Shown piece after piece: positions 1-64,000 of a stretch of DNA of 64,000 nucleotides. Positions within the stretch are counted from its first letter, which is position 1; every line of letters starts with the position of its first letter. The notes beneath the pieces are model-generated. The model saw only the letters and a program-made list of their open reading frames with translations, had not been told where the DNA came from and ran no database searches. The DNA is from Streptomyces capitiformicae (GTDB lineage Bacteria; Actinomycetota; Actinomycetes; Streptomycetales; Streptomycetaceae), in contig NZ_CP022161.1 of NCBI RefSeq assembly GCF_002214185.1, forward strand, positions 3,037,767 through 3,101,766, read 5' to 3'. The position numbers were made by a program, and so were the translations under genes.

Positions 1-158
1 CGGCCCTGCATGTCCATCGCAACACCGTCGTCTACCGCATGCAGAAGATAGAGCAGGTCACCGGGCGTCCCCTGCGGGACCACCGCGCGTCCATGGCCCT
101 GTATCTCGCCTGTCTGGCCGACGAGATGGGCGGCGCCGGCGCGGCCGCGGCGCCCTGA
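1..158 (+). CDS. PucR-type helix-turn-helix regulator, C-terminal end only
   Basis: Only the last 51 codons lie in the window (reading from base 3, stop TGA at 156-158). The peptide contains HRNTVVYRMQKIEQVTG, the typical recognition-helix segment of the C-terminal HTH found in PucR/CdaR-type transcription factors (HxNTVxYRL.KIE..TG). It ends in a short Gly/Ala tail. The protein is therefore a DNA-binding regulator of that class; its N-terminal sensory part and its target cannot be seen. It reads towards the acyltransferase gene about 100 bp downstream, but nothing shows a functional link. Confidence 0.75.
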   Translation, partial: ALHVHRNTVVYRMQKIEQVTGRPLRDHRASMALYLACLADEMGGAGAAAAP

Positions 159-255
159 TAGCGGCCAGTAACGACAGAGAGTGACCTCCCGGCGGTTACG
201 CCCGGCGACAGCCGCGCCTAAACTGATCGCTCCTGGGGGTAAAGAGGAGTGCGCG

Positions 256-993
256 GTGTTCTATTACCTGCTCAAGTACGTGCTGCTTGGCCCGCTGCTG
301 AGACTGGTCTTCCGGCCTCGGATCGAGGGCCTCGAGCACGTACCGGCGTCGGGCGCGGCCATCGTCGCCGGTAACCACCTGTCCTTTTCCGACCACTTCC
401 TGATGCCCGCGATCCTGAAGCGGCGCATCACCTTCCTGGCGAAGGCCGAGTACTTCACCGGGCCGGGCCTCAAGGGCAGGCTGACGGCGTTCTTCTTCCG
501 CAGCGCGGGGCAGATCCCGGTCGACCGCTCCGGCAAGGAGGCGGGCCAGGCCGCGATCCGCGAGGGGCTCGGTGTGCTGAGCAAGGACGAGCTGCTCGGC
601 ATCTACCCGGAGGGCACGCGCTCGCACGACGGCCGCCTCTACAAGGGCAAGGTCGGTGTGGCGGTCATGGCGCTCAAGGCCCGGGTGCCCGTCATCCCCT
701 GCGCGATGATCGGCACCTTCGAGGCACAGCCGCCGGGCAAGGTCATCCCGAACATCCACCCCGTCGTCATCCGCTTCGGCAAGCCGCTGGACTTCTCCCG
801 CTATGAGGGCATGGAGAACGAGAAGGCCATCCTGCGGGCCATCACCGACGAGATCATGTACGCGATCCTCTCGCTCTCGGAGCAGGAGTACGTCGACCAG
901 TACGCGGCCGTCGTGAAGGCGGAGGAGGCCGCGGCGGCGAAGGACGAGAAGGCGGGCAAGGAGCGGAAGTTCCCGCGTATGCCGCTGAGTTGA
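256..993 (+). CDS. plsC: 1-acyl-sn-glycerol-3-phosphate acyltransferase (PlsC family)
   Basis: Membrane-associated acyltransferase that moves an acyl chain to lysophosphatidate (or a related lysolipid) in phospholipid synthesis. The family signatures are visible: the catalytic HX4D block in NHLSFSDH (about residues 39-46) and the substrate-binding PEGTRS block (about 118-123), followed by a VPVIPCAMIGT segment. A hydrophobic N-terminus (FYYLLKYVLLGPLLRLVF) suits membrane attachment. I use GTG at 256 because AAAGAGGAG sits 6 bases upstream; an upstream in-frame GTG at 181 would add 25 residues unlike the family. 245 residues is a usual length. The C-terminal 30 residues are Ala/Lys/Glu-rich. 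Streptomyces carry several paralogues, so the exact acyl acceptor is not certain. Confidence 0.85.
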   Translation: MFYYLLKYVLLGPLLRLVFRPRIEGLEHVPASGAAIVAGNHLSFSDHFLMPAILKRRITFLAKAEYFTGPGLKGRLTAFFFRSAGQIPVDRSGKEAGQAAIREGLGVLSKDELLGIYPEGTRSHDGRLYKGKVGVAVMALKARVPVIPCAMIGTFEAQPPGKVIPNIHPVVIRFGKPLDFSRYEGMENEKAILRAITDEIMYAILSLSEQEYVDQYAAVVKAEEAAAAKDEKAGKERKFPRMPLS

Positions 994-1054
994 CCGGTTC
1001 TGCTCGCAGCAGAGCATCCCAGCGGGCCGGGGGCCGGCATCGTACGGTCGGGGC

Positions 1055-2086
1055 ATGACACGACGTGCTGTGGTGATCGGAGCGACGGGACAGATCGGAC
1101 GCGTGGCCGTGGGCGCGCTGGCGCGGGACGGCTGGGAGGTGACCGCCGTCTCGCGGGGCGGCGGACGTGACGAGGGCTGGCCCGCCGGGGTACGGGCCGT
1201 CGGAGCCGACCGCGGCGACGACACGGAGCTGGCCGCCGTGATCGGCGACGGCTGTGACGTACTGGTCGACATGGTCGCGTACGGACCCGAGCACGCCCGG
1301 CAGTTGACGTCGTTCGCCGACCGGATCGGCTCCGCCGTGGTCATCTCCAGCGTGTCGGTGTACGAGGACGACAAGGGCCGTAACTTCGACACCCAGGCGG
1401 AGCCGGACGGCTTCCCCGTATACCCCGTGCCACTCGGCGAGAGCCAGCGCACGATCCAGCCCGGCGAGGCCTCGTACAGCACCCGCAAGGCGGGCCTGGA
1501 GCGCGAACTCCTCGCCGTCGGCGACCGGTTGCCCACGACGCTGCTGCGCGCGGGCGCCATCCACGGGCCCCACTGCCGTACACCCCGCGAGCTGTACTTC
1601 GTCAAGCGCAACCTGGACGCACGGCGCCGCCGGGTCATCGCGTACGGCGGTGAGAGCCGCTTCCATCCGGCGAGCGTCCACAACATCGCCGAGCTGATCC
1701 GGCTGGCCGCCGTGCGGCCGGGAACGCGGGCGCTGAACGCGGTCGACCCCGACGCGCCGACCGCCGCGGAGATCGCGGCGGCGATCGACGCGGTGATGGG
1801 CGTCGAGACCGAGACCGTTCTGGTGGACGGCCCCCCTCCGGCGCCCTCCGTCGGCGACACCCCGTGGTCCGTCCCCGTACCGGTGGTGTGTGACATGTCC
1901 GCTGCCGAACGGGAGTTGGGCTACCGCCCGGTGGTCCGGTATGTGGAGACGCTGCCGGACACCGTCGCGTGGATCGAACGGCGATTGGCGGGCGGCCGGG
2001 ACTGGCGGGAGGCGTATCCCAAGATGTTCCAGGCCTACGGGGACCTCTTCGACTACGCGGCGGAGGACACCTGGCTGAAGTCCTGA
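1055..2086 (+). CDS. NAD(P)-dependent epimerase/dehydratase-family protein
   Basis: Short-chain-type Rossmann protein of 343 residues. The N-terminus MTRRAVVIGATGQIGRVAVG holds the dinucleotide-binding GxxGxxG motif, and YSTRK (near residue 150) is a YxxxK catalytic pair. SAVVISSVSVYED supplies the upstream Ser of the triad. This combination is typical of extended SDRs acting on nucleotide sugars or similar substrates. No substrate can be named. The gene stands 61 bp after the acyltransferase and is convergent with the aminopeptidase gene across a strong hairpin. Confidence 0.75.
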   Translation: MTRRAVVIGATGQIGRVAVGALARDGWEVTAVSRGGGRDEGWPAGVRAVGADRGDDTELAAVIGDGCDVLVDMVAYGPEHARQLTSFADRIGSAVVISSVSVYEDDKGRNFDTQAEPDGFPVYPVPLGESQRTIQPGEASYSTRKAGLERELLAVGDRLPTTLLRAGAIHGPHCRTPRELYFVKRNLDARRRRVIAYGGESRFHPASVHNIAELIRLAAVRPGTRALNAVDPDAPTAAEIAAAIDAVMGVETETVLVDGPPPAPSVGDTPWSVPVPVVCDMSAAERELGYRPVVRYVETLPDTVAWIERRLAGGRDWREAYPKMFQAYGDLFDYAAEDTWLKS

Positions 2087-2097
2087 AGGGCATACGA

Positions 2098-2129
2098 GAG
2101 GGGCGGCCGGAGTGACCCGGCCGCCCCTC
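2098..2129. terminator. bidirectional intrinsic terminator hairpin
   Basis: A perfect 13-bp inverted repeat (arms 2098-2110 and 2117-2129, arm GAGGGGCGGCCGG) with a 6-base loop lies between the converging epimerase and aminopeptidase genes. There is no U-tract, as is usual in Streptomyces. Confidence 0.8.
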
Positions 2130-2144
2130 ACCCTTCCGGTCTTG

Positions 2145-3746
2145 CTACGGCGTCGGCGTGGCGTGCGGGGCGCACTTCACATCGGCCTTGCCCACCTTGC
2201 CGGTGAGCAGGTAGGTGTCCACGCGCTGGTTGACGCACGGGTTGGTCAGGCTCGTCACGCCGTGCGAGCCGGCCTTCGTCTCGGTGATCAGACGGGAACC
2301 CTTGAACCGCTTGTGCAGTTCGACGGCGCCCCCGTACGGGGTGGCCGCGTCACGCGTGGACTGGACGATCAGGACGGGCGGCAGGCCCTTCTTGGTCTTC
2401 ACCTCCACGGGCGTGTACTGCTTGGACTGCCAGGTGGCGCACGGCAGGTTCATCCAGGCGTTGGCCCACGTCATGAACGGGTAGTTCTTGTGCAGCCGGG
2501 TGTTGTCGCGGTCCCACTTCTTCCAGCTGGTGGGCCACTTGGCGTCGGTGCACTCGACCGCGGTGTAGACGGCGTTGCCGTTCTCCGAGGCCGCGTTGCC
2601 GGCGGTGTCGGTGAGGTCCGGGGCGGCGGCGTCGACCAGCGCCTGGGTGTCACCGGCGGCGTACTTGCTCCACACCTGCGCGGTGGGCGCCCACGCGGAG
2701 TCGTAGTACGGGGCGCTCTGGAAGAAGGAGATCAGCTCGGCCGGGCCGACGAGCCCGCCGATGGGGTTCTTCTTCGCGGTGGCGCGCAGCTTCAGCCAGT
2801 TCGCCTGCACCTTGGCCTGGGTGTCGCCGAGGTGGTACGTCGCGTCGTGCTTCGCGACCCACTTCGTCCAGTCCTTCCAGCGCATCTCGAAGGCGACGTC
2901 CTGGTCCAGGTTGGCCTGGTACCAGATCTTCTCCCGCGAGGGGTTCACCACGCTGTCGGCGACCATGCGCCGCACATGGGTCGGGAAGAGGGTGCCGTAG
3001 ACGGCGGCGATGTAGGTGCCGTAGGAGACGCCGAGGAAGTTGAGCTTCTTCTCACCGAGGGCGGCCCGGATGACGTCCAGGTCACGCGCGGTGTTCGGTG
3101 TCGTCATGTACGGCAGCATCGCGCCGCTGCGCTTCTTGCAGCCGGCCGCGTAGTCGGCGGCGAGCCCCCGCTGCTTGAGCTTGTCGGCCTCGGAGTCCGG
3201 GACCGGGTCCATCTTGGGCGCCTTCACGAACTGCTGCGGGTCGACACAGGAGATGGGCGCCGACTTGCCGACACCACGGGGGTCGAAGCCCACGAAGTCG
3301 TACGCCTTGGCGACGTTCGCCCACAGCGGGTTCTTCGTGGTGACCCGGCGCGGGAAGCGCAGACCCGAGCCGCCCGGTCCGCCCGGGTTGTAGACGAGGG
3401 CGCCCTGGCGCTCCTTCTTCCTGCCGGTGTTGCCGATACGGTCCACGGCGATCTTGATCTGCTTGCCGTTCGGCTTGGCGTAGTCGAGCGGCACGCTGAC
3501 CCAGCCGCACATGATGGGCTTCTCCAGGCCCCAGCTCTCAGGGCAGTCCTGCCACTTGATGCCCTTCTTCGCCGCCTTGGCCGCGGCGACGGCCACACCC
3601 TTGGCCTCGCGGTCCTGGACCGTGCGGGCCGTCTCGGCGGCGTTGGCCACCGGCGCCGTGACGGCGCCGGCTATCAGAGTCGCCGTGACGAGCGCTCCGG
3701 CGGACCCGAAGGCCGCCGCTCGCCTCCTCGGTCTCATACCTCTCAA
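2145..3746 (-). CDS. tap: secreted tripeptidyl aminopeptidase (S33 alpha/beta hydrolase)
   Basis: Exported serine peptidase that releases tripeptides from N-termini; Streptomyces Tap enzymes are abundant culture proteins. The sequence shows a twin-basic N-terminus (RPRRRAAAFGSAG), a hydrophobic stretch and a VANAAE cleavage site near residue 37. YNPGGPGGSG is the oxyanion-loop motif of the family, GVSYGT carries the nucleophile Ser, and a TAP-like C-terminal domain (VLIVQSTRDAATPYGGAVEL, then the His in AGSHG) completes the triad. Length 533 fits the family. Start choice: TTG at 3746 has GGGGAG (3754-3759) at a 7-base distance, whereas the ATG three codons later (3737) has its only purine run too close. 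Confidence 0.88.
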   Translation of the reverse strand: MRGMRPRRRAAAFGSAGALVTATLIAGAVTAPVANAAETARTVQDREAKGVAVAAAKAAKKGIKWQDCPESWGLEKPIMCGWVSVPLDYAKPNGKQIKIAVDRIGNTGRKKERQGALVYNPGGPGGSGLRFPRRVTTKNPLWANVAKAYDFVGFDPRGVGKSAPISCVDPQQFVKAPKMDPVPDSEADKLKQRGLAADYAAGCKKRSGAMLPYMTTPNTARDLDVIRAALGEKKLNFLGVSYGTYIAAVYGTLFPTHVRRMVADSVVNPSREKIWYQANLDQDVAFEMRWKDWTKWVAKHDATYHLGDTQAKVQANWLKLRATAKKNPIGGLVGPAELISFFQSAPYYDSAWAPTAQVWSKYAAGDTQALVDAAAPDLTDTAGNAASENGNAVYTAVECTDAKWPTSWKKWDRDNTRLHKNYPFMTWANAWMNLPCATWQSKQYTPVEVKTKKGLPPVLIVQSTRDAATPYGGAVELHKRFKGSRLITETKAGSHGVTSLTNPCVNQRVDTYLLTGKVGKADVKCAPHATPTP

Positions 3747-3889
3747 GAGGGAACTCCCCGTAGATCGATGCGAAGTGTCGAATGGTCACGGGGATCCTCG
3801 TGCCTGTGAGGCACCTGAGAACAGGGGGGAGGAGCGTTCTTTACTATTCCGATAACCGGTATGGAATGTCCCGTTGAGCGGAGCGCGGT

Positions 3890-4647
3890 TCAACCGTCGA
3901 GTGCGGCAAGGGCCTCGTCGAGTACGCGCCGCAGCCGCAGCGCGTCGGGCGCGAGGGCGGTCACGAGGACGGCGGGCCCGACGAGCGGAGTGAGCGCGGC
4001 GGACTCCCCCAGCACCCTCGACTCGGGCGTCCGCTCCCCGAACTCCGGTCGTACGACGACGAGTTGCCCCAGCGCGCGATGCCCGCCGAGCACGGCGGGA
4101 CCGTCCCAGCCACCGGGCGCCCCCGGCCCGCAGGCCACCTCCTGGTCGAGCAGCGTACGCCCGTCCAGCCGCACGGTGAGCCGGCTGCTCAGCCGCCCCG
4201 GCTCCTCACCGGCCCGCCCGAGCACCTGCTCCTCGCGGAAGACGAGTCGCGCACCGGCGGCAAGGTCCACGCGCGTCGACACACACAGATCGCTGCCCTG
4301 CGCCGAGATCAACTGCTCGGGGAGCCACCGCAGTTCGCCTCCGGCGGCGACGTCGATCCGTACGTCGTAGCGTGCCTCGCCCTTGCTCTGCCCCGGCAGC
4401 GCGATCGTCGCGGCGGCCGACCCGAGGTGCAGCCGGGCGCACGCGCCGACCCCCGCCTCCACGGCGAAACGGTCACCGCCGAGCGGCCCGCTCATGGCGC
4501 CGACGAGCATGACGCGCGCTTCGTCGCCACGTCCCCGGGTACGGCGCAGCGCGAGCGGGCCGTCGCTCTCCAGCACGGGCAGGACCGTGGTGCCCCGACC
4601 GTCGAGGCGGGCCGCGATCCGTGCGGTGGCCCTGACTCCGGCCGTCG

Positions 4648-4651
<4 letters not shown>
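3890..4651 (-). CDS. ureD: urease accessory protein UreD
   Basis: Last gene of the urease operon. UreD (UreH) is the scaffold that binds apo-urease and, with UreF and UreG, delivers nickel and CO2 to the active-site lysine. The 253-residue protein contains the family pattern [18 protein letters not shown] and [20 protein letters not shown]. The ATG at 4651 overlaps the ureG stop in an ATGA junction, which argues for this start rather than the ATG nine bases upstream. UreD proteins diverge strongly, so the call rests on context as well as sequence. Confidence 0.85.
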
Positions 4652-5331
<680 letters not shown>

Positions 5332-5373
5332 GACAGCGGCTCCTGTTGTTCGTGAGTGGGTGGTCCAAGGGGC

Positions 5374-5564
5374 GGGTGGGTCTTTGCGGGGGGGGCGGGT
5401 GCGGGTGAGTGGGGGTCGTTCGCGCAGTTCCCCGCGCCCCTAAAAGCACGACACTGCGGGCCGATGAAAAGCGGGGCGCAGCCCCTGCTTTTCAGGGGCG
5501 CGGGGAACTGTGCGACAAGCCCCGACGCACCTGCACCCGCACCCGCCAACCAACACCCCCACCC
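5374..5564. repeat. large imperfect inverted repeat between ureF and ureG
   Basis: Left arm about 5374-5448 and right arm about 5486-5564 are imperfect reverse complements over some 75 bases, with a 37-base centre. The inner part of each arm is the 20-base word CGCAGTTCCCCGCGCCCCT (5423-5441; inverse copy ending near 5511) that recurs at 18505 and 46783. The whole 306-base gap 5332-5637 holds nothing else that looks coding. In the ure transcript it would form a very long hairpin between ureF and ureG. Confidence 0.85.
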
Positions 5565-5637
5565 GAACTGGTAGGCGGGGGTTGAAGGGGCGCAGCCCCT
5601 GGGGGAGGGACGGGTAGGGGCGGCGGGGGCGAAAACC

Positions 5638-6312
5638 TCACGAGGCGAACAACCGAACCGGCCACGCGGCATGCGCCTCCGCCCCGATCTCCAACAGCGG
5701 AGCGGAAGCCGCAGGCAAGGCATCCACCCCATCGCCGACCGCCCCCCGAGCCGCCTCAACCGCAACACCCACCACCCGATCAGCCTCCGGCGCCAACCGC
5801 GCCAACACCCCGGTCGCCTCGAACGGATCCAGACTCAGCAACCGCACCACCGCACTCGCCGGCCCACTGACACTCTCGTACGCCGAGCAGTACGCCGCGT
5901 CATCCGGCCCCAGCCCCGCCGCCCGCGCCGCCACTCCCAACACCACCGGCTGATGCGCGCCCTTGGGAAACTCCCGTGCCACCACATCCAGTTCCCCGGA
6001 GGGCCACGTCGCCCGAGCCGCCCGCATCAACTGCCGCCCCAGCTTCCGCGAGGCGACCCGCAGGGCGAGGGACGGCGTACGGGCATCGGCGGCGCTGTCC
6101 AAAGCGACCGGATCAACACCGAGCGCGGCGGCGGCGGCCAGGGCCGCCGACACCAACCCCGCGGTGTGCAGCCGCCCCCGGCAGAACGCCTCCAACCCGT
6201 CCGCCCCGCTGATCAGCCCACTCTTGACGGCAGCCTCGGCCCCACCGGAGTGCGCATGCCCTCCGGCAGGAAAGCGGCCGTCGGCCAGGACGAGAAGAGT
6301 TGCCCTGGACAT
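5638..6312 (-). CDS. ureF: urease accessory protein UreF
   Basis: Accessory protein that forms the UreF-UreD-UreG activation complex on apo-urease. The all-helical 224-residue product starts [20 protein letters not shown], which is the N-terminal family block (LLQLsDsaFPtGgfahS-like), followed by SGGAEAAVKSGLI. The start ATG at 6312 overlaps the ureC stop by one base (TGATG), so the longer in-frame extension upstream is not needed. A 306-base spacer with a giant inverted repeat separates it from ureG. Confidence 0.9.
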   Translation of the reverse strand: MSRATLLVLADGRFPAGGHAHSGGAEAAVKSGLISGADGLEAFCRGRLHTAGLVSAALAAAAALGVDPVALDSAADARTPSLALRVASRKLGRQLMRAARATWPSGELDVVAREFPKGAHQPVVLGVAARAAGLGPDDAAYCSAYESVSGPASAVVRLLSLDPFEATGVLARLAPEADRVVGVAVEAARGAVGDGVDALPAASAPLLEIGAEAHAAWPVRLFAS

Positions 6313-8033
6313 CAGAAGAGGAAGTACCGCTGCGCCATGGGCAGTTCGGCGGCAGGCGTGGCCTCCACCAGCTCCCCGTCGATGTGCACGGCGAAGCTGT
6401 CGGGGTCGACCCGTACCTCGGGACGCGCGTCGTTCTCGCGCATGTCGGCCTTGGTGACCCCACGCGTCGACTCGATCGCCACGAACCGCTTCCCCAGCGA
6501 CAGCCGCTCCGGCAGCCCGTCCTCGATGGCCAGCGGCGCCACGAAGTTGAACGAATTCGACGCCGGAGCCCGCCCGATCGCACCGTACATCGGCCGCGGA
6601 AGGATCGGCTGCGGCGTCGGGATCGAGGCGTTGGCGTCGCCCATCTGCGCGTACGCGATCTGCCCGCCCTTGATCACAAGCTGCGGCTTGACCCCGAAGA
6701 ACGCGGGCTCCCACACCACGAGGTCGGCGAGCTTGCCGCTCTCGACGGAGCCGATCTCCCGGGCGAGCCCCTGCGCGAGCGCGGGGTTGATCGTGTACTT
6801 GGCGACATATCGACGTACGCGACGGTTGTCCGCGCGGCCGTCACCCGGCAGGGCGCCCCGCCTCCGCTTCATCACATGCGCGGTCTGCCAGGTCCGCAGG
6901 ATGACCTCGCCGACCCTGCCCATGGCCTGGGAGTCGGAGGAGATGATCGAGATGGCTCCGAGGTCGTGGAGGATGTCCTCGGCGCCGATGGTGGACGGCC
7001 GGATGCGGGACTCGGCGAAGGCCAGGTCCTCCGGCACCGCCGCGTTCAGGTGGTGGCAGACCATCAACATGTCGAGGTGTTCCTCGGCGGTGTTGACGGT
7101 GTAGGGCCGGGTCGGGTTGGTGGAGCTGGGCAGGACGTGCGGCTCGGAGACCACGGTCATGATGTCGGGCGCGTGCCCGCCGCCCGCACCCTCGGTGTGG
7201 TACGCGTGGATGCCTCGTCCGGCGATCGCGGCGAGCGTGTCACCGACGAACCCGGCCTCGTTGAGCGTGTCGGTGTGGATGGCGACCTGGATACCGGTCT
7301 GGTCGGCGACCGTCAGGGACGCGTCGATGACGGCCGGCGTCGAACCCCAGTCCTCGTGCAGCTTCAGGCCCAGCGCCCCACCCCGGATCTGGGACAGCAT
7401 CGCCTCGTGGGAGACAGTGTTGCCCTTCCCCAGGAACCCGATGTTGAGCGGGTACTGCTCCATCGCCTCCAGCATGCGGGCCAGATGCCAGGGCCCGGGT
7501 GTAACGGTCGTGGCCTTCGAGCCCTCGGCCGGACCCGTACCGCCGCCGACCAGCGTCGTGATGCCCGCCGACAGCGCCTCGTCGGCGATCTGCGGACAGA
7601 TGAAGTGGACGTGCGCGTCGATGGCTCCGGCGGTGACGATCCGCCCGTTGCCCGCGATGATCTCCGTCTCGGGGCCGATGACCAGCTCGGGGTGGACCCC
7701 GTCCATGGTGTCGGGGTTGCCCGCCTTGCCGATGCCGGTGATCCGGCCGTCACGGATGCCGATGTCGGCCTTGACGATGCCCCAGTGGTCGATGATCACC
7801 GCGCCGGTGATGACCGTGTCCGGGGTGCCTTCTGCGCGCGTAGCACGCGCCTGGCCCATGGATTCACGGATGACCTTGCCGCCGCCGAAGACGGCCTCGT
7901 CACCGGCGAGCCCGGGTCCGCCGGAACGATCCTCCTCGATCTCGACGAGCAGATCGGTGTCGGCGAGCCGGATACGGTCACCGGTGGTGGGACCGAACAG
8001 GTCGGCGTACGCGGCACGCGAGATCTCAGGCAT
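6312..8033 (-). CDS. ureC: urease alpha (catalytic) subunit
   Basis: Ni-dependent amidohydrolase that splits urea to ammonia and carbamate in the cytoplasm. Visible active-site elements: HVHFICPQ (Ni ligands), [11 protein letters not shown] with the lysine that is carbamylated, [14 protein letters not shown], and MVCHHLN with the mobile-flap histidine. 573 residues is the normal length. I place the start at ATG 8033 ([19 protein letters not shown]), which has GGAGGT seven bases upstream and overlaps the end of ureB by 8 bases; a longer reading from 8075 adds residues foreign to the family. Confidence 0.97.
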
Positions 8034-8337
8034 CGAGGGCACCTCCGGTCTCCCCTCGCAGCCCGGGCACGACACGGGCGCCGGTGAGGGATACGAGTTC
8101 TACGTCGACGGGGATCCCGGGCTCGAAGCGCACGGCGGTGCCGGCGGCGACGTTCAGCCGCTTGCCGCGCGCGGCCTCACGGTCGAACTCCAGGCCGGGG
8201 TTTGCCTCGGCGAAGTGGTAGTGGGAGCCGACCTGGACGGGCCGGTCGGCGGCGTTGAGGACGGTCAGCCGGGTGACCTCACGGCCCTCGTTGTAGACGA
8301 TCGGGCCTGAAGCGAAGAGGATCTCTCCGGGAATCAT
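8026..8337 (-). CDS. ureB: urease beta subunit
   Basis: Small structural urease subunit, 103 residues, beginning [20 protein letters not shown] and holding the family signature [20 protein letters not shown]. It packs on the catalytic subunit. It overlaps ureC by 8 bases and follows ureA by 11 bases, so the three structural genes are co-translated. Confidence 0.96.
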
Positions 8338-8348
8338 CGGGGTCCCTC

Positions 8349-8660
8349 TCAGACGATCGGGTCGTGGACGGTGACGAGCTTGGTGCCGTCCGGGAAGGTC
8401 GCCTCGACCTGGACGTCGTGGATCATCTCGGGGATGCCCTCCATGACGTCGTCGCGGGTGAGCAGTTTGCGCCCGGACGCCATGAGTTCGGCCACCGTAC
8501 GGCCGTCCCGCGCGCCTTCGAGGATGTGCGCCGTGATCAGGGCGACGGCTTCGGGGTGGTTCAGCTTCACCCCTCGAGCCCGGCGCTTCTCGGCCACGTC
8601 CGCCGCCACATGGATCAGCAGCCTCTCCTGCTCGTGCGGGGTCAGTTGCACGGCGTCCAC
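8349..8660 (-). CDS. ureA: urease gamma subunit
   Basis: First gene of the operon, 103 residues. [34 protein letters not shown] and [12 protein letters not shown] (shown in parts) are diagnostic of UreA; each part is under the quoted length in the family alignment as I recall it. The operon runs ureA-ureB-ureC-ureF-ureG-ureD without ureE, the usual Streptomyces order. A GlnR-like box lies about 90 bases upstream, which would tie urease to nitrogen limitation. Confidence 0.96.
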
Positions 8661-8750
8661 CTCACATCCTCGCTCCGGACCGTGCGGGGTCCGGTTGCCG
8701 CGCCACCCTGCAAAATCGCTGGTGGCGTGCGCGCAGGCTAATTGGGTGGC

Positions 8751-8767
8751 GTTTCAGCGACGTTAAC
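8751..8767 (-). promoter_or_regulatory. GlnR-type operator upstream of ureA
   Basis: On the minus strand the sequence reads TTAAC-GTCGCT-GAAAC, matching the GlnR half-site pair gTnAC-n6-GaAAC with one mismatch in the first half-site. GlnR is known to control ureA in Streptomyces. A second pair at the usual 11-base period is not convincing. Confidence 0.55.
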
Positions 8768-8779
8768 CGACTTACGATC

Positions 8780-9011
8780 CGCTCCTGCACGGGCGTCCGG
8801 ATCCGCCATGCTCAGCGGCGCCCTGAGCCCCAGCTCGACCACCTGGATCGGTACGTCGCCCGGCGGTCCCAGGAGCCCACGAGACGGGTCTGCTCGACAC
8901 CGCCCTGGACGCGCGGCGCGAGGCGATCAGCCGCGCGTAGCGTTCGGCAACCGACCGGGACACCCCTACGACCGCTACACACGACCCCTACGACTACGGC
9001 TACGGCTACGG
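8780..9011. other. non-coding or decayed stretch between ureA promoter and the antitoxin gene
   Basis: About 350 bases (8661-9011) separate ureA from the antitoxin. After the GlnR-like box I see no intact gene. The plus strand has gene-like fragments in two frames: [15 protein letters not shown], then after a shift [17 protein letters not shown], a stop, and a tail [12 protein letters not shown] coded by tandem TAC-GGC. This may be the wreck of a small gene; no family is recognisable. Confidence 0.4.
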
Positions 9012-9290
9012 CTACGACGCCCCGCTCCCCCGATGCTCCGCCGTGATCCCGAACCGCTGCTGTTCGCGCGGGGCCGACGCGACCTCGCGGACGCCGGAGA
9101 CCGCGCTGATGACCGGCTCCTCGGCGGGCTCCTGGAGCGCTTCGAGCTGCTCCAGGTCGGCGGCCGAGACCAAAGCGACGAGGGGCTTTCCGTGCCGCGT
9201 CACGACAACGCGCTCGCCGCCGTAGACCACGCGGTTGATCAGTTCGGCGAGCTCAGCCCTGGCTTGCGTCACCGGAATCTCGTAGGCCAT
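9012..9290 (-). CDS. Phd/YefM-type antitoxin without a visible toxin
   Basis: 92-residue protein starting [20 protein letters not shown], the DNA-binding N-terminus of Phd/YefM antitoxins (xxIPVTEAR..LaeLv..V), followed by [20 protein letters not shown]. The C-terminal part is Glu-rich and presumably unstructured. ATG 9290 is used because the motif starts there; the upstream 20 codons are unlike the family. Such antitoxins usually precede a RelE/YoeB or Doc toxin gene; here the downstream 350 bases hold no toxin, so it is an orphan or acts only as a repressor. Confidence 0.8.
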
Positions 9291-9410
9291 GGAGTCCAGC
9301 TTAAACCGGCGACACCGACCCCTCAGAGCGAAAGATCCCACATCGCCCACTCCAAAGGTACGTACGTCCTGTACATTTTTTACGGTTGCCGATCAGAGGA
9401 GGCGTGGCCC

Positions 9411-10052
9411 ATGCCCATGAACCGACCGTCGACCCGCTATGTGCTGCCCGAGTTCACCGAGCGCACCAGTACGGGTCACCGGACGATGGATCCGTACTCG
9501 AAGCTGTTGGAAGAACGGATCGTGTTCCTCGGGACGCAGATCGACGACACCTCGGCGAACGATGTGATGGCGCAGTTCATGCACCTCGAGTACCAGTCCC
9601 CGGACCGGGACATCTCGCTGTACATCAACTCCCCCGGCGGCTCGTTCAGCGCGATGACGGCGCTTTACGACACGATCCAGTTCGTCACCTGCGATGTAGA
9701 GACCATCTGCCTGGGGCAGGCGGGGTCGTCAGCCGCGGTACTGCTGGCGGCGGGCACACCGGGCAAGCGGTTCGTGCTGCCGGGCGCCCGGGTGGTGATC
9801 CAGCAGCCGGCGCTGACCGAACCGGTCGAGGGACAGGCGAGCGATCTGGCCATCCAGGCCGAGGAGTTGATGCGCAACCGCCGGAAGCTGGAGGAGATGC
9901 TCGTACGGCACACCGGGCAGAGCCACGAGCGGATCAGCGGGGACATCGAGCGGGACAAGATCCTCGACGCGGAGGCCGCGGTGGAGTACGGCCTGGCCGA
10001 CCGGCTCATCCCGAGCCGCAAGACCTCGCGCACGCTCCCCGGCGCGAGGTGA
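9411..10052 (+). CDS. clpP: ClpP-family protease paralogue with the catalytic His replaced by Gln
   Basis: ClpP-like peptidase subunit, 213 residues. The fold-defining blocks are present: [19 protein letters not shown], the nucleophile block [14 protein letters not shown] (Ser retained), the handle helix [13 protein letters not shown] and [19 protein letters not shown] with the catalytic Asp. The motif that should read MIHQP reads VIQQP (codons 9798-9809), so the catalytic His is Gln 131. Streptomyces have several clpP genes, often expressed in pairs; this one stands alone, followed by a small gene of unknown function. AGAGGAGG (9395-9402) fixes the start. It may be a structural or regulatory ring subunit (inference). 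Confidence 0.88.
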
Positions 10053-10059
10053 GCCGCCG

Positions 10060-10368
10060 ATGCTTCCACCCGAGTTGCCGCCGTTGCCCGCTCTCACGCG
10101 TGCCGAGGCGGAGCTGATCGACCGTTATCTGGACGTGGTGGACCTGCTGGGCCGGATCAATCCGGCCCGTCCCGGCGACACGTACCGCGGACTGCGGGCC
10201 GCGCAGGCCCTCGTCGGCAAGGCGACCGCACTGCGCGACGCGCTCGAACTGATGCACAGGCGGGGGGAGAACGAGGTGCATGCCCCCACCCTCGCGCGGG
10301 CGCTACGGGTCCTCGACGGCGAGCGCCGCGCCGCCCGCGTCACCCTGCCGCCCGGAACGGAGAGTTGA
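10060..10368 (+). CDS. small conserved hypothetical protein downstream of clpP
   Basis: 102-residue, mostly helical, charged protein (LTRAEAELIDRYLDVVDLLG, then GLRAAQALVGKATALRDALE). No signal peptide, membrane segment or known motif. It begins 7 bases after the clpP stop with GAGGTGA as the ribosome site, so the two are probably one transcript. A partner role for the ClpP-like protein is possible but unproven. Confidence 0.6.
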   Translation: MLPPELPPLPALTRAEAELIDRYLDVVDLLGRINPARPGDTYRGLRAAQALVGKATALRDALELMHRRGENEVHAPTLARALRVLDGERRAARVTLPPGTES

Positions 10369-10382
10369 CCGGCACGCACGGC

Positions 10383-10426
10383 GCGTGCGACCCGGTGGCC
10401 GTCTGAACGGAGGCCGGGTCGTGCGC
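10383..10426 (+). terminator. terminator of the clpP transcript
   Basis: Arms 10383-10395 and 10414-10426 pair around CGACCCGG/CCGGGTCG with two G-U pairs, closing on a GC-rich inner stem. It lies 15 bases after the stop of the small downstream gene. Confidence 0.7.
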
Positions 10427-10735
10427 CGTACTGAAGGGTGTCAGGCCCGGACTTGGGGCGGACCGAGTGGTATCGGCGCAACGACGTACTCGCTCATCCC
10501 GCTTCAGGCCCCGTGGAGTTGAGCAACATGCCTGCTTACGGGACGGAATATGGCATTCCGATGCTGGTGCGAGCCTCCTTGCGGGGTGGACATCTTCGCC
10601 GAAATCGCCCCGTCCACCCGAATATGCAGGTGGTGAGTAAGGCCACAAATCCCCGATTCCGTTGGGATTTTCGGACTTCCGTGCGTCAAGATCCCTTCCT
10701 GACGACAAGCCCCCGCCACAGCGGCGGGGCGATCC
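10427..10735. other. long intergenic stretch upstream of the c-di-AMP leader
   Basis: About 310 bases with no credible gene on either strand. It should contain the promoter of the riboswitch-controlled wall hydrolase; CAAGAT at 10687-10692 is a possible -10 box, with only a weak -35 (TTGGGA at 19 bases). Confidence 0.5.
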
Positions 10736-10938
10736 GGGTGGACGCCGAGTCCTGCCGCCGCCCGGATGACCGGTCGACAGGATTGCATCGGCAGGAGTGG
10801 AGGACCCAAGCACGACGGGTCGCCGGAACGGTCAAGCCATGACCGGGCCGAGCAGCCCTTGGGGTGAAGCCGCGTCAGCGGCCGGGCAACTTCGCCAGCC
10901 CGAATCCGACAGGTCATCCTTCACAGGCGGCTGACGAA
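10736..10938 (+). promoter_or_regulatory. ydaO-yuaA (cyclic di-AMP) riboswitch leader
   Basis: The leader directly upstream of the NlpC/P60 gene carries the conserved words of this class: GACGCCGAGTCCTGCCG, then GGCAGGAGTGGAGGACCC, CCTTGGGGTGAAGCCGCG and AATCCGACAGGTCATCC. The stem CCTGCCG (10751-10757) / CGGCAGG (10789-10795) and GCCGC-gtca-GCGGC near 10870 can be drawn. In Streptomyces, ydaO-type leaders commonly sit before cell-wall hydrolases (RpfA, NlpC/P60) and switch them off when c-di-AMP is high. Confidence 0.88.
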
Positions 10939-10947
10939 GGGTTGCGC

Positions 10948-11421
10948 ATGACTGCGCTCAATCGTGTCCCGTCGCTGTTGACCCGGGCCGGTACGGCCTC
11001 GGCCCTCACCATCGCCGCCGTCGGCGGCAGCATCGTGGTCCCGGGCGTCGCATCCGACGCCGAGGCCGCCACAGTGGCGTCGAAGGCACTCAAGGTCGCG
11101 GCTTCCAAGAAGGGCTCCCCTTACAAGTACGGCGCCAAGGGCCCTCGCAGGTTCGACTGCTCCGGGCTGACGCTCTACGCGTTCAAGAAGGTGGGCAAGA
11201 AGCTGCCCCGTACCGCCCAGCAGCAGTACAACAAGACGAAGCACATCTCCGCGAGCAACCGCAAGCTCGGAGACCTCGTGTTCTTCCACTCGGGGTCGAA
11301 CGTCTACCACGTCGGCATCTACGCGGGGAAGGGAAAGATCTGGCACTCGCCGAAGACCGGTGACGTCGTACGGCTCCAGAAGATCTGGACCAAGAGCGTC
11401 TGGTACGGCCGGGTCCGCTAG
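10948..11421 (+). CDS. secreted NlpC/P60 peptidoglycan endopeptidase
   Basis: 157-residue exported wall hydrolase. Signal peptide with hydrophobic core TASALTIAAVGGSIVV and an Ala-X-Ala-like end near residue 40. The mature part is a bare NlpC/P60 domain: catalytic Cys in FDCSGLTLYAF, His in NVYHVGIYAG and a third polar residue in IWHSPKTG. There is no LysM or SH3 domain. The ATG at 10948 follows the riboswitch directly; longer upstream readings run through the leader RNA. It probably cuts D-Glu-diaminopimelate links during growth or germination. Confidence 0.9.
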   Translation: MTALNRVPSLLTRAGTASALTIAAVGGSIVVPGVASDAEAATVASKALKVAASKKGSPYKYGAKGPRRFDCSGLTLYAFKKVGKKLPRTAQQQYNKTKHISASNRKLGDLVFFHSGSNVYHVGIYAGKGKIWHSPKTGDVVRLQKIWTKSVWYGRVR

Positions 11422-11432
11422 GCCCAACCGTG

Positions 11433-11459
11433 GGGGCGGCGGGCAAGCTCCGCCGCCCC
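11433..11459 (+). terminator. terminator of the NlpC/P60 gene
   Basis: Perfect 10-bp stem GGGGCGGCGG/CCGCCGCCCC (11433-11442, 11450-11459) with a 7-base loop, 11 bases after the stop codon. Confidence 0.8.
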
Positions 11460-11499
11460 GGCGGGCGTAACGCGGGCCGTGCCGGATACCCGTACGCCC

Positions 11500-12084
11500 A
11501 TGGCCGACGAACGCCCCCACCCCGCACGCGACGAGCGCTTCGAAGCACGTAACGAGACGCACCTCGAACGCGCCGACCGCAACTTCGCCGAACTGCTGCA
11601 GGAGTTGCGGGTCACCCAGACCGGGGTACAGATCCTCTTCGCGTTCCTGCTGACGCTGGCTTTCACCCCGCGCTTCCCGGACCTCGACTCGGTCCAGCGC
11701 GCCACATACGTCACCACGCTTCTGCTGGCGGTTCTCGCGGCCGCGCTGTTCACCGCTCCGGCGGCGCTGCACCGCTCGCTGTTCCAGCAGAGCGCCAAGC
11801 CCGCCATCGTGCGGGTCTCGTCCCGGCTGGCCGGCGTGGGCCTGGCCGTCCTGATGCCCGCCTTCGCCGGATCGGTACTGCTGGTCGTGGATGTGACCCT
11901 CGGCAGGGCGGCCGGTGTCGCCGCCTGCGCCGGCACACTCCTCGTGTGCCTGTTCCTGTGGGGTCTGCTCCCGAAGCTGGTGGGGCGGTCCGGTCGCGAC
12001 GGCGGCTCGTCAACACCGTCACCGTCACCCGCACGGGCTCGTGGAGAGTCGCCCGTCAGGGCTCCTGCGGACCCCCTGCCCTGA
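11500..12084 (+). CDS. four-helix membrane protein (DUF6328-like)
   Basis: Integral membrane protein of about 194 residues with an N-terminal soluble stretch (ERADRNFAELLQELRVTQTG) and four hydrophobic segments: GVQILFAFLLTLAF, YVTTLLLAVLAAALFTA, GLAVLMPAFAGSVLLVV and AACAGTLLVCLFLWGLL. The LQELRVTQTGVQILFAFLL block is characteristic of an actinobacterial family of unknown function. The start could be GTG 11479 or ATG 11500; neither has a good ribosome site. The C-terminus is a Ser/Pro/Arg-rich tail. Confidence 0.7.
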   Translation: MADERPHPARDERFEARNETHLERADRNFAELLQELRVTQTGVQILFAFLLTLAFTPRFPDLDSVQRATYVTTLLLAVLAAALFTAPAALHRSLFQQSAKPAIVRVSSRLAGVGLAVLMPAFAGSVLLVVDVTLGRAAGVAACAGTLLVCLFLWGLLPKLVGRSGRDGGSSTPSPSPARARGESPVRAPADPLP

Positions 12085-12514
12085 TCGGTTGCACGGGGAC
12101 CGTCCATGGCAGTTCGATCGCCACCGTCTTACCGCCCTCACGCGTGGGTCTGACGCTCAGTCTGCCGCCGCACTCGGCGGTCAGCCAGCGAATGATGACC
12201 ATGCCCCGGCCGTTGTCCTGCTGGACCCCGGCGGGCAGCCGTTTCGGAAAGCGTGGATGACTGTCGGTGACACCGATGCGCAGTTGCTCGTCCCGGTCCA
12301 GGGCGATGTCCACGGTGAACGTGGGTGACTGACCGAGCGTGTGCTGGACGGCGTTGGTGGCGAGTTCGGACACGATCAGGCGCACGGTGTCCGCGATGCC
12401 CGTGCCGCTCGGCAGGCCCCATTCGGCGAGCACGGAGGCGACGTAGTTGCGGGCCGCGGACACCGAAGCGGGATCGCTCGGCAGAGTGACGGATGCTTCC
12501 TGATGATCTGCCAT
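12056..12514 (-). CDS. anti-sigma-factor-like ATP-binding protein (RsbW/HATPase_c_2)
   Basis: 152-residue single GHKL ATPase domain: N-box LIVSELATNAVQHT and G-box DNGRGMVIIRWLTAECG. Proteins of this type bind ATP and act as anti-sigma factors or as partners of regulators in Streptomyces development. It diverges from an HTH-DUF5753 regulator gene followed by a DUF397 gene, the usual WhiJ-type arrangement, so the three probably work together. The 267-base divergent region has an AT-rich palindrome (ATATGCATAT, 12642-12651). Confidence 0.85.
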   Translation of the reverse strand: MADHQEASVTLPSDPASVSAARNYVASVLAEWGLPSGTGIADTVRLIVSELATNAVQHTLGQSPTFTVDIALDRDEQLRIGVTDSHPRFPKRLPAGVQQDNGRGMVIIRWLTAECGGRLSVRPTREGGKTVAIELPWTVPVQPIRAGGPQEP

Positions 12515-12781
12515 GGCACGGTCGTCCCTTTCCCACGGGACCGATGTCCGACAGGGAGCGGATGGTTCGAGTACGGTCCCGGACTGGTGCTTCGCGCCAG
12601 ACTGCCACTACCTGGGCCGTCACGGGTGGCGATCGACCAAGATATGCATATATCTGTCGCTCGAAGCAGTGAACTCTCCGACGACCGACCGTATTCAGGT
12701 GGACTCTCGGTCCATCCTCTGTCATCACCCGACCTCCGCGCGCCGGCCTGACCACCCCGCGCCTGGCGGAAGGAGAATCCC

Positions 12782-13654
12782 ATGCAATACGGTCCGGCGG
12801 TGCGCCGCCGCAAGCTCGGTGCCGAGTTGCGCGTCCTGCGCACCGGATCCGGGCTCACGAGTATCGAGGCGGCCCGGCTGGTGGGCTGGCACCAGTCCAA
12901 GGTGAGCCGGATCGAGACGGGCGCCAGTGGGGTGAAGCCCGCTGACGTACGGAAGCTACTGGACGCGTACGAGGTCGGCGACACCGAATTGCGGGGGCTG
13001 CTGCTGGCCTTGGCGGGCTCCGAGGACGGCGGGGGGCGGCACAACTGGTGGCACGCGTATCGCGGGGTGCTGCCGCCGACGTACCGGGACTTCATCAGCC
13101 TGGAGTCGCAGGCCAGCGGGATACGGACGCTGGAGACCTCGGTCGTACCAGGGCTCTTGCAGATCCCGGAGTACGCCCGGGCGGTGACGCGGGCCGCGGT
13201 GGAGGGGCTGGAAGACGACAAACTCGACACGCTCGTGGAAGTGCGGCTCGCGCGGCAGGACGTACTGCGCGGAAATCCGCCGATGGAGCTCAGCGCCGTG
13301 CTCGACGAGGGGGTTTTGCGGCGGGAGGTCGGCGGTCCCGAGATCATGGCCCGCCAGCTGGGGCGTCTGGTCGAGGCGGCGGCCCTTCCTCAGGTGCGAC
13401 TGCAGGTGCTGCCGTTCACTGCCGGGGCACACATCGGCATCACCGGACCTTTCGTCATTTTCTCATTTAGGAGCACTTCCGATCTGGACGTGGTTGTTCT
13501 CGACCACTTGACGAGTAGCCTCTACCTGGAGCGGAAAGAAGACCTCAGGGCTTATGTCGAGGCCTTCAACGCCCTTCAGATCCACGCCCTTTCGCCCGAG
13601 GACTCGTTGGATTACATCGCCGGGCTGGCCCACTGCCAGTCGACCGGCGCGTAA
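12782..13654 (+). CDS. WhiJ/Scr1-type HTH regulator with DUF5753 domain
   Basis: 290-residue regulator. Residues about 5-65 are an Xre-type HTH (LGAELRVLRTGSGLTSIEAA, WHQSKVSRIETG). The remainder is the DUF5753 domain, recognisable from LETSVVPGLLQIPEYARA and the later LPFTAGAHIGITGPFVIFSF. Family members such as WhiJ repress developmental genes and are also described as antitoxin-like (Scr1). It is followed after 9 bases by a DUF397 gene and divergent from an ATPase gene. Confidence 0.9.
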   Translation: MQYGPAVRRRKLGAELRVLRTGSGLTSIEAARLVGWHQSKVSRIETGASGVKPADVRKLLDAYEVGDTELRGLLLALAGSEDGGGRHNWWHAYRGVLPPTYRDFISLESQASGIRTLETSVVPGLLQIPEYARAVTRAAVEGLEDDKLDTLVEVRLARQDVLRGNPPMELSAVLDEGVLRREVGGPEIMARQLGRLVEAAALPQVRLQVLPFTAGAHIGITGPFVIFSFRSTSDLDVVVLDHLTSSLYLERKEDLRAYVEAFNALQIHALSPEDSLDYIAGLAHCQSTGA

Positions 13655-13663
13655 GGAGGCACC

Positions 13664-13888
13664 ATGTCCGCACCGCCTCGGAACGTACCTACCAGTACCG
13701 CACTGCGCGGTGTGTGCTGGCGGCGCAGCAGCCGCAGCACCGGAATGAACAACTGTGTGGAGACGGCCCGTCCCGGGTCCGGCCGCTGGGCCGGTCTTGT
13801 GGCCGTACGCGACTCGAAGAACACGGCGGGGCCGGCTCTGCTGTTCGCCCCCGAGGCATGGGAGGGATTCATCACCACGCTTCGGTGA
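13664..13888 (+). CDS. DUF397 protein of the WhiJ-type module
   Basis: 74-residue protein with the two DUF397 blocks: WRRSSRSTGMNNCVETA and VAVRDSKNTAGPALLFAPEA, then WEGFI. DUF397 proteins are small partners coded beside WhiJ-like regulators and are thought to modulate their DNA binding. The start at ATG 13664 follows AGGAGG. The N-terminal 17 residues before the core are not conserved. Confidence 0.88.
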   Translation: MSAPPRNVPTSTALRGVCWRRSSRSTGMNNCVETARPGSGRWAGLVAVRDSKNTAGPALLFAPEAWEGFITTLR

Positions 13889-13945
13889 GCGCCGCCGGAG
13901 GCACTCGCACTTCCGCTTACGGCGACGCACGGCCGGGACGCCGAC

Positions 13946-15073
13946 TCACGGTCGCGTATCGCCGATGATCCCCACGGCTCGGTCGATCTGGCCCTCGGTG
14001 AGATCCGCGCGGGCGGTCAGCCGCAGCCTCGAAACGCCGTCGGGTACGGACGGTGGGCGGAAACAGCCGACGGCGAGACCCGCCGACCGGCAATCCGCCG
14101 CCCACCGCACCGCCTGATCCGGAGACGGCGCACGCACGGACACCACGGCGGCGTCGGGCCGCACCGCTTCATGGCCCGACGCCGTCAGCCGTGTGTGCAG
14201 GGCCCTGGCCACCTCGCGGGCCCGCGCGGCACGCTCCGGCTCGCGGCGCAGCAGCCGGAGCGCGGCGAGGGCGGCGCCGGTGGCGGCCGGGGCGAGGCCC
14301 GTGTCGAAGATGAACGTACGGGCCGCGTTGACCAGGTGGTCGATGACGTGCGCCGGGCCGAGGACGGCACCGCCCTGGCTGCCCAGCGACTTCGACAGCG
14401 TCACCGTCACGACGACATCGGGGGCGCCCGCGAGTCCCGCCGCGTGCGGCGCTCCCCGGCCGCCGTCGCCCAGGACACCGAGCCCGTGGGCGTCGTCCAC
14501 GACCAGTCCGGCGCCGTACTCACGGCAGGCGGCCGCCAGTTCGGCCAGCGGGGCGGCGTCGCCGTCCACGGAGAACACCGTGTCGGAGACGGTGATGGCC
14601 GGGCTTTTCGCCGTGCTCAGCGCCTTGCGGACGGCGTCCGGGTCGGCGTGTGCCACGACCTGGGTGGTGCCGCGGGCCAGTCGGCAGCCGTCGATGAGGG
14701 AGGCGTGGTTTCCGGCGTCGGAGACGACGAGGGAGCCGTGCGGTGCGAGCGCGGTGACGGCAGCGAGGTTGGCGGCGTAGCCGGAGGAGAAGACCAGGGC
14801 CGCCTCGAAGCCGCAGAAGTCGGCCAGCTCCCGCTCCAGTTCGCCGTGGAGTTCGGTGGTGCCGGTGACGAGCCGGGAGCCGGTGGCGCCGCCGCCCCAC
14901 CTGCGCGCGGCCTCGGCGGCGCCCTCGATGATCTCGGGGTGCCGGGCCAGGCCCAGGTAGTCGTTGCTCGCGAGGTCGAGGAGCGGCGAGTCGGCGGGGC
15001 GGGGGCGCAGGGTCCGTACGAGCCCGGCGCGGCGGCGCGCGGCGGCCTGCTCGTCGATCCAGCCGAACGCCAT
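13946..15073 (-). CDS. bioF: 8-amino-7-oxononanoate synthase
   Basis: PLP enzyme that condenses pimeloyl-ACP (or -CoA) with L-alanine in the first committed step of biotin ring assembly. The alpha-oxoamine synthase motifs are visible: [39 protein letters not shown] (Asp/His near the PLP) and the lysine block [14 protein letters not shown]. 375 residues is normal. It is divergent from bioB with a 198-base intergenic region. Confidence 0.93.
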
Positions 15074-15148
15074 GATTCCTCCGGGGGCATGTGGGCAGCC
15101 CGCACTCCCTGGACGACAGGATCCAGGTCGCTCAGGGCTTTTGTAGGC

Positions 15149-15202
15149 AGTGCACAGACACTAACGGGACGACCGGCCGCCCACGATGTGGCAATACCCA
15201 CA
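15149..15202. promoter_or_regulatory. inverted repeats in the bioF-bioB divergent promoter region
   Basis: Two short inverted repeats stand between the divergent biotin genes: AGTG-cacaga-CACT (15149-15162) and TGTGG-caatac-CCACA (15187-15202). Their position suggests operators for a biotin regulator of the BioQ/BirA kind, but neither matches a consensus that I can state with certainty. Confidence 0.35.
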
Positions 15203-15271
15203 CGTCGAACCGACTCTGTTGTCCGAACTCTCCTTGGCCCGGAGCACTCCCGTAGGACAGGATCGGCTCTC

Positions 15272-16438
15272 ATGGACCTGCTGAACACGCTGGTGGACAA
15301 AGGGCTCCGGCGCGAGCCGCCGAGCCGTGCCGAGGCGCTCGCCGTCCTGGGCACCTCCGACGACGACCTGTTGGATGTGGTGGCCGCGGCCGGCAAGGTG
15401 CGTCGGCACTGGTTCGGACGCCGGGTGAAGCTGAACTACCTGGTCAACCTCAAGTCCGGGCTCTGCCCCGAGGACTGCTCCTACTGTTCCCAGCGGCTCG
15501 GCTCCACCACCGGCATCCTCAAGTACACCTGGCTCAAGCCAGACGAGGCCTCCAAGGCCGCCGCGGCCGGGCTCGCCGGTGGCGCCAAGCGGGTCTGCCT
15601 GGTGGCGTCCGGGCGCGGCCCGACCGACCGGGACGTCGACCGGGTCGCCGGCACCATCAAGGCGATCAAGGAGCAGAACGAGGGTGTCGAGGTGTGCGCC
15701 TGCCTCGGTCTCCTCTCCGACGGCCAGGCCGAACGCCTGCGCGAGGCGGGCGCGGACGCCTACAACCACAACCTCAACACCTCCGAGTCCACGTACGGCG
15801 AGATCACGACGACGCACACGTACGCCGATCGGGTGGACACGGTGCAGAAGGCGCACGCGGCGGGTCTGTCGGCGTGCTCGGGTCTGATCGCGGGCATGGG
15901 CGAGAGCGACGAGGACCTGGTCGACGTGGTCTTCTCACTGCGCGAACTGGACCCGGACTCGGTGCCGGTCAACTTCCTCATCCCGGTCGAGGGCACTCCG
16001 CTGGGCAAGGAGTGGAACCTCACCCCGCAACGGTGTCTGCGGATCCTGGCGATGGTCCGGTTCGTCTGCCCCGACATCGAGGTGCGCATCGCGGGCGGCC
16101 GTGAGGTCCATCTGCGCACGATGCAGCCGCTCGCCCTGCACCTGGCCAACTCCATCTTCCTCGGCGACTACCTCACCACCGAGGGCCAGGCCGGCAAGGC
16201 CGACCTGGAGATGATCGCCGACGCCGGGTTCGAGGTGGAGGGCATGGGCGAGGTGACGCTGCCGGAGCACCGCGTCTCGGGCGGATGCGGATCCGAGAGT
16301 GCCTGCGGCTCGGAGAGTGCCTGCGGCTCCGACGATGTGTGCGGTACGGCCACTGCCGCGCCGGTCGGCGAGCCGCGCACCGACCTCGTCGCCGTACGCC
16401 GCCGGGGCGCCGGAACCGATCTCGCGCCCAATGCCTGA
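15272..16438 (+). CDS. bioB: biotin synthase (radical SAM)
   Basis: Iron-sulfur enzyme that inserts sulfur into dethiobiotin. The radical-SAM CxxxCxxC motif is in [24 protein letters not shown] and the [2Fe-2S] ligand regions follow in the family order; the core ends near residue 335. Odd point: a C-terminal tail of about 50 residues contains four or more Cys in a repeated GSESAC unit, coded by an 18-base tandem repeat near 16285-16345. The protein is 388 residues, longer than the roughly 345 of E. coli BioB. ATG 15272 follows a weak AGGACAGG. Confidence 0.95.
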
Positions 16439-17729
16439 CCTGCGCCCCATGCCTGAGCTGAGCGTGCCCGAGCTGCTGGATCTCGACCGGCGGCATGTCT
16501 GGCATCCGTACGGGCCTATGCCCGGCCGGGTCGAGCCGCTCGTCGTGGAGGCGGCGAGCGGGGTACGACTGAAGCTCGCCGACGGCTCGGGCGAGCTGGT
16601 GGACGGCATGTCGTCCTGGTGGTCGGCGATCCACGGCTACAACCACCCGGTGCTCAACGAGGCGGCGCGCGAGCAGCTGGGCCGGATGAGTCATGTCATG
16701 TTCGGCGGGCTCACGCACGAGCCCGCCGTACGGCTGGCGAAGCGTCTTGTCGACATGTCTCCCGAGGGCCTGGAGCATGTCTTCCTGGCGGACTCGGGCT
16801 CGGTCTCGGTCGAGGTCGCGGTCAAGATGTGCCTGCAGTACTGGCGCTCGCTGGGCCGCCCCCGCAAACAGCGCCTGCTGACCTGGCGCGGTGGTTACCA
16901 CGGCGACACCTGGCAGCCGATGTCCGTGTGCGACCCCGAGGGCGGGATGCACGAGCTGTGGCAGGGCGTGCTGCCCCGGCAGGTGTTCGTGGACGCGCCG
17001 CCGACGGAGTACGAGGAGTCGTACGCGGAGTCGCTGCGCTCGGCGATCGGACGGCACGCCGACGAACTGGCCGCGGTGATCGTGGAGCCGGTGGTGCAGG
17101 GCGCGGGTGGGATGCGGTTCCACTCCCCCGCGTATCTGCGGGTGCTGCGCGAGGCGTGCGACGCGCACGATGTACTGCTGGTGTTCGACGAGATCGCGAC
17201 CGGTTTCGGGCGCACGGGCGCGCTGTTCGCGGCGGACCACGCGGCGGTGACGCCCGATGTGATGTGCGTGGGCAAGGCTCTGACCGGCGGCTACCTGACC
17301 ATGGCGGCGACGCTGTGCACGGCACGGGTGGCCGACGGGATCTCGCGCGGCGAGGTGCCCGTGCTGGCCCACGGGCCGACCTTCATGGGCAACCCGCTGG
17401 CGGCGGCCGTCGCCTGCGCCTCGATCGAACTGCTGCTGGGGCAGGACTGGGCGGCGGAGGTCAAGCGGATCGAGGCCGGACTGAGGGAGGGGCTGGCGCC
17501 GGCGCTCGACGTACCCGGTGTGAAGGACGTACGCGTACTGGGCGCCATCGGCGTCGTCCAGCTCGACCACGGGGTGGACATGACGACGGCCACGGCTGCC
17601 GCCGTACGCGAGGGTGTGTGGCTGCGGCCGTTCCGCGATCTCGTCTACACGATGCCGCCGTACGTCACGGGCGACGAGGACGTGGCACGGATCGCCCGTG
17701 CGGTGTGCGCGGCGGCGCGGGAGGGGTGA
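16431..17729 (+). CDS. bioA: adenosylmethionine-8-amino-7-oxononanoate aminotransferase
   Basis: Class III PLP aminotransferase using SAM as amino donor to make 7,8-diaminopelargonate. Signatures: HVWHPYGPM near the N-terminus (typical of BioA), [31 protein letters not shown] and the PLP lysine in [21 protein letters not shown] 16431 overlaps the end of bioB (ATGCCTGA); a second ATG at 16449 is an alternative start. About 432 residues. Confidence 0.95.
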
Positions 17730-17730
17730 C

Positions 17731-18450
17731 ATGACGGTCCTGGTGATCACGGGGACGGGTACGGAGGTCGGCAAGACGGTCACCACGGCGGCCGTCGCGG
17801 CGGTGGCGGTGGCCGCGGGTCGGTCCGTGGCCGTCCTGAAGCCGGCTCAGACGGGTGTACGGCCGGACGAGCGCGGCGACGCGGACGAGGTGGCCCGGCT
17901 CGCGGGCGCCGTGACCGCACGCGAACTCGCCCGCTATCCCGAGCCGTTGGCCCCCGCCACCGCCGCCCGACGCTCCGGGCTGCCTCCCCTGCACCCTGAG
18001 GACGTGGCCGAGGCCGCCGGGAAACTGGCCGCCGAGCACGACCTCGTGCTGGTCGAGGGCGCGGGTGGGTTGCTCGTACGCTTCGACGAGGCGGGCGGAA
18101 CGCTGGCGGACGCGGCCCGGCTGCTGGGGGCGCCGGTGTTGCTGGTCGCCTCGGCGGGATTGGGCACGCTCAACACGACCGAGCTGACGGCGCGCGAACT
18201 GGCCGTTCGGGAGGTGGAGTTGGCGGGAGTGGTGATCGGCAGCTGGCCGCAGCGGCCCGACCTGGCGTCCCGTTGCAACCTGGCGGACCTTCCGGTGGTG
18301 GCGGGGTCTCCACTGCTGGGGGCGGTGCCGGAGGGGGCGGGGACGTTGGCGCCGACCACGTTCCGCGCGGAGGCCGGTAACTGGCTGGCGTCTGGCCTGG
18401 GGGGCGTGTGGGATGCCGTTTCCTTCACCACCGCGGAAGCCGCGCCTTAG
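17731..18450 (+). CDS. bioD: dethiobiotin synthetase
   Basis: ATP-dependent carboxylase closing the ureido ring of dethiobiotin. P-loop [10 protein letters not shown] at residues 6-15, the KPAQTG block and [11 protein letters not shown] are all diagnostic. It starts one base after the bioA stop, so bioB-bioA-bioD form one translation-coupled operon. 239 residues. Confidence 0.94.
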
Positions 18451-18502
18451 AGACTCGCCGTAGGGGTGTGGCGATTGGCCGACTGCGGCTTCGTCGTGGC
18501 TG

Positions 18503-18536
18503 GTCGCGCAGTTCCCCGCGCCCCTTACGGGGCGCG
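18503..18536. repeat. copy of the CGCAGTTCCCCGCGCCCCT repeat with hairpin
   Basis: The word shared with 5423 and 46783 occurs here, 53 bases after bioD. Its end forms a perfect 8-bp hairpin (CGCGCCCC, loop ttac, GGGGCGCG, 18517-18536) that may stop transcription of the bio operon. Confidence 0.8.
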
Positions 18537-18576
18537 ACCCCCGTTCCTGGCTGCGGACAATCGTGCCGCTGAGGCG

Positions 18577-18619
18577 ATGGGGGTACCTCCCGCTCGAGCG
18601 AAGCCTAGAGTGGGGGGAG
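18577..18619. repeat. GCTCGAGC-centred palindromic repeat, copy 1
   Basis: A 43-base element with the self-complementary core GCTCGAGC and G/C-rich flanks. Its reverse complement matches 27223-27262 over almost the whole length. Here it lies in the bioD-luxR intergenic region, where it does no harm. Confidence 0.75.
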
Positions 18620-18632
18620 GGTGGGCGCAGCG

Positions 18633-18654
18633 GCAACTCGCGGCGCCGAGTTGC
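18633..18654. terminator. hairpin between bioD and the LuxR gene
   Basis: Perfect 8-bp stem GCAACTCG/CGAGTTGC with a 6-base loop between two converging genes. It probably ends the luxR transcript or both. The 254-base gap 18451-18704 holds this hairpin and the two repeats, no gene. Confidence 0.65.
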
Positions 18655-18704
18655 GCAGCCCGCCCCCGCCCAGCCGCAGCTCCGGGCGCCCGGCATACCC
18701 ACGC

Positions 18705-20921
18705 TCAGTCGCTGCCCTCCCCCAGCAGCCGCACCAGTTCGATCCTCGACCTGATCCCCAACCGGGCGAACACGCCCCGGAGATGATGGTCGATCGTTCG
18801 CGGGCTCAGCAGCAGCCGGGCCGCGATCTCACGGTTCGTCGCGCCCTCCGCCGCCATCCGCGCCACCATCAGCTGCTGGGCCGTGAGGCGGGTGGTGAGG
18901 TCCTCGGTGTCTCGGGTCTCGGCGGCGCGCTCGCCCAGGGCTCGGAGTTCGGCGCGAGACTGGGCCGCGCAGTGCGGGGAACCGAAGTGTTCGAAGGCTT
19001 CCAGGGCACTGTGGAGGCGGTCGCGGGCCTCGTTGCGGTTTCGGAGCCTGCGCAGGGCGCTACCGAACAGCAGTTCCGTGCGGGCGCGTTCGAAGTCGCG
19101 GGTGCCACCGGCGTGGAGGTCGAGGGCCGTGCGGTAGTGCTCGACGCCCTCCTCCCCGGTGGCCAGCAGCGCGCGGCCACGGGCGCTGAGGGCGAGGTCG
19201 TCGGCGCTGCGGACGGTGCGGGCCCAGCGGTCGTAGTCGGCGTGCGCGGCGCGGGCCACACGGGTGTCGCCCGTGCGGACGGCGGCCTCGACGTAGAGCG
19301 GGGTGGCGATGTGCCGGATGGCCCGGTGCCCGTGGCCCGGGCCGAATCCGGCGAGCGCGCGGAGGCGGGCCGCGGAGGCGGCGTAACGGCCGGTGCTCAG
19401 ATCGAGGAAGGCGAGGGCGAACATGGCGAGGGCGGCGGGCAGTCCGAGTCCGCGCTCCAGGGCGTACGCCCGGGCGGACTCGGCGCGCTCCCGGCAGACC
19501 TTCTCGTCGCCGGTGACGGCCGCGAACATCGCGAGGGCGGCCTGGAGATGGCAGGCCCCGTTGTCCTGTCCGGTGGCGTAGGCCTGGCGCAGGGCGTCCA
19601 CGGCGGCGGCCTCGGCGGCCTTGGGGCGCCCGGTCCAGAACTCGGCGTAGGCGCGGAACTCCATGGCCTGCGGCACGGTCACCGACTCGCCCCTGGCCCG
19701 GGCGGAGGTGGCGGCGCGGGCGGTGGCGGTGGCGGCGCGGGTGTGGTCGCCGAGGAGCAGGGCGGCGATCCCGGAGTGGATGAGCAGGGTGGGGTCGCCG
19801 CCGGGGCCGCAGCGTCCGGCGGCGGCTTCGAGGACGTCGCGGGCGTCGTCGTACCGCCCCTCGAACGCGGCGGCCAGCGCGCCCAGCGTGCTCGGCGGCA
19901 GGATCCCCAGCCGGTCGGCGACGGCGGCGGCCTCACGGCAGCGGCGTAGGTCCCCGGTGTAGATGGCGGCCTCGGTGGCTCGTGCCAACAAGTGGGCGGC
20001 GGTGTCCGAGGCCTGGTCGTGGCCGTGCCGGACGGTGGCGGTGAGCAGCGCGTCGAAGGCCTCGGAGGCGTTGCCCGCGCGCAGGGCGAGGAGACCGCCG
20101 AGGGCGTCGTCGTCGGTGGCCGCGACGAGGCGGCGGGCCCGGTCGCCGTCGCCCGACTGCCAGGCCTCGGCCGCCGCCTGGGCGAGCAGGGGCATGCGTT
20201 CGGCGGGCTCGGGGGTGAGCGTGGCGGCGCGTTCGGCGAGGGCGGAGGCCAGGGCGGGTTCGCCGATGGCACGTGCCACCCGTGCCGCCAACCGGAGTTC
20301 GGCGGCGAGGCGGCGGCTGGGCCCGAGGGCGGCGGCGGCCCGGTGCCAGGAGCGTCTGGGTCTTTCGCCCTCGCCGCTCAGGACACCGGCGAGCAGCCGG
20401 TGGGCCTCGCGTCGGTCGTCCACGGACGCGGACTCGTACACGGCGATCCGTGTCCAGGCGTCCCGGAAGACGATGCCCTGGGCGGTGGCGTGGGCGAGGC
20501 CCGCCGCTTCGGCCAGGTCGAGGGGGCGGGTGTCGAGCCGTGCCGCCGTGACGGCCCGCGCATAGGCGTGCGTGGGGATCGGGTACTGGTCGGCGGCGGC
20601 GAGGAGCAGCAGGAAGCGGGTGTCGTCGGGCAGGGCCCGTACGTCCCGCCGGTGGACGCGCAGGAGGGTGGGGGTGAGCGCGAGCGGTTCGGCGGGGAGT
20701 GGGTCGAGGCCCGCGGCCTGACGTTCGGTCAGGGCGGCGGCCAGTTCCGCGGCGGCTCGCGGGTCGCCGTGCGCGGCGTGCAGCAGGCGTACGCGCACGC
20801 CTTCGGCGAGCTCGGCCCGTACGGCCGGCTCGGCATCCGGGCTCGGCCACACGTTCATGGGGGGCAGTGGCGAGCGATGCGGAAGTTGTGGGGGGTTCAC
20901 CGGAGTCACCACGCCCATCAC
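18705..20921 (-). CDS. large LuxR-family transcriptional regulator lacking the N-terminal ATPase
   Basis: 738 residues. The C-terminus (about 670-735) is a LuxR/NarL HTH: LTAQQLMVARMAAEGATNRE, then LLLSPRTIDHHLRGVFARLG. Most of the rest is an Ala/Leu-rich array of helical hairpins like the TPR-type region of LAL regulators, preceded by a stretch similar to the winged-helix end of their STAND module (PTLLRVHRRDVRALPDDTRF). No Walker A is present, so it looks like an LAL protein without its P-loop half. GTG 20921 or ATG 20918 start; no clear ribosome site. It diverges from a lipase gene, its most likely target. Confidence 0.82.
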   Translation of the reverse strand: MMGVVTPVNPPQLPHRSPLPPMNVWPSPDAEPAVRAELAEGVRVRLLHAAHGDPRAAAELAAALTERQAAGLDPLPAEPLALTPTLLRVHRRDVRALPDDTRFLLLLAAADQYPIPTHAYARAVTAARLDTRPLDLAEAAGLAHATAQGIVFRDAWTRIAVYESASVDDRREAHRLLAGVLSGEGERPRRSWHRAAAALGPSRRLAAELRLAARVARAIGEPALASALAERAATLTPEPAERMPLLAQAAAEAWQSGDGDRARRLVAATDDDALGGLLALRAGNASEAFDALLTATVRHGHDQASDTAAHLLARATEAAIYTGDLRRCREAAAVADRLGILPPSTLGALAAAFEGRYDDARDVLEAAAGRCGPGGDPTLLIHSGIAALLLGDHTRAATATARAATSARARGESVTVPQAMEFRAYAEFWTGRPKAAEAAAVDALRQAYATGQDNGACHLQAALAMFAAVTGDEKVCRERAESARAYALERGLGLPAALAMFALAFLDLSTGRYAASAARLRALAGFGPGHGHRAIRHIATPLYVEAAVRTGDTRVARAAHADYDRWARTVRSADDLALSARGRALLATGEEGVEHYRTALDLHAGGTRDFERARTELLFGSALRRLRNRNEARDRLHSALEAFEHFGSPHCAAQSRAELRALGERAAETRDTEDLTTRLTAQQLMVARMAAEGATNREIAARLLLSPRTIDHHLRGVFARLGIRSRIELVRLLGEGSD

Positions 20922-20922
20922 G

Positions 20923-20948
20923 TTACTTGCGAGTTAATCAACCAGTAA
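20923..20948. promoter_or_regulatory. inverted repeat in the luxR-lipase divergent region
   Basis: TTACT (20923-20927) and AGTAA (20944-20948) flank a 16-base spacer that includes GTTAATCAACC, the most AT-rich part of the 106-base divergent region. It is a candidate operator; no binding protein can be named. Confidence 0.35.
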
Positions 20949-21027
20949 AGACCGGCGATTTCGCCGATGCGGCGCGCGTAGACCCCACCTGACACTCCAG
21001 ACCACCCCACCCGTTTCAGGAGGCTTC

Positions 21028-21714
21028 ATGCATCGCCGCATGCGCCGCATCGCCACGGCCCTCGCGACCGTGACCACCACGCTCCTTCTGTCACTCTCCT
21101 TCTCCGCGACCTCCGCTCAGGCCGCCACCCACAACCCCGTTGTCTTCGTACACGGTTTGAGCAGTTCGTCCAGCAGCTGGGACGAATGGGTCGCGCACTT
21201 CAAGGCGGACGGCTACACGGCCTCCGAGCTGCACGCCTGGTCCTACGACTGGAGCCAGTCCAACGTCACGACGGCACGGCAGCTCCAGACCAAGATCCAG
21301 AGCGTGCTCGCCTCGACCGGCGCCTCCAAGGTCGACGTGGTCGTCCACTCGATGGGCGCGCTCAGCTCCCGCCACTACCTCAAGAACCTCGGCGGAACGG
21401 CGTACGTGGACGACTTCGTGTCCACGGCCGGTGTGAACCACGGGACGACCGTCGCCGGCTGGTGCCGTTGGCTGTACACGTCCTGCAACGAGATGTACAC
21501 CGGAAGTTCGTTCCTGACCTCGCTCAACTCCGGTGACGAGACCCCGGGCAGCGTGTCGTACGCCAGCTACTGGTCGAACTGCGACGACGCGCTCACCCCG
21601 GACACCACCGCGATCCTGAGCGGTGCCACGAACGTCGAGGTCGGCTGTGTCTCGCACAACGACATGAACAACGACGAGGGCATCTACAGGCAGGTGCGGG
21701 CCTTCATCGCCTGA
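21028..21714 (+). CDS. secreted triacylglycerol lipase / esterase (lipase class 2)
   Basis: 228-residue exported alpha/beta hydrolase. Signal peptide of about 35 residues ending [24 protein letters not shown] is the oxyanion-hole HG block; the nucleophile elbow reads VHSMGAL (first Gly of GxSxG replaced by Val), with the catalytic His probably in [10 protein letters not shown]. Similar small lipases hydrolyse short- to medium-chain esters outside the cell. AGGAGG lies just before ATG 21028. Divergence from a large LuxR gene suggests specific activation. Confidence 0.87.
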
Positions 21715-21743
21715 CGCCCCCGGCAGTACGTCGTACGCCCCCG

Positions 21744-21777
21744 CCCGTCGCGTGGTCTCCTCAGGACGCGCGACGGG
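21744..21777 (+). terminator. hairpin after the lipase gene
   Basis: Arms CCCGTCGCG (21744-21752) and CGCGACGGG (21769-21777), perfect over 9 bp with a 16-base loop, 30 bases after the lipase stop. Confidence 0.65.
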
Positions 21778-21838
21778 TGAGCCGGTGTTTCCCGGGGAAA
21801 CAATCGCCGTAACTGCCGTCCTCCTCGGGAGGTCTGTC

Positions 21839-22507
21839 ATGGTCCGCGCCACCAAGGACGCCGTGCACCACCCGCTGTTCGCCCGGTTCTACGCCAGACT
21901 GAGCGTGTCGGCGGAGCCGAAAGTCGGCCCGCTGCGCGACGAACTCCTCGCCGGGCTGTCGGGGCGGGTCATCGAGATCGGCGCGGGCAACGGCATGAAC
22001 TTCTCCCACTTCCCGCGCACGGTCTCGGAGGTCGTGGCGATCGAACCGGAGCGCTCCCTGCGGCAGTTGGCCCTGGAGTCCGCTCTCCGCGCGGAGGTGC
22101 CCGTGGATGTGGTGCCGGGCGCGGCGGAGGCGCTGCCGGTCAAGAGCGAGGCGTTCGACGCGGCCGTGCTGTCGCTGGTGCTGTGCAGCGTGCGGGACGT
22201 ACGTCGCTCACTCAGCGAGGTACGGCGCGTCCTGCGTCCGGGCGGTGAGCTGCGGTTCTTCGAGCACGGCAGGGGCGGCGGGCGCGCGATGCGCACGGCC
22301 CAGCGGGCCCTGGACCGTACGGTGTGGCCGCTGTTGTTCGGCGGCTGCCATGTGGCCCGCGATCCGGTGGGCGAGATCCGTGCCGCCGGGTTCGACATCG
22401 AGACGGTCAAGGAGCTGGTGACGCCCACGAAAGGGCCGCGGCTGCCCAGCTCGTACTACGTGACGGGCCGGGCACGGCGACCCGAACTCGGGGATTTGCG
22501 CGGGTAG
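21839..22507 (+). CDS. class I SAM-dependent methyltransferase
   Basis: 222-residue Rossmann-type methyltransferase: motif I VIEIGAGNGMNFSHFP, acidic motif II VVAIEPERS, motif III-like LPVKSEAFDAAVLSLVLCSV and the late RRVLRPGGELRFFEHG. The pattern resembles Methyltransf_11 lipid or phospholipid N-methylases (with the EHGRG.... GGCH block), but the substrate is not known. GGGAGG seven bases before ATG 21839 decides the start. Confidence 0.82.
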   Translation: MVRATKDAVHHPLFARFYARLSVSAEPKVGPLRDELLAGLSGRVIEIGAGNGMNFSHFPRTVSEVVAIEPERSLRQLALESALRAEVPVDVVPGAAEALPVKSEAFDAAVLSLVLCSVRDVRRSLSEVRRVLRPGGELRFFEHGRGGGRAMRTAQRALDRTVWPLLFGGCHVARDPVGEIRAAGFDIETVKELVTPTKGPRLPSSYYVTGRARRPELGDLRG

Positions 22508-22530
22508 TTCCTGTCAGGGACCGCTGCGGT

Positions 22531-22947
22531 TCACAGGCTCCATTGGCGCAGCTCCTGGGTGATGTCGTGCACCGTGGCCTCGCCGCTCTTGACCAGTTTG
22601 GCCAGTTCGCGCACCTGCTCGGCGGAGGTGACGACCTTGACGCCGCTGGCGACGAGATAGCCGTAGGCGACGGCGGAGGCGAACAGCGCGTTGGAGCGCT
22701 CCAGCGCCGGGACGTGTATGAGGAGTTGGAGGAGCGAGGCGGCTCGGGCGTGCGGGGTGTCGTAGACGGGAACGTCGAATATCTCGGCCTCGTGCCGGGC
22801 GACGGCCGCGACGAGGGCGCCCCAGTCGGTGACCTGGGGGTCTCCGGGCGTCTTCCGTTCGGCGACCATCAGGAGCCAGGCGAGGTCGATTCTGAGCTGG
22901 CTCAAGGGATCAGTGACGTCCCTCGCGCCGGCCCTCGAGCTCGGCAC
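22531..22947 (-). CDS. degenerate Fic/Doc-type toxin component
   Basis: 138 residues at most. The C-terminal half has HVPALERSNALFASAVAYGY, which lines up with the Fic/Doc core HxFxDGNKR but keeps only His and Asn; the Gly and basic residues needed for nucleotide transfer are missing. The middle block TDWGALVAAVARHEAE is typical of actinobacterial proteins annotated as Fic-family toxin components. It overlaps the antitoxin end. ATG 22947 is the only strong start codon; a TTG (near 22906) after the antitoxin stop would give a shorter protein. Confidence 0.65.
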   Translation of the reverse strand: MPSSRAGARDVTDPLSQLRIDLAWLLMVAERKTPGDPQVTDWGALVAAVARHEAEIFDVPVYDTPHARAASLLQLLIHVPALERSNALFASAVAYGYLVASGVKVVTSAEQVRELAKLVKSGEATVHDITQELRQWSL

Positions 22948-23149
22948 CGAACTCCTCGACGAAGACCGCCTCGTACTGCTTCATGAAATCGGCGGCGGAC
23001 TCCACGAAGGTGTGGCCCACTTCCCCGGTGTCCTGTCTGACCAGCTCTTCTATGTACCGGTTCACACTCATCCCGCGCTCCAGGGCTCGCTCCCGGGCGG
23101 CTCGGGCCGTGTCCTCGTCCACCCGGACGTTCAACTGGGTCTTGGCCAT
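22910..23149 (-). CDS. ribbon-helix-helix antitoxin
   Basis: 79-residue protein: AKTQLNVRVDEDTARAARER is a ribbon-helix-helix DNA-binding N-terminus, followed by GMSVNRYIEELVRQ (helix B) and an acidic C-terminal tail that would bind the toxin. It precedes and overlaps the Fic/Doc-like gene, the classic antitoxin-first order, so it likely autoregulates the pair. Confidence 0.82.
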   Translation of the reverse strand: MAKTQLNVRVDEDTARAARERALERGMSVNRYIEELVRQDTGEVGHTFVESAADFMKQYEAVFVEEFGAELEGRREGRH

Positions 23150-23338
23150 GACATGACGCTAGCGCCGGAGTGCTAGCGGAGGCAAGGGCGCCTTGATGCC
23201 ACGCCGCCCGCAGGGGCGCAACTGGATGCCCCTTACACCGATGACGGAAACCCTTCCTGGGGCGGAGGGGGCCTCGACCTTCGGGGGGATTCACGGTGTG
23301 GACTGGATCACATTAGGATCGTCCGAGAACGCCCGGAA

Positions 23339-23358
23339 TTCGAACCAGTTCGAACCAG
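23339..23358 (+). repeat. tandem TTCGAACCAG decamers before the ABC transporter
   Basis: Two perfect copies of TTCGAACCAG abut each other and run up to the ribosome site AGGAGG (23357-23362). Each contains palindromic TTCGAA. A possible promoter (TTCACG 23290, 18-base gap, TAGGAT 23314-23319) lies upstream, so the repeats fall in the leader, a suitable place for a repressor. Confidence 0.6.
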
Positions 23359-23367
23359 GAGGCCGTT

Positions 23368-24180
23368 TTGTCCACTGCTGCCGCTGAGCACGCCCTCGGC
23401 CGCGCGGAAGCCGACGGCGTCGCCGCCCGCGCCCGGGGCCTCACGAAGGCGTACGGCTCGGGCGAGACGACGGTTCTCGCCCTCGACGCGGTCGACGTGG
23501 ACATCGCGCGCGGCCGCTTCACCGCGGTCATGGGGCCCTCGGGTTCGGGAAAGTCCACGCTCATGCACTGCCTGGCCGGGCTGGACACCGTGTCGGCCGG
23601 GCAGGTGTGGCTCGGGGAAACCGAGATCACCCGGCTCAGGGAGCGCGACCTGACGCGACTGCGCCGGGACCGGATCGGCTTCATGTTCCAGTCCTTCAAT
23701 CTGATCCCCACGCTGAACGCGGCCGAGAACATCACCCTGCCGATGGACATCGCGGGCAAGAAGCCCGACGAGAAGTGGCTGGACCAGGTGATCGACACAC
23801 TCGGGCTGCGGGACCGGCTGAAGCACCGGCCGTCCCAGCTCTCCGGCGGTCAGCAGCAGCGCGTCGCCTGCGCCCGCGCGCTCGCCTCCCGGCCCGAGCT
23901 GATCTTCGCGGACGAGCCGACCGGCAACCTCGACTCCCGGGCCGGACTCGAAGTGCTGGGCTTCCTGCGCGAGGCGGTCGACCAGCTGGGCCAGACGGTC
24001 GTCATGGTCACCCATGACCCGGGCGCCGCCGCCCACTCCGACCTGGTGCTCTTCCTCGCGGACGGGCGGATCGTGGACCGGATGGAGCGCCCCACGGCCG
24101 AGGCCGTGCTGGAGCGCATGCGTCTGTTCACCTCCTCCGGCACGTCCGGCGGCGATCCCGTACACCTCGACAAGGACTGA
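23368..24180 (+). CDS. ABC transporter ATP-binding protein (MacB/LolD type)
   Basis: 270-residue ATPase: Walker A GPSGSGKST, Q-loop FMFQSFNLIPTLNAAEN, signature LSGGQQQRVACARAL, Walker B LIFADEPTGNLD and the switch His in MVTHDP. The FQSFNLIP..TA.EN pattern is that of exporters that work with FtsX-like permeases. TTG start with AGGAGG five bases upstream. The permease gene follows after 4 bases. Confidence 0.93.
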   Translation: MSTAAAEHALGRAEADGVAARARGLTKAYGSGETTVLALDAVDVDIARGRFTAVMGPSGSGKSTLMHCLAGLDTVSAGQVWLGETEITRLRERDLTRLRRDRIGFMFQSFNLIPTLNAAENITLPMDIAGKKPDEKWLDQVIDTLGLRDRLKHRPSQLSGGQQQRVACARALASRPELIFADEPTGNLDSRAGLEVLGFLREAVDQLGQTVVMVTHDPGAAAHSDLVLFLADGRIVDRMERPTAEAVLERMRLFTSSGTSGGDPVHLDKD

Positions 24181-24184
24181 GACG

Positions 24185-26758
24185 GTGCTCAAGGCGACCC
24201 TTCGGAGTTTCCTGGCGCACAAGGGACGGCTGGTGCTCTCGGCGCTGGCCGTCATCCTGTCCGTGGCGTTCGTGGCGGGCAGCCTGATCTTCTCGGACAC
24301 CGTCAGCCGCACCTTCGACCGGCTCTTCGCCTCCACCTCCGCCGATGTGACCGTGGGCCCGAAGGACGACGAGTTGGAGGGGCAGCTGCCGACGGGAGCG
24401 GTCGAGACCGTGCCGGCCGCGCTCGCGGAACGTATCGCCGGCGTCGACGGCGTCGAGGACACCCATGTCGACGCGGCGCTGGAGAACATCACGATCGTCG
24501 ACAGCGAGAACGAGTCCGTGGGGCCGACGACGGGCGCCCCCACCATCGCCACCAACTGGTACGTCACCGACCGCAGCCCGGTCGAGCTGACCAGCGGACA
24601 CGCGCCGGAGGGCCCCGGCCAGGCGCTGCTCGACGCTGATACGGCGAAGAACAAGGACGTGGAGATCGGCGACACGCTCACCGTGCTCGCCCAGCCCGGC
24701 TCCTTCGAGGTGAAGGTCGTCGGCATCGCCACCTTCACCACCACCAACCCCGGTGCCGCACTGGTCTTCCTGGACACCCCGACCGCACAGACCGAGTTGC
24801 TGGGCGACCCCGAGGCCGCCACGAGCATCTCGGTGACCGCGGCACCCGGCGTGAGCGACGAGCAGCTCAAGCAGCGGATCGCCGCCGAGCTCGGGCCGCG
24901 CGCGTACGAGTACCGGACCGCCGACGAGCAGGCCGAGTCGGCGGCGGCCTCGCTCGGCGGATTCCTCGACGTCATCAAGTACGTGATGCTGGGCTTCGCC
25001 GGCATCGCGACCCTCGTGGGGATCTTCCTCATCGTCAACACCTTCTCGATGCTCATCGCCCAACGCACCCGCGAACTGGGCCTGTTGCGCGCCCTCGGCG
25101 CCGACCGGCGGCAGGTACGCCGGTCCGTGCTCACCGAGGCGACGCTGCTCGGCCTGGTCGGGTCGACGCTCGGCCTCGCCGTGGGCATCGGGATGGCCTT
25201 CGGGCTGATCGAGCTCATGGGCGTCCTCGGGATGAACCTGAGCTCCGCCGAGATGGTGATCGGTGTGGGGACCCCGATCGCGGCGTACGTCGTCGGCCTC
25301 GGCGTCACCTTCGTGGCGGCGTATCTCCCGGCGCGGCGGGCGGCGACGGTGTCGCCGATGGCGGCGCTCTCGGACGCCGAGATCGCCGGGGTGGGCCGAC
25401 CGCTGCACGTGCGCGCGGTGATCGGCGGGATCGTCGGTGCGGCCGGCGCCGCCGCGCTCGTGGGGTGCGCGGTGGCGACGGACACGGGTTCGGCGGCCTC
25501 GCTGCTCGGCCTCGGCATGGTCCTCACGCTCATCGCGACCGTCATCGCGGGACCGCTCCTCGTCCGGCCGGTGATCCGGGTCCTCGGCGGCGCGTTCCCG
25601 GCGCTGTTCGGCTCGATCGGCCGAATGAGCCAGCGCAACGCCCTGCGCAATCCGCGCCGTACCGGGGCCACCGCGGCCGCGCTGATGGTGGGGATCGCGC
25701 TGGTCGCCGGGATGTCCGTGGCGAGCGCGTCGATGACCAAGTCGTTCGACGACCAGATCGACAAGACGCTGGGCGCCGACTTCGTCGTCCAGAACCAGAA
25801 CTTCATGCCGTTCCCGCAGGAGGTCACCGACAGGGTCGGCGACACGGCCGGCGACGCCGGTCTCGTCGTACGGCAGCGGTTCACCCCGGTCGAGGTTCGG
25901 CTGCCGGACGGCGAACGGATCGAGACGACCGCCGCGGCCTACGACTCCCGGCTCGACGAGGTCGCGAACGTCACCTACGCCGAGGGCGACAGCGCCGCCG
26001 CGCTGGCCGACGGCGCCATCGCGATGGACGTGGAGTTCGCGCGGGAGCACGACGTGACGGTCGGCAGCACGATCCCCGTGCGGTTCCCGGCCGGGAAGAA
26101 CACCGAGCTGAAGGTGGGCGCGCTCACCGACCAGGACACCGCCGACGGCTTCGGGACGCAGGGCGGGCTGTACTTCGGGATGGAGACCATCGAGAAGTAC
26201 GTGCCCGAGGGCCAGGACTCGGCGCTGTACGTCAACGCCGGCTCCGGGGTCGGTGCCGACGACCTGCGCGCGGACCTGGAGCGGACGCTGGACGAGTATC
26301 CGCAGGTGCAGGTCCGCGACCAGGCCGACTACAAGGAGCTGATCCGCGGCCAGATCGCCGTCCTGCTGTACCTGGTCTACGCGTTGCTCGGCCTCGCGAT
26401 CGTCATCGCGGTGCTCGGTGTGGTCAACACCCTCGCCCTGTCGGTGGTCGAGCGCACCCGCGAGATCGGGTTGCTGCGCGCGATCGGGCTCGCCCGGCGG
26501 CAGTTGCGGCGGATGATCCGGCTGGAGTCGGTGGTGATCGCCGTGTTCGGCGCGGTCCTCGGGCTCGCGCTGGGGATGGTCTGGGGCGTGTGCGTCCAGC
26601 AGGTGCTGGCGTTGCAGGGCATGAAGGCGCTGGCCATCCCGTGGGGCACCGTCATCGCGGTCGTGGTGGGCTCGGCGGTCGTGGGCGTCGTGGCGGCGCT
26701 GCTGCCCGCGTTGCGTGCGTCCCGCATGAACGTGCTGGCGGCCATCGCGCACGAGTGA
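24185..26758 (+). CDS. FtsX/MacB-type ABC transporter permease, two-repeat form
   Basis: 857-residue membrane protein with two FtsX modules. An N-terminal TM (VLSALAVILSVAFVAGSLIF) is followed by a large extracytoplasmic domain, then a three-TM FtsX block containing RTRELGLLRALGADRRQVRR. A second extracytoplasmic domain precedes another FtsX block with ERTREIGLLRAIGLARRQLR. This architecture moves lipids, peptides or drugs from the membrane by mechanotransmission. GTG 24185 is used as start (VLKATLRSFLAHKGRL); the substrate is unknown. Confidence 0.92.
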   Translation: MLKATLRSFLAHKGRLVLSALAVILSVAFVAGSLIFSDTVSRTFDRLFASTSADVTVGPKDDELEGQLPTGAVETVPAALAERIAGVDGVEDTHVDAALENITIVDSENESVGPTTGAPTIATNWYVTDRSPVELTSGHAPEGPGQALLDADTAKNKDVEIGDTLTVLAQPGSFEVKVVGIATFTTTNPGAALVFLDTPTAQTELLGDPEAATSISVTAAPGVSDEQLKQRIAAELGPRAYEYRTADEQAESAAASLGGFLDVIKYVMLGFAGIATLVGIFLIVNTFSMLIAQRTRELGLLRALGADRRQVRRSVLTEATLLGLVGSTLGLAVGIGMAFGLIELMGVLGMNLSSAEMVIGVGTPIAAYVVGLGVTFVAAYLPARRAATVSPMAALSDAEIAGVGRPLHVRAVIGGIVGAAGAAALVGCAVATDTGSAASLLGLGMVLTLIATVIAGPLLVRPVIRVLGGAFPALFGSIGRMSQRNALRNPRRTGATAAALMVGIALVAGMSVASASMTKSFDDQIDKTLGADFVVQNQNFMPFPQEVTDRVGDTAGDAGLVVRQRFTPVEVRLPDGERIETTAAAYDSRLDEVANVTYAEGDSAAALADGAIAMDVEFAREHDVTVGSTIPVRFPAGKNTELKVGALTDQDTADGFGTQGGLYFGMETIEKYVPEGQDSALYVNAGSGVGADDLRADLERTLDEYPQVQVRDQADYKELIRGQIAVLLYLVYALLGLAIVIAVLGVVNTLALSVVERTREIGLLRAIGLARRQLRRMIRLESVVIAVFGAVLGLALGMVWGVCVQQVLALQGMKALAIPWGTVIAVVVGSAVVGVVAALLPALRASRMNVLAAIAHE

Positions 26759-26809
26759 AGTACTCGCCGGTGTCTCGGTGCTCAAGTCCCTTTCAGGTGA
26801 GGAGAGTTC

Positions 26810-27641
26810 ATGCCGCGCCCGTTCCGCTTCGGAGTCAGCCTGCTCAACCCCACGTCCGCCGAGGAGTGGCGAGCGAGGTGCCGCCGCGCCGAACAGCTCG
26901 GTTACGACGTGATCCTCGTCCCCGACCATCTGGGCATGTCGGCCCCCCTCCCGGCCCTGGTCGCCGCGGCGGAGGCGACCGAACGGCCCCGGCTCGGCAC
27001 GTTCGTGCTCAACACGGGCTTCTGGAACGCCACGTTGCTGGCGCGCGAGATCGCCACCACGGACGCGCTGACCGACGGCCGCCTGGAGCTCGGGCTGGGC
27101 ACCGGGTACGTCCGGGCCGAGCACGACAAGGCCGGGCTGCCGTGAGGGGGACGGCCGGTGAGCGCGTCGATCATCTCGTGCGCACGGTCGAGGAGTTGGA
27201 CCGTCTCCTCGGCTCCGACGAACTCCCCCACTCTCGGCTGGGCTCGAGCGGGGGATCCCCATGCCGGGGCCCGCACAACGTCTCCGGGTGCCACTGCTGA
27301 TCGGCGCCCACGGCGGCCGGATGCCGCGGATCACCGCCGAGCACGCGGACATCGCGGCGTTCACGGGCGCCCGCCCGGTGGGGGACAGTCGGCTCGAAGC
27401 GCTCACCGCGGAGGAGCTCGACGAACGGGTCGCCCGCTATCAGGAGTGCGCTTCCGGCCGCAAGGAACCGGCCGAGGTCAACCTGCTGATCCAGGTCGTC
27501 GAGATCACCGACGACCGCTCCGCCGAGATCGTCAACCAGGTGCTGGCACAGCGGGAGCGGTACGGCTTCTCGTATCTGACGGTCCTGGAGCCCAACATGG
27601 CGGTGTTCGCTCGGGTGGTGGAGGCCCTGAGCGGCCGATGA
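26810..27641 (+). pseudogene. broken F420-dependent LLM-class oxidoreductase
   Basis: The two ends are clearly one LLM (luciferase-like) protein: FRFGVSLLNPTSAEEW..PDHLG and RLELGLGTGYVRAEHDKAGLP, then after a gap PLLIGAHGGRMPRITAEHAD. The first frame stops at 27143-27145 because two extra bases (AG) break CCG-TGG; the text continues in another frame as TAGERVDHLVRTVEELDRLL to about 27222. There a 40-base palindromic repeat (27223-27262) has entered, and the original frame resumes at 27264. Two independent lesions make the gene nonfunctional. The GAGGAG ribosome site is still present. Confidence 0.88.
27223..27262. repeat. GCTCGAGC-centred palindromic repeat, copy 2, inside a gene
   Basis: Starts CTCCCCCACTCTCGGCTGGG and continues through GCTCGAGCGGGGGATCCCCAT. 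It is the reverse-complement twin of 18577-18619. It sits exactly where the LLM reading changes frame, so it behaves as an inserted element. Confidence 0.8.
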
Positions 27642-27650
27642 CGTCCGGAT

Positions 27651-27695
27651 CCTGGAATTCCAGGTCGCCGTCCGGTCCGCGTGATCGGATCACGC
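27651..27695. promoter_or_regulatory. two perfect palindromes before the GNAT gene
   Basis: CCTGGAATTCCAGG (27651-27664) and GCGTGATC-G-GATCACGC (27679-27695) are both perfect. The second ends one base before the ATG of the acetyltransferase gene, which has no Shine-Dalgarno site; it could be an operator or could fold over the start. Confidence 0.55.
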
Positions 27696-27696
27696 C

Positions 27697-28122
27697 ATGA
27701 CCGACCTGCGCATACGGGCCGCGACGCCCGACGACCTCGACGCCGTGCTCGCCTTCTGGAAGCTGTCCGCCGAGGGCACGAGCATCAGTGACGACCGCGA
27801 CGGCGTGGAGCGCCTGGTGGCCCGGGACCCCGAGTCGCTGATCCTCGCCGAGGTGGACGGCGAGCTGGTGGGCACGGTGATCGCCGGCTTCGACGGCTGG
27901 CGGTGCCATCTGTACCGGCTCGCCGTGCACCCGCAACGACGGCGCCGGGGCATCGGCTCGGCGCTGCTGACCGCCGCCGAGGAGCGGTTCGTACGGCTCG
28001 GGGGGCGGCGCGGCGACGCGATGGTGCTCGTACGGAACGAGACCGCCCATCATGCGTGGCGCGCGGCCGGGTACGCGCCCGAGGAGAAGTGGCGGCGGTG
28101 GGTGAAGCCGCTCGCCGACTGA
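27697..28122 (+). CDS. GNAT-family N-acetyltransferase
   Basis: 141-residue single GNAT domain: LRIRAATPDDLDAVLAFWKL at the N-terminus, LYRLAVHPQRRRRGIGSALL with the acetyl-CoA-binding RxxGxG/A motif, and the late NETAHHAWRAAGY. Resembles ribosomal-protein/small-molecule acetyltransferases (RimI-like). No substrate clue; the downstream genes are unrelated. Confidence 0.88.
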   Translation: MTDLRIRAATPDDLDAVLAFWKLSAEGTSISDDRDGVERLVARDPESLILAEVDGELVGTVIAGFDGWRCHLYRLAVHPQRRRRGIGSALLTAAEERFVRLGGRRGDAMVLVRNETAHHAWRAAGYAPEEKWRRWVKPLAD

Positions 28123-28302
28123 GGAACGTTCCACTTTGCCGATCCTTTACCATGGGTGGACCAGTCGACCTCTGCGGAAAGGTTGTGAGCGTCCGCCCAT
28201 GGGCGAGCCTCCCAGTACCCGACCCGGCACACGTACCGGTGCCGGTAACCGACATCGCGCGTCCCTCCCGCCCCTGCCGGACCATGGGACGGAGGTGACC
28301 CG

Positions 28303-29634
28303 ATGACCGAAGTGCTCCTCCTGCTCGTGGCGCTGCTGCTGTCGGTGGTCTGTGGCGCCTTCGTCGCCGCCGAGTTCTCGCTGACCACGGTGGATCGCGG
28401 CCGACTGGAGCGGGCCGTGGAGCGCGGCGAGCGGGGTGCCGCCGGCGCCCTCAAGGCCGTACGGAATCTGACGTTCCAGCTCTCCGGCGCCCAGCTCGGC
28501 ATCACCGTCACCAACCTGGTCGTCGGCATGCTGGCCGAGCCGTCCATCGCCAAGCTGATCGCGGGCCCGCTGGAAGCGGTCGGCGTGCCGCGTTCCGCGG
28601 CCGGCTCGATCGCACTGGTGATCGGTACGGGCCTGTCGACCGTCGTCCTGATGGTCGTCGGTGAGCTGGTGCCGAAGAACTGGGCCATCTCCGCGCCGCT
28701 GCCCGTGGCGAAGCAGGTCGCGACCCCACAGCGCTGGTTCAGCGCGGCGTTCCGGCCCTTCATCGCCCACCTCAACAACACCGCCAACCGTCTGGTACGC
28801 CTCTTCGGTGTCGAGCCCGCCGAGGAGTTGGCCTCCGCGCGCGGCCCCCAGGAGCTGGCGGCCCTCGCCCGGCACTCGGCGAAGGAGGGCGCGCTGGAGG
28901 CGGACACCGCCGAGCTGTTCGTGCGCACCCTGAACCTGGCCGATCTGACCGCGGAGAACGTGATGACGCCGCGGGTCCAGGTCATCGCCCTGGAGGCCCA
29001 GGCGACCTGCGAGGACGTGGCGAACGCGACCCGGGCCACCGGTCTGTCCCGCTTCCCCGTCTACCGCGGCAGCCTCGACTCGGTGATCGGCACCGCGCAC
29101 ATCAAGGACGTCCTCGCCGTACCCGCCGAACGCCGGCTGCACACCTCCGTGGCGGAGCTGCTGCGCGAGCCGCTGCTCGTCCCCGAGTCACTGACCGTCG
29201 ACCGGGTCCTGGACCGGCTCTCCGGCAAGCGCACGATGGCCGTCGTCATCGACGAGTACGGCGGGACCGCCGGCGTCGTGACGCTGGAGGACATCGTCGA
29301 GGAGGTCGTCGGCGAGGTGCGGGACGAGCACGACCCGCACGAGACGCCCGACCTGGCCCACGCCGGCACGGACGACGACGGCCGCGCGCTGTACTCGGCC
29401 GACGGCTCGGCCCGCACCGACCAGCTCGCGCGCGTGGGACTGCGGGTACCGGAGGGGCCGTACGAGACGCTCGCGGGTCTCGTCGCCACCGAGCTGGGCC
29501 GGATACCGGCCGTCGGCGACACCGTCGAGGTCGCCGGGTGGCGGCTGGACGTGGTGGACGCCTCGGGCCACCGGGCCGCACGGGTGCTGCTGCACGCGCC
29601 GGCGTTTTCCGCTGACGAGGAGGGGCAGCGATGA
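28303..29634 (+). CDS. CNNM/CorC-family membrane protein (hemolysin-like), first copy
   Basis: 443-residue protein of the CNNM/HlyC-CorC family, linked to Mg2+/Co2+ transport. Four hydrophobic segments form the DUF21 domain (EVLLLLVALLLSVVCGAFVA, QLGITVTNLVVGMLAEP, IALVIGTGLSTVVLMVVGEL). LVPKNWAIS is the conserved PKN turn. A CBS pair (VMTPRVQVIALE; TMAVVIDEYGGTAGVVTLED) and a CorC_HlyC domain with a typical C-terminal beta fold follow. GGAGGTG precedes ATG 28303. It overlaps its paralogue by 4 bases. Confidence 0.92.
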   Translation: MTEVLLLLVALLLSVVCGAFVAAEFSLTTVDRGRLERAVERGERGAAGALKAVRNLTFQLSGAQLGITVTNLVVGMLAEPSIAKLIAGPLEAVGVPRSAAGSIALVIGTGLSTVVLMVVGELVPKNWAISAPLPVAKQVATPQRWFSAAFRPFIAHLNNTANRLVRLFGVEPAEELASARGPQELAALARHSAKEGALEADTAELFVRTLNLADLTAENVMTPRVQVIALEAQATCEDVANATRATGLSRFPVYRGSLDSVIGTAHIKDVLAVPAERRLHTSVAELLREPLLVPESLTVDRVLDRLSGKRTMAVVIDEYGGTAGVVTLEDIVEEVVGEVRDEHDPHETPDLAHAGTDDDGRALYSADGSARTDQLARVGLRVPEGPYETLAGLVATELGRIPAVGDTVEVAGWRLDVVDASGHRAARVLLHAPAFSADEEGQR

Positions 29635-30647
29635 CCGCCGTCCAGCTGCTGATCGGTTTCGCGACCCTGGTCGTCAACGCCTTCTTCGTGGGCGCCGAGT
29701 TCGCGCTGATCTCGGTGCGCCGCAGCCAGATCGAACCGTACGCCGACCAGGGCGACCGGCGGGCCCGCAGCGTGCTGTGGGGCCTGGAACATGTGTCGGC
29801 GCTGATGGCGGCCGCGCAGCTCGGCATCACGCTGTGCACCCTGGTCCTCGGTGTGGTCGCGGAGCCCGCGATCGAGCATCTCCTGGAGCCGGTGTTCCAC
29901 GCCGCCGGCGTGCCGGAGGGCGCGGGGCACGCGGTGTCCTTCGTGATCGCGCTGACGCTCGCCACCTATCTGCACATGCTGCTCGGCGAGATGGTGCCCA
30001 AGAACATCGCGCTCGCGGAGCCGGTGCGCAGCGCCCTGCTGCTCGGCCCGCCGCTGGTGACCCTGTCGCGGGCACTGCGGCCGGTGATCTTCACGATCAA
30101 CGCCTTCGCGAACGCCCTGCTGAAGCTCCTGCGGATCGAGACCAGGGACGAGGTCACGGCGACCTTCTCGGACACCGAACTGGCCCACCTCGTCCGGGAC
30201 TCCAGCGAGGCCGGGCTCATCGACGACCGCGCCCAGGAGCGGCTGCACGACGCGCTGGAACTGGGCCGCAGGCCCGTGCGCGATGTCGTGCTGCCGCTGG
30301 AACGCGTCGTGTACGCACGCGTGGGCGTCACTCCGGAGGAGCTGGAGCGGCTGTCGGCCGAGTCCGGGTTCTCGCGCTTCCCCGTGGTGGACGAGGGGCG
30401 CCGGATCGTGGGCTATCTGCATGTGAAGGACGCGCTGGACGCGGCCCCTCGTGATGTGCCGTTCCCCGTCCGGGACATGCGGTCCATCGCCCGGGTCCGG
30501 GAGACCACACCCCTGGACGACGTGCTCACCGCGATGCGGCGCAGTCGTACGCATCTGGCGGCCGTGCAGGGCGCGGACGGGCGGCTCGCCGGGATCGTGA
30601 CCATGGAGGACGTGCTGCGGGAGCTGTTCGGACAGCCCGCCGTCTAG
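29631..30647 (+). CDS. CNNM/CorC-family membrane protein, second copy
   Basis: 338-residue paralogue of the preceding gene: DUF21 domain with QLGITLCTLVLGVVAEP and MVPKNIALAEP, then a CBS pair (VVLPLERVVYARVGV; TMEDVLRELFGQP). It lacks the C-terminal CorC_HlyC domain that the first copy has. The ATGA overlap shows co-translation; tandem CNNM pairs of unequal length are frequent in actinobacteria and may form heterodimers (inference). Confidence 0.9.
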   Translation: MTAVQLLIGFATLVVNAFFVGAEFALISVRRSQIEPYADQGDRRARSVLWGLEHVSALMAAAQLGITLCTLVLGVVAEPAIEHLLEPVFHAAGVPEGAGHAVSFVIALTLATYLHMLLGEMVPKNIALAEPVRSALLLGPPLVTLSRALRPVIFTINAFANALLKLLRIETRDEVTATFSDTELAHLVRDSSEAGLIDDRAQERLHDALELGRRPVRDVVLPLERVVYARVGVTPEELERLSAESGFSRFPVVDEGRRIVGYLHVKDALDAAPRDVPFPVRDMRSIARVRETTPLDDVLTAMRRSRTHLAAVQGADGRLAGIVTMEDVLRELFGQPAV

Positions 30648-30678
30648 GCCGTGTCGGCGGTGATGTGACGACACGGCC
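30647..30678 (+). terminator. terminator of the CNNM operon
   Basis: Perfect 10-bp stem GGCCGTGTCG/CGACACGGCC (30647-30656, 30669-30678); the left arm starts in the last base of the stop codon. Confidence 0.8.
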
Positions 30679-30741
30679 TGGGAGCGGTGGAAGGAGCCGA
30701 CCGACCGCCGGGTATGTGCACGGGATAGCATCTCTGTCGCC

Positions 30742-31533
30742 ATGCAGACGAACGCCACCCCTCCCGTGCACTCCAGCCTTGTCACGGTCGGCGACTCCTT
30801 CACCGAAGGCATGTCCGATCGGTTGCCCGACGGTTCGTACCGGGGCTGGGCGGATCTCCTCGCGGGCCGGATGGCCGCGCGGACGCCCGGCTTCCGGTAC
30901 GCCAACCTCGCGGTGCGCGGAAAGCTGATCGGTCAGATCGTCGCCGAGCAGGTGGATGTGGCGGCCGCGATGGAAGCGGACGTGATCACACTGGTCGGCG
31001 GCCTCAACGACGCCCTGCGCCCCAAGTGCGACATGGGCCGGGTACGCGGCCTGCTGGAAGAGTCCGTGGAACGCCTCGCCCCCGCCTGCAAGCAGCTCGT
31101 CCTGATGCGCAGCCCCGGCCGCCGGGGCCCGGTCCTGGAGCGTTTCCGGCCGCGCATGGAGGAGCTGTTCGCCTGCGTCGACGAGCTGGCCGTCCGGCAC
31201 GGCGCCCTCGTCGTCGACCTGTACGGCGCGCCCTCCCTGGGAGACCCCCGCATGTGGGACGTGGACCGGCTGCACCTCACCGCCGAGGGGCACCGCCGGG
31301 TCGCCGAGGCGGTGTGGCAGACCCTCGGATACGAGGCGGAGGACGCCGAGTGGCGTACACCGATGCCCGCGACGCCGCCGCCCGGATGGACCGCACGTCA
31401 GGTGGCCCACGCGCGGTTCGCCAGGCAGTACCTGCTGCCGTGGATCGGCCGCCGTCTCACCGGCCGCTCGTCGGGCGACGGTCTGCCGGCCAAGCGGCCC
31501 GAGTTGCTGCCGTACGAGGGGCCAGTAGCGTAA
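30742..31533 (+). CDS. SGNH/GDSL hydrolase
   Basis: 263-residue esterase-like protein. Block I is VGDSFTEG (catalytic Ser), block III is GGLND, and block V is DVDRLHLT (Asp and His). There is no signal peptide, so it acts in the cytoplasm. The C-terminal 60 residues (ARQYLLPWIGRRLTGRSSGD) are an extension of a Streptomyces subfamily. TAGCAT at 30726-30731 looks like a -10 box only 10 bases before the ATG, so the mRNA may be leaderless. The substrate is unknown. Confidence 0.85.
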   Translation: MQTNATPPVHSSLVTVGDSFTEGMSDRLPDGSYRGWADLLAGRMAARTPGFRYANLAVRGKLIGQIVAEQVDVAAAMEADVITLVGGLNDALRPKCDMGRVRGLLEESVERLAPACKQLVLMRSPGRRGPVLERFRPRMEELFACVDELAVRHGALVVDLYGAPSLGDPRMWDVDRLHLTAEGHRRVAEAVWQTLGYEAEDAEWRTPMPATPPPGWTARQVAHARFARQYLLPWIGRRLTGRSSGDGLPAKRPELLPYEGPVA

Positions 31534-31537
31534 GGAG

Positions 31538-31588
31538 CCGTCGTAGCGGGAGGCCCGCCGTACCGGGAGGCCCGTCGTACCGGGAGGC
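31538..31588 (+). repeat. three 17-base tandem repeats each carrying a ribosome-binding word
   Basis: Units 31538-31554, 31555-31571 and 31572-31588 (CCGTCGTACCGGGAGGC with one or two changes). Each contains GGGAGG; only the last is at the right distance (5 bases) from the GTG start at 31593. Confidence 0.75.
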
Positions 31589-31592
31589 GCGC

Positions 31593-31943
31593 GTGTCCAC
31601 CACCGTGATCAATCTGAAGGGCCGGATCCGGGACTTCGGGCCCCGGCTGGAGAACGCCCCCGACGACGTGGTGTACGTCGGCCGCCGCTGGACGATGGGC
31701 CACTGGGACCTGCCGCAGCACCCGCTCTACAACCCGTTCCAGTACGACACCGCCAAGAAGAAGCGTGACGGGACGCGGGCCGAGGTCATGGCCAAGTACC
31801 GGGAGTACCTGCTGGCCGACCCCGACCTGCTGGCCCTGGTACCGGAGCTGCGCGGCAAGACGCTGGCCTGCTGGTGCGCGCCGGAGCTGTGCCACGCGGA
31901 CATCCTGGCGGAGATCGCCGACGCCCCGGAGCGGGCTTCGTAG
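31593..31943 (+). CDS. DUF4326 domain protein
   Basis: 116-residue cytoplasmic protein. VVYVGRRWTMGHWDLPQHPL, then YNPFQYD and the metal-ligand-like end LACWCAPELCHADIL are the marks of DUF4326, a family found in phages and bacteria with unknown function. Cys, Cys and His in CWCAPELCH may bind a metal. GTG 31593 is supported by GGGAGG at 31582-31587. Confidence 0.82.
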   Translation: MSTTVINLKGRIRDFGPRLENAPDDVVYVGRRWTMGHWDLPQHPLYNPFQYDTAKKKRDGTRAEVMAKYREYLLADPDLLALVPELRGKTLACWCAPELCHADILAEIADAPERAS

Positions 31944-31988
31944 GTTCCTCCGAAGAGGCCCGCTGCGCTCACCTGCACGAATCGCCAG

Positions 31989-31994
31989 TAGAAT
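31989..31994 (+). promoter_or_regulatory. -10 box placing purB on a leaderless transcript
   Basis: TAGAAT ends 8 bases before the GTG start of purB, and no Shine-Dalgarno sequence precedes that GTG. The -35 region is poor (TCACCT-like). Confidence 0.5.
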
Positions 31995-32002
31995 CCGTCT
32001 AC

Positions 32003-33445
32003 GTGACTTCTGCGCCAGCCAAGCCCCGCATCCCCAACGTCCTCGCCGGACGCTACGCCTCCGCCGAGCTCGCCACGCTCTGGTCGCCCGAGCAGAAGGT
32101 GAGGCTGGAGCGGCAGCTCTGGCTGGCCGTGCTGCGGGCTCAGAAGGACCTCGGCATCGAGGTTCCGGACGAAGCACTCGCCGACTACGAGCGGGTCCTC
32201 GACACCGTCGACCTGGCCTCCATCGCCGAGCGCGAGAAGGTCACGCGGCACGACGTGAAGGCGCGGATCGAGGAGTTCAACGACCTCGCCGGGCACGAGC
32301 ACGTGCACAAGGGCATGACGTCCCGCGACCTCACCGAGAACGTCGAGCAGCTGCAGATCCGGCTCTCGCTGGAGCTGATGCGCGACCGCACGGTGGCCGT
32401 GCTGGCCCGCCTGGGCAAGCTCGCCGGTGAGTACGGCGAGCTGGTCATGGCCGGCCGCTCGCACAACGTGGCCGCGCAGGCCACCACCCTCGGCAAGCGT
32501 TTCGCGACCGGCGCCGACGAGCTGCTGGTGGCGTACGGCCGGGTCGAGGAACTGCTCGGCCGGTACCCGCTGCGCGGCATCAAGGGCCCGGTGGGCACGG
32601 CGCAGGACATGCTCGACCTGCTGGGCGGGGACGCGCCGAAGCTGGCCGAGCTGGAGCAGCGGATCGCCGGGCACCTGGGCTTCTCGCAGGCGTTCACCTC
32701 CGTCGGCCAGGTCTACCCGCGCTCGCTGGACTACGAGGTCGTGACCGCGCTGGTGCAGCTGGCGGCGGCTCCTTCGTCGCTGGCCAAGACGATCCGGCTG
32801 ATGGCCGGGCACGAGCTGGTCACCGAGGGCTTCAAGCCCGGCCAGGTCGGTTCCTCCGCGATGCCGCACAAGATGAACACGCGGTCGTGCGAGCGCGTCA
32901 ACGGCCTGATGGTCATTCTGCGCGGCTACGCGTCGATGACCGGCGAGCTGGCCGGCGACCAGTGGAACGAGGGCGACGTGTCCTGCTCGGTGGTGCGCCG
33001 GGTGGCGCTCCCCGACGCGTTCTTCGCGCTCGACGGTCTGCTGGAGACCTTCCTGACCGTCCTCGACGAGTTCGGTGCCTTCCCCGCCGTCGTCGCGCGT
33101 GAGCTGGACCGCTATCTGCCGTTCCTCGCCACGACCAAGGTGCTGATGGGCGCCGTGCGCGCGGGCGTCGGCCGTGAGGTCGCGCACGAAGCGATCAAGG
33201 AGAACGCGGTGGCATCGGCGCTGGCGATGCGCGAGCAGGGTGCCGAGCGCAACGAACTGCTCGACAAGCTCGCCGCCGACGACCGCATCCCGCTGGACCG
33301 TGCTCAGCTCGACGCTCTCATGGCCGACAAGCTCTCGTTCACGGGCGCCGCGGCCGACCAGGTCGGCGTCGTCCTCGGCCGGATCGAGGAGATCGTGAAG
33401 CAGCGCCCGGAGGCCGCCGGTTACACGCCGGGAGCGATCCTCTGA
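32003..33445 (+). CDS. purB: adenylosuccinate lyase
   Basis: Fumarase-superfamily enzyme acting twice in purine synthesis (SAICAR to AICAR, adenylosuccinate to AMP). The superfamily signature GSSAMPHKMN is present near residue 290, with HKGMTSRDLTENVEQLQ (substrate binding) and AGRSHNVAAQATTLGKR earlier. 480 residues. The start is GTG 32003 (MTSAPAKPRIPNVLAGRYAS). The mug-type gene overlaps its end. Confidence 0.95.
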   Translation: MTSAPAKPRIPNVLAGRYASAELATLWSPEQKVRLERQLWLAVLRAQKDLGIEVPDEALADYERVLDTVDLASIAEREKVTRHDVKARIEEFNDLAGHEHVHKGMTSRDLTENVEQLQIRLSLELMRDRTVAVLARLGKLAGEYGELVMAGRSHNVAAQATTLGKRFATGADELLVAYGRVEELLGRYPLRGIKGPVGTAQDMLDLLGGDAPKLAELEQRIAGHLGFSQAFTSVGQVYPRSLDYEVVTALVQLAAAPSSLAKTIRLMAGHELVTEGFKPGQVGSSAMPHKMNTRSCERVNGLMVILRGYASMTGELAGDQWNEGDVSCSVVRRVALPDAFFALDGLLETFLTVLDEFGAFPAVVARELDRYLPFLATTKVLMGAVRAGVGREVAHEAIKENAVASALAMREQGAERNELLDKLAADDRIPLDRAQLDALMADKLSFTGAAADQVGVVLGRIEEIVKQRPEAAGYTPGAIL

Positions 33446-33987
33446 CGCGCTTCACCCAGGCCGAACTGGAGGCCGCCCGCAACCGGCTGGTGCCGGATGT
33501 CGTCGCGGACGGCCTCCGGGTCCTTTTCTGCGGCATCAACCCGGGGCTGATGACGGCGGCCACCGGTCACCACTTCGCCCGCCCGGGCAACCGCTTCTGG
33601 CCCGTCCTCCATCTGTCCGGCTTCACGCCCCGCCTGCTGAAGCCGTCCGAGCAGCACGAGTTGCCGTCGTACGGGCTCGGCATCACGAACGTGGTCGCCC
33701 GGGCGACGGCACGCGCAGATGAGCTGACGGCGGCGGAGTACGTGGAGGGCGGGCGGCTGCTCACCGCCAAGGTCGAGCGGTTGCGGCCGCGCTGGCTGGC
33801 GGTGGTGGGAGTGACCGCGTACCGGGCCGCCTTCGGCGACCGCAAGGCCGCGATCGGGCCGCAGGAGCGGACGATCGGGGACTCACGGGTGTGGGTGCTG
33901 CCCAATCCCAGTGGGCTCAACGCGCATTGGACGGCGGCGACGATGGCCGAGGAGTTCGGGCAGTTGCGGGGGGCGGCGGAGGGCTGA
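33442..33987 (+). CDS. mug: G/U mismatch-specific DNA glycosylase (MUG family), probable CTG start
   Basis: Family-2 uracil-DNA glycosylase removing U or T analogues from mispairs. Motif 1 is CGINPGLMTA and motif 2 is NPSGLNAHW, with GHHFARPGNRFWP between them. The family N-terminus (T.AELEAARNRLVPDVVADG) begins before the first standard start (GTG 33490). The only start codon giving it is CTG 33442, which overlaps the purB stop and has GGGAG (33430-33434) exactly seven bases upstream. GTG 33490 has no ribosome site at a workable distance. 181 residues from the CTG. Confidence 0.85.
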   Translation: MTRFTQAELEAARNRLVPDVVADGLRVLFCGINPGLMTAATGHHFARPGNRFWPVLHLSGFTPRLLKPSEQHELPSYGLGITNVVARATARADELTAAEYVEGGRLLTAKVERLRPRWLAVVGVTAYRAAFGDRKAAIGPQERTIGDSRVWVLPNPSGLNAHWTAATMAEEFGQLRGAAEG

Positions 33988-34044
33988 GCGCCGAGGGGTC
34001 GCCGCGAGAGGGTGACCGCCGAGGGGCCGCGGGAGGTCAGCCCG

Positions 34045-34482
34045 TCACGGCGGGTCTGTCTCCGTTATCAGGGCGACCAGTTGGAACGGCAGCTCCTTGT
34101 CCCACTGCGAGACACCGAGGGCGACCCAGCGGCCGTCGACCTGCCAGAGGTGCACGTTCGGGACGTGACAGCTGAGCACCCCCCAGGGCTCGGGTATGTC
34201 CTCGCCTTCCATGGACCGTTCGAGGACGCTCCACAGGCTGAAGACGTCCGGCGCTCCCCAACGATCGGCCAGCCTCTGCGACAGGGCGTCCCGGTCCGCC
34301 TCGTACTGGTCCTCGGTCTCCTCCCGCCCCGTGCCGTCGTCCTCCCAGAAGTCGCCGCTCGTCTGTAACTCGGCGAGGTGATAGCCGGGTCCGGCCGTGC
34401 CGACGTCCGACCGGCCGGACTCCGCGGGGAAGTCCTCGGAGCACAGCCGGTCGATGACGGCGAGGTGCTGCGCGATGCTCAT
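34045..34482 (-). CDS. hypothetical protein
   Basis: 145-residue acidic soluble protein from ATG 34482 (MSIAQHLAVIDRLCSEDFPA) with a Trp-rich end (NVHLWQVDGRWVALGVSQWD). No family recognised. It may be a cytoplasmic SMI1/immunity-like protein, but the evidence is weak. Convergent with the mug gene. Confidence 0.6.
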   Translation of the reverse strand: MSIAQHLAVIDRLCSEDFPAESGRSDVGTAGPGYHLAELQTSGDFWEDDGTGREETEDQYEADRDALSQRLADRWGAPDVFSLWSVLERSMEGEDIPEPWGVLSCHVPNVHLWQVDGRWVALGVSQWDKELPFQLVALITETDPP

Positions 34483-34577
34483 GGGATCCAGTAAAGCGGG
34501 CACCACTGACAATTGGCGGAGCGTCACGCGTCCCGGCGCCGTACGCTCCACGCCCCGCCGCCGGCGCGCGGCCGCCG

Positions 34578-34952
34578 ATCGTCCTTCCGCTCGTCGACGA
34601 CGAACCCCTCGTACGCGCCGGTCCGCGTGCCGTTCTGCAGGTCCCGGCGTCGGTACGGCAGTTGGCGGCCTAGTACGGCGACGAGGGCGGCAACCGGGTG
34701 GCGCGGGCGGCCATGGAACGGGCCGCGCTGAGCGAGCGGGAGATGGAACGGGCCGCGCTGACCGAGCGGGAGGCGGAGGTGCTGCGGCTGATGGCCCGGG
34801 GGCTGTCGAACGCGGAGATCGCCGCCCGGCTGATCGTCGGCACCGAGACGGTGAAGTCGCACGTCAGCGCCGTACTGGCGAAGCTCGGGGCGCGGGATCG
34901 TACGCAGGCCGTGATCGCGGCGTACGAGTCGGGGTTCGTGGCGCCCGGCTGA
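34578..34952 (+). pseudogene. wrecked NarL-type response regulator
   Basis: The plus strand begins with a receiver-domain start, IVLPLVDDEPLVRAGPRAVL, then a short run ends in TAG at 34671. In the same frame a complete LuxR/NarL HTH follows: [37 protein letters not shown]. About 90 residues of the receiver, including the phosphorylated Asp, are gone. The ORF from GTG 34698 (84 residues) could still make a free HTH. A 30-base tandem duplication (34713-34772) lies in the linker. Confidence 0.8.
34713..34772 (+). repeat. 30-base tandem duplication in the response-regulator remnant
   Basis: Two copies of a unit starting ATGGAACGGGCCGCGCTGA (34713-34742 and 34743-34772) differ by one base. They code [10 protein letters not shown] then [10 protein letters not shown]. 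Confidence 0.85.
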
Positions 34953-35108
34953 GGCGGGCGGGCACGGGCATGGTGTGGGGCCTCGCCGGTCGGGGGTGAC
35001 GGGCGGCGGGGCGAAACCGTCGCAGGTCGGGTGCACCGGGCACTCGCCGCGGCTCGCCCCGACGAGTACGATCCGGGCCAATATGCGCGCGAGCTGGGAG
35101 GACGGACG

Positions 35109-36266
35109 TTGGGGCGACTGACCGGCGGGGATCCCTCTCTGCTCCGAAGAATCAACTCGGCGGTGGTGCTGCACGCGCTGCGGGCCACGGACCGGGCGAC
35201 GCTCACCGAGATCACACGGGTCACCGGGCTGTCCCGGCCCACGGTCGAAGGTGTCGTCGAGGGCCTGGTCGAGGCCGGGCTCGTGGTCGAGCAGGCCGCC
35301 GAGGAAGGTGCCGCGCGACGGCAGGGGCGGCCGGCGCGGCGGTACCGGTTCCGGGCGGAGGCGGGTCATCTGCTGGGGGTGGACCTGGGCTCCCACCGGG
35401 TGACCGCGCTGCTCTCGGACCTCGACGGGCGCATGCTGGGCTCGCTCTCCAAGGACGTCTCCGAGACGGCGACGGCGGACGAGCGGCTGGAGCGCCTGCG
35501 CTCGACGGTGGCGGAGCTGCTCCGCAGGTCGGGGGTCTCCCGTGGTTCGCTGCGCGCGGTCGGCGTGGGCAGTCCCGGCATCGTGGAGGCCGACGGCACC
35601 GTACGCCTGTGCACGGCCCTGCCGGAGTGGACGGGGCTGAATCTGGGCGAGCTGCTGAGCCGTTCCTTCAAGTGCCCGGTTCTGGTGGAGAACGACGCCA
35701 ACGCGGCGGCGGTCGCCGAGCACTGGAAGGGCGCGGCGGTCGACTCCGACGACGTGGTCTTCGTGCTGGCGGGGCTGAGCCCGGGCGCGGGTTCGCTGAT
35801 CGGCGGTCGGCTGCACCGGGGCTACGGCGGTGCGGCCGGGGAGATCGGGGCACTGCATCTGCTGGGCCGGGAGGCCACTCCGGAGGCGTTGTTGTCGACC
35901 ACGGGCGAGCCGCTGCATCCGCTCGACGAGCAGGCGGTCGCCGAGGTCTTCAAGCACGCGCGCGAGGGCGACGAGCGGGCCCGCGCTGCCGTCGACCGCT
36001 TCATACGGCGGCTCGTCCACGACGTCGCGGCGCTCGTCCTGGCCCTCGACCCCGAACTGGTGGTCGTCGGCGGCTGGGCGACCGGCATCGACGACGTCCT
36101 CGATCCGTTGCGGCACGAGCTGGCCCGCTACTGTCTGCGCCCGCCCCGGGTGGCCCTGTCCCAGCTGGGTGAGACGGCCGTCGCCATCGGCGCGCTACGG
36201 CTGGCCCTGGACCATGTCGAGGAACAGCTGTTCGCGGTGGAGAGCACGGTGACGGCGCGGCGCTGA
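35109..36266 (+). CDS. ROK-family transcriptional regulator
   Basis: 385 residues. N-terminal winged HTH (LHALRATDRATLTEITRVTG, SRPTVEGVVEGLVEAGL) followed by a ROK kinase-like domain: LLGVDLGSHRVTALLSDLDG, VGVGSPGIV, VENDANAAAVAEHW. The zinc motif CxCGxxGC is absent and the GEIGH histidine is replaced (GEIGALHLLG), so it is a sugar-responsive regulator at most, not a kinase. TTG 35109 is chosen because GGGAGG lies seven bases before it; a GTG at 35031 would add 26 unmatched residues. Confidence 0.87.
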   Translation: MGRLTGGDPSLLRRINSAVVLHALRATDRATLTEITRVTGLSRPTVEGVVEGLVEAGLVVEQAAEEGAARRQGRPARRYRFRAEAGHLLGVDLGSHRVTALLSDLDGRMLGSLSKDVSETATADERLERLRSTVAELLRRSGVSRGSLRAVGVGSPGIVEADGTVRLCTALPEWTGLNLGELLSRSFKCPVLVENDANAAAVAEHWKGAAVDSDDVVFVLAGLSPGAGSLIGGRLHRGYGGAAGEIGALHLLGREATPEALLSTTGEPLHPLDEQAVAEVFKHAREGDERARAAVDRFIRRLVHDVAALVLALDPELVVVGGWATGIDDVLDPLRHELARYCLRPPRVALSQLGETAVAIGALRLALDHVEEQLFAVESTVTARR

Positions 36267-36319
36267 TCCGACGTCGGACCACCGACTTCCCCCTGCTCAC
36301 GCGCAACGCTCACGCACAA

Positions 36320-36349
36320 CGCCGCGCCCCGGAGGACCGAGGCGCGGCG
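36320..36349. terminator. hairpin between ROK and GntR genes
   Basis: Perfect 9-bp stem CGCCGCGCC/GGCGCGGCG (36320-36328, 36341-36349), loop 12 bases, between converging genes. Confidence 0.7.
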
Positions 36350-36352
36350 GAT

Positions 36353-36406
36353 GCGGCTTGCGGCTTGCGGCTTGCGGCTTGCGGCTTGCGGCTTGCGGCT
36401 TGCGGC
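36353..36406. repeat. heptanucleotide microsatellite (GCGGCTT)7
   Basis: Seven perfect copies of GCGGCTT (36353-36401) plus a partial GCGGC. It lies between the terminator hairpin and the end of the GntR gene (stop at 36421), so it is in the 3' region of both converging genes. Confidence 0.95.
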
Positions 36407-36420
36407 GGGGGCCGACGGCG

Positions 36421-37182
36421 TCAGGACGCGCGGCGCTCCGGGCCGTGGTGGATCTCGACGCCGCCCGAGTCGCCGAAGGTCAGGCGGCAGGTGTCGGCGC
36501 GGTAGGTGGCCATGGAGACGGCGGCGGTGCGTCCCTCGGCGAAGAAGCGGGTCGTGACGACCAGGACGGGCGCGCCGGGCAGCCGGTCGAGTTCCTTGGC
36601 GTCGTCCGCGCGGGCGGAGCCCAGCTCCACCGAGCGGTCCTGGCCCTCCAGTTCCAGGCGCTGCAGCTCGCGCAGCACCGCACGCGCGCGTGCGGCACCG
36701 GAGGGCGCGTCTATGGCGGAGAGGGCGGGCACCGAGTCCGCCGGGATGTAGAGCAGCTCGGCGGCGACGGGCTGGCCGTGGGACATACGGGAACGGCGAA
36801 CGACGTGCACCTGCTCGCCGTGCAGGGTCTCGAGGATGTCGGCCACGGCGGCGGGCGGTGCCGCCTCCGTGCAGTCCACGGCCTGCCAGGCGTCGCCGAT
36901 GGCGCCCGGCCAGGCGTGCTGTTCGCCGCCGACGGCGACGCCCACGCGCGGCGGGGCGACGGTGGTGCCGACGCCGCGCCGGCGCTGCAGCCTGCCCTCG
37001 AGTTCGAGCTGTTCCAGGGCCTGGCGGAGTGTGGCCCGGGCGACGCCGAAGCGGGCCGCGAGGTCACGTTCGTTGGGCAGGATCTCGCCCACCGAGAACT
37101 CGGAGTCCAATGCCTCACTGAGCACGGTCTTCAGGTGCCAGTACTTAGGTTCCGGCACCGATTCAAGCTGCTGGGTCCCCAC
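36421..37182 (-). CDS. GntR/HutC-family regulator with UTRA domain
   Basis: 253 residues: GntR winged helix (LPNERDLAARFGVARATLRQ, GRLQRRRGVGTTVA) and a UTRA ligand-binding domain (VHVVRRSRMSHGQPVAAELL, SMATYRADTCRLTFG). Proteins of this kind sense sugars or amino acids; no effector is evident. GTG 37182 has GGAGG five bases upstream. The AT-rich promoter side (TTTATTAAAGGTTGTTGCAC on the plus strand near 37230) is probably its regulated region. Confidence 0.88.
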   Translation of the reverse strand: MGTQQLESVPEPKYWHLKTVLSEALDSEFSVGEILPNERDLAARFGVARATLRQALEQLELEGRLQRRRGVGTTVAPPRVGVAVGGEQHAWPGAIGDAWQAVDCTEAAPPAAVADILETLHGEQVHVVRRSRMSHGQPVAAELLYIPADSVPALSAIDAPSGAARARAVLRELQRLELEGQDRSVELGSARADDAKELDRLPGAPVLVVTTRFFAEGRTAAVSMATYRADTCRLTFGDSGGVEIHHGPERRAS

Positions 37183-37325
37183 CCTGTCCTCCGCTGCTTC
37201 GCCGTGGCCCGGTGGCGTTTTTAGCGCCCTTGTTTATTAAAGGTTGTTGCACTTTCTTGCGACCATAGGGCGGCCCCCACCCTTGGTCAAGACCAATCCG
37301 CCAACCCCCGGCGCGCCCCGCCGGT

Positions 37326-38213
37326 CTACTCGTCCACCGTCAGGGAGAGCAGCTTCTCGGGATTGCGCACGATGTAGATGCACTGGATGCGGCCGTCGGC
37401 GACCTCAAGCTGGAACACGCTGTCGACCTTGCCGCCGGACAGGACGACCAGGGCGATGCCGCCGTTGATCTCCATGTAGCGGAACGTGGCGTCCGCGATG
37501 CCCTGGCGGGACGCGCCGTGCACGAACCGTCCCACCTTGTCGGCGGATTCGATGACCCGCGCGGGGGCCTTGGCCAGGCCGCCGCTGTCGCCCACCAGGC
37601 GGACGTCGGGGGCCAGCAGCGACATGAGGCCGTCGAGGTCGCCGCCGGCCGCCGCCGCGAGGAACCGCTCGGTCAGCTCACGGCGTTCGGCCGGGTCGAC
37701 GTCGTAGCGCGGCCGCCGCTCGTCCACGTGCTTGCGGGCCCGTCCGGCGAGCTGGCGGACGGCGGGCTCGGCACGGTCGAGCATGGCGGCGATCTCGGCG
37801 TACGGGTATCCGAAGGCCTCCCGCAGCACGAACACCGCGCGCTCCAGGGGCGAGAGGGACTCCAGGACGACGAGGACGGCGAGCGAGACGGTGTCGGCGA
37901 GCACGGCCCGTTCGGCGGTGTCCGGGACGACGTTCATGTAGTCGGTGACGTACGGCTCGGGCAGCCACGGACCGGGGTAGGCCTCCTTACGGGACTGCAC
38001 CTGGCGCAGCCTGTCGATGGCGAGCCGGGTGGTGACGCGGACCAGATAGCCGCGGGGTTCGCGCACGTCGGTCCGGTCGGCGGCGGACCAGCGCAGCCAT
38101 GCCTCCTGGACCACGTCCTCGGCGTCGGCGACCCGCCCGAGCATGCGGTAGGCGACTCCCATGAGGACGGGGCGGTGCTCTTCGAAGACGTCGATCACGG
38201 TTTCTGTGGTCAC
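37326..38213 (-). CDS. sigJ: ECF41-type RNA polymerase sigma factor (SigJ-like)
   Basis: 295 residues. Sigma-2 (GVAYRMLGRVADAEDVVQEA) and sigma-4 (LSPLERAVFVLREAFGYPYA) are followed by a SnoaL-like C-terminal domain (DLDGLMSLLAPDVRLVGDSG). WLPEP between regions 2 and 4 and NPEKL near the end are the two hallmarks of ECF41 factors, whose fused C-terminal domain replaces an anti-sigma factor. GTG 38213 start. ECF41 genes usually sit beside their single target operon; here the neighbour is a divergent alpha/beta hydrolase. Confidence 0.92.
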   Translation of the reverse strand: MTTETVIDVFEEHRPVLMGVAYRMLGRVADAEDVVQEAWLRWSAADRTDVREPRGYLVRVTTRLAIDRLRQVQSRKEAYPGPWLPEPYVTDYMNVVPDTAERAVLADTVSLAVLVVLESLSPLERAVFVLREAFGYPYAEIAAMLDRAEPAVRQLAGRARKHVDERRPRYDVDPAERRELTERFLAAAAGGDLDGLMSLLAPDVRLVGDSGGLAKAPARVIESADKVGRFVHGASRQGIADATFRYMEINGGIALVVLSGGKVDSVFQLEVADGRIQCIYIVRNPEKLLSLTVDE

Positions 38214-38356
38214 CGTTCCATCCCATCCCGAGGCGTACGGCGGTGTCCAGTGGGCTTGTTACCGTCGGGGACTACCCGCCGGTAGCAGTTGCTGACAAGC
38301 TGTCTACGAATGCCGTACGTCAGCGCGCCCCACCCTCACAGACGAGGAGTCGCACC

Positions 38357-39187
38357 ATGTCCGCCATGGTCTGCTTCAACGTTCCCTCCCCGCTCGGCCC
38401 GCGGCCCGTGACGGTCTCCTACGCGCGCGAGGGCGCCGGCGAACCGCTGCTCCTGCTCCATGGCATCGGCCACCACCGGCAGGCCTGGGACCCGGTCACC
38501 CACATCCTGGCGGCCGAGCGCGAGATCATCACCGTGGACCTGCCCGGTTTCGGCGCCTCCCCGGGGTTGCCCGCCGGCCTCCCGTACGACCTGACGACGA
38601 CGACCGCCGTGTTCGCCGCGTTCTGCGAGGCGCTGGAAATCGAACGCCCTCATGTGGCGGGCAACTCCCTCGGCGGTCTGCTCGCCCTGGAGCTGGGCCG
38701 CGAGAAGCTCGTACGGTCCGTCACCGCCCTCTCCCCGGCCGGGTTCTGGAACGAGACGGAGCGGCGCTACGCCTTCGGCATCCTGCTCGGCATGCGGCGC
38801 ATCTCCCGGCGGCTGCCGCTGCCGCTGGTCGAGCAGTTGTCCCGTTCGGCGGTCGGCCGTACGGCCCTGACGAGCACCATCTACGCCCGCCCGGGCCGCC
38901 GTTCGCCCGAGGCGGTGGTCGCCGAGACGCTCGCGCTGGCGCGGGCCACCGGGTTCGACGAGACCCTCCGGGCCGGGGCCACCGTCCAGTTCACGGACGA
39001 CATCCCCGGGCTCCCGGTCACCGTGGCCTGGGGCACCAGGGACCGACTGCTCCTCCCCCGTCAGGGCGTACGCGCCAAGCACGTCATCCCCGGCGCCCGC
39101 CTGATCCGGCTGCCCGGCTGCGGCCACTGCCCGATGAACGACGACCCCGCTCTCGTCGCCCGGGTGATCCTCGACGGCAGTCGCTGA
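38357..39187 (+). CDS. alpha/beta hydrolase, possible SigJ target
   Basis: 276-residue cytoplasmic hydrolase: LLLLHGIGHHRQAWDP (oxyanion HG), nucleophile elbow GNSLGGLLALELG, acid in WGTRDRLLLP and His in GCGHCPMND. Resembles C-C or ester hydrolases of the BioH/MhpC type; the substrate is not known. GAGGAG precedes ATG 38357. The 143-base gap to sigJ has CGTC words but no ECF41 promoter at the expected spacing that I can accept. Confidence 0.85.
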   Translation: MSAMVCFNVPSPLGPRPVTVSYAREGAGEPLLLLHGIGHHRQAWDPVTHILAAEREIITVDLPGFGASPGLPAGLPYDLTTTTAVFAAFCEALEIERPHVAGNSLGGLLALELGREKLVRSVTALSPAGFWNETERRYAFGILLGMRRISRRLPLPLVEQLSRSAVGRTALTSTIYARPGRRSPEAVVAETLALARATGFDETLRAGATVQFTDDIPGLPVTVAWGTRDRLLLPRQGVRAKHVIPGARLIRLPGCGHCPMNDDPALVARVILDGSR

Positions 39188-39330
39188 CGGCTGCGGGCGC
39201 TGCCCTCCGACAGGGGCGACACGCGCTGGTCGTCGCCCTGGGCCTGGTCGCCGCCCGCGCCCTGCCCCAGCCCGTCACCCGGCGCAGCACCCTGCGTTCG
39301 TCATCGGGTCCCTTGGCGGTGCGGTCAGTT

Positions 39331-39352
39331 GTTCACTTGTGGTTTCCGTGTG
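39331..39352 (+). promoter_or_regulatory. PHO box upstream of phoD
   Basis: Two 11-base direct repeat units, GTTCACTTGTG and GTTTCCGTGTG. The first matches the Streptomyces PhoP unit G(G/T)TCAYYYR(G/C)G at 10 of 11 positions; the second is weaker. It lies 65 bases before the phoD start, so phosphate starvation control is likely. Confidence 0.6.
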
Positions 39353-39416
39353 CGCTGCGGCGCACCAGTAGTTGTGACAGTGCACATTGGCCGAATCCGT
39401 CGCTGGAGGCGCATTC

Positions 39417-41012
39417 ATGTCACACCGTCCCTCGGGTTTCCTGCCCGGCCGCCGCAGCGTGCTGCGCGGCTCGCTCGCCGCGTCGGCGGCGCTGGCGCTG
39501 CCCGCCTCCGCCGCGCTCGGTTCGGCACCGGCCTTCGCCCTGTCGGGTCGGCCGAAGGCCGGCTGGGGTGTGCAGACCGGCGACGTGAGCGCGCACTCCG
39601 GGCTGGTATGGGTGCGTGCGGACCGCCGGGCGCGGATGATCGTCGAGACCTCCGCCACGGAGTCGTTCCGCAAGGCGCGCAGATTCCACGGCCCGCTGCT
39701 CGGCGCCGACACGGACTTCACGGGTACGACGCGGCTGCGGGGCCTGCCGGCGGGCGAGCAGATCCACTACCGGGTGCTGCTCGCCGACCCCGACGACCCG
39801 CGGCGCACCGGTGAACCCGTCACCGGCACGTTCCGTACGACTCCGGTGAAGCGGCGCGACGGGGTGCGGTTCGTCTGGTCGGGCGATCTGGCAGGACAGG
39901 GCTGGGGCATCAACCCCGACTTCGGCGGCTACCGCATCTTCGATGCGATGGGCAAGCTGGACCCGGACTTCTTCCTGTTCAGCGGTGACACCGTGTACGC
40001 CGACGGGCCGATCTCGGCGACCGCGGCGCTCCCCGACGGCGGCACCTGGCGAAACGTCACCACCGAGGAGAAGGCGAAGGTCGCGGAGACGCTCGCCGAG
40101 TTCCGGGGCAACTTCCGCTACAACCTGCTGGACGAGAACCTCAAACGGTTCAACGCCCAGGTCCCGTCGATCGTGCAGTGGGACGACCACGAGGTCACCA
40201 ACAACTGGTACCCGGGTGAGACCCTCACCGACGCCCGGTACACCGAGAAGAGTGTCGACGTGCTGGCGGCGCGGGCACGGCGGGCGTTCAGCGAGTACTT
40301 CCCCATCTCCACGCTGCGGCCGGGCGCCCGGGAAGGCCGTGTGCACCGGGTGTTGCGCCACGGCCCGCTGCTCGACGTGTTCGTGCTGGACATGCGGACC
40401 TACCGCAACGCCAACTCGCCCGGCACACAGACCACCGACCCCCAGGGCATCCTCGGCGCCGAGCAGTTGGAGTGGCTCAAGCGGGAGCTGTCCCGGTCGC
40501 GGGCGGTGTGGAAGGTCATCGCCGCCGACATGCCGCTCGGACTGCTCGTACCGGACAACGGTGACGGCAAGCCGAACATCGAGGCCGTGGCGCAGGGCGA
40601 CCCGGGCACGCCGCTCGGGCGTGAGCTCCAGATCGCCGAACTGCTGCGGTTCGTCAAGCACCGGAAGATCACCGGCACGGTGTGGCTGACGGCCGACGTG
40701 CACTACACCTCCGCCCAGCACTACCAGCCGTCCCGGGCCGCCTTCACCGACTTCGAGCCCTTCTGGGAGTTCGTCTCCGGCCCGCTAAACGCCGGCGCGT
40801 TCCCGGCGAACGCCCTTGACAACACCTTCGGCCCCGAGCGCGTGTTCGTGAAGGCGCCGACCACCGCGAACGTGTCACCCGCGGGCGGCTACCAGTTCTT
40901 CGGCGAGGTCGACATCGACGGCGACAGCGGGGAGTTGACGGTACGACTGCGCGAGCAGGACGGCACCGTGCTGTACACGAAGGTGCTCCAGCCGGGGCTC
41001 GTCGGGCAGTGA
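39417..41012 (+). CDS. phoD: Tat-exported alkaline phosphatase / phosphodiesterase PhoD
   Basis: 531-residue secreted Fe/Ca phosphatase. Twin-arginine signal GRRSVLRGSLAASAALALPA. PhoD-like N-terminal beta domain (VQTGDVSAHSGLVWVRAD), then the metallophosphatase core: FLFSGDTVYADGP, VQWDDHEVTNNWYPG, VWLTADVHYTSAQHY. It liberates phosphate from phosphoesters outside the cell. GGAGG lies seven bases before ATG 39417. A PHO box upstream supports PhoP control. Confidence 0.93.
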   Translation: MSHRPSGFLPGRRSVLRGSLAASAALALPASAALGSAPAFALSGRPKAGWGVQTGDVSAHSGLVWVRADRRARMIVETSATESFRKARRFHGPLLGADTDFTGTTRLRGLPAGEQIHYRVLLADPDDPRRTGEPVTGTFRTTPVKRRDGVRFVWSGDLAGQGWGINPDFGGYRIFDAMGKLDPDFFLFSGDTVYADGPISATAALPDGGTWRNVTTEEKAKVAETLAEFRGNFRYNLLDENLKRFNAQVPSIVQWDDHEVTNNWYPGETLTDARYTEKSVDVLAARARRAFSEYFPISTLRPGAREGRVHRVLRHGPLLDVFVLDMRTYRNANSPGTQTTDPQGILGAEQLEWLKRELSRSRAVWKVIAADMPLGLLVPDNGDGKPNIEAVAQGDPGTPLGRELQIAELLRFVKHRKITGTVWLTADVHYTSAQHYQPSRAAFTDFEPFWEFVSGPLNAGAFPANALDNTFGPERVFVKAPTTANVSPAGGYQFFGEVDIDGDSGELTVRLREQDGTVLYTKVLQPGLVGQ

Positions 41013-41037
41013 CGGGCGCGGTGTAGCCGCCCGCAGT

Positions 41038-41099
<62 letters not shown>

Positions 41100-41154
41100 A
41101 CAGCGTTTTCGCAGGTCAGAGCCGATTGTCAGTGGTCGCTTCTACGGTTTTCCC

Positions 41155-42561
41155 ATGACGCGATCTTTGCAGGCTGTGGCCTACACGCGACCCTCCGTGC
41201 TGGAGTCCGTGGCGGGCGGACACCGGCTGGGACTGGAGACCTCTCGGGGTACGACTCCGAAGGGCAGGGAGGACCATCCCCGGTTCTTCACGGGCTTCCT
41301 GACGTCACCTCAGGTGGCGGCGGCGGGGCTGCTGGCGGTGGCCGACGTGGCGGCGGCGCGGTACTACCAGCGGCAGCTGCGGGCCTCGCTCGACCCCGTG
41401 GTGACGGGCAACGGGGACCGGCTGCGCTTCGAGTCGTTCTCCGGCTGCGGCGGGGTCTACGCCCGCCTGGACGTGCTGGAGCCGGGCCTCGACGGCGGCG
41501 AGGTGGGGCACGGCACGACCAATGTGGACGTCAACAACCCGCTGCGGGAGGCACTGTCCCGGATCGGCTCCGACGATCCGCTGCATCTGCGGGTCGGCCC
41601 GGAGGAGTTGGCGGTGACCACGCTGGACGGTCCGGTGGTGGAGAAGAAGGTTCCGCTGCCGGACCGCTGGCTGCGCGGTTTCGCCGAGGCGCAGGTGATC
41701 GCCGCCGGTTTCGACCTGCGGGCCGAGCTCCCCGCGGCCGAGGCCGTGCGTTTCCTGCGGTCGCTGCCCCGCGGGGGCGGGCGTGGGGCTTCGCGGGGCG
41801 CCCAGTGGGTCGTGCCCGCCGGACGCGGTCTGCGGCCGACGACCCGGCCGGTACCGGGCGCGGTGTGTCTGCCGGGTCCGGAGCGGCTGGTCGCTCTTCA
41901 GCGAGTCCTGAGACACGCGACGGCCCTGCGCGTGTACGGTCCGCCGACCGGTGGGGAGTCAGCCCTGGCCGGCGCCTGGGAGGTGGTCCTGCCCGGCATG
42001 CGGCTCACCCTGACACTGTCGCCGGAGGCCGGGCGGGGCTTCTCCGGGGAGGGCGGTGTGCTGGACGCCTTGGCCACCGACGAGGCCGCCGAGGACGCGG
42101 AGCTGATCGCCGTACTGCTCGCCTGGGAGCCGCGCGTCGACGTCGGTGACCTGGCCACCGCGTCGGGCCTGCCGGCCGAGCGGGTACGTGCGGCGCTGAC
42201 TCGACTGGGGACCTCGGGGCGCGTGGGCTACGACACGGCGGAGGCCGCCTATTTCCACCGCGAACTCCCCTACGACGCCGACCGCGTCGAGCGCCACAAT
42301 CCGCGCCTGCGCTCGGCCCGCGCCCTGGTGACTGCGGGGGCCGTGACCCTGGACGGCGACCAGGGCACGGTGACCGCCGAGGACGGCCATGTGCACCGGG
42401 TGCGGGACCGGGCGGGCACGCTGAGCTGCTCCTGCCTGTGGTGGGCGAAGTACCGGGGCGGACGGGGCCCGTGCAAACACGCCCTGGCGGTACGGATGGC
42501 ACGCCGGGGCGCGCGGGCGGGGGAACTGGGCGGGACACAGGTGGACGGGGGTGCGCGATGA
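41155..42561 (+). CDS. SWIM zinc-finger protein
   Basis: 468 residues. The C-terminal motif CSCLWWAKYRGGRGPCKH (CxCxnCxH) is a SWIM finger, a DNA- or protein-binding zinc module. A winged-helix-like stretch precedes it (EPRVDVGDLATASGLPAERV). The N-terminal 300 residues show no known domain. It overlaps the following DUF6493 gene (ATGA), and such pairs occur near MoxR/VWA genes in actinobacteria. The role is unknown. Confidence 0.85.
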   Translation: MTRSLQAVAYTRPSVLESVAGGHRLGLETSRGTTPKGREDHPRFFTGFLTSPQVAAAGLLAVADVAAARYYQRQLRASLDPVVTGNGDRLRFESFSGCGGVYARLDVLEPGLDGGEVGHGTTNVDVNNPLREALSRIGSDDPLHLRVGPEELAVTTLDGPVVEKKVPLPDRWLRGFAEAQVIAAGFDLRAELPAAEAVRFLRSLPRGGGRGASRGAQWVVPAGRGLRPTTRPVPGAVCLPGPERLVALQRVLRHATALRVYGPPTGGESALAGAWEVVLPGMRLTLTLSPEAGRGFSGEGGVLDALATDEAAEDAELIAVLLAWEPRVDVGDLATASGLPAERVRAALTRLGTSGRVGYDTAEAAYFHRELPYDADRVERHNPRLRSARALVTAGAVTLDGDQGTVTAEDGHVHRVRDRAGTLSCSCLWWAKYRGGRGPCKHALAVRMARRGARAGELGGTQVDGGAR

Positions 42562-45212
42562 CTTCGGAGTCGCTGATCAAGGCGGTACGCGCGGGGAGCA
42601 CGGGTGACGTCGTCATCCTGGTGGACGGCATGACCGACGCCGAGCGGCGCGCGTGCATGCCCGAGTTGAAGGAGCTGCGCAAGACGCTGCGGCCGGACCC
42701 GTGGAGCCCTCAGGCCCAGCGGGCCTACCCGGCGCTGCACGCGGCCGGCGCGGCCTGCCAGACCGGAGCCGCCGCCGTGGCGACCTGGCTGACCGGCTCC
42801 GACATGCGCTGGCGGCAGGCACCGTCATCGGTGCTGATCGATGTGCTCGGCGACCGCGCCCCCGACTGGCTCGCCGACGTGGTCCACCGCCTCGCGGAGC
42901 GCCCGCTCAGCTCGGACGTGCCGTACGAGCTGATGGCCGGCCTCGTCAGGCTCGCAGGCTGCGCGGTGCCCACGACCGAGGCCTATGTGTGGGGCTGGAT
43001 GCAGCACATTGGCCGGGCGGGGTGGCGCCCGGGCACGATCATCGGGAACCTGCGCGCGGAGCCGCAGCTCAGGGAGCTCGTCGCCGCGTTGTTCGAGATC
43101 GAGGAGATCGGGGCGCGCAGCGACTGGCGGTACGGGGAGGAGCGGAACAACTGGACGGACGCTCTCACCCAGCTCACCGAGGAAGGCCTCCTCGATCGCA
43201 AGGCCATGGTGGACGCCTGCGTGGCCCGGCTGCTGCGCGGCGGCTCCACGGCGGACAACAAGGTGTTCCTGGGCCTGTTGACCGCGCTCGACCTCACCCC
43301 CGACGAGCGGCGTGAGCGGGTGACGGACTGGCTGGCCCTGTGCTCCGACGCGCTGCCCACCGTGGCGTCGCACGCCCAGTCCGTCCTGGCGGGCTTCGCG
43401 CTGGACGGGGAGTTGGGGACACACCGGCTCGCCGAGATGTCCGGTGCGGTGTTCTTCCGCACCGAACGGAAGCTCGTCCGGTCGCAGCTCGTGCTGCTGG
43501 GCAAGGTCCTCAAGCGGGATCCGTCCGGCGCCGCCGAACTGCTGCCCGTGGTGGCCCAGGCCTTCGGACACGAGGACACGGAGGTACGGGAGCGCGCGCT
43601 GAAGCTGGTCGAGCGTCATCTCGGCGACGTGGCCGACGGGAATGCGACGCGGGCTGAACTCGCCGATGCCGCAATCCGGTTGAGCCCTGGTCTGCGGGCA
43701 CGCGCACAGGCACTCTTCGGCGTCGCCGCGCCCGAGCACGTCGACGAGGTGTACGAGGAGCTGCTCCCACCCGTCCCGCTGCCGACGCGGCTCGCCCCCG
43801 CGCCGACGACGGTGGCCGAGCTTGCCGAGGAGGTCGGTGCCGTGCTGGCCTCGGACGAAGAGGTCGGCGCGTTCGAGCGGGCGCTGGACGGGCTCGTCCG
43901 GCACGCACACCGGGACAGGGAGGCGCTGGTGGAGGCGCTCGGTCCGGTGGCGGCGCGCCGATGGTGGGCGGATCTCGACGCGCGTCACACCAACCGGTAC
44001 TTCCGCGAGTCGCCCTACGGCCTGGAGATCGTCGTCGCGGCGCTGCTGGAGCGGGTGGAGACCTCCACCCTGCGTCCGGCCCGCAACAAGGCCGGACAGT
44101 CGGCCGGTTGTGTGCACAGCGGTCTGGCCTGGGCGTTCGACGCCCGTATGCGGGAGGTCGCGTACCGGATCCGGACCGAGCCGCTGCCGTTCCTGCTGGC
44201 CACGCCCACCTGGAGCACGGGGTCGCTGGAGGCGGCGGAGCTGGTGGCACGGCTCGACGAGTACCGGCGGCTGAATGTCCAGCCGGGTGCGGCGGACTTC
44301 GCGCAGGCGCTGCTGCGGGTGCGTCGTGACGACGGGGCCGCGCTCGCGGCCGCCGCGGTGGCCGCGCGGGAGCTGGGCACGGCGGAGGGCCACCGGCTGG
44401 CCGAGTGGCTGATGACCGACGTACCGTCCCTGCCCCACCGGTGTACCCGCACGGACGAGCCCAGGATTCTGGTCGGGTTCGGTGAACTCCCGGAGCTGCG
44501 GAGCGAGTTGTTCCCCGCGGCGTTCCAGCGGCTGGGGCGCCCGCTGACGCCGTACGAGGACCACTGGTACTGCCGTCACTGGGGCGATGAGGAGTGGAGG
44601 CACTGGCTGGCCATGGTGCCGGGGCGGCCTGAGCTCGTGGCGGGACGCCTCCTGCGCGACCTGTCGCAGGCAGTCATCGAGGACACCGGGGCGGAGTTCT
44701 CGTGCCTTCCGTCGCTCGCCGAGGCGGAGGGGGAAACGGGTGAGGCCGTACGGCTCTGCGTGGCATACGGGCTCGGCGCGCAGCGTCCGGAGGATCGGCT
44801 CGCCGCCGTGGACGCCCTGCTGGTGCTGGCGGCCCGTGGGCAGCTGGACGCGGAGGGACTGGGCGCCGACCTGGGGGCGCTTGCCGACTTCGGGAGCGTG
44901 AAGCCGTTGCGGGTCGCCGAGGCGATACGTACGGCGGCGGCGACCGGGGCGTACGGCACGGCCTGGGCGGTGCTGCGGGCGATGCTGCCGCGGCTGCTCG
45001 CCGAACTCGACGGCGAGCGGAAGGTGAAGACACCGATCCGTGGGCTCGGAGACCTCCTGGCCGTCGCCTCCGAGTGCGTGGAGCGGTCCGGGGTACACGG
45101 GGAGCTGCCCCACCTCGATCTGGCGGCGGACCGACGGGGCATGTCGCGGCTGGTGACCGAGGCCAGGCGGTTGCGTACGGCGCTGGCGGCGGGCAACCAA
45201 CCAGTCGCATAA
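42558..45212 (+). CDS. large HEAT-like DUF6493 protein, partner of the SWIM protein
   Basis: 884 residues from ATG 42558. Helical repeats like HEAT arrays dominate (GKVLKRDPSGAAELLPVVAQ, HEDTEVRERALKLVERHLGD). A short motif GLEIVVAALLERV and a C-terminal domain with WYCRHWGDEEWRHWL are visible. No catalytic motif and no membrane segment. The translational coupling with the SWIM gene argues for a complex. I believe it corresponds to DUF6493; the function is unknown. Confidence 0.75.
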   Translation: MTSESLIKAVRAGSTGDVVILVDGMTDAERRACMPELKELRKTLRPDPWSPQAQRAYPALHAAGAACQTGAAAVATWLTGSDMRWRQAPSSVLIDVLGDRAPDWLADVVHRLAERPLSSDVPYELMAGLVRLAGCAVPTTEAYVWGWMQHIGRAGWRPGTIIGNLRAEPQLRELVAALFEIEEIGARSDWRYGEERNNWTDALTQLTEEGLLDRKAMVDACVARLLRGGSTADNKVFLGLLTALDLTPDERRERVTDWLALCSDALPTVASHAQSVLAGFALDGELGTHRLAEMSGAVFFRTERKLVRSQLVLLGKVLKRDPSGAAELLPVVAQAFGHEDTEVRERALKLVERHLGDVADGNATRAELADAAIRLSPGLRARAQALFGVAAPEHVDEVYEELLPPVPLPTRLAPAPTTVAELAEEVGAVLASDEEVGAFERALDGLVRHAHRDREALVEALGPVAARRWWADLDARHTNRYFRESPYGLEIVVAALLERVETSTLRPARNKAGQSAGCVHSGLAWAFDARMREVAYRIRTEPLPFLLATPTWSTGSLEAAELVARLDEYRRLNVQPGAADFAQALLRVRRDDGAALAAAAVAARELGTAEGHRLAEWLMTDVPSLPHRCTRTDEPRILVGFGELPELRSELFPAAFQRLGRPLTPYEDHWYCRHWGDEEWRHWLAMVPGRPELVAGRLLRDLSQAVIEDTGAEFSCLPSLAEAEGETGEAVRLCVAYGLGAQRPEDRLAAVDALLVLAARGQLDAEGLGADLGALADFGSVKPLRVAEAIRTAAATGAYGTAWAVLRAMLPRLLAELDGERKVKTPIRGLGDLLAVASECVERSGVHGELPHLDLAADRRGMSRLVTEARRLRTALAAGNQPVA

Positions 45213-45300
45213 ACCGCAATAAAAGGTGTGGAACGATGCTTTTACCGATCAGTCACAGGGCGTTCGTGATCACGCAACACGCTTCCTTCACAGTGGCCGC

Positions 45301-46740
45301 ATGACTCCAGACATGTCTGATGTGACGCGGGCGAGGAACGGTCGCCCGGTACACCACTGGCGGCGGGACGTGGTCGAACTCGCCGCGCTGTTCACGGCGG
45401 TGGCGGTGGCCGACGCGGTGGCGAACCTGATCGGTCACGGACCCGACGGTCCGGCTCTGCTGGTGATGTCGGCGGCCGTGCTGCTGGCAACCGCCGGCTT
45501 CCACATCTGGTGGGCACGCCGCCACGGTCACGCGCCGCCGACGAGCGATACCGACGCCCGGCCGCCGCTCCCCGAGGAGCAGCGGGCCGGGGCGGACGGC
45601 GAGGTGATCGCCGGGGCGACCGCGCTGTGGCGGATGCGGACGACGGTGAAGGACGAACCGGGTTCGCTGGCCGCGCTGTGCACGGCGTTGGCGGGCCTCA
45701 GGGTCGACATTCTGAGCTTGCAGACACATCCGCTGGCGGAGGGCACGGTGGACGAGTTCCTGTTGCGCGCGCCCGAGGCTCTGGCGGCATCCGAGATCAC
45801 CCGGGCGGTGGCGGACGCGGGCGGTACCGGGACCTGGATCGAGCGCGGCGACGCCCATGACCTGGTGGACGCGCCGACCCGGGTACTCGGCCTGGCCACG
45901 CGTACGGCACTGGACGCGGCGGAACTCCCGCTGGCGCTACGGCAGTTGCTCGGCCGCTGCACCATCCGTTCCCTGCCCTCCCCCGTGTTCTCGACCTCGC
46001 CGGAGCCGGGCGGGCGCCCGTCCGCGTCCGATCGGGCTGCGGAGAGCGCCCCGGTCGAAGGGGCGCTGGAGGACACGGTGATGCGGCTGCGGGCGCCGGA
46101 GGGCGGGGTGATCACGGTGGAGCGGCCGTATCTGCCGTTCACGCCGACGGAGTTCGCGCGGGCGCGGGCCCTGGTGGAGCTGGACGCGCGTCTGGGTCCC
46201 CGGATCCCGCGCAGCCAGGACGTCCTGACGCTGCCCGAGGGTAACGACATCACGGTGCGCCGGGCCGACGAGAACGACCTCTCGGCGGCGACGGCGATGC
46301 ACGAGCGGTGCTCGCCGCGCACGCTGAGCATGCGGTACCACGGCCCCGTGGGCGACGCCGACCGGTACCTCAAGCACCTGCTCAGCCCTCGTTTCGGCCG
46401 GACCCTCGCCGCGCAGACGGCTTCCGGGCGTCTTGTCGGCCTCGGTCATCTCCTCTGGGACGGCGACGAGACGGAGATCGCCCTGCTCATCGAGGACGAC
46501 TGGCAGCGGCGCGGCGTCGGCAGCGAGTTGCTGCGCAGGCTGGTGGCCATGGCGGTCGAGACCGGCTGCGAGCACGTGTACGCGGTGACGCAGTCGTCCA
46601 ACACCGGGATGGTGGCGGCGATGCGGGGGCTGGGGTTGCCGCTTGATTATCAGATCGAGGAGGGCACGCTCGTCATCACGGCGCAGTTGGAGAGGTCGGC
46701 GGCGAAGCGGCTTGGAGAGCGCCGGGTCGAGGCGCCATAG
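45301..46740 (+). CDS. two-TM protein with ACT-like and GNAT domains
   Basis: 479 residues from ATG 45301. Two TM segments (ELAALFTAVAVADAVANLIG; PALLVMSAAVLLATAGFHIW) are followed by an ACT-type ligand-binding fold (WRMRTTVKDEPGSLAALCTA, VDILSLQTHPL). The C-terminus is a GNAT acetyltransferase (ITVRRADENDLSAATAMHER, DWQRRGVGSELLRRLVAMAV). A perfect CGTGATCACG palindrome (45265-45274) lies in the promoter. There is no ribosome site, so start choices at 45226 or 45316 remain open. An amino-acid-sensing acetyltransferase is an inference from the ACT domain. Confidence 0.82.
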   Translation: MTPDMSDVTRARNGRPVHHWRRDVVELAALFTAVAVADAVANLIGHGPDGPALLVMSAAVLLATAGFHIWWARRHGHAPPTSDTDARPPLPEEQRAGADGEVIAGATALWRMRTTVKDEPGSLAALCTALAGLRVDILSLQTHPLAEGTVDEFLLRAPEALAASEITRAVADAGGTGTWIERGDAHDLVDAPTRVLGLATRTALDAAELPLALRQLLGRCTIRSLPSPVFSTSPEPGGRPSASDRAAESAPVEGALEDTVMRLRAPEGGVITVERPYLPFTPTEFARARALVELDARLGPRIPRSQDVLTLPEGNDITVRRADENDLSAATAMHERCSPRTLSMRYHGPVGDADRYLKHLLSPRFGRTLAAQTASGRLVGLGHLLWDGDETEIALLIEDDWQRRGVGSELLRRLVAMAVETGCEHVYAVTQSSNTGMVAAMRGLGLPLDYQIEEGTLVITAQLERSAAKRLGERRVEAP

Positions 46741-46780
46741 GCGTGCGGATCGGATCATGGCTGCGGGTGCGTGAGGGCTT

Positions 46781-46807
46781 GTCGCGCAGTTCCCCGCGCC
46801 CCTTCAG
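46781..46807. repeat. third locus of the CGCAGTTCCCCGCGCCCCT repeat
   Basis: The word GTCGCGCAGTTCCCCGCGCC continues into CCTTCAGGG, 41 bases after the ACT-GNAT gene. Only one arm is present. Confidence 0.75.
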
Positions 46808-46869
46808 GGCCTCCCCATCACGCCCTCAGCTGAATCCGTCCGCGTAAGGCTCATGCGCCCGTTAAGCAG

Positions 46870-46899
46870 CTGACGTTGAGGGTGTCGGCGTATCAAGAT
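46870..46899 (+). promoter_or_regulatory. promoter of the DUF885 gene
   Basis: CTGACG (46870-46875) and CAAGAT (46894-46899) stand 18 bases apart. The ATG follows 7 bases after the -10 box and no ribosome site is seen, so the transcript is probably leaderless. Confidence 0.45.
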
Positions 46900-46906
46900 T
46901 GTCCGC

Positions 46907-48598
46907 ATGGCTGACACCAAGAGTCTTCTGCCCCGGCAGGTCGCCGACGCGTTTGTCGACGACCTCATCGCCCTCGACCCGCTGACCGGCACGTATCTCG
47001 GTGTGAAGGAGAGTTCGAGCAAGCTGCCGGACCTGTCGCCGGCGGGCCTGGAGGCCGTCGCGGCGCTGATTCGGTCGACGCTCGCCCGGCTCGACGAAGC
47101 GGAGCGGCGGCCGGGGGCGGACAGTGACATCGAGCGGCGTTGCGCGCGGCTGCTGCGTGAGCGGCTGACGGCGCAGCTGGCGGTTCACGAGGCCGACGAG
47201 GGCCTGCGCACAGTCGGCAACCTGGCCACTCCGCCGCACGACGTGCGTGAGGTCTTCACCATCACCCCGGCCGAGACGGAGGAGGACTGGAGGGCGATCG
47301 CGGAGCGGCTGCGCGCGGTGCCGGCGGCGTACGCCGGTTACCGTGAGTCGCTCGCGCTCGGTCTGGACCGCAAGCTCTACGCGGGTCCGCGTCCGACCGC
47401 CACGTTCATCGAACAGCTCACCGAGTGGGCGGACACGGACGGGTCGGGGCGCGGCTGGTTCGAGGACTTCGCGTCGGCGGGCCCCGAGTCCCTGCGCGCC
47501 GAGCTCGACGAGGCGGCCCGGGCCGCGACGCGGGCGGTCGCGGAGCTGCGCGACTGGATGCGTGAGGTGTACGCCCCGGCGATCGAGGGCGAGCCGAACA
47601 CGGTCGGCCGGGAGCGCTATGCCCGACTGGCCCGCTACTTCACCGGTGCGGACCTGGACCTCGACGAGGCGTACGCGTACGGCTGGGCCGAGTTCCATCG
47701 GCTGCTCGGCGAGATGAAGCAGGAGGCGGAGAAGATCCTGCCCGGCGCCGAGACGCCGTGGGTGGCGCTGGCGCACCTGGACGAGCACGGTCGGCACATC
47801 GAGGGCGTCGACGAGGTCCGCGACTGGCTGCAGTCCCTGATGGACGAGGCGATCGAGGCGCTCGACGGCACGCACTTCGACCTCGCCGAGCCGGTGAAGA
47901 AGGTCGAGTCGTGCATCGCCCCGCCCGGCGGCGCCGCTGCCCCCTACTACTCGGCCCCGACGGAGGACTTCTCCCGCCCGGGCCGCACCTGGCTGCCGAC
48001 GATGGGCCAGACCCGCTTCCCGGTGTACGACCTGGTCTCGACCTGGTATCACGAGGGCGTTCCCGGCCATCACCTCCAGCTCGCGCAGTGGGTGTACGTC
48101 AAGGACGACCTGTCCCGCTACCAGGCCACGATCGGTGGCGTCAGCGCCAACGCGGAGGGCTGGGCCCTGTACGCGGAACGGCTCATGGACGAGCTGGGCT
48201 TCCTCAAGGACGCGGAGGAGCGCCTCGGCTATCTCGACGCGCAGATGATGCGCGCGGCCCGCGTCATCGTGGACATCGGCATGCATCTGGAGCTGGAGAT
48301 CCCGGCGGACTCGCCCTTCCACCCGGGCGAGCGCTGGACGCCGGAGCTGGCCGAGGAGTTCTTCGACGCCCACAGCAGCCGCCCGTCGGACTTCGTCGCG
48401 AGCGAGCTGACGCGCTACCTGACCATCCCCGGGCAGGCCATCGGCTACAAGCTGGGCGAGCGTGCCTGGCTCCTCGGCCGCGAGAAGGCCAGGCAGCGTC
48501 GCGGCGACGCCTTCGACACCAAGGCCTGGCACATGGCGGCCCTGTCGCAGGGCTCGCTGGGGCTGGACGACCTGGTGGACGAGCTGTCGCAGCTGTGA
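46907..48598 (+). CDS. DUF885-family metallopeptidase-like protein
   Basis: 563-residue cytoplasmic protein. The DUF885 core has WYHEGVPGHHLQLAQW, an HExxxGHH zinc motif related to HExxH, and EGWALYAERLMDELGF with the downstream Glu. GQAIGYKLGERAWLLGREKA is the C-terminal signature. These proteins are predicted zinc peptidases; the substrate is not known. Length fits the family. Confidence 0.9.
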   Translation: MADTKSLLPRQVADAFVDDLIALDPLTGTYLGVKESSSKLPDLSPAGLEAVAALIRSTLARLDEAERRPGADSDIERRCARLLRERLTAQLAVHEADEGLRTVGNLATPPHDVREVFTITPAETEEDWRAIAERLRAVPAAYAGYRESLALGLDRKLYAGPRPTATFIEQLTEWADTDGSGRGWFEDFASAGPESLRAELDEAARAATRAVAELRDWMREVYAPAIEGEPNTVGRERYARLARYFTGADLDLDEAYAYGWAEFHRLLGEMKQEAEKILPGAETPWVALAHLDEHGRHIEGVDEVRDWLQSLMDEAIEALDGTHFDLAEPVKKVESCIAPPGGAAAPYYSAPTEDFSRPGRTWLPTMGQTRFPVYDLVSTWYHEGVPGHHLQLAQWVYVKDDLSRYQATIGGVSANAEGWALYAERLMDELGFLKDAEERLGYLDAQMMRAARVIVDIGMHLELEIPADSPFHPGERWTPELAEEFFDAHSSRPSDFVASELTRYLTIPGQAIGYKLGERAWLLGREKARQRRGDAFDTKAWHMAALSQGSLGLDDLVDELSQL

Positions 48599-48605
48599 CG
48601 CTGCC

Positions 48606-48642
48606 GGCCTGGCCCACGCCACGCCTGCGGCTGGGCCAGGCC
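48606..48642. terminator. bidirectional terminator
   Basis: Perfect 11-bp stem GGCCTGGCCCA/TGGGCCAGGCC (48606-48616, 48632-48642) with a 15-base loop between converging genes. Confidence 0.75.
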
Positions 48643-48653
48643 GCCGTCACTGT

Positions 48654-49178
48654 TCAGCTCGTGAGTGGTCTCACCCGGACGAGGCCGAGCCACGTCTCCG
48701 GTCCCGTCGAGACATACGCGGCGCGAACCCGGTAGTGGCCGGGGGTCAGGTCCACCCGGATATGGTCCGCCTGCCGGGAGGCGCTGCCGGGCCGGGCGGC
48801 GTCGAACAGAACGACCGGCCCAGGCACCCGCCACTCCATCTCGGGCCCCCACACGGCGGCCTCCAGCGCGGCCGGTACGTCGGCGAGGCTTCCGGCCTCG
48901 GCGTCGGCCGCGTGCCGGCGTACGAAGGTGCCGTGCTCCGGCAGGTACGCGGTGGCGGCGGGTTCGTCGCCCAGGACCAGGGCGCGGGTGTCGCCGACCG
49001 GCAGGAGGCCGACGTAGCCGTCGATGTCACAGGCGCGGTCGTGGTCGGAGGACGTCTCGTCGCCGTCGGCGCCCGCCCAGAACGGCAGTACCGCCTCCGG
49101 TACCGCTATGAGCGGACCGCCGCTCGACTCCACCCACCGCACCGCACCTGGTACCGCCGTCTCCGCGTATCGAGCCAT
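48654..49178 (-). CDS. Imm21-family immunity-like protein
   Basis: 174 residues. WVESSGGPLIAVPEAVLPFW and YVGLLPVGDTRALVLGDEPA match the Imm21 pattern (WvESsGGPl..., lvLgDe...T). In polymorphic-toxin loci such proteins neutralise a partner effector; no toxin gene is near, so it is an orphan immunity protein or a domesticated one. Confidence 0.75.
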   Translation of the reverse strand: MARYAETAVPGAVRWVESSGGPLIAVPEAVLPFWAGADGDETSSDHDRACDIDGYVGLLPVGDTRALVLGDEPAATAYLPEHGTFVRRHAADAEAGSLADVPAALEAAVWGPEMEWRVPGPVVLFDAARPGSASRQADHIRVDLTPGHYRVRAAYVSTGPETWLGLVRVRPLTS

Positions 49179-49243
49179 GCCCAGAAGCTACACGGCAGCC
49201 TGACACACGAACTCGGCGCCCCCGAGCACTTCTTGACAGGCTG

Positions 49244-49729
49244 TCAGCAACCGCAGTCATCGGCGTGGACCGGCGCCGTCAGCGGGTCGGAGTCGCGCTT
49301 CTCGCCGCCCTGCCAGGTCTCGTACGCGAAGCCCTCCCGGGCCCAGTACTCGAAGCCGCCGAGCATCTCCTTGACCTGGAAGCCGAGTTCGGCGAGGGCG
49401 AGGGCGGCACGGGTCGCCCCGTTGCAGGCGGGGCCCCAGCAGTAGGTGACGACCGGAACCGACTTGTCGAGCAGTTGCTCGGCCCGCTCGGGGATGAGGG
49501 CGGTGGGCAGGTGGATCGCGCCCGGGATGTGGCCCTGGTCCCAGGACTCCGTGGAGCGGGAGTCGAGGACGACGAAACCGGGGGCACCGTCGGCGGCGAG
49601 GGCGGCGGCCACATCGGACACGTCGGTGTGGAAGACGAGGCCGGCCCGGAAGTACGCGGCGGCCTCGGCCGGCGCGGCGGGGGCGACGCGCAGGACGGGG
49701 TTGACGGCGGGCGTGGTGGTGACGCTCAT
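49244..49729 (-). CDS. rhodanese-domain protein
   Basis: 161 residues. FVVLDSRSTESWDQGHIPGA is the rhodanese front motif and YCWGPACNGATRAALALAEL the active-site loop with Cys; a fitting end (GGFEYWAREGF) follows. The C-terminus DDCGC adds two Cys that could accept sulfur. ATG 49729 is the natural start. Divergent from an Lrp gene 131 bases away, which probably controls it. Confidence 0.88.
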   Translation of the reverse strand: MSVTTTPAVNPVLRVAPAAPAEAAAYFRAGLVFHTDVSDVAAALAADGAPGFVVLDSRSTESWDQGHIPGAIHLPTALIPERAEQLLDKSVPVVTYCWGPACNGATRAALALAELGFQVKEMLGGFEYWAREGFAYETWQGGEKRDSDPLTAPVHADDCGC

Positions 49730-49824
49730 GAGCTGGCCTTCCCTCGCGGAACTCCTTGTTTCCCTGACCAGAAATCTACGGTCGGTGACCAAACTTCCTG
49801 AAGGGGCATTCCACGGTCCCGACC

Positions 49825-49854
49825 TTGAACGACCGGCGATTCCCCTGCTATCCA
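49825..49854 (+). promoter_or_regulatory. promoter of the Lrp-family gene
   Basis: TTGAAC (49825-49830), 18-base spacer, TATCCA (49849-49854). The ATG starts 6 bases later, so the Lrp mRNA should be leaderless. Confidence 0.55.
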
Positions 49855-49860
49855 TCGGAC

Positions 49861-50316
49861 ATGACCGCGAATTCCCCGTACCTGCCCGACGCGACCGACT
49901 GGCGCCTCCTGGAGGTCCTCCAGCGCGAGGGCCGGGCCAGCTTCGCCGAGCTCGCGCGTGCCGTGTCGATGTCCGCGAGCGCCGTCACCGAGCGGGTGCG
50001 GCGGCTGGAGGAGGCCGGCGTCATCCAGGGGTACACGGCGGTCGTCGACCCCGAGCGCCTGGGCCTGTCGATCCTCGCGTTCGTCCGCCTGCGCTATCCC
50101 CACGGCAACTACAAGCCGTTCCACGACCTGGTGGCCGTCACCCCGGAGATCCTGGAGGCGCACCATGTCACGGGCGACGACTGCTTCGTGATCAAGGTCG
50201 CCGCACGTTCGATGCGCCATCTGGAGGAGGTCTCGGGCAAGATCGGCGCGCTGGGGTCCGTCACCACCAGCGTCGTGTACTCCTCACCGCTCCCCCGGCG
50301 TCCGCTGGGTCACTGA
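49861..50316 (+). CDS. Lrp/AsnC-family regulator
   Basis: 151 residues: AsnC-type HTH (LLEVLQREGRASFAELARAV, SASAVTERVRRLEEAGVIQG) and a RAM domain (LSILAFVRLRYPHGNYKPFH, HHVTGDDCFVIKVAARSM). It likely controls the divergent rhodanese gene. Its end overlaps the end of sbcC by 7 bases. Confidence 0.92.
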   Translation: MTANSPYLPDATDWRLLEVLQREGRASFAELARAVSMSASAVTERVRRLEEAGVIQGYTAVVDPERLGLSILAFVRLRYPHGNYKPFHDLVAVTPEILEAHHVTGDDCFVIKVAARSMRHLEEVSGKIGALGSVTTSVVYSSPLPRRPLGH

Positions 50317-53300
50317 CCACGCTGCCGCAGCACCGACCCCGTTCTGTCCTTCACGACCTCCAACTGCGCGTGGATACGCCGCCGCAGGTCCGCGACATGG
50401 CTGACTATGCCGACGCTGCGGTCGCGCTCGCGGAGCGCGTCGAGGACGTCGAGGACCTCGTCGAGGGTCTGGTCGTCGAGGCTGCCGAACCCCTCGTCGA
50501 TGAAGAGGGTGTCGAGACGGACACCGCCCGCCTCGTCGGTGACGACGTCGGCGAGGCCCAGGGCGAGCGCGAGGGACGCGAAGAACGTCTCGCCGCCGGA
50601 GAGCGTGGCCGTGTCCCGCTCCCGGCCGGTCCAGGCGTCGACGACGTGCAGCCCGAGCCCGCTACGGCCGCGTCCGGCCCGGTCGTCGGAGTGGACGAGG
50701 GTGTAGCGGCCGGAGGACATGCGCTGGAGCCGTACGGTCGCGGCGGCGGCGACCTGTTCCAGGCGGGCGGCGAGGACGTAGGCCTCCAGGCGCATCCTGC
50801 GCTCGTTGTCGGCGGAGGTGCCGGCCGCGAGTCCTGCCATGCGGGCGACGCGGTCGTACTCCTCGCGCAGCGGCGCGAGTCGTCGTACGGATGCGGTCGC
50901 CCGCGCGGACAGCCGGTCGAGTTCGCTGCAGCACCGCTCAGCCGCGTCCCACGCGGACACGGCGTGCCGGAACCGCCGAGCGGTGGCCTCGGCGTCCCGC
51001 TCGGCGGTCGTGAGGTCGGCGGGAGGCTGCTGGGCGGCGGCCGCCGTGTCGGCCTCGGCGAGCACGGCGCGCACCGCCGCCTCCTCCGTCTGCCGGGCGT
51101 CGAGCCGCCGTTGGAGGTCCCGGTGGGCGGCGTCGTCGAGGAGCGCGGCCGCCGCCGCCCGCGGGGTGTCGAACCCGGCGCGGAAGGCCGCGTCGGCGAG
51201 CCGGGCGTCGGCCTCCTTGAGGCGCTGCGCGGTGTCGGCGGCGGCACGTACGGCATCGGCCGCGTCGGTGAGCAGCGCGGCCTGCCGCTCCAGCTGCGCG
51301 GCACGGGCGGCCACGCTTTCGGCATCGCCCCGCGCCTGCGCCAACTCCCCTTCCAGCATTGCCCGTTCGCGCTCCAGCGCGTCACGCCGGGTGTCGCGGG
51401 TCGCCGCCCTGACCGCCGCCTCCTGTCGCGCGGCGGTCCGCCGGTCACGCTCCCGCTCGGCGTGCAGCAGGGCTTCCTGCGCGGGGTGCAGCCCGGAGGC
51501 ACTCTTCCGCGCCTGCGCGTACCGCCGCTCCAACTCCTCGACCAGAGAGGTGAGTTGCTCGGTCGTGGTGTCTCCGGCTTCGGCGCTCGCTGCCGCCAAC
51601 GCCCGCTGTACGAGCCCGAGTCGCCGCTCGGCCTCGCCGCGCTCCTCGTCGGCGCGCTGGAACGCGGCGAGCGCCCGTTCCTCCGTCTCGCGGTCGACGT
51701 GCCCGGCGATCTTCCGGGCCGGTTCGGGGTGTTCCGTGCCGCCGCAGACCGCGCAGGGTTCGCCGGCGACGAGCTCGGCGGCGAGTTCGGCGGCGATGCC
51801 CCGCAGGCGCTGTTCCTTGAGGTCGAGCCAGTGGGTGCGCGCCGCCAACGCGCGCTCGGTCAGGCGGAGCACACGCGCCTGGGCGTCGTCGGTGTCGCGG
51901 CCGAGCTGGTCGCGCTGGCGCGCTGCAGCGAGCCGCTTCTCGGCGGGCTCGCGCTGTACGGCGAGCTGCTCGGCGTGGGTGGCGGCCTCCTGGGCCGCCT
52001 CGATACGGGTCTGCAGCGCGGCGCGTGTCGTCTCCCACCCGGCGAGCCAGTCCTCGGCGTCCCTCAGGACGTCCTCGTCGGCCCGCTCCTCGGCGTCCAA
52101 CTCGGCCCGCTCGGCGACGAGTTCGGTGAGCCGACGCTCCGCGCGCCGCGCCGAGTCCAGGCCGCCCAGCTCCTCCGCGGCCCTGCGGGCGGCGGTCGCG
52201 AGCCCGGCGGCATCGGCGTCGGCGTGGGTTCGCGGCAGTTCGGCACGCGCGCGGGTCTCGGCCGTGCTCGCGCGCCGGTGCTCGGTCTCGGCCTCGTCCC
52301 GCAGCTCCAGCGCCGGAGCCACGGCCGCCGCCTTGCGGGCGCGCTCCATACGTGCCCGGTCCTCCTCGTGGGCGTCGGAGCCCTCCTCCAGCGCGGCGGC
52401 CCGCTCCCGCGCCTCGGCGAACCGCCGCTGGAGCCGCGCCACTTCGCGTACGTCGTCCAGTACGCGCTCGGCGGCTGCCTGCGCCGACTCGGCGGCCGCA
52501 CGGGCGCAATGGGCGATCGTCAACCGCTCGCGGGCGGTGCTGCGGGCGACGGCGGCCCAGCCCAGAACGGCTTCGGCCAGCCCTGGATCGCCCGGCGCCA
52601 GGTCGGGCAGTTCCGCGGCGTCCCCGGCCGCCTGCTGCATGCGGTGGGCGTCGGCGAGCAGTTCGGTGTCGCCCTCCCGCACCCGCGCCTCGGTCTCCCG
52701 GCGCCGCTCGACGAGGCGCTTCTCGACCGCGGCGAAGCGGTGCGTGTCGAAGAGACGGCCCAGCAGTCGGCCACGCGCCTCGGCGTCGGCGCGCAGGAAG
52801 CGGGCGAAATCGCCCTGCGGCAGGAGCACCACCTGGCAGAACTGCTCCCGGCTCATCCCCAGGACCTGGGTGATCTCCTCGCCGATCTCCTGGTGGGAGC
52901 GGCTGAGGTCCTTCCACGCTCCCGTGGCCGTGTCGTACTCGCGCAGCCAGGTCTGTGCCTTGTCGACCGTGGTGCCCGCGCCGCGCTTCTTGGGGCGCTC
53001 CCAGGGCGGCTGCCGGGTGATCTCCAACCGGCGTCCGGCGACGGTGAGTTCGAGGCGGACCTCGGTGCGTGTCTCGGCCGCCGCGTGGTCGCTGCGCAAG
53101 GTCATGCCCTGGCCGCCCTGGCGGGCGCCCGGCACCGAGCCGTACAGCGCGAAGCAGACGGCGTCCAGGACCGAGGTCTTGCCGGCGCCGGTCGGACCGT
53201 GCAGCAGGAAGAGTCCGGCGGCCGAGAGGTCGTCGAAGTCGACGGACTGGGCACCGCCGAAGGGCCCGAAGGCGGTGATGTCGAGCCGGTGCAGTCTCAT
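50310..53300 (-). CDS. sbcC: SbcC (Rad50-like) exonuclease subunit
   Basis: 996-residue SMC-type ATPase that, with SbcD, opens and trims hairpins and blocked DNA ends. Walker A is LLHGPTGAGKTSVLDAVCFA, the zinc hook is CAVC (EPCAVCGGTEHPEP), the signature LSGGETFFASLALALGLADV, and Walker B LDTLFIDEGFGSLDD. Between these lie long Ala/Arg/Glu-rich coiled coils. ATG 53300 overlaps the sbcD stop. SbcCD attacks long palindromes, which is notable given the giant inverted repeat at 5374. Confidence 0.95.
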   Translation of the reverse strand: MRLHRLDITAFGPFGGAQSVDFDDLSAAGLFLLHGPTGAGKTSVLDAVCFALYGSVPGARQGGQGMTLRSDHAAAETRTEVRLELTVAGRRLEITRQPPWERPKKRGAGTTVDKAQTWLREYDTATGAWKDLSRSHQEIGEEITQVLGMSREQFCQVVLLPQGDFARFLRADAEARGRLLGRLFDTHRFAAVEKRLVERRRETEARVREGDTELLADAHRMQQAAGDAAELPDLAPGDPGLAEAVLGWAAVARSTARERLTIAHCARAAAESAQAAAERVLDDVREVARLQRRFAEARERAAALEEGSDAHEEDRARMERARKAAAVAPALELRDEAETEHRRASTAETRARAELPRTHADADAAGLATAARRAAEELGGLDSARRAERRLTELVAERAELDAEERADEDVLRDAEDWLAGWETTRAALQTRIEAAQEAATHAEQLAVQREPAEKRLAAARQRDQLGRDTDDAQARVLRLTERALAARTHWLDLKEQRLRGIAAELAAELVAGEPCAVCGGTEHPEPARKIAGHVDRETEERALAAFQRADEERGEAERRLGLVQRALAAASAEAGDTTTEQLTSLVEELERRYAQARKSASGLHPAQEALLHAERERDRRTAARQEAAVRAATRDTRRDALERERAMLEGELAQARGDAESVAARAAQLERQAALLTDAADAVRAAADTAQRLKEADARLADAAFRAGFDTPRAAAAALLDDAAHRDLQRRLDARQTEEAAVRAVLAEADTAAAAQQPPADLTTAERDAEATARRFRHAVSAWDAAERCCSELDRLSARATASVRRLAPLREEYDRVARMAGLAAGTSADNERRMRLEAYVLAARLEQVAAAATVRLQRMSSGRYTLVHSDDRAGRGRSGLGLHVVDAWTGRERDTATLSGGETFFASLALALGLADVVTDEAGGVRLDTLFIDEGFGSLDDQTLDEVLDVLDALRERDRSVGIVSHVADLRRRIHAQLEVVKDRTGSVLRQRGQ

Positions 53301-54460
53301 CGCGCGGTCTCCCGGACGGTCTCGTCGGCGCGTACGGCGTCGAAGGCGTCCCGGAGCACCCTCTGTTCGTGCTCGTCGGGTCCGGTGCCGCGCACATGGG
53401 CCACGAAGTCCTCGGCGATCTGCTGGTCGTCGCGGCCGGCCAGGCGCCTGGCGTAGGAGACGTCCGGGTCGCCGGGGATACGTTCCGGGTCGAAGACGAG
53501 GCTGAGCGTGTGCGGGAAGCGCTCGCACAGCCGGGCCATGGGCTCCGCGGGGCGCACCGGGTCGGTGAGTGTCGCCTCGACCCAGGCGTCCTCATGGCGC
53601 GCCGACCCGGGGTCGGCGAGCAGGTCCGCCAACCGCCCCCGGATGCGGGCGAGTCGGCGCGGGACGGGGCAGTCGACGCGCTCGGCCTCGATCGAGCCGT
53701 CGGCGCCGAGGTCGACCAGCCACATGCTCTTGCGGTGGTCGGCCTCCGAGAAGGAGTACGGCAGAGGGGAGCCCGAGTAGCGCACGCGCTCGGTGATGGT
53801 CTGGCTGCCGTGCAGATGGCCCAGTGCCACATAGTCGACACCGTCGAAGACACCGGCGGGGACGGCCGAGACGCCGCCGACGGAGATGTCCCGCTCGCTG
53901 TCGCTGGGGGCACCGCCGGTGACGAAGGCATGGGCCAGGACGACGGAACGGGTGCCGTCCGCACGGGTGGCGAGGTCGGCGCGGACCCGGTCCATCGCGG
54001 CGGCGAGCACCGCCTCGTGCCCTCCCTTGTCCACCCCGAACTCGTCCTTCACCAGGGCGGGTTCGAGGTAGGGCAGCCCGTAGAAGGCGATGTCTCCGTG
54101 GGCGTCGGTGAGCATCACGGGGGTGCCGGCCGCCGAGGGCGCGGTCCGCAGATGGATCCCGGCCCGTCCGATGAGGCCCGCGCCGACGCCGAGGCGGCGC
54201 GCCGAGTCGTGGTTCCCGGAGATCATCACTGTGGGCACGCCCAGCTCGGCCAGGCGGTGCAGGGCGTCGTCGTAGAGCGCGACCGCCGCCAGTGGGGGCA
54301 CCGCGCGGTCGTACACGTCCCCCGACACGACCACCGCGTCCACCTCGCGCTCGCGCACGGTCGTGACGAGGTGACCGATGAACTCGGCCTGGGCACCGAG
54401 CATGTTCACCCGGTGGAACGCCCGGCCGAGATGCCAGTCGGAAGTGTGCAGAAGCCTCAT
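53297..54460 (-). CDS. sbcD: SbcD (Mre11-like) nuclease subunit
   Basis: 387 residues. The five phosphodiesterase motifs can be read: LLHTSDWHLGRAFH, SGDVYDRAVPP, MISGNHDSARRL, VLAHAFVTG and GHLHGSQ. Mn-dependent endo/exonuclease of the SbcCD complex. Translationally coupled to sbcC by an ATGA overlap. Confidence 0.95.
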   Translation of the reverse strand: MRLLHTSDWHLGRAFHRVNMLGAQAEFIGHLVTTVREREVDAVVVSGDVYDRAVPPLAAVALYDDALHRLAELGVPTVMISGNHDSARRLGVGAGLIGRAGIHLRTAPSAAGTPVMLTDAHGDIAFYGLPYLEPALVKDEFGVDKGGHEAVLAAAMDRVRADLATRADGTRSVVLAHAFVTGGAPSDSERDISVGGVSAVPAGVFDGVDYVALGHLHGSQTITERVRYSGSPLPYSFSEADHRKSMWLVDLGADGSIEAERVDCPVPRRLARIRGRLADLLADPGSARHEDAWVEATLTDPVRPAEPMARLCERFPHTLSLVFDPERIPGDPDVSYARRLAGRDDQQIAEDFVAHVRGTGPDEHEQRVLRDAFDAVRADETVRETAR

Positions 54461-54620
54461 GATCCCCGAAACTAACAGGCGGGTCGGACATCACGGGCGG
54501 CTACCGCCGAACCGGCCCGAGCGCACCGCACGGGACGGCCCTCCACGCGCGCGTGCCCCGCGAAATCGCCACTGCCGCGCGCGAACTCGTCACTGCCCGC
54601 GAGCTCGGCGCTGTCCCCGG

Positions 54621-55247
54621 TCACGCGTCCCCGTACGCCTCTCCTCCGAGTTCGAACCCCGCCGTGCCCACGGTGGCGTCGGCGAGCCAGGCGCGGAAGG
54701 CGTCCACGTCGGCGTCGAGGAGCCCGATCTCGATGGTGACGGCCTCGCCGTAGCGGACGTCGCGGACCTCGCGGCCGGTGGCGCGCAGGTCGTTCTGCAC
54801 CTTGCCGGCGCGCTGGTGGTCGACGGTCACCGTGGCCAGCCGGAAGCGGCGGCGCGTGATGCTGCCGAGCGCGTCCAGCGCCTCGCCCACGGCACCGCCG
54901 TACGCCCTGATGAGGCCGCCCGCGCCCAGCTTGACGCCGCCGTAGTAGCGGGTGACGACGGCGACGACGTACCGCATGTCCCGGCGCATCAGCATCTGCA
55001 GCATGGGGACGCCCGCGGTGCCGCCGGGCTCGCCGTCGTCGCTCACCTTCTGGACGGCGGCGTCGGCGCCGATGACGTACGCGTAGCAGTTGTGCGTGGC
55101 GTCGGCGTGCTCCTTGCGGACGGCGGCGATGAAGTCCTGGGCCTCCTGCTCGGTGGCGGCCGGGGCGAGCGCGCACAGGAACCGGGATCGGTTGACCTCG
55201 GTCTCGTGCACGCCGGCGCGGGCGACGGTGCGGTACTCGTCCTGCAT
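54621..55247 (-). CDS. YigZ/IMPACT-family protein
   Basis: 208 residues. The UPF0029 N-domain has RSRFLCALAPAATEQEAQDF, THNCYAYVIG and VSDDGEPGGTAGVPMLQML; a DUF1949 domain follows with VVAVVTRYYGGVKLGAGGLI. Conserved protein linked to translation or stress in other bacteria; no precise function. Confidence 0.9.
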   Translation of the reverse strand: MQDEYRTVARAGVHETEVNRSRFLCALAPAATEQEAQDFIAAVRKEHADATHNCYAYVIGADAAVQKVSDDGEPGGTAGVPMLQMLMRRDMRYVVAVVTRYYGGVKLGAGGLIRAYGGAVGEALDALGSITRRRFRLATVTVDHQRAGKVQNDLRATGREVRDVRYGEAVTIEIGLLDADVDAFRAWLADATVGTAGFELGGEAYGDA

Positions 55248-55315
55248 CCGGCCACCCTATGCGCAGTCCGGGGCGCCTCCGCGCCGGGCGTCGTCCGGGG
55301 CGGTCCGGTGTCCGG

Positions 55316-55882
55316 TCAGGTCTCCTTCTTCCCCTTCTTCCCCTTCTTCCCCCGGGCCACGATCATGTCCGTCAGCAGCGCCGTGCCCGGGGCGAGCGAG
55401 GCCCAGGAGTCGCCGTGCCAGGCGAGGATCGCGATCGCCGAGGTGGGGAACTTCGTCCGTACGTCGTCGAGCGCGTCGTCGAGGGCGTCCCCGGCGAGGT
55501 CCAGTACCAGCTCCTCCAGGCCGGGGTTGTGCCCGACGAGCAGCAGGGTGCGTACCTGGTCGGGCGCCTCGCGCACCACGTCGAGCAACTCCGGCACATC
55601 CGCCGCGTACACCCGTGGATCGTGCCGTACGGGTGGCGGCGTGCCCCACTGTGCGGAGGCCAGCTCCCAGGTCTGCCGCGCCCGTACGGCCGTGGAACAC
55701 AGGGCGAGGTCGGGCAGACAGTCCGCCTCGGCGAGGGCCCGGCCGGCGGCGGGGGCGTCGCGGCGGCCGCGCGGCGCCAGGGGCCGCTCGTGGTCGGGCA
55801 CGCCCACCGGCCAGGCGGACTTGGCGTGCCGCAGCACGACGAGTCTGCGCAGCGGGCCGGCTCCGCCGGATCGCCCACTCAT
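55316..55882 (-). CDS. SixA-type histidine phosphatase
   Basis: 188 residues. RRLVVLRHAKSAW contains the RH catalytic block of SixA phosphohistidine phosphatases; LLLVGHNPGLEELVL holds the second His. The C-terminus is GKKGKKGKKET, coded by a 9-base tandem repeat (TTCTTCCCC on the plus strand, 55326-55352). ATGA overlap with the preceding CysRS-like gene. Confidence 0.9.
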   Translation of the reverse strand: MSGRSGGAGPLRRLVVLRHAKSAWPVGVPDHERPLAPRGRRDAPAAGRALAEADCLPDLALCSTAVRARQTWELASAQWGTPPPVRHDPRVYAADVPELLDVVREAPDQVRTLLLVGHNPGLEELVLDLAGDALDDALDDVRTKFPTSAIAILAWHGDSWASLAPGTALLTDMIVARGKKGKKGKKET

Positions 55883-56568
55883 GCCGATGCTCCGATCTCG
55901 CGGGTGAGCTCAAGACCGAGCAGCCGGTCCGCATAGGCGTACGCCTCGAACCGCGCGCCGCCCGGCATGTCGTCCGCCCCCTCCACGTCCCGCAGGACGT
56001 CGAGCAGGCCGGGTACGTCGAGGTCGTCCTCCCAGGCGGCGCGCAGGGCCTGTCGTACGTGCTCTGGAATCGGCTTCGACGGCCGTGTCGCCCAGTCGGC
56101 CACCGCCTTGCGCCAGTGGTCGAGCAACGCCTCCGCCTCGGCGAGGGCGGTGGCGTCGAGATGCACCGGGGTCCGGCGGGGATGGGCGAGGAGGGCGAGC
56201 CGCAGGGCACCGTCCAAGGCGTCACACTCGTCCGTCCCGGTCACCCGCGCGACCTCGACCACGGCCTCGACGCCGCCCATGAGTTCTCCGGAGGCGCCCA
56301 CGTGCAGCACCTGGCGCCCTCCATCCGTCGCAGGCGCCTCGGTCGGCCGGATGCCGAGGCGGTCGGCGCGCTCCCGCAGTTCGGCACACGGGTCGCTGAC
56401 GAGGAGAACGGGGACGCCGCCCAACTCCAGGGCGCGCGCCAGGACGTCGGCGACCAGCAGTACCCGTAGCGCGGAGGTGTCACCCCGCGGCACATGGGCG
56501 TGAACGCGGGTGAGCACCCTGCGAACCTCGACGGGCTCGCCGGTCCGGGCATCGGTGATACGCAGCAC
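55879..56568 (-). CDS. truncated cysteinyl-tRNA synthetase-like protein
   Basis: 229 residues. The start MLRITDARTGEPVEVRRVLT resembles the first strand of CysRS/MshC (LrL.Dt.TG..v.P), and VRQALRAAWEDDLDVPGLLD resembles the CysRS helical domain (..AMDDDLNTP.AL..L). Neither HIGH nor KMSKS nor the zinc cysteines are present, so it cannot aminoacylate. It is co-translated with sixA. Possibly a conserved degenerate paralogue in Streptomyces; the function is unknown. Confidence 0.6.
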   Translation of the reverse strand: MLRITDARTGEPVEVRRVLTRVHAHVPRGDTSALRVLLVADVLARALELGGVPVLLVSDPCAELRERADRLGIRPTEAPATDGGRQVLHVGASGELMGGVEAVVEVARVTGTDECDALDGALRLALLAHPRRTPVHLDATALAEAEALLDHWRKAVADWATRPSKPIPEHVRQALRAAWEDDLDVPGLLDVLRDVEGADDMPGGARFEAYAYADRLLGLELTREIGASA

Positions 56569-56742
56569 GCAGTGAGCGTAGGCGCGGGGGCGACGGAACG
56601 CAGCACGGAGGACGACATGTCGGGCAACCGGCCGCCATCACGGCCGATCCCCGCACCGAGTGCCGCGAGCGGGCACCGGGAATCGCCGGCCACCCCGCGC
56701 TGTTGCCACAGGCAGCGTGAGAGCACCGACAGAGGAGACGGC

Positions 56743-57150
56743 ATGTACGGCGACCCCGCGACGATCCGCAAGATCCTGACGGAACTCGGCGACACCTGGG
56801 CCGTCGTCGGCCTGTCCACCAGTCGGAGCCGCGCGGCCTACGGCGTCGCCGAGGTCCTCCAGCGCTACGGCAAACGCGTCGTCCCGGTGCACCCCAAGGC
56901 GGAAACCGTCCACGGCGAGCCCGGCTACGCCTCCCTCTCCGACATCCCCTTCCCCGTGGACGTCGTCGACGTCTTCGTCAACAGCGACCTCGCGGGCCCC
57001 GTCGCCGACGAGGCAGTGCGCATCGGAGCCAAGGCCGTCTGGTTCCAGCTGGGCGTGATCGACGAGGAGGCGTACGACCGCACCCGCGCCGCCGGTCCGG
57101 ACATGGTCATGAACCGCTGCCCGGCGATCGAAATACCGCGCCTGGGCTGA
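56743..57150 (+). CDS. CoA-binding domain protein (YccU-like)
   Basis: 135 residues, one Rossmann CoA-binding domain: DTWAVVGLSTSRSRAAYGVA, VVPVHPKAETVHGEPGYASL, VVDVFVNSDLAGPVADEAVR and a late MNRCPAIEIPRL. Same fold as the succinyl-CoA synthetase alpha N-domain. GAGGAG precedes ATG 56743. Confidence 0.9.
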   Translation: MYGDPATIRKILTELGDTWAVVGLSTSRSRAAYGVAEVLQRYGKRVVPVHPKAETVHGEPGYASLSDIPFPVDVVDVFVNSDLAGPVADEAVRIGAKAVWFQLGVIDEEAYDRTRAAGPDMVMNRCPAIEIPRLG

Positions 57151-57194
57151 GATCCGGACCTTCCCGATCACCAGCCGCCGGGCCGGGGAGTGGC

Positions 57195-57200
57195 TACGAT
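57195..57200 (+). promoter_or_regulatory. -10 box of the TIR/macro/FxsC operon
   Basis: TACGAT 43 bases before the TIR gene start in a 92-base gap. A -35 element is not obvious. Only this gap can hold the operon promoter. Confidence 0.4.
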
Positions 57201-57242
57201 CGTGGGCGGGAACAGGCACGTTGGCGGCTGTGGGGGAACGCG

Positions 57243-58016
57243 GTGTCGAAACTCAAGGTTTTCGTGAGCTGGTCCGGCAAGCCGTCCATGCAGTGCGCGA
57301 TCCTGCTGCGCAACGCACTGCCCCTGTTCAACCCGCTCATCGAACCCTGGGTGTCGTCCGAGGACATCACCAAGGGCAACCGGGGATACGACGCGATCGC
57401 GGCGCGGCTCGCCGGTTCACAGTTCGGCATCGTCTGCGTCACTCCCGACAACCGCCGCACGCCGTGGATCAACTTCGAGGCGGGCGCGCTTTCCCGAGAG
57501 CTGGACGGCCCGCGGCTCGCCCCGTTCCTGCTGCTCGGCACGACGGTGACGGACCTGGTGGGCACACCGCTGATCCAGTTCCAGGCCACGTCCGCGGACG
57601 CGCCGAAGGAAGTGCTGCATCTGATCAAGACCATCAACGGTCTGTGCGAGGTACCGCAGCAGGAGAAACTCATCGACGACCTCTTCGAGATGTACTGGCC
57701 CAAGCTGGAGGAGGGGCTGGCGCGGATCGCCCCTGACGCCGAGACGGCGGAGGCCGACGAGGCCATCGTCCCCAGGCCGTCCGCCGGGGACGTCCAGGAC
57801 GAGATGCTGTCCCTCTTGCGACAGCAGGTCGACCGCATCAGCGCCCTGGAACAGGTAGTGGCGCAGATCGACCGCATCAACACCTTCGAGCAGGTCGTGG
57901 CTGAGGCCAGCGCGGAACGGGCGCGCGACCTGCGCAAGAGCCGGATTCTCTTCGACGGGATGTTCCCCGACGTCGGTCGTCGGGATCCCGACGGACAACC
58001 GGACGAGAGGGACTAG
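57243..58016 (+). CDS. TIR-domain protein with C-terminal coiled coil (ThsB-like)
   Basis: 257 residues. The N-terminal 150 residues are a TIR domain: LKVFVSWSGKPSMQCAILLR, EPWVSSEDITKGNRGYDAIA, FGIVCVTPDNRRTPWINFEA. WINFE is the WxxxE motif with the catalytic Glu of NAD-consuming bacterial TIRs. A linker leads to heptad-rich SLLRQQVDRISALEQVVAQI and AEASAERARDLRKSR, a probable coiled coil. GTG 57243 with GGGGGAA upstream. The next gene starts after 5 bases. With its neighbour it looks like the TIR sensor of a Thoeris-type pair (inference). Confidence 0.87.
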   Translation: MSKLKVFVSWSGKPSMQCAILLRNALPLFNPLIEPWVSSEDITKGNRGYDAIAARLAGSQFGIVCVTPDNRRTPWINFEAGALSRELDGPRLAPFLLLGTTVTDLVGTPLIQFQATSADAPKEVLHLIKTINGLCEVPQQEKLIDDLFEMYWPKLEEGLARIAPDAETAEADEAIVPRPSAGDVQDEMLSLLRQQVDRISALEQVVAQIDRINTFEQVVAEASAERARDLRKSRILFDGMFPDVGRRDPDGQPDERD

Positions 58017-58021
58017 CTTCG

Positions 58022-58894
58022 GTGGCCGGTCCCGTTCGGCGTGTGCGCACGCTGGTCGGCACGAGGCACGGTCTCGCCCAGCTCGGGCGGAACTGCGCGG
58101 TGCAGTTCGGTCTGCTGGCCGGTGGGGCCCAGCTCTTCTTCACGTTGTGGCCGGACGCCGACCTGCCCCGCTGGCCCACGTTCCTCGGCATCGCATGCCT
58201 GGCCGTGCTGATCGCGACGCTGATCTCGCTCCCCCGGGACCGCATCAGCCGCGACTTCACCCATCCCGACGTCACGGTCACGGTCGAGGTCGGCGACCTG
58301 TTCGACCACGCGTGCCATCTCGTCGTCGGCTTCACCGACACGTTCGACACCGACACCGCCGACGAGTCCCTCGTCTCGCGCCGCAGCGTCCAGGGGCAAC
58401 TCCTGCACCGGCTGTACGACGGTGACGTCGCCGCCCTCGACGCCCACCTCGCCGAAGCCCTCGCGGACATGACCCCGGTGCGCACGGAGTCCCGTACCTC
58501 GAAACGGATCGGGAAACTGGAGCGGTACCCGGTGGGCACGGTAGCCGTGGTCAAGGGCTCCGGCCGGAACATCTTCTGCACGGCCTACGGGCGCATGAAC
58601 AACGACCTGATCGTCAGCTGCGGCACGGAACAGCTCTGGAGCAGCCTCGCCCAGCTCTGGGACGCCGTCCGGCGCCACGGTCACCGCGAGAAGGTCGCCA
58701 TGCCGATCACCGGCTCCGACCTCGCCCGCATCAACAACATGGACCACTCGAGCCTGCTGAAGCTCGTCCTGTTGTCGTTCGTGGCCCATTCGAGGGCGCG
58801 GGGCGTGTGCGGATCACTGACCATCGTGGTGCACCCGCAGGACCACTACCGTATTGACATGCTCGAACTCGGTGTCTTTCTACGGTCGTTGTGA
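58022..58894 (+). CDS. two-TM protein with a ThsA-like macro domain (DUF6430)
   Basis: 290 residues. Two TM segments near the N-terminus (CAVQFGLLAGGAQLFFTLWP; TFLGIACLAVLIATLISLP) precede a macro-like domain: VTVTVEVGDLFDHACHLVVG, then FTDTFDTDTADESLVSRRSV and QGQLLHRLYDG. The GD.F....iVig.n..FDT and SvQGQ pattern is that of the macro domain of ThsA. In described type II Thoeris systems a TM-macro ThsA senses a TIR-made ADP-ribose derivative and damages the membrane. GTG start, spacing 5 bases from the TIR gene. Confidence 0.78.
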   Translation: MAGPVRRVRTLVGTRHGLAQLGRNCAVQFGLLAGGAQLFFTLWPDADLPRWPTFLGIACLAVLIATLISLPRDRISRDFTHPDVTVTVEVGDLFDHACHLVVGFTDTFDTDTADESLVSRRSVQGQLLHRLYDGDVAALDAHLAEALADMTPVRTESRTSKRIGKLERYPVGTVAVVKGSGRNIFCTAYGRMNNDLIVSCGTEQLWSSLAQLWDAVRRHGHREKVAMPITGSDLARINNMDHSSLLKLVLLSFVAHSRARGVCGSLTIVVHPQDHYRIDMLELGVFLRSL

Positions 58895-58912
58895 AGGAAG
58901 GAGCGGAAGCGG

Positions 58913-60148
58913 ATGCATGACACACGGTCGAATCCTTCGAGTCCGTACTTCTTCCTGAGCTACGCCCACACGCCGAATCGCGACGCGCGGGGCGCCGACC
59001 CCAACGCCTGGGTGCGGAAGCTGTACGAGGGTCTGTGCGATCACATCATGCAGCTGACCGACCTTCCGTGGGGAGCACGGGCGGGCTTCATGAGCCAGGG
59101 CATGGGGTGGACCGACGAATTGTCGGCCAATCTGGCGCGCTGCAAGGTGTTCGTGCCGCTGTACTCGCCGCGGTACTTCGTCAGTGAGCAGTGCGGCCGC
59201 GAGTGGTGGGCCTTCTCCCAGCGCCAGGTCAACCAGCGGGCGCGCGGCGGCGCCCCGCGGGAGAACGCGATCATCCCGGCACTGTGGATTCCCGTGGAAC
59301 CGGCTCAAATGCCGCAGGTGGCGAGGGATCTGCAGTTCAACCACGCCACTTTCGGGCAGGACTACGCGGACGAGGGCTTCTACGGGCTGACCAAACTGCG
59401 CTACCTCCAGGACGAGTACGAGCGGGCCGTGTACCGGCTGGCCAAACAGATCGTGCGGGTGGCCAGGGAGACCGATCTGGACGAGGGCCAGATCTCCAAG
59501 GACTACGAGTCGCAGCCCGCCGCGTTCGGCTCCAAGGAGCATCCGCCGGAGTTCGACATATCGGTGCTCGCCTGCACCCGTTCGGAACTGCCGCCGGGCC
59601 GCCGGCCGGACTACTACGGGGACCGTCCGCACGACTGGAACCCGTACCACCCGGAGTCGGCCCTGCCGCTCGGCGACTACGCGGCCGACCTCGTGCGCAC
59701 CATGGACTACAGGGTGAACCTCGAGGTGCTCGACGACAGCGCCCGCATGCTCGAGCCGGGGCCACCAAGGGCACCGGGAATTCTGTTCGTCGACCCTTGG
59801 GTACTGCGCAATCCGAGACATCGTGAGTTGCTGGCGAAGATGGACCAGGTGGCGCCTTCCGCAGTGACCGTGGTGGTGCCGTGGAACCGGCAGGACCCCG
59901 GGAGCCACACCGACGGAGGGCCGGGACCGGCCGAGTTGGAGGCCGTCATGCCACGCCTCCTCAGGCTCGGCCGATCCGCCTCCCGTACATCGGTCAGCGG
60001 AGTCGGAACGCTGGAGGCGCTACAGGAGATCTTGCCTCTGGTGGTGCGCCATGCCACCACGGAGTATTGGGCCAACGCGCGCACCTACCCCCCGGAGGCC
60101 ACCTCTTTCCCGCCTCCTCGCCTCGTCGACCCGGACTCTCTGCGGTAG
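58913..60148 (+). CDS. TIR-like FxsC protein
   Basis: 411 residues. The N-terminal half is the FxsC type of TIR-like domain: SPYFFLSYAHTPNRDARGAD, PNAWVRKLYEGLCDHIMQLT, CKVFVPLYSPRYFVSEQCGR with EWW. The C-terminal half (FDISVLACTRSELPPGRRPD, YYGDRPHDWNPYHPES, VTVVVPWNRQDPGS) is the second FxsC module. FxsC belongs to FxSxx-COOH systems with a small peptide FxsA and a radical-SAM enzyme FxsB; neither lies here. GAAGGAAGGAG precedes ATG 58913, 18 bases after the macro gene. Confidence 0.85.
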   Translation: MHDTRSNPSSPYFFLSYAHTPNRDARGADPNAWVRKLYEGLCDHIMQLTDLPWGARAGFMSQGMGWTDELSANLARCKVFVPLYSPRYFVSEQCGREWWAFSQRQVNQRARGGAPRENAIIPALWIPVEPAQMPQVARDLQFNHATFGQDYADEGFYGLTKLRYLQDEYERAVYRLAKQIVRVARETDLDEGQISKDYESQPAAFGSKEHPPEFDISVLACTRSELPPGRRPDYYGDRPHDWNPYHPESALPLGDYAADLVRTMDYRVNLEVLDDSARMLEPGPPRAPGILFVDPWVLRNPRHRELLAKMDQVAPSAVTVVVPWNRQDPGSHTDGGPGPAELEAVMPRLLRLGRSASRTSVSGVGTLEALQEILPLVVRHATTEYWANARTYPPEATSFPPPRLVDPDSLR

Positions 60149-60155
60149 GCCGCCG

Positions 60156-62582
60156 ATGACCAGTCACCGCGAGGGGCGCATCATCACCTTCTACTCCTAC
60201 AAGGGCGGCGTGGGCCGCACCATGGCCCTGGCCAACGTCGCCTGGATCCTCGCCGCCAACGGACACCGTGTGCTCGCTTCGGACTGGGACCTGGAGACGC
60301 CGGGTGGGCTGCCGCGGTACTACAGACCCTTCCTCCCCCGGGACGCCCTGGGATCCACGGGCCTGATCGACCACTTCACGGACTTCACCGACGCACTGCG
60401 CCGCCGGGGACACCCGGACGAGGAGTTCTATCTGCGGCATGCCGGCGTCGAGCACGCCATGTCCGTGGAGTGGACGTTCCCGGGGTCGGGGCGGCTCAAC
60501 TGCCTCTCCGCCGGGCGGCAGGACCGTGACTACCACGCCACCCTCGCCTCGTTCCGATGGGAGGAGCTCGACGCGCGGTTCCTGGGCGCCCTCAGGGAAC
60601 GCTGGCGGAGCGAGTACGACTACGTGCTGATCGACAGCCGCTCGGGCATGGGCAGCGCGGTCGACATTTGTATACGCGAACTGCCCGACATCCTGGTCAG
60701 CTGCTTCACCCTGAACGACCAGAGCATCGACGGCGCGGCGCTCACCGCCCTCCATGTCGCCCGCAGCGCCCCGGCCCACGGCGTGCGCATCCTCCCGCTG
60801 CCGATGCGGGTCAACGAACAGCAGGCGGACGCCTTCACCGCCGGGCGGGAACTCGCCAGATCGCGGTTCGCTGACGTGCCGCACGGACTGTCCCCGGACT
60901 CGCTGCGCCGCTACTGGGCGGAGAACCGCATCCCGCACCGCACGGGCTACGAACACGAGGAGGTACTGGCCACCTTCAAGGACGCGCCGGGTGATCCGGA
61001 CAGCCTGCTGGCCTCGTACGAGCGGCTGACCTCGGCGATCACCGGAGGCCGGGTCACACGGTTGCCCGCGCTCGACGAGACTCTGCGGCAGTACCACCTC
61101 GGGTCGTTCGTGCGGCCCCTGACACCGGAGGTAACACCACTGATCCTGTCCTCTGTGCCGCGCGACCGGATGTGGGCAGACTGGGTGCGCTGGGTGCTGA
61201 CGCGCGCCGGTTTCCAGGTCGTTCCGTCGTCCTTCGGCACGGACCGGCAGGGCGGAGCCGCGGTTCGTACGGTCATGCTGGTGTCGGCGGCGTATCTGAA
61301 GTCGTCCCGGGCACGGGCCGACTGGCCGACCGGCGACACCGGGCAGGCGCCGGTGCTGCTGCGGATCGACGACCGGGTTGTCCTCCCGGAGCCGTACTCG
61401 CGCCACACTCCCCTGGACCTGACCGCCCTGGACGCCGAGTCGGCGCGGGCGGCGATCCTGGAGGCGGTGGGAAGCCGCAGCCGGGAACATCGGACCGGCC
61501 CGGGGCCCGGCTTCCCGAACAGCCGCCCGGCCGTCTGGCAGGCCCCGCCCCGTAATCCCCGCTTCGTCGGCCGGGACCGCCAACTCGACGAGTTGCACGA
61601 CGCGTTGGCGGCCCACCGGCAGGTAACGGTGCGTGCGGCTGGGCTGGGCATGGGCCGCCGGCAACTGGCAGTCGAGTACGTCCACCGGTTCCGCGCGGAC
61701 TACGACCTCGTGTGGTGGGTCCCGGCCACCACACGAAGCCTCGCCGCCACGGCGCTGGCCCGCCTCGCCCGCCATCTCGAACTCCCCACGGCGGGTGGCA
61801 TCGACGCGGCGGCCCGGCGCGCGCTCTCCGCGCTGGAGGCGGGTAAGTCGTATGGCCGTTGGCTGCTGGTGTACGACGACGCCACGACCCCGGACGCACT
61901 CACGGAGTTCCTGCCCTCGGGCCCGGGCCGCATACTGCTCACCGTGCGTGACACACAGTGGGAGAAGCCGGGCCACCAACTGATACTCGAACACTTGCTC
62001 CCAAGGGAAAGTGTGGAACTACTGCTGGGCTGGGTGCCGTCGCTGGGGCCGGTTCTGGCGGACAGCCTGGCGACGGCGCTCGGGGACGTACCCCCGCTCG
62101 CGCTGGAGCAGGCCGGAGCCTGGCTCGCCGAGACGGGAGCGGCGGACCCGGTCGAGGAGTACTTGGCGCAGCTGGGGCACGGCGGCAACGGCGCGGGCCC
62201 CGGCGGCTCCCCAGCGGGTTCACCAGAGGGGCCCGCACGGCTCGCGGAAGGCGCCTTGCGAAAGAGATCCCCGGCCGCGCACCGCCTGCTGCAGCTGTGC
62301 TGCTGCTCCGCTCCCCTGTCGGTGCCGCTGACCGCGATACGGGGTGACGCCACCCTCGCCGCGCTCCGCCCCTACGACACCTCGCTCGACGAGGCACCCG
62401 GACTCGACGCTCTCGTCACGGAGCTGACCCGGCTGTGCCTGGCCGAGGCCGATCCATCGAGTAACTCCCTGCGCGTCCACCGCCTCGTGCAGCGGATCGT
62501 ACTCGCCGAACTTTCCCAGGACGAAAGGGAAACCGCCCTGCGAGACCTGCACGACATCCTGATCGCGGCGTCCGCGGGGTAA
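60156..62582 (+). CDS. FxsT-like ParA/TIR-like/NB-ARC-like protein without TPR region
   Basis: 808 residues. Domain 1 (1-290) is a ParA/MinD-like ATPase: FYSYKGGVGRTMALANVAWI, then LASDWDLETPGGLPRYY and YDYVLIDSRSGMGSAVDI; KGGVGRT is usual in FxSxx-system proteins. Domain 2 (about 325-445) is TIR-like but lacks WxxxE. Domain 3 (from 466) is NB-ARC-like: NPRFVGRDRQLDELHDALAA, but its P-loop reads GLGMGRRQ (496-503), with no Lys. A winged-helix-like end (LRVHRLVQRIVLAELS) closes the protein; the TPR array of full FxsT proteins is missing. It starts 7 bases after fxsC. Confidence 0.85.
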   Translation: MTSHREGRIITFYSYKGGVGRTMALANVAWILAANGHRVLASDWDLETPGGLPRYYRPFLPRDALGSTGLIDHFTDFTDALRRRGHPDEEFYLRHAGVEHAMSVEWTFPGSGRLNCLSAGRQDRDYHATLASFRWEELDARFLGALRERWRSEYDYVLIDSRSGMGSAVDICIRELPDILVSCFTLNDQSIDGAALTALHVARSAPAHGVRILPLPMRVNEQQADAFTAGRELARSRFADVPHGLSPDSLRRYWAENRIPHRTGYEHEEVLATFKDAPGDPDSLLASYERLTSAITGGRVTRLPALDETLRQYHLGSFVRPLTPEVTPLILSSVPRDRMWADWVRWVLTRAGFQVVPSSFGTDRQGGAAVRTVMLVSAAYLKSSRARADWPTGDTGQAPVLLRIDDRVVLPEPYSRHTPLDLTALDAESARAAILEAVGSRSREHRTGPGPGFPNSRPAVWQAPPRNPRFVGRDRQLDELHDALAAHRQVTVRAAGLGMGRRQLAVEYVHRFRADYDLVWWVPATTRSLAATALARLARHLELPTAGGIDAAARRALSALEAGKSYGRWLLVYDDATTPDALTEFLPSGPGRILLTVRDTQWEKPGHQLILEHLLPRESVELLLGWVPSLGPVLADSLATALGDVPPLALEQAGAWLAETGAADPVEEYLAQLGHGGNGAGPGGSPAGSPEGPARLAEGALRKRSPAAHRLLQLCCCSAPLSVPLTAIRGDATLAALRPYDTSLDEAPGLDALVTELTRLCLAEADPSSNSLRVHRLVQRIVLAELSQDERETALRDLHDILIAASAG

Positions 62583-62599
62583 CCCGGCCGAGGGAGGGC

Positions 62600-63535
62600 T
62601 CAGTCGTGTGCGACGACCGCGACCGGCGCGGTCGCGTGGTGGAGTACGGCGTGGGTGACGGGGCCGATGTGGGTGCCGAGTGGAGAGTGGCGGATACGCC
62701 GGCCGACGACGACCAGGGAGGATGCGTGGGAGGCGTCGACCAGGTGGTCGGCCGCCTTGCCCAGGCGGGACTCCGCGACGACCTCGACGGCGGGGAACTC
62801 GCGCCTCCAGGGGCTCAGCACTTCGGCCAGTGCCGTGGCGTCTTCGCGGCCCAGGCCGGCGTCCGGTTCGGGTTCTTCACGCAGGCCGTGCGCGAAGTGG
62901 CGTGGTGGACTCCAGTCGTGGACGACCCGCAGGGCCGTCTCCCGCAGGGCGGCGGCCTCGAAGGCGAACCTGATCAGTGGGTCGTTGGGGTGCGTCGTGT
63001 CCAGGCCGAGGACGACGGGCCGGAACGGTGCCGCGGCCGACGGGGCGCCGGAGGGGTCCGGCGCGTGTTCGTCCGCGGCCCACTCACCGGCCCGGACGAG
63101 GACGACCGGCCGCTCGGTGTGCGCGACGACATGCAGTCCGACGGAGCCAAGGAGGAACCCGGCGATCCCGCTCACGCCTCGGGAGCCGAGCACGACGAGT
63201 TCGGCGTCGGCGTCCTCGGCCGCGTTGACCAGTTCCTCGGTCGCCCGGCCCGTCAGCTGCTCGGTGGTGACCTCCACGCCGGGGTGCCGCAGCCGGATGC
63301 CGTCGGACCTCTCGCGCAGGATCCGGCCGGGGCCGGTCCCCGTCGGACCGGGCTCGGTCCATTTCTGCCGTGTCTCGGTGTCCAGGATCGGCGCGCCCAT
63401 CGGCTCGGGGAACAGTTCCCAGACGTTGACCAGCCGCAAGGGCAGTGCGCGCAGCCGCGCCTCCGTGGCCGCCCACTCGGTGGCGGCCATGCTCTCGGGG
63501 GAGCCGTCGAGGCCCACGACGACGGTGCGGGGCAT
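62600..63535 (-). CDS. tandem universal stress protein
   Basis: 311 residues, two UspA domains. The first has VVVGLDGSPESMAATEWAAT and the ATP-binding GSRGVSGIAGFLLGSVG (G-2x-G-9x-G-S); the second has VVLGLDTTHPNDPLIRFAFE and GRRIRHSPLGTHIGPVTH, a less perfect match. ATG 63535 with GAGGAGGTG upstream. Such dimers-in-one-chain respond to hypoxia, stationary phase or stress in actinobacteria. Confidence 0.92.
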   Translation of the reverse strand: MPRTVVVGLDGSPESMAATEWAATEARLRALPLRLVNVWELFPEPMGAPILDTETRQKWTEPGPTGTGPGRILRERSDGIRLRHPGVEVTTEQLTGRATEELVNAAEDADAELVVLGSRGVSGIAGFLLGSVGLHVVAHTERPVVLVRAGEWAADEHAPDPSGAPSAAAPFRPVVLGLDTTHPNDPLIRFAFEAAALRETALRVVHDWSPPRHFAHGLREEPEPDAGLGREDATALAEVLSPWRREFPAVEVVAESRLGKAADHLVDASHASSLVVVGRRIRHSPLGTHIGPVTHAVLHHATAPVAVVAHD

Positions 63536-63641
63536 GGGACGCACCTCCTCGGGTCGGGCGGTGTCTCCAGGTTTAGTCCTCCCTCCCCGGGTCACCCGAA
63601 TCGGCGCGGTCAGGCCTGCCAGGCCGAACGCGCTCAGCCAC

Positions 63642-64000
63642 TCACACCGGCAGCAATCGCGTCACCAGTTCACCGAGACGCCGGGCGTTGCGGCAGGTGT
63701 GCATGGCGACGACCTCGGCGTATGCGGGGGCGGCGGAGTCGCCCGTGCCCCACTGCGAGGGGGACTCAGGGTTCAGCCAGTCGACGCGGCGGGCGCGGGC
63801 CGCGACACGTCGCAGGGCGGCCACGTTGGGATCGAACCCGTTGGTACGGGCGTCACCGAGGACGATCACCGACGTACGCGGGCCCACCGCGTCGAGGTGG
63901 CGCTCGGCGAACTCACCGAGCGCGGCCCCGTAGTCGCTGCTGCCGTGCCAGCCGCTGATCGTGGCCTCGGCGGCGATCCGGCGGCCGAGCTCGGCGGGGT
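63642..64000 (-). CDS. CoxE-type VWA protein, C-terminal part
   Basis: The gene enters from beyond base 64000; about 118 residues are visible. SSDYGAALGEFAERHLDAVG, TSVIVLGDARTNGFDPNVAA and VDWLNPESPSQWGTGDS are the end of a von Willebrand factor A domain of the CoxE family, which acts with MoxR-type AAA ATPases. The MoxR gene, if present, would lie outside. Confidence 0.8.
   Translation of the reverse strand, partial: PAELGRRIAAEATISGWHGSSDYGAALGEFAERHLDAVGPRTSVIVLGDARTNGFDPNVAALRRVAARARRVDWLNPESPSQWGTGDSAAPAYAEVVAMHTCRNARRLGELVTRLLPV

Follow-up and report, generated by a model that had tools for sequence, protein, structure and literature searches.

The 64,000-nt stretch of DNA that we analyzed (the window) lies in a 10.99-Mb single-contig genome and holds a set of four genes, g1 to g4, which the initial annotation had placed on one strand with gaps of 5, 18 and 7 bases; the ORF coordinates bore this out, all four being on the + strand. 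The first, g1 (57243-58016, 257 residues), encodes a TIR protein with a WxxxE motif that we presume to be an NAD+-using enzyme, and it lies upstream of g2 (58022-58894, 290 residues), a presumed effector gene that starts 5 bases after the end of g1 and encodes a membrane-anchored macro protein of the ThsA type. The g3 product (58913-60148, 411 residues) is an FxsC protein, with a TIR-like N-terminus containing CGxEW and an FxsC C-terminal domain, and g4 (60156-62582, 808 residues) encodes a short FxsT that has a KGGVGR ParA-type ATPase, a TIR-like domain, an NB-ARC domain with the Walker A lysine changed to arginine and a DUF7779 region, with no TPRs. The mechanical ORF start of g4 is at 60051; with the in-frame ATG at 60156 as the start, the gap after g3 is 7 bases. 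Since the gaps are too small for much promoter space before g2, g3 or g4, the quartet is likely carried on a single transcript. Its neighbors in the window are ordinary (UPF0029 and CoA-binding genes upstream, a universal stress protein gene downstream), and a PADLOC search of 10 genes flanking four loci (three in the window, three at L039, two at L040 and two at L147) gave no match, so that the location in defense islands named beforehand as support for a composite was not seen in these genes.

The match of g1 to TIR_2 was 24.5 bits, below the Pfam cut-off of 28; its best PADLOC model was 'TIR-TM' (175.7 bits), and it scored only 12.9 bits against PADLOC ThsB, so that by sequence g1 does not look like a typical ThsB. 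Its description as a TIR protein with an intact WxxxE was upheld in an alignment of 39 proteins, in which W75 is nearly invariant and E79 invariant; g1 both adjoins a ThsA-type macro gene and keeps this catalytic-type glutamate. Viewed by eye, its C-terminal tail has a heptad-like appearance.

The macro protein g2 had strong matches to PF20016 ThsA_Macro (209 bits), PADLOC ThsA1 (356 bits) and a solved ThsA macro domain (E-value 6e-16). It had been described as a macro protein with two membrane segments; the macro assignment stood, to the ThsA family, but only one segment (residues 48-75) was clear by hydropathy, the second falling below the threshold used. Compared at 10 positions with the EcThsA pocket, for which residue roles come from the accessible part of PMC11204291 (D100 is structural there, with no ligand contact), g2 keeps D83, D100, S217 and H259 and differs at the other six (L113V, N114Q, S175G, G218D, T220A and K262D), making its ligand unsure. 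The changes are not confined to quartet proteins, since all 22 actinobacterial macro rows have Gln at 114 and BaThsA, which departs from EcThsA at positions 259 and 262, shares Asp 262 with g2.

Both NCBIfam models for FxsC matched g3 above cut-off (NF040588, 218 against 130; TIGR04276, 179 against 55), as expected from its reading as an FxsC-type TIR-like protein. CGxEW occurs in 14 of 14 FxsC proteins, and its C, G, E and W are invariant across 31. The ParA/TIR-like/NB-ARC-like architecture proposed for g4 likewise agreed with its matches to the KGGVGR ATPase (116 bits, cut-off 90), TIR_2 (31 bits) and FxSxx_TPR (323 bits, cut-off 300). The last of these spans just profile positions 2-351 of 830, showing that g4 is without the TPR part, while a full-length FxsT elsewhere in the same genome matches positions 1-830. 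With these matches, the initial view of a Thoeris-like TIR and macro pair (PADLOC ThsA1, PF20016) joined to an FxSxx-type FxsC and FxsT pair (NCBIfam cut-offs) was sound as to family membership.

Recurrence and inheritance of the quartet

The quartet was found in identical order in the five loci that we read, namely the window, Streptomyces ipomoeae and genomes G139, G097 and G803, which span two genera; macro identity in the latter four is 60–86%. In S. ipomoeae 91-03 the contig also carries relatives of the window's upstream genes beside the quartet, and in G803, from the other genus, identities are 45% (TIR), 60% (macro), 43% (FxsC) and 48% (FxsT). The arrangement is rare: of 199 genomes of the genus, 23 had a macro relative and 75 had FxsC (E 1e-3 for each), and seven had a g1-type TIR (E 1e-10), with the full quartet in three (G000, G139 and G097) and TIR-FxsC-FxsT without a full macro gene in two more (G148 and G106). 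Five of the seven TIRs in the genus are within 3 kb of an FxsC, against an expectation of 0.007 given the number of FxsC and the size of the genomes. Indirect support came from g1 relatives that agree in organism and in length of the longest contig with FxsC or FxsT relatives (Streptomyces NPDC001137, 152772; S. canus, 130599; NPDC093970, 182507; NPDC058642, 11568; and S. ossamyceticus, 32982) and from SAI-208, where a g1 relative and an FxsC or FxsT relative are on one whole chromosome (9305551). Gene calls outside the window were made with a simple script; the starts in L147 and L040 are approximate, and the L147 gaps were left out of use.

Each half of the quartet also exists alone. Some g1 relatives have a macro gene as their only partner and others have no partner of either kind, and FxsC/FxsT of peptide systems occur without a TIR. 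A g1 search of 217 family genomes returned seven matches, these being the window's own, the G803 quartet and five lone TIRs whose surrounding 16–18 kb contained neither a macro nor an Fxs relative. Among 71 macro stretches (some of them two matches in one genome, and most with 1.5-kb flanks), four had all four genes, six TIR and macro, 60 macro only and one none by the test used. Class-wide, a macro relative was present in 9 of 394 genomes (E 1e-20), with FxsC in the short flanks of the window's own locus only.

Phylogenies point to shared inheritance of much of the quartet. The macro proteins of the five quartets group as a single clade (support 99, 22 rows), and in a tree of 26 rows a branch with SH-aLRT 100 sets FxsT of the seven TIR-linked loci apart; a wider FxsT tree splits 30 rows with a changed Walker A from 17 with the lysine (support 100). 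A single set of 18 rows (support 98), 11 of them without DNA context, contains the TIRs of Fxs-linked loci and leaves out the macro-only TIRs. The quartet is thus more than the neighborhood of one strain, because it recurs and is co-inherited, and its being a real composite is supported at the level of sequence. The predicted recurrence of the four families was accordingly found, macro and FxsT each forming a single clade; of the two grounds on which the composite could have failed, occurrence in one strain only does not hold, whereas each half is indeed also found alone and the quartet is present in only 3 of 199 genomes. That the locus is a chance neighborhood of two unrelated systems has next to no probability, and although each half is also found alone, we ruled it out from recurrence and the gene trees (the same gene order at five loci from two genera, clades that were inherited together, the macro stump described below and a diagnostic FxsT change).

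The history of FxsC is separate. In the window, S. ipomoeae and G139 it nests with peptide-system FxsC (the window genome's own, that of G139 and that of G108), and a single clade of all TIR-linked FxsC was rejected (AU p 8.9e-7, the group having been named after the first tree was seen), which by sequence identifies FxsC in the window's branch as a replacement by a copy of peptide-system lineage. FxsC of G803 is on a long branch and its placement is unsure. Rows dropped from the trees as duplicates were L064, L065, L067, L068 and L072-L076; the careful FxsC tree was made without two long-branch own paralogs, and FxsC of L066 and L080 was missed by the search pattern.

In G148 a 25-codon stretch between TIR and FxsC resembles the C-terminus of the G097 macro (score 75, against 47 for the best of 500 shuffles). 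A weaker stump in G106 scored 50 against 47 with the G097 macro and 32 with the window macro, the latter reached by 130 of 500 shuffles. Because a macro-like stump lies between TIR and FxsC, most likely the macro gene was once present in these genomes and then deleted. TIR, FxsC and FxsT nevertheless appear constrained despite the macro loss, with dN/dS between G148 and G106 of 0.25–0.27. Values for the window against S. ipomoeae and G139, respectively, were 0.35 and 0.26 (TIR), 0.28 and 0.22 (macro), 0.32 and 0.39 (FxsC) and 0.21 and 0.29 (FxsT), indicating that the quartet genes are under purifying selection. The idea of one pair simply joined to another was therefore right as to co-inheritance but too simple, given the macro stump beside a constrained trio and the separate history of FxsC.

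Mobile carriage of the quartet was considered and rejected: plasmid records had a macro relative in seven, TIR in 10 and FxsC in five, with no record in both the macro and the TIR or FxsC lists (for FxsT relatives, 30 of 34 plasmid records were among the matches listed), and a scan of viral_contigs found no FxsT relative.

FxsT changes and the peptide machinery

KGGxGR is present in 26 of 26 aligned FxsT rows. The NB-ARC Walker A position is Arg in all seven TIR-linked FxsT and Lys in 17, the domain being absent from two half-length proteins; by eye, Glu is missing from the catalytic position of the TIR-like domain in these 26 rows. Among the best 120 FxsT relatives the Walker A residue was Lys in 91, Arg in 28 (26 tagged by script, P0199 and P0204 by reading) and unclear in one. 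The number of residues extending past the end of the window's FxsT is 0–1 in the window, S. ipomoeae and G139, 100 in G803 and 468 in G097, G148 and G106, consistent with loss of the TPRs in the window's branch. A further FxsT-like gene, shorter and divergent from the TIR, is present in G097, G148 and G106. A decaying gene was ruled out as the explanation of the short FxsT by dN/dS and by 12 database FxsT proteins of 806–813 residues (P0184-P0195, 63–97% identity), S. ipomoeae and S. ossamyceticus among them. The initial annotation had the FxsC/STAND part as sensor. For the STAND part this was not supported: loss of the P-loop lysine in all seven TIR-linked FxsT, and of the TPRs in the window's branch, makes a STAND sensor of the usual ATP-driven kind less likely.

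An FxsB gene was within 6 kb of 63 of 77 FxsC loci, among the matches listed, this being 0 of 5 TIR-linked loci against 63 of the remaining 72 (p 1.0e-4 by Fisher's test, which takes no account of relatedness). The 77 are FxsC matches with E-values up to 1.8e-51, weaker ones being left out; all FxsB matches were listed for the five TIR-linked genomes, and the query was a genuine FxsB (TIGR04269, 602 bits against 370). Candidates scored per genome were the best five for FxsB and FxsT and the best nine for FxsC. Of the 14 FxsC loci with no FxsB listed, those of G011 and G108 each have one further unlisted match and G139:C307 starts near a contig end. An ORF for an AAFQS-type FxSxx peptide was found in 0 of 7 TIR-linked loci (window positions 54001-64000, L039, L040, L046, L107, L108 and L147), with a scan that misses some, since only four of six peptide-system loci were positive (L042, L109, L111 and L112, but not L110 or L113); the L042 ORF was over the NCBIfam cut-off (32.4 against 28). 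The single ORF with an FKSRF ending in L108, 3.3 kb past the TIR, looks unrelated. Finally, neither G148 nor G106 belongs to the 143 genomes in which FxsB was matched at E 1e-40 among the best five candidates per genome, making it unlikely that their FxsC and FxsT serve an FxsB-made peptide.

Candidate function and comparison with known systems

The reading that we tentatively favor, with somewhat short of even confidence, is that the quartet may be an inherited Thoeris-like immune module in which FxsC and a degenerate FxsT control a TIR-to-macro pathway. Upon infection, the TIR protein g1 would assemble with FxsC and FxsT through TIR-TIR contacts and convert NAD+ to an ADPR-type nucleotide; the g2 macro domain would bind this nucleotide and cluster its own membrane segment, and the cell would stop or die. 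FxsC and FxsT would provide a control or sensing scaffold, with neither an ATP-driven STAND switch nor the FxSxx peptide machinery. We assign them control of g1 by analogy with a staphylococcal TIR that recruits another TIR, as given in the accessible part of PMC12578639. Since TIR, FxsC and FxsT have been retained where macro is gone, the TIR may also work by itself, e.g., as an NADase in the macro-less G148 and G106 loci. As to origin, it is possible, with less confidence again, that a TIR/STAND pair once part of a peptide-signal system became separated from the peptide machinery, shed the ATP switch (and, in one branch, the TPR sensor as well) and now controls a Thoeris-like pathway, its FxsC being exchangeable with that of the same cell's peptide systems.

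An unlikely alternative is that the TIR, with the macro protein, is self-harming and is silenced by FxsC and FxsT through TIR-TIR contacts until phage or stress releases it. Such a guard would suit the constrained quartet genes, the loss of the NB-ARC Walker A lysine in all seven TIR-linked FxsT and the missing catalytic Glu, judged by eye, of the TIR-like domain, but FxsC keeps its catalytic-type Glu, and 6 of 71 macro stretches have TIR and macro but no relative of FxsC/FxsT, which argues that there is no general need for an FxsC/FxsT inhibitor. Still more doubtful is a multi-signal Thoeris, in which FxsC would be a second signal-making TIR with its own trigger, both TIRs would feed the macro protein and FxsT would only scaffold FxsC. 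The FxsC glutamate is invariant in 31 proteins, FxsC has been swapped as a modular trigger might be, and Thoeris systems with several ThsB are known (PMC11204291, in the part accessible); against this, FxsC and FxsT of G148 and G106 are still constrained after macro loss. We consider it improbable, and more so than either of these, that FxsC and FxsT read a peptide made elsewhere in the genome and switch on TIR and macro as the response arm of the cell's own FxSxx system. The genome does have FxsA, FxsB, FxsC and FxsT near 2.26 Mb, each scoring above its NCBIfam cut-off, and FxsC of the window's branch is of peptide-system lineage, but G148 and G106 have TIR-FxsC-FxsT with no such FxsB match.

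If the favored reading of FxsC and FxsT as controllers of a TIR enzyme is right, it would link Thoeris signaling to the functionally unexplained FxSxx proteins, two systems treated separately, and would give the pair a testable role outside peptide maturation, for which the macro-less loci, the TPR-less loci and the swapped FxsC offer natural experiments. In keeping with the initial claim, no description of TIR/macro with FxsC/FxsT was found in titles and abstract starts among the literature matches listed, a set with subscription papers mostly beyond reach. The quartet resembles the FxSxx-COOH peptide system (FxsA, FxsB, FxsC and FxsT) in having FxsC followed by FxsT, both above NCBIfam cut-offs; unlike that system, quartet loci have no AAFQS-type FxsA ORF and no nearby FxsB, their FxsT is without the NB-ARC Walker A lysine (and in the window without TPRs), and TIR and macro genes precede FxsC. 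The accessible part of PMC7159879, on peptide-processing/AP-ATPase conflict systems with inactive MinD/ParA, mentions neither a Thoeris TIR/macro pair nor a peptide-free version. The quartet is like TM-macro Thoeris (EcThs and BaThs, in the accessible part of PMC11204291) in having a ThsA-family membrane macro protein beside a TIR with a catalytic-type Glu; macro effectors there bind TIR-made ADPR-type nucleotides and then oligomerize. It departs from that type in that g1 differs from the 169-residue protein directly upstream of macro in L131-L133, FxsC and FxsT are added, and the macro pocket has the changes listed above. Staphylococcal Thoeris ThsA-B1-B2, as far as the accessible part of PMC12578639 goes, has no FxsC or FxsT, and its effector depletes NAD+ and is not a membrane macro protein; it nevertheless provides a precedent for the proposed control step, in that a trigger-binding TIR recruits and activates a second TIR.

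Chromosomal setting of the FxSxx loci and the quartet

We saw that two FxsB-FxsC-FxsT loci of the peptide system, L111 (4011-14939) and L113 (3935-15191), lie near genes that by eye correspond to the quartet's neighbours in the window, which encode CoA-binding and UPF0029 proteins, as if these two loci and the window's quartet shared a chromosomal site.

FxsC frames and a TPR gene beyond short FxsT

On a Streptomyces plasmid (L137), FxsC was included in an annotated 4575-base CDS (4608-9182) with an AAA ATPase gene upstream, and some chromosomal FxsC matches without FxsB were likewise part of very long frames. In G139, one of the genomes with the full quartet, a gene located 286 bases 3' of short FxsT (L039, 3250-5487) encodes a TPR protein, which also has a weak match to nSTAND3 and a hydrophobic N-terminus; its matches at other loci were to the TPR part only.

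Macro and TIR genes in other arrangements

Two macro matches arranged head to head were common to many genomes of the genus. In G068 (L116, 6973-9358) and G183 (L117, 2270-4643), a TM-macro gene diverges from a gene encoding a macro domain fused to a regulator-like N-terminal part, which we take to be SARP-type.

Genes of the g1 TIR family at three loci, L148 (8555-10102), L150 (7252-8817), and L151 (8549-10197), had no macro or Fxs relatives nearby, and each adjoined a gene for a small protein in which a hydrophobic stretch was recognized by eye. On a Gloeothece verrucosa plasmid, a g1-family TIR gene (L135, 6001-6843) was followed immediately downstream by the cas10 gene belonging to a type III-B CRISPR locus.
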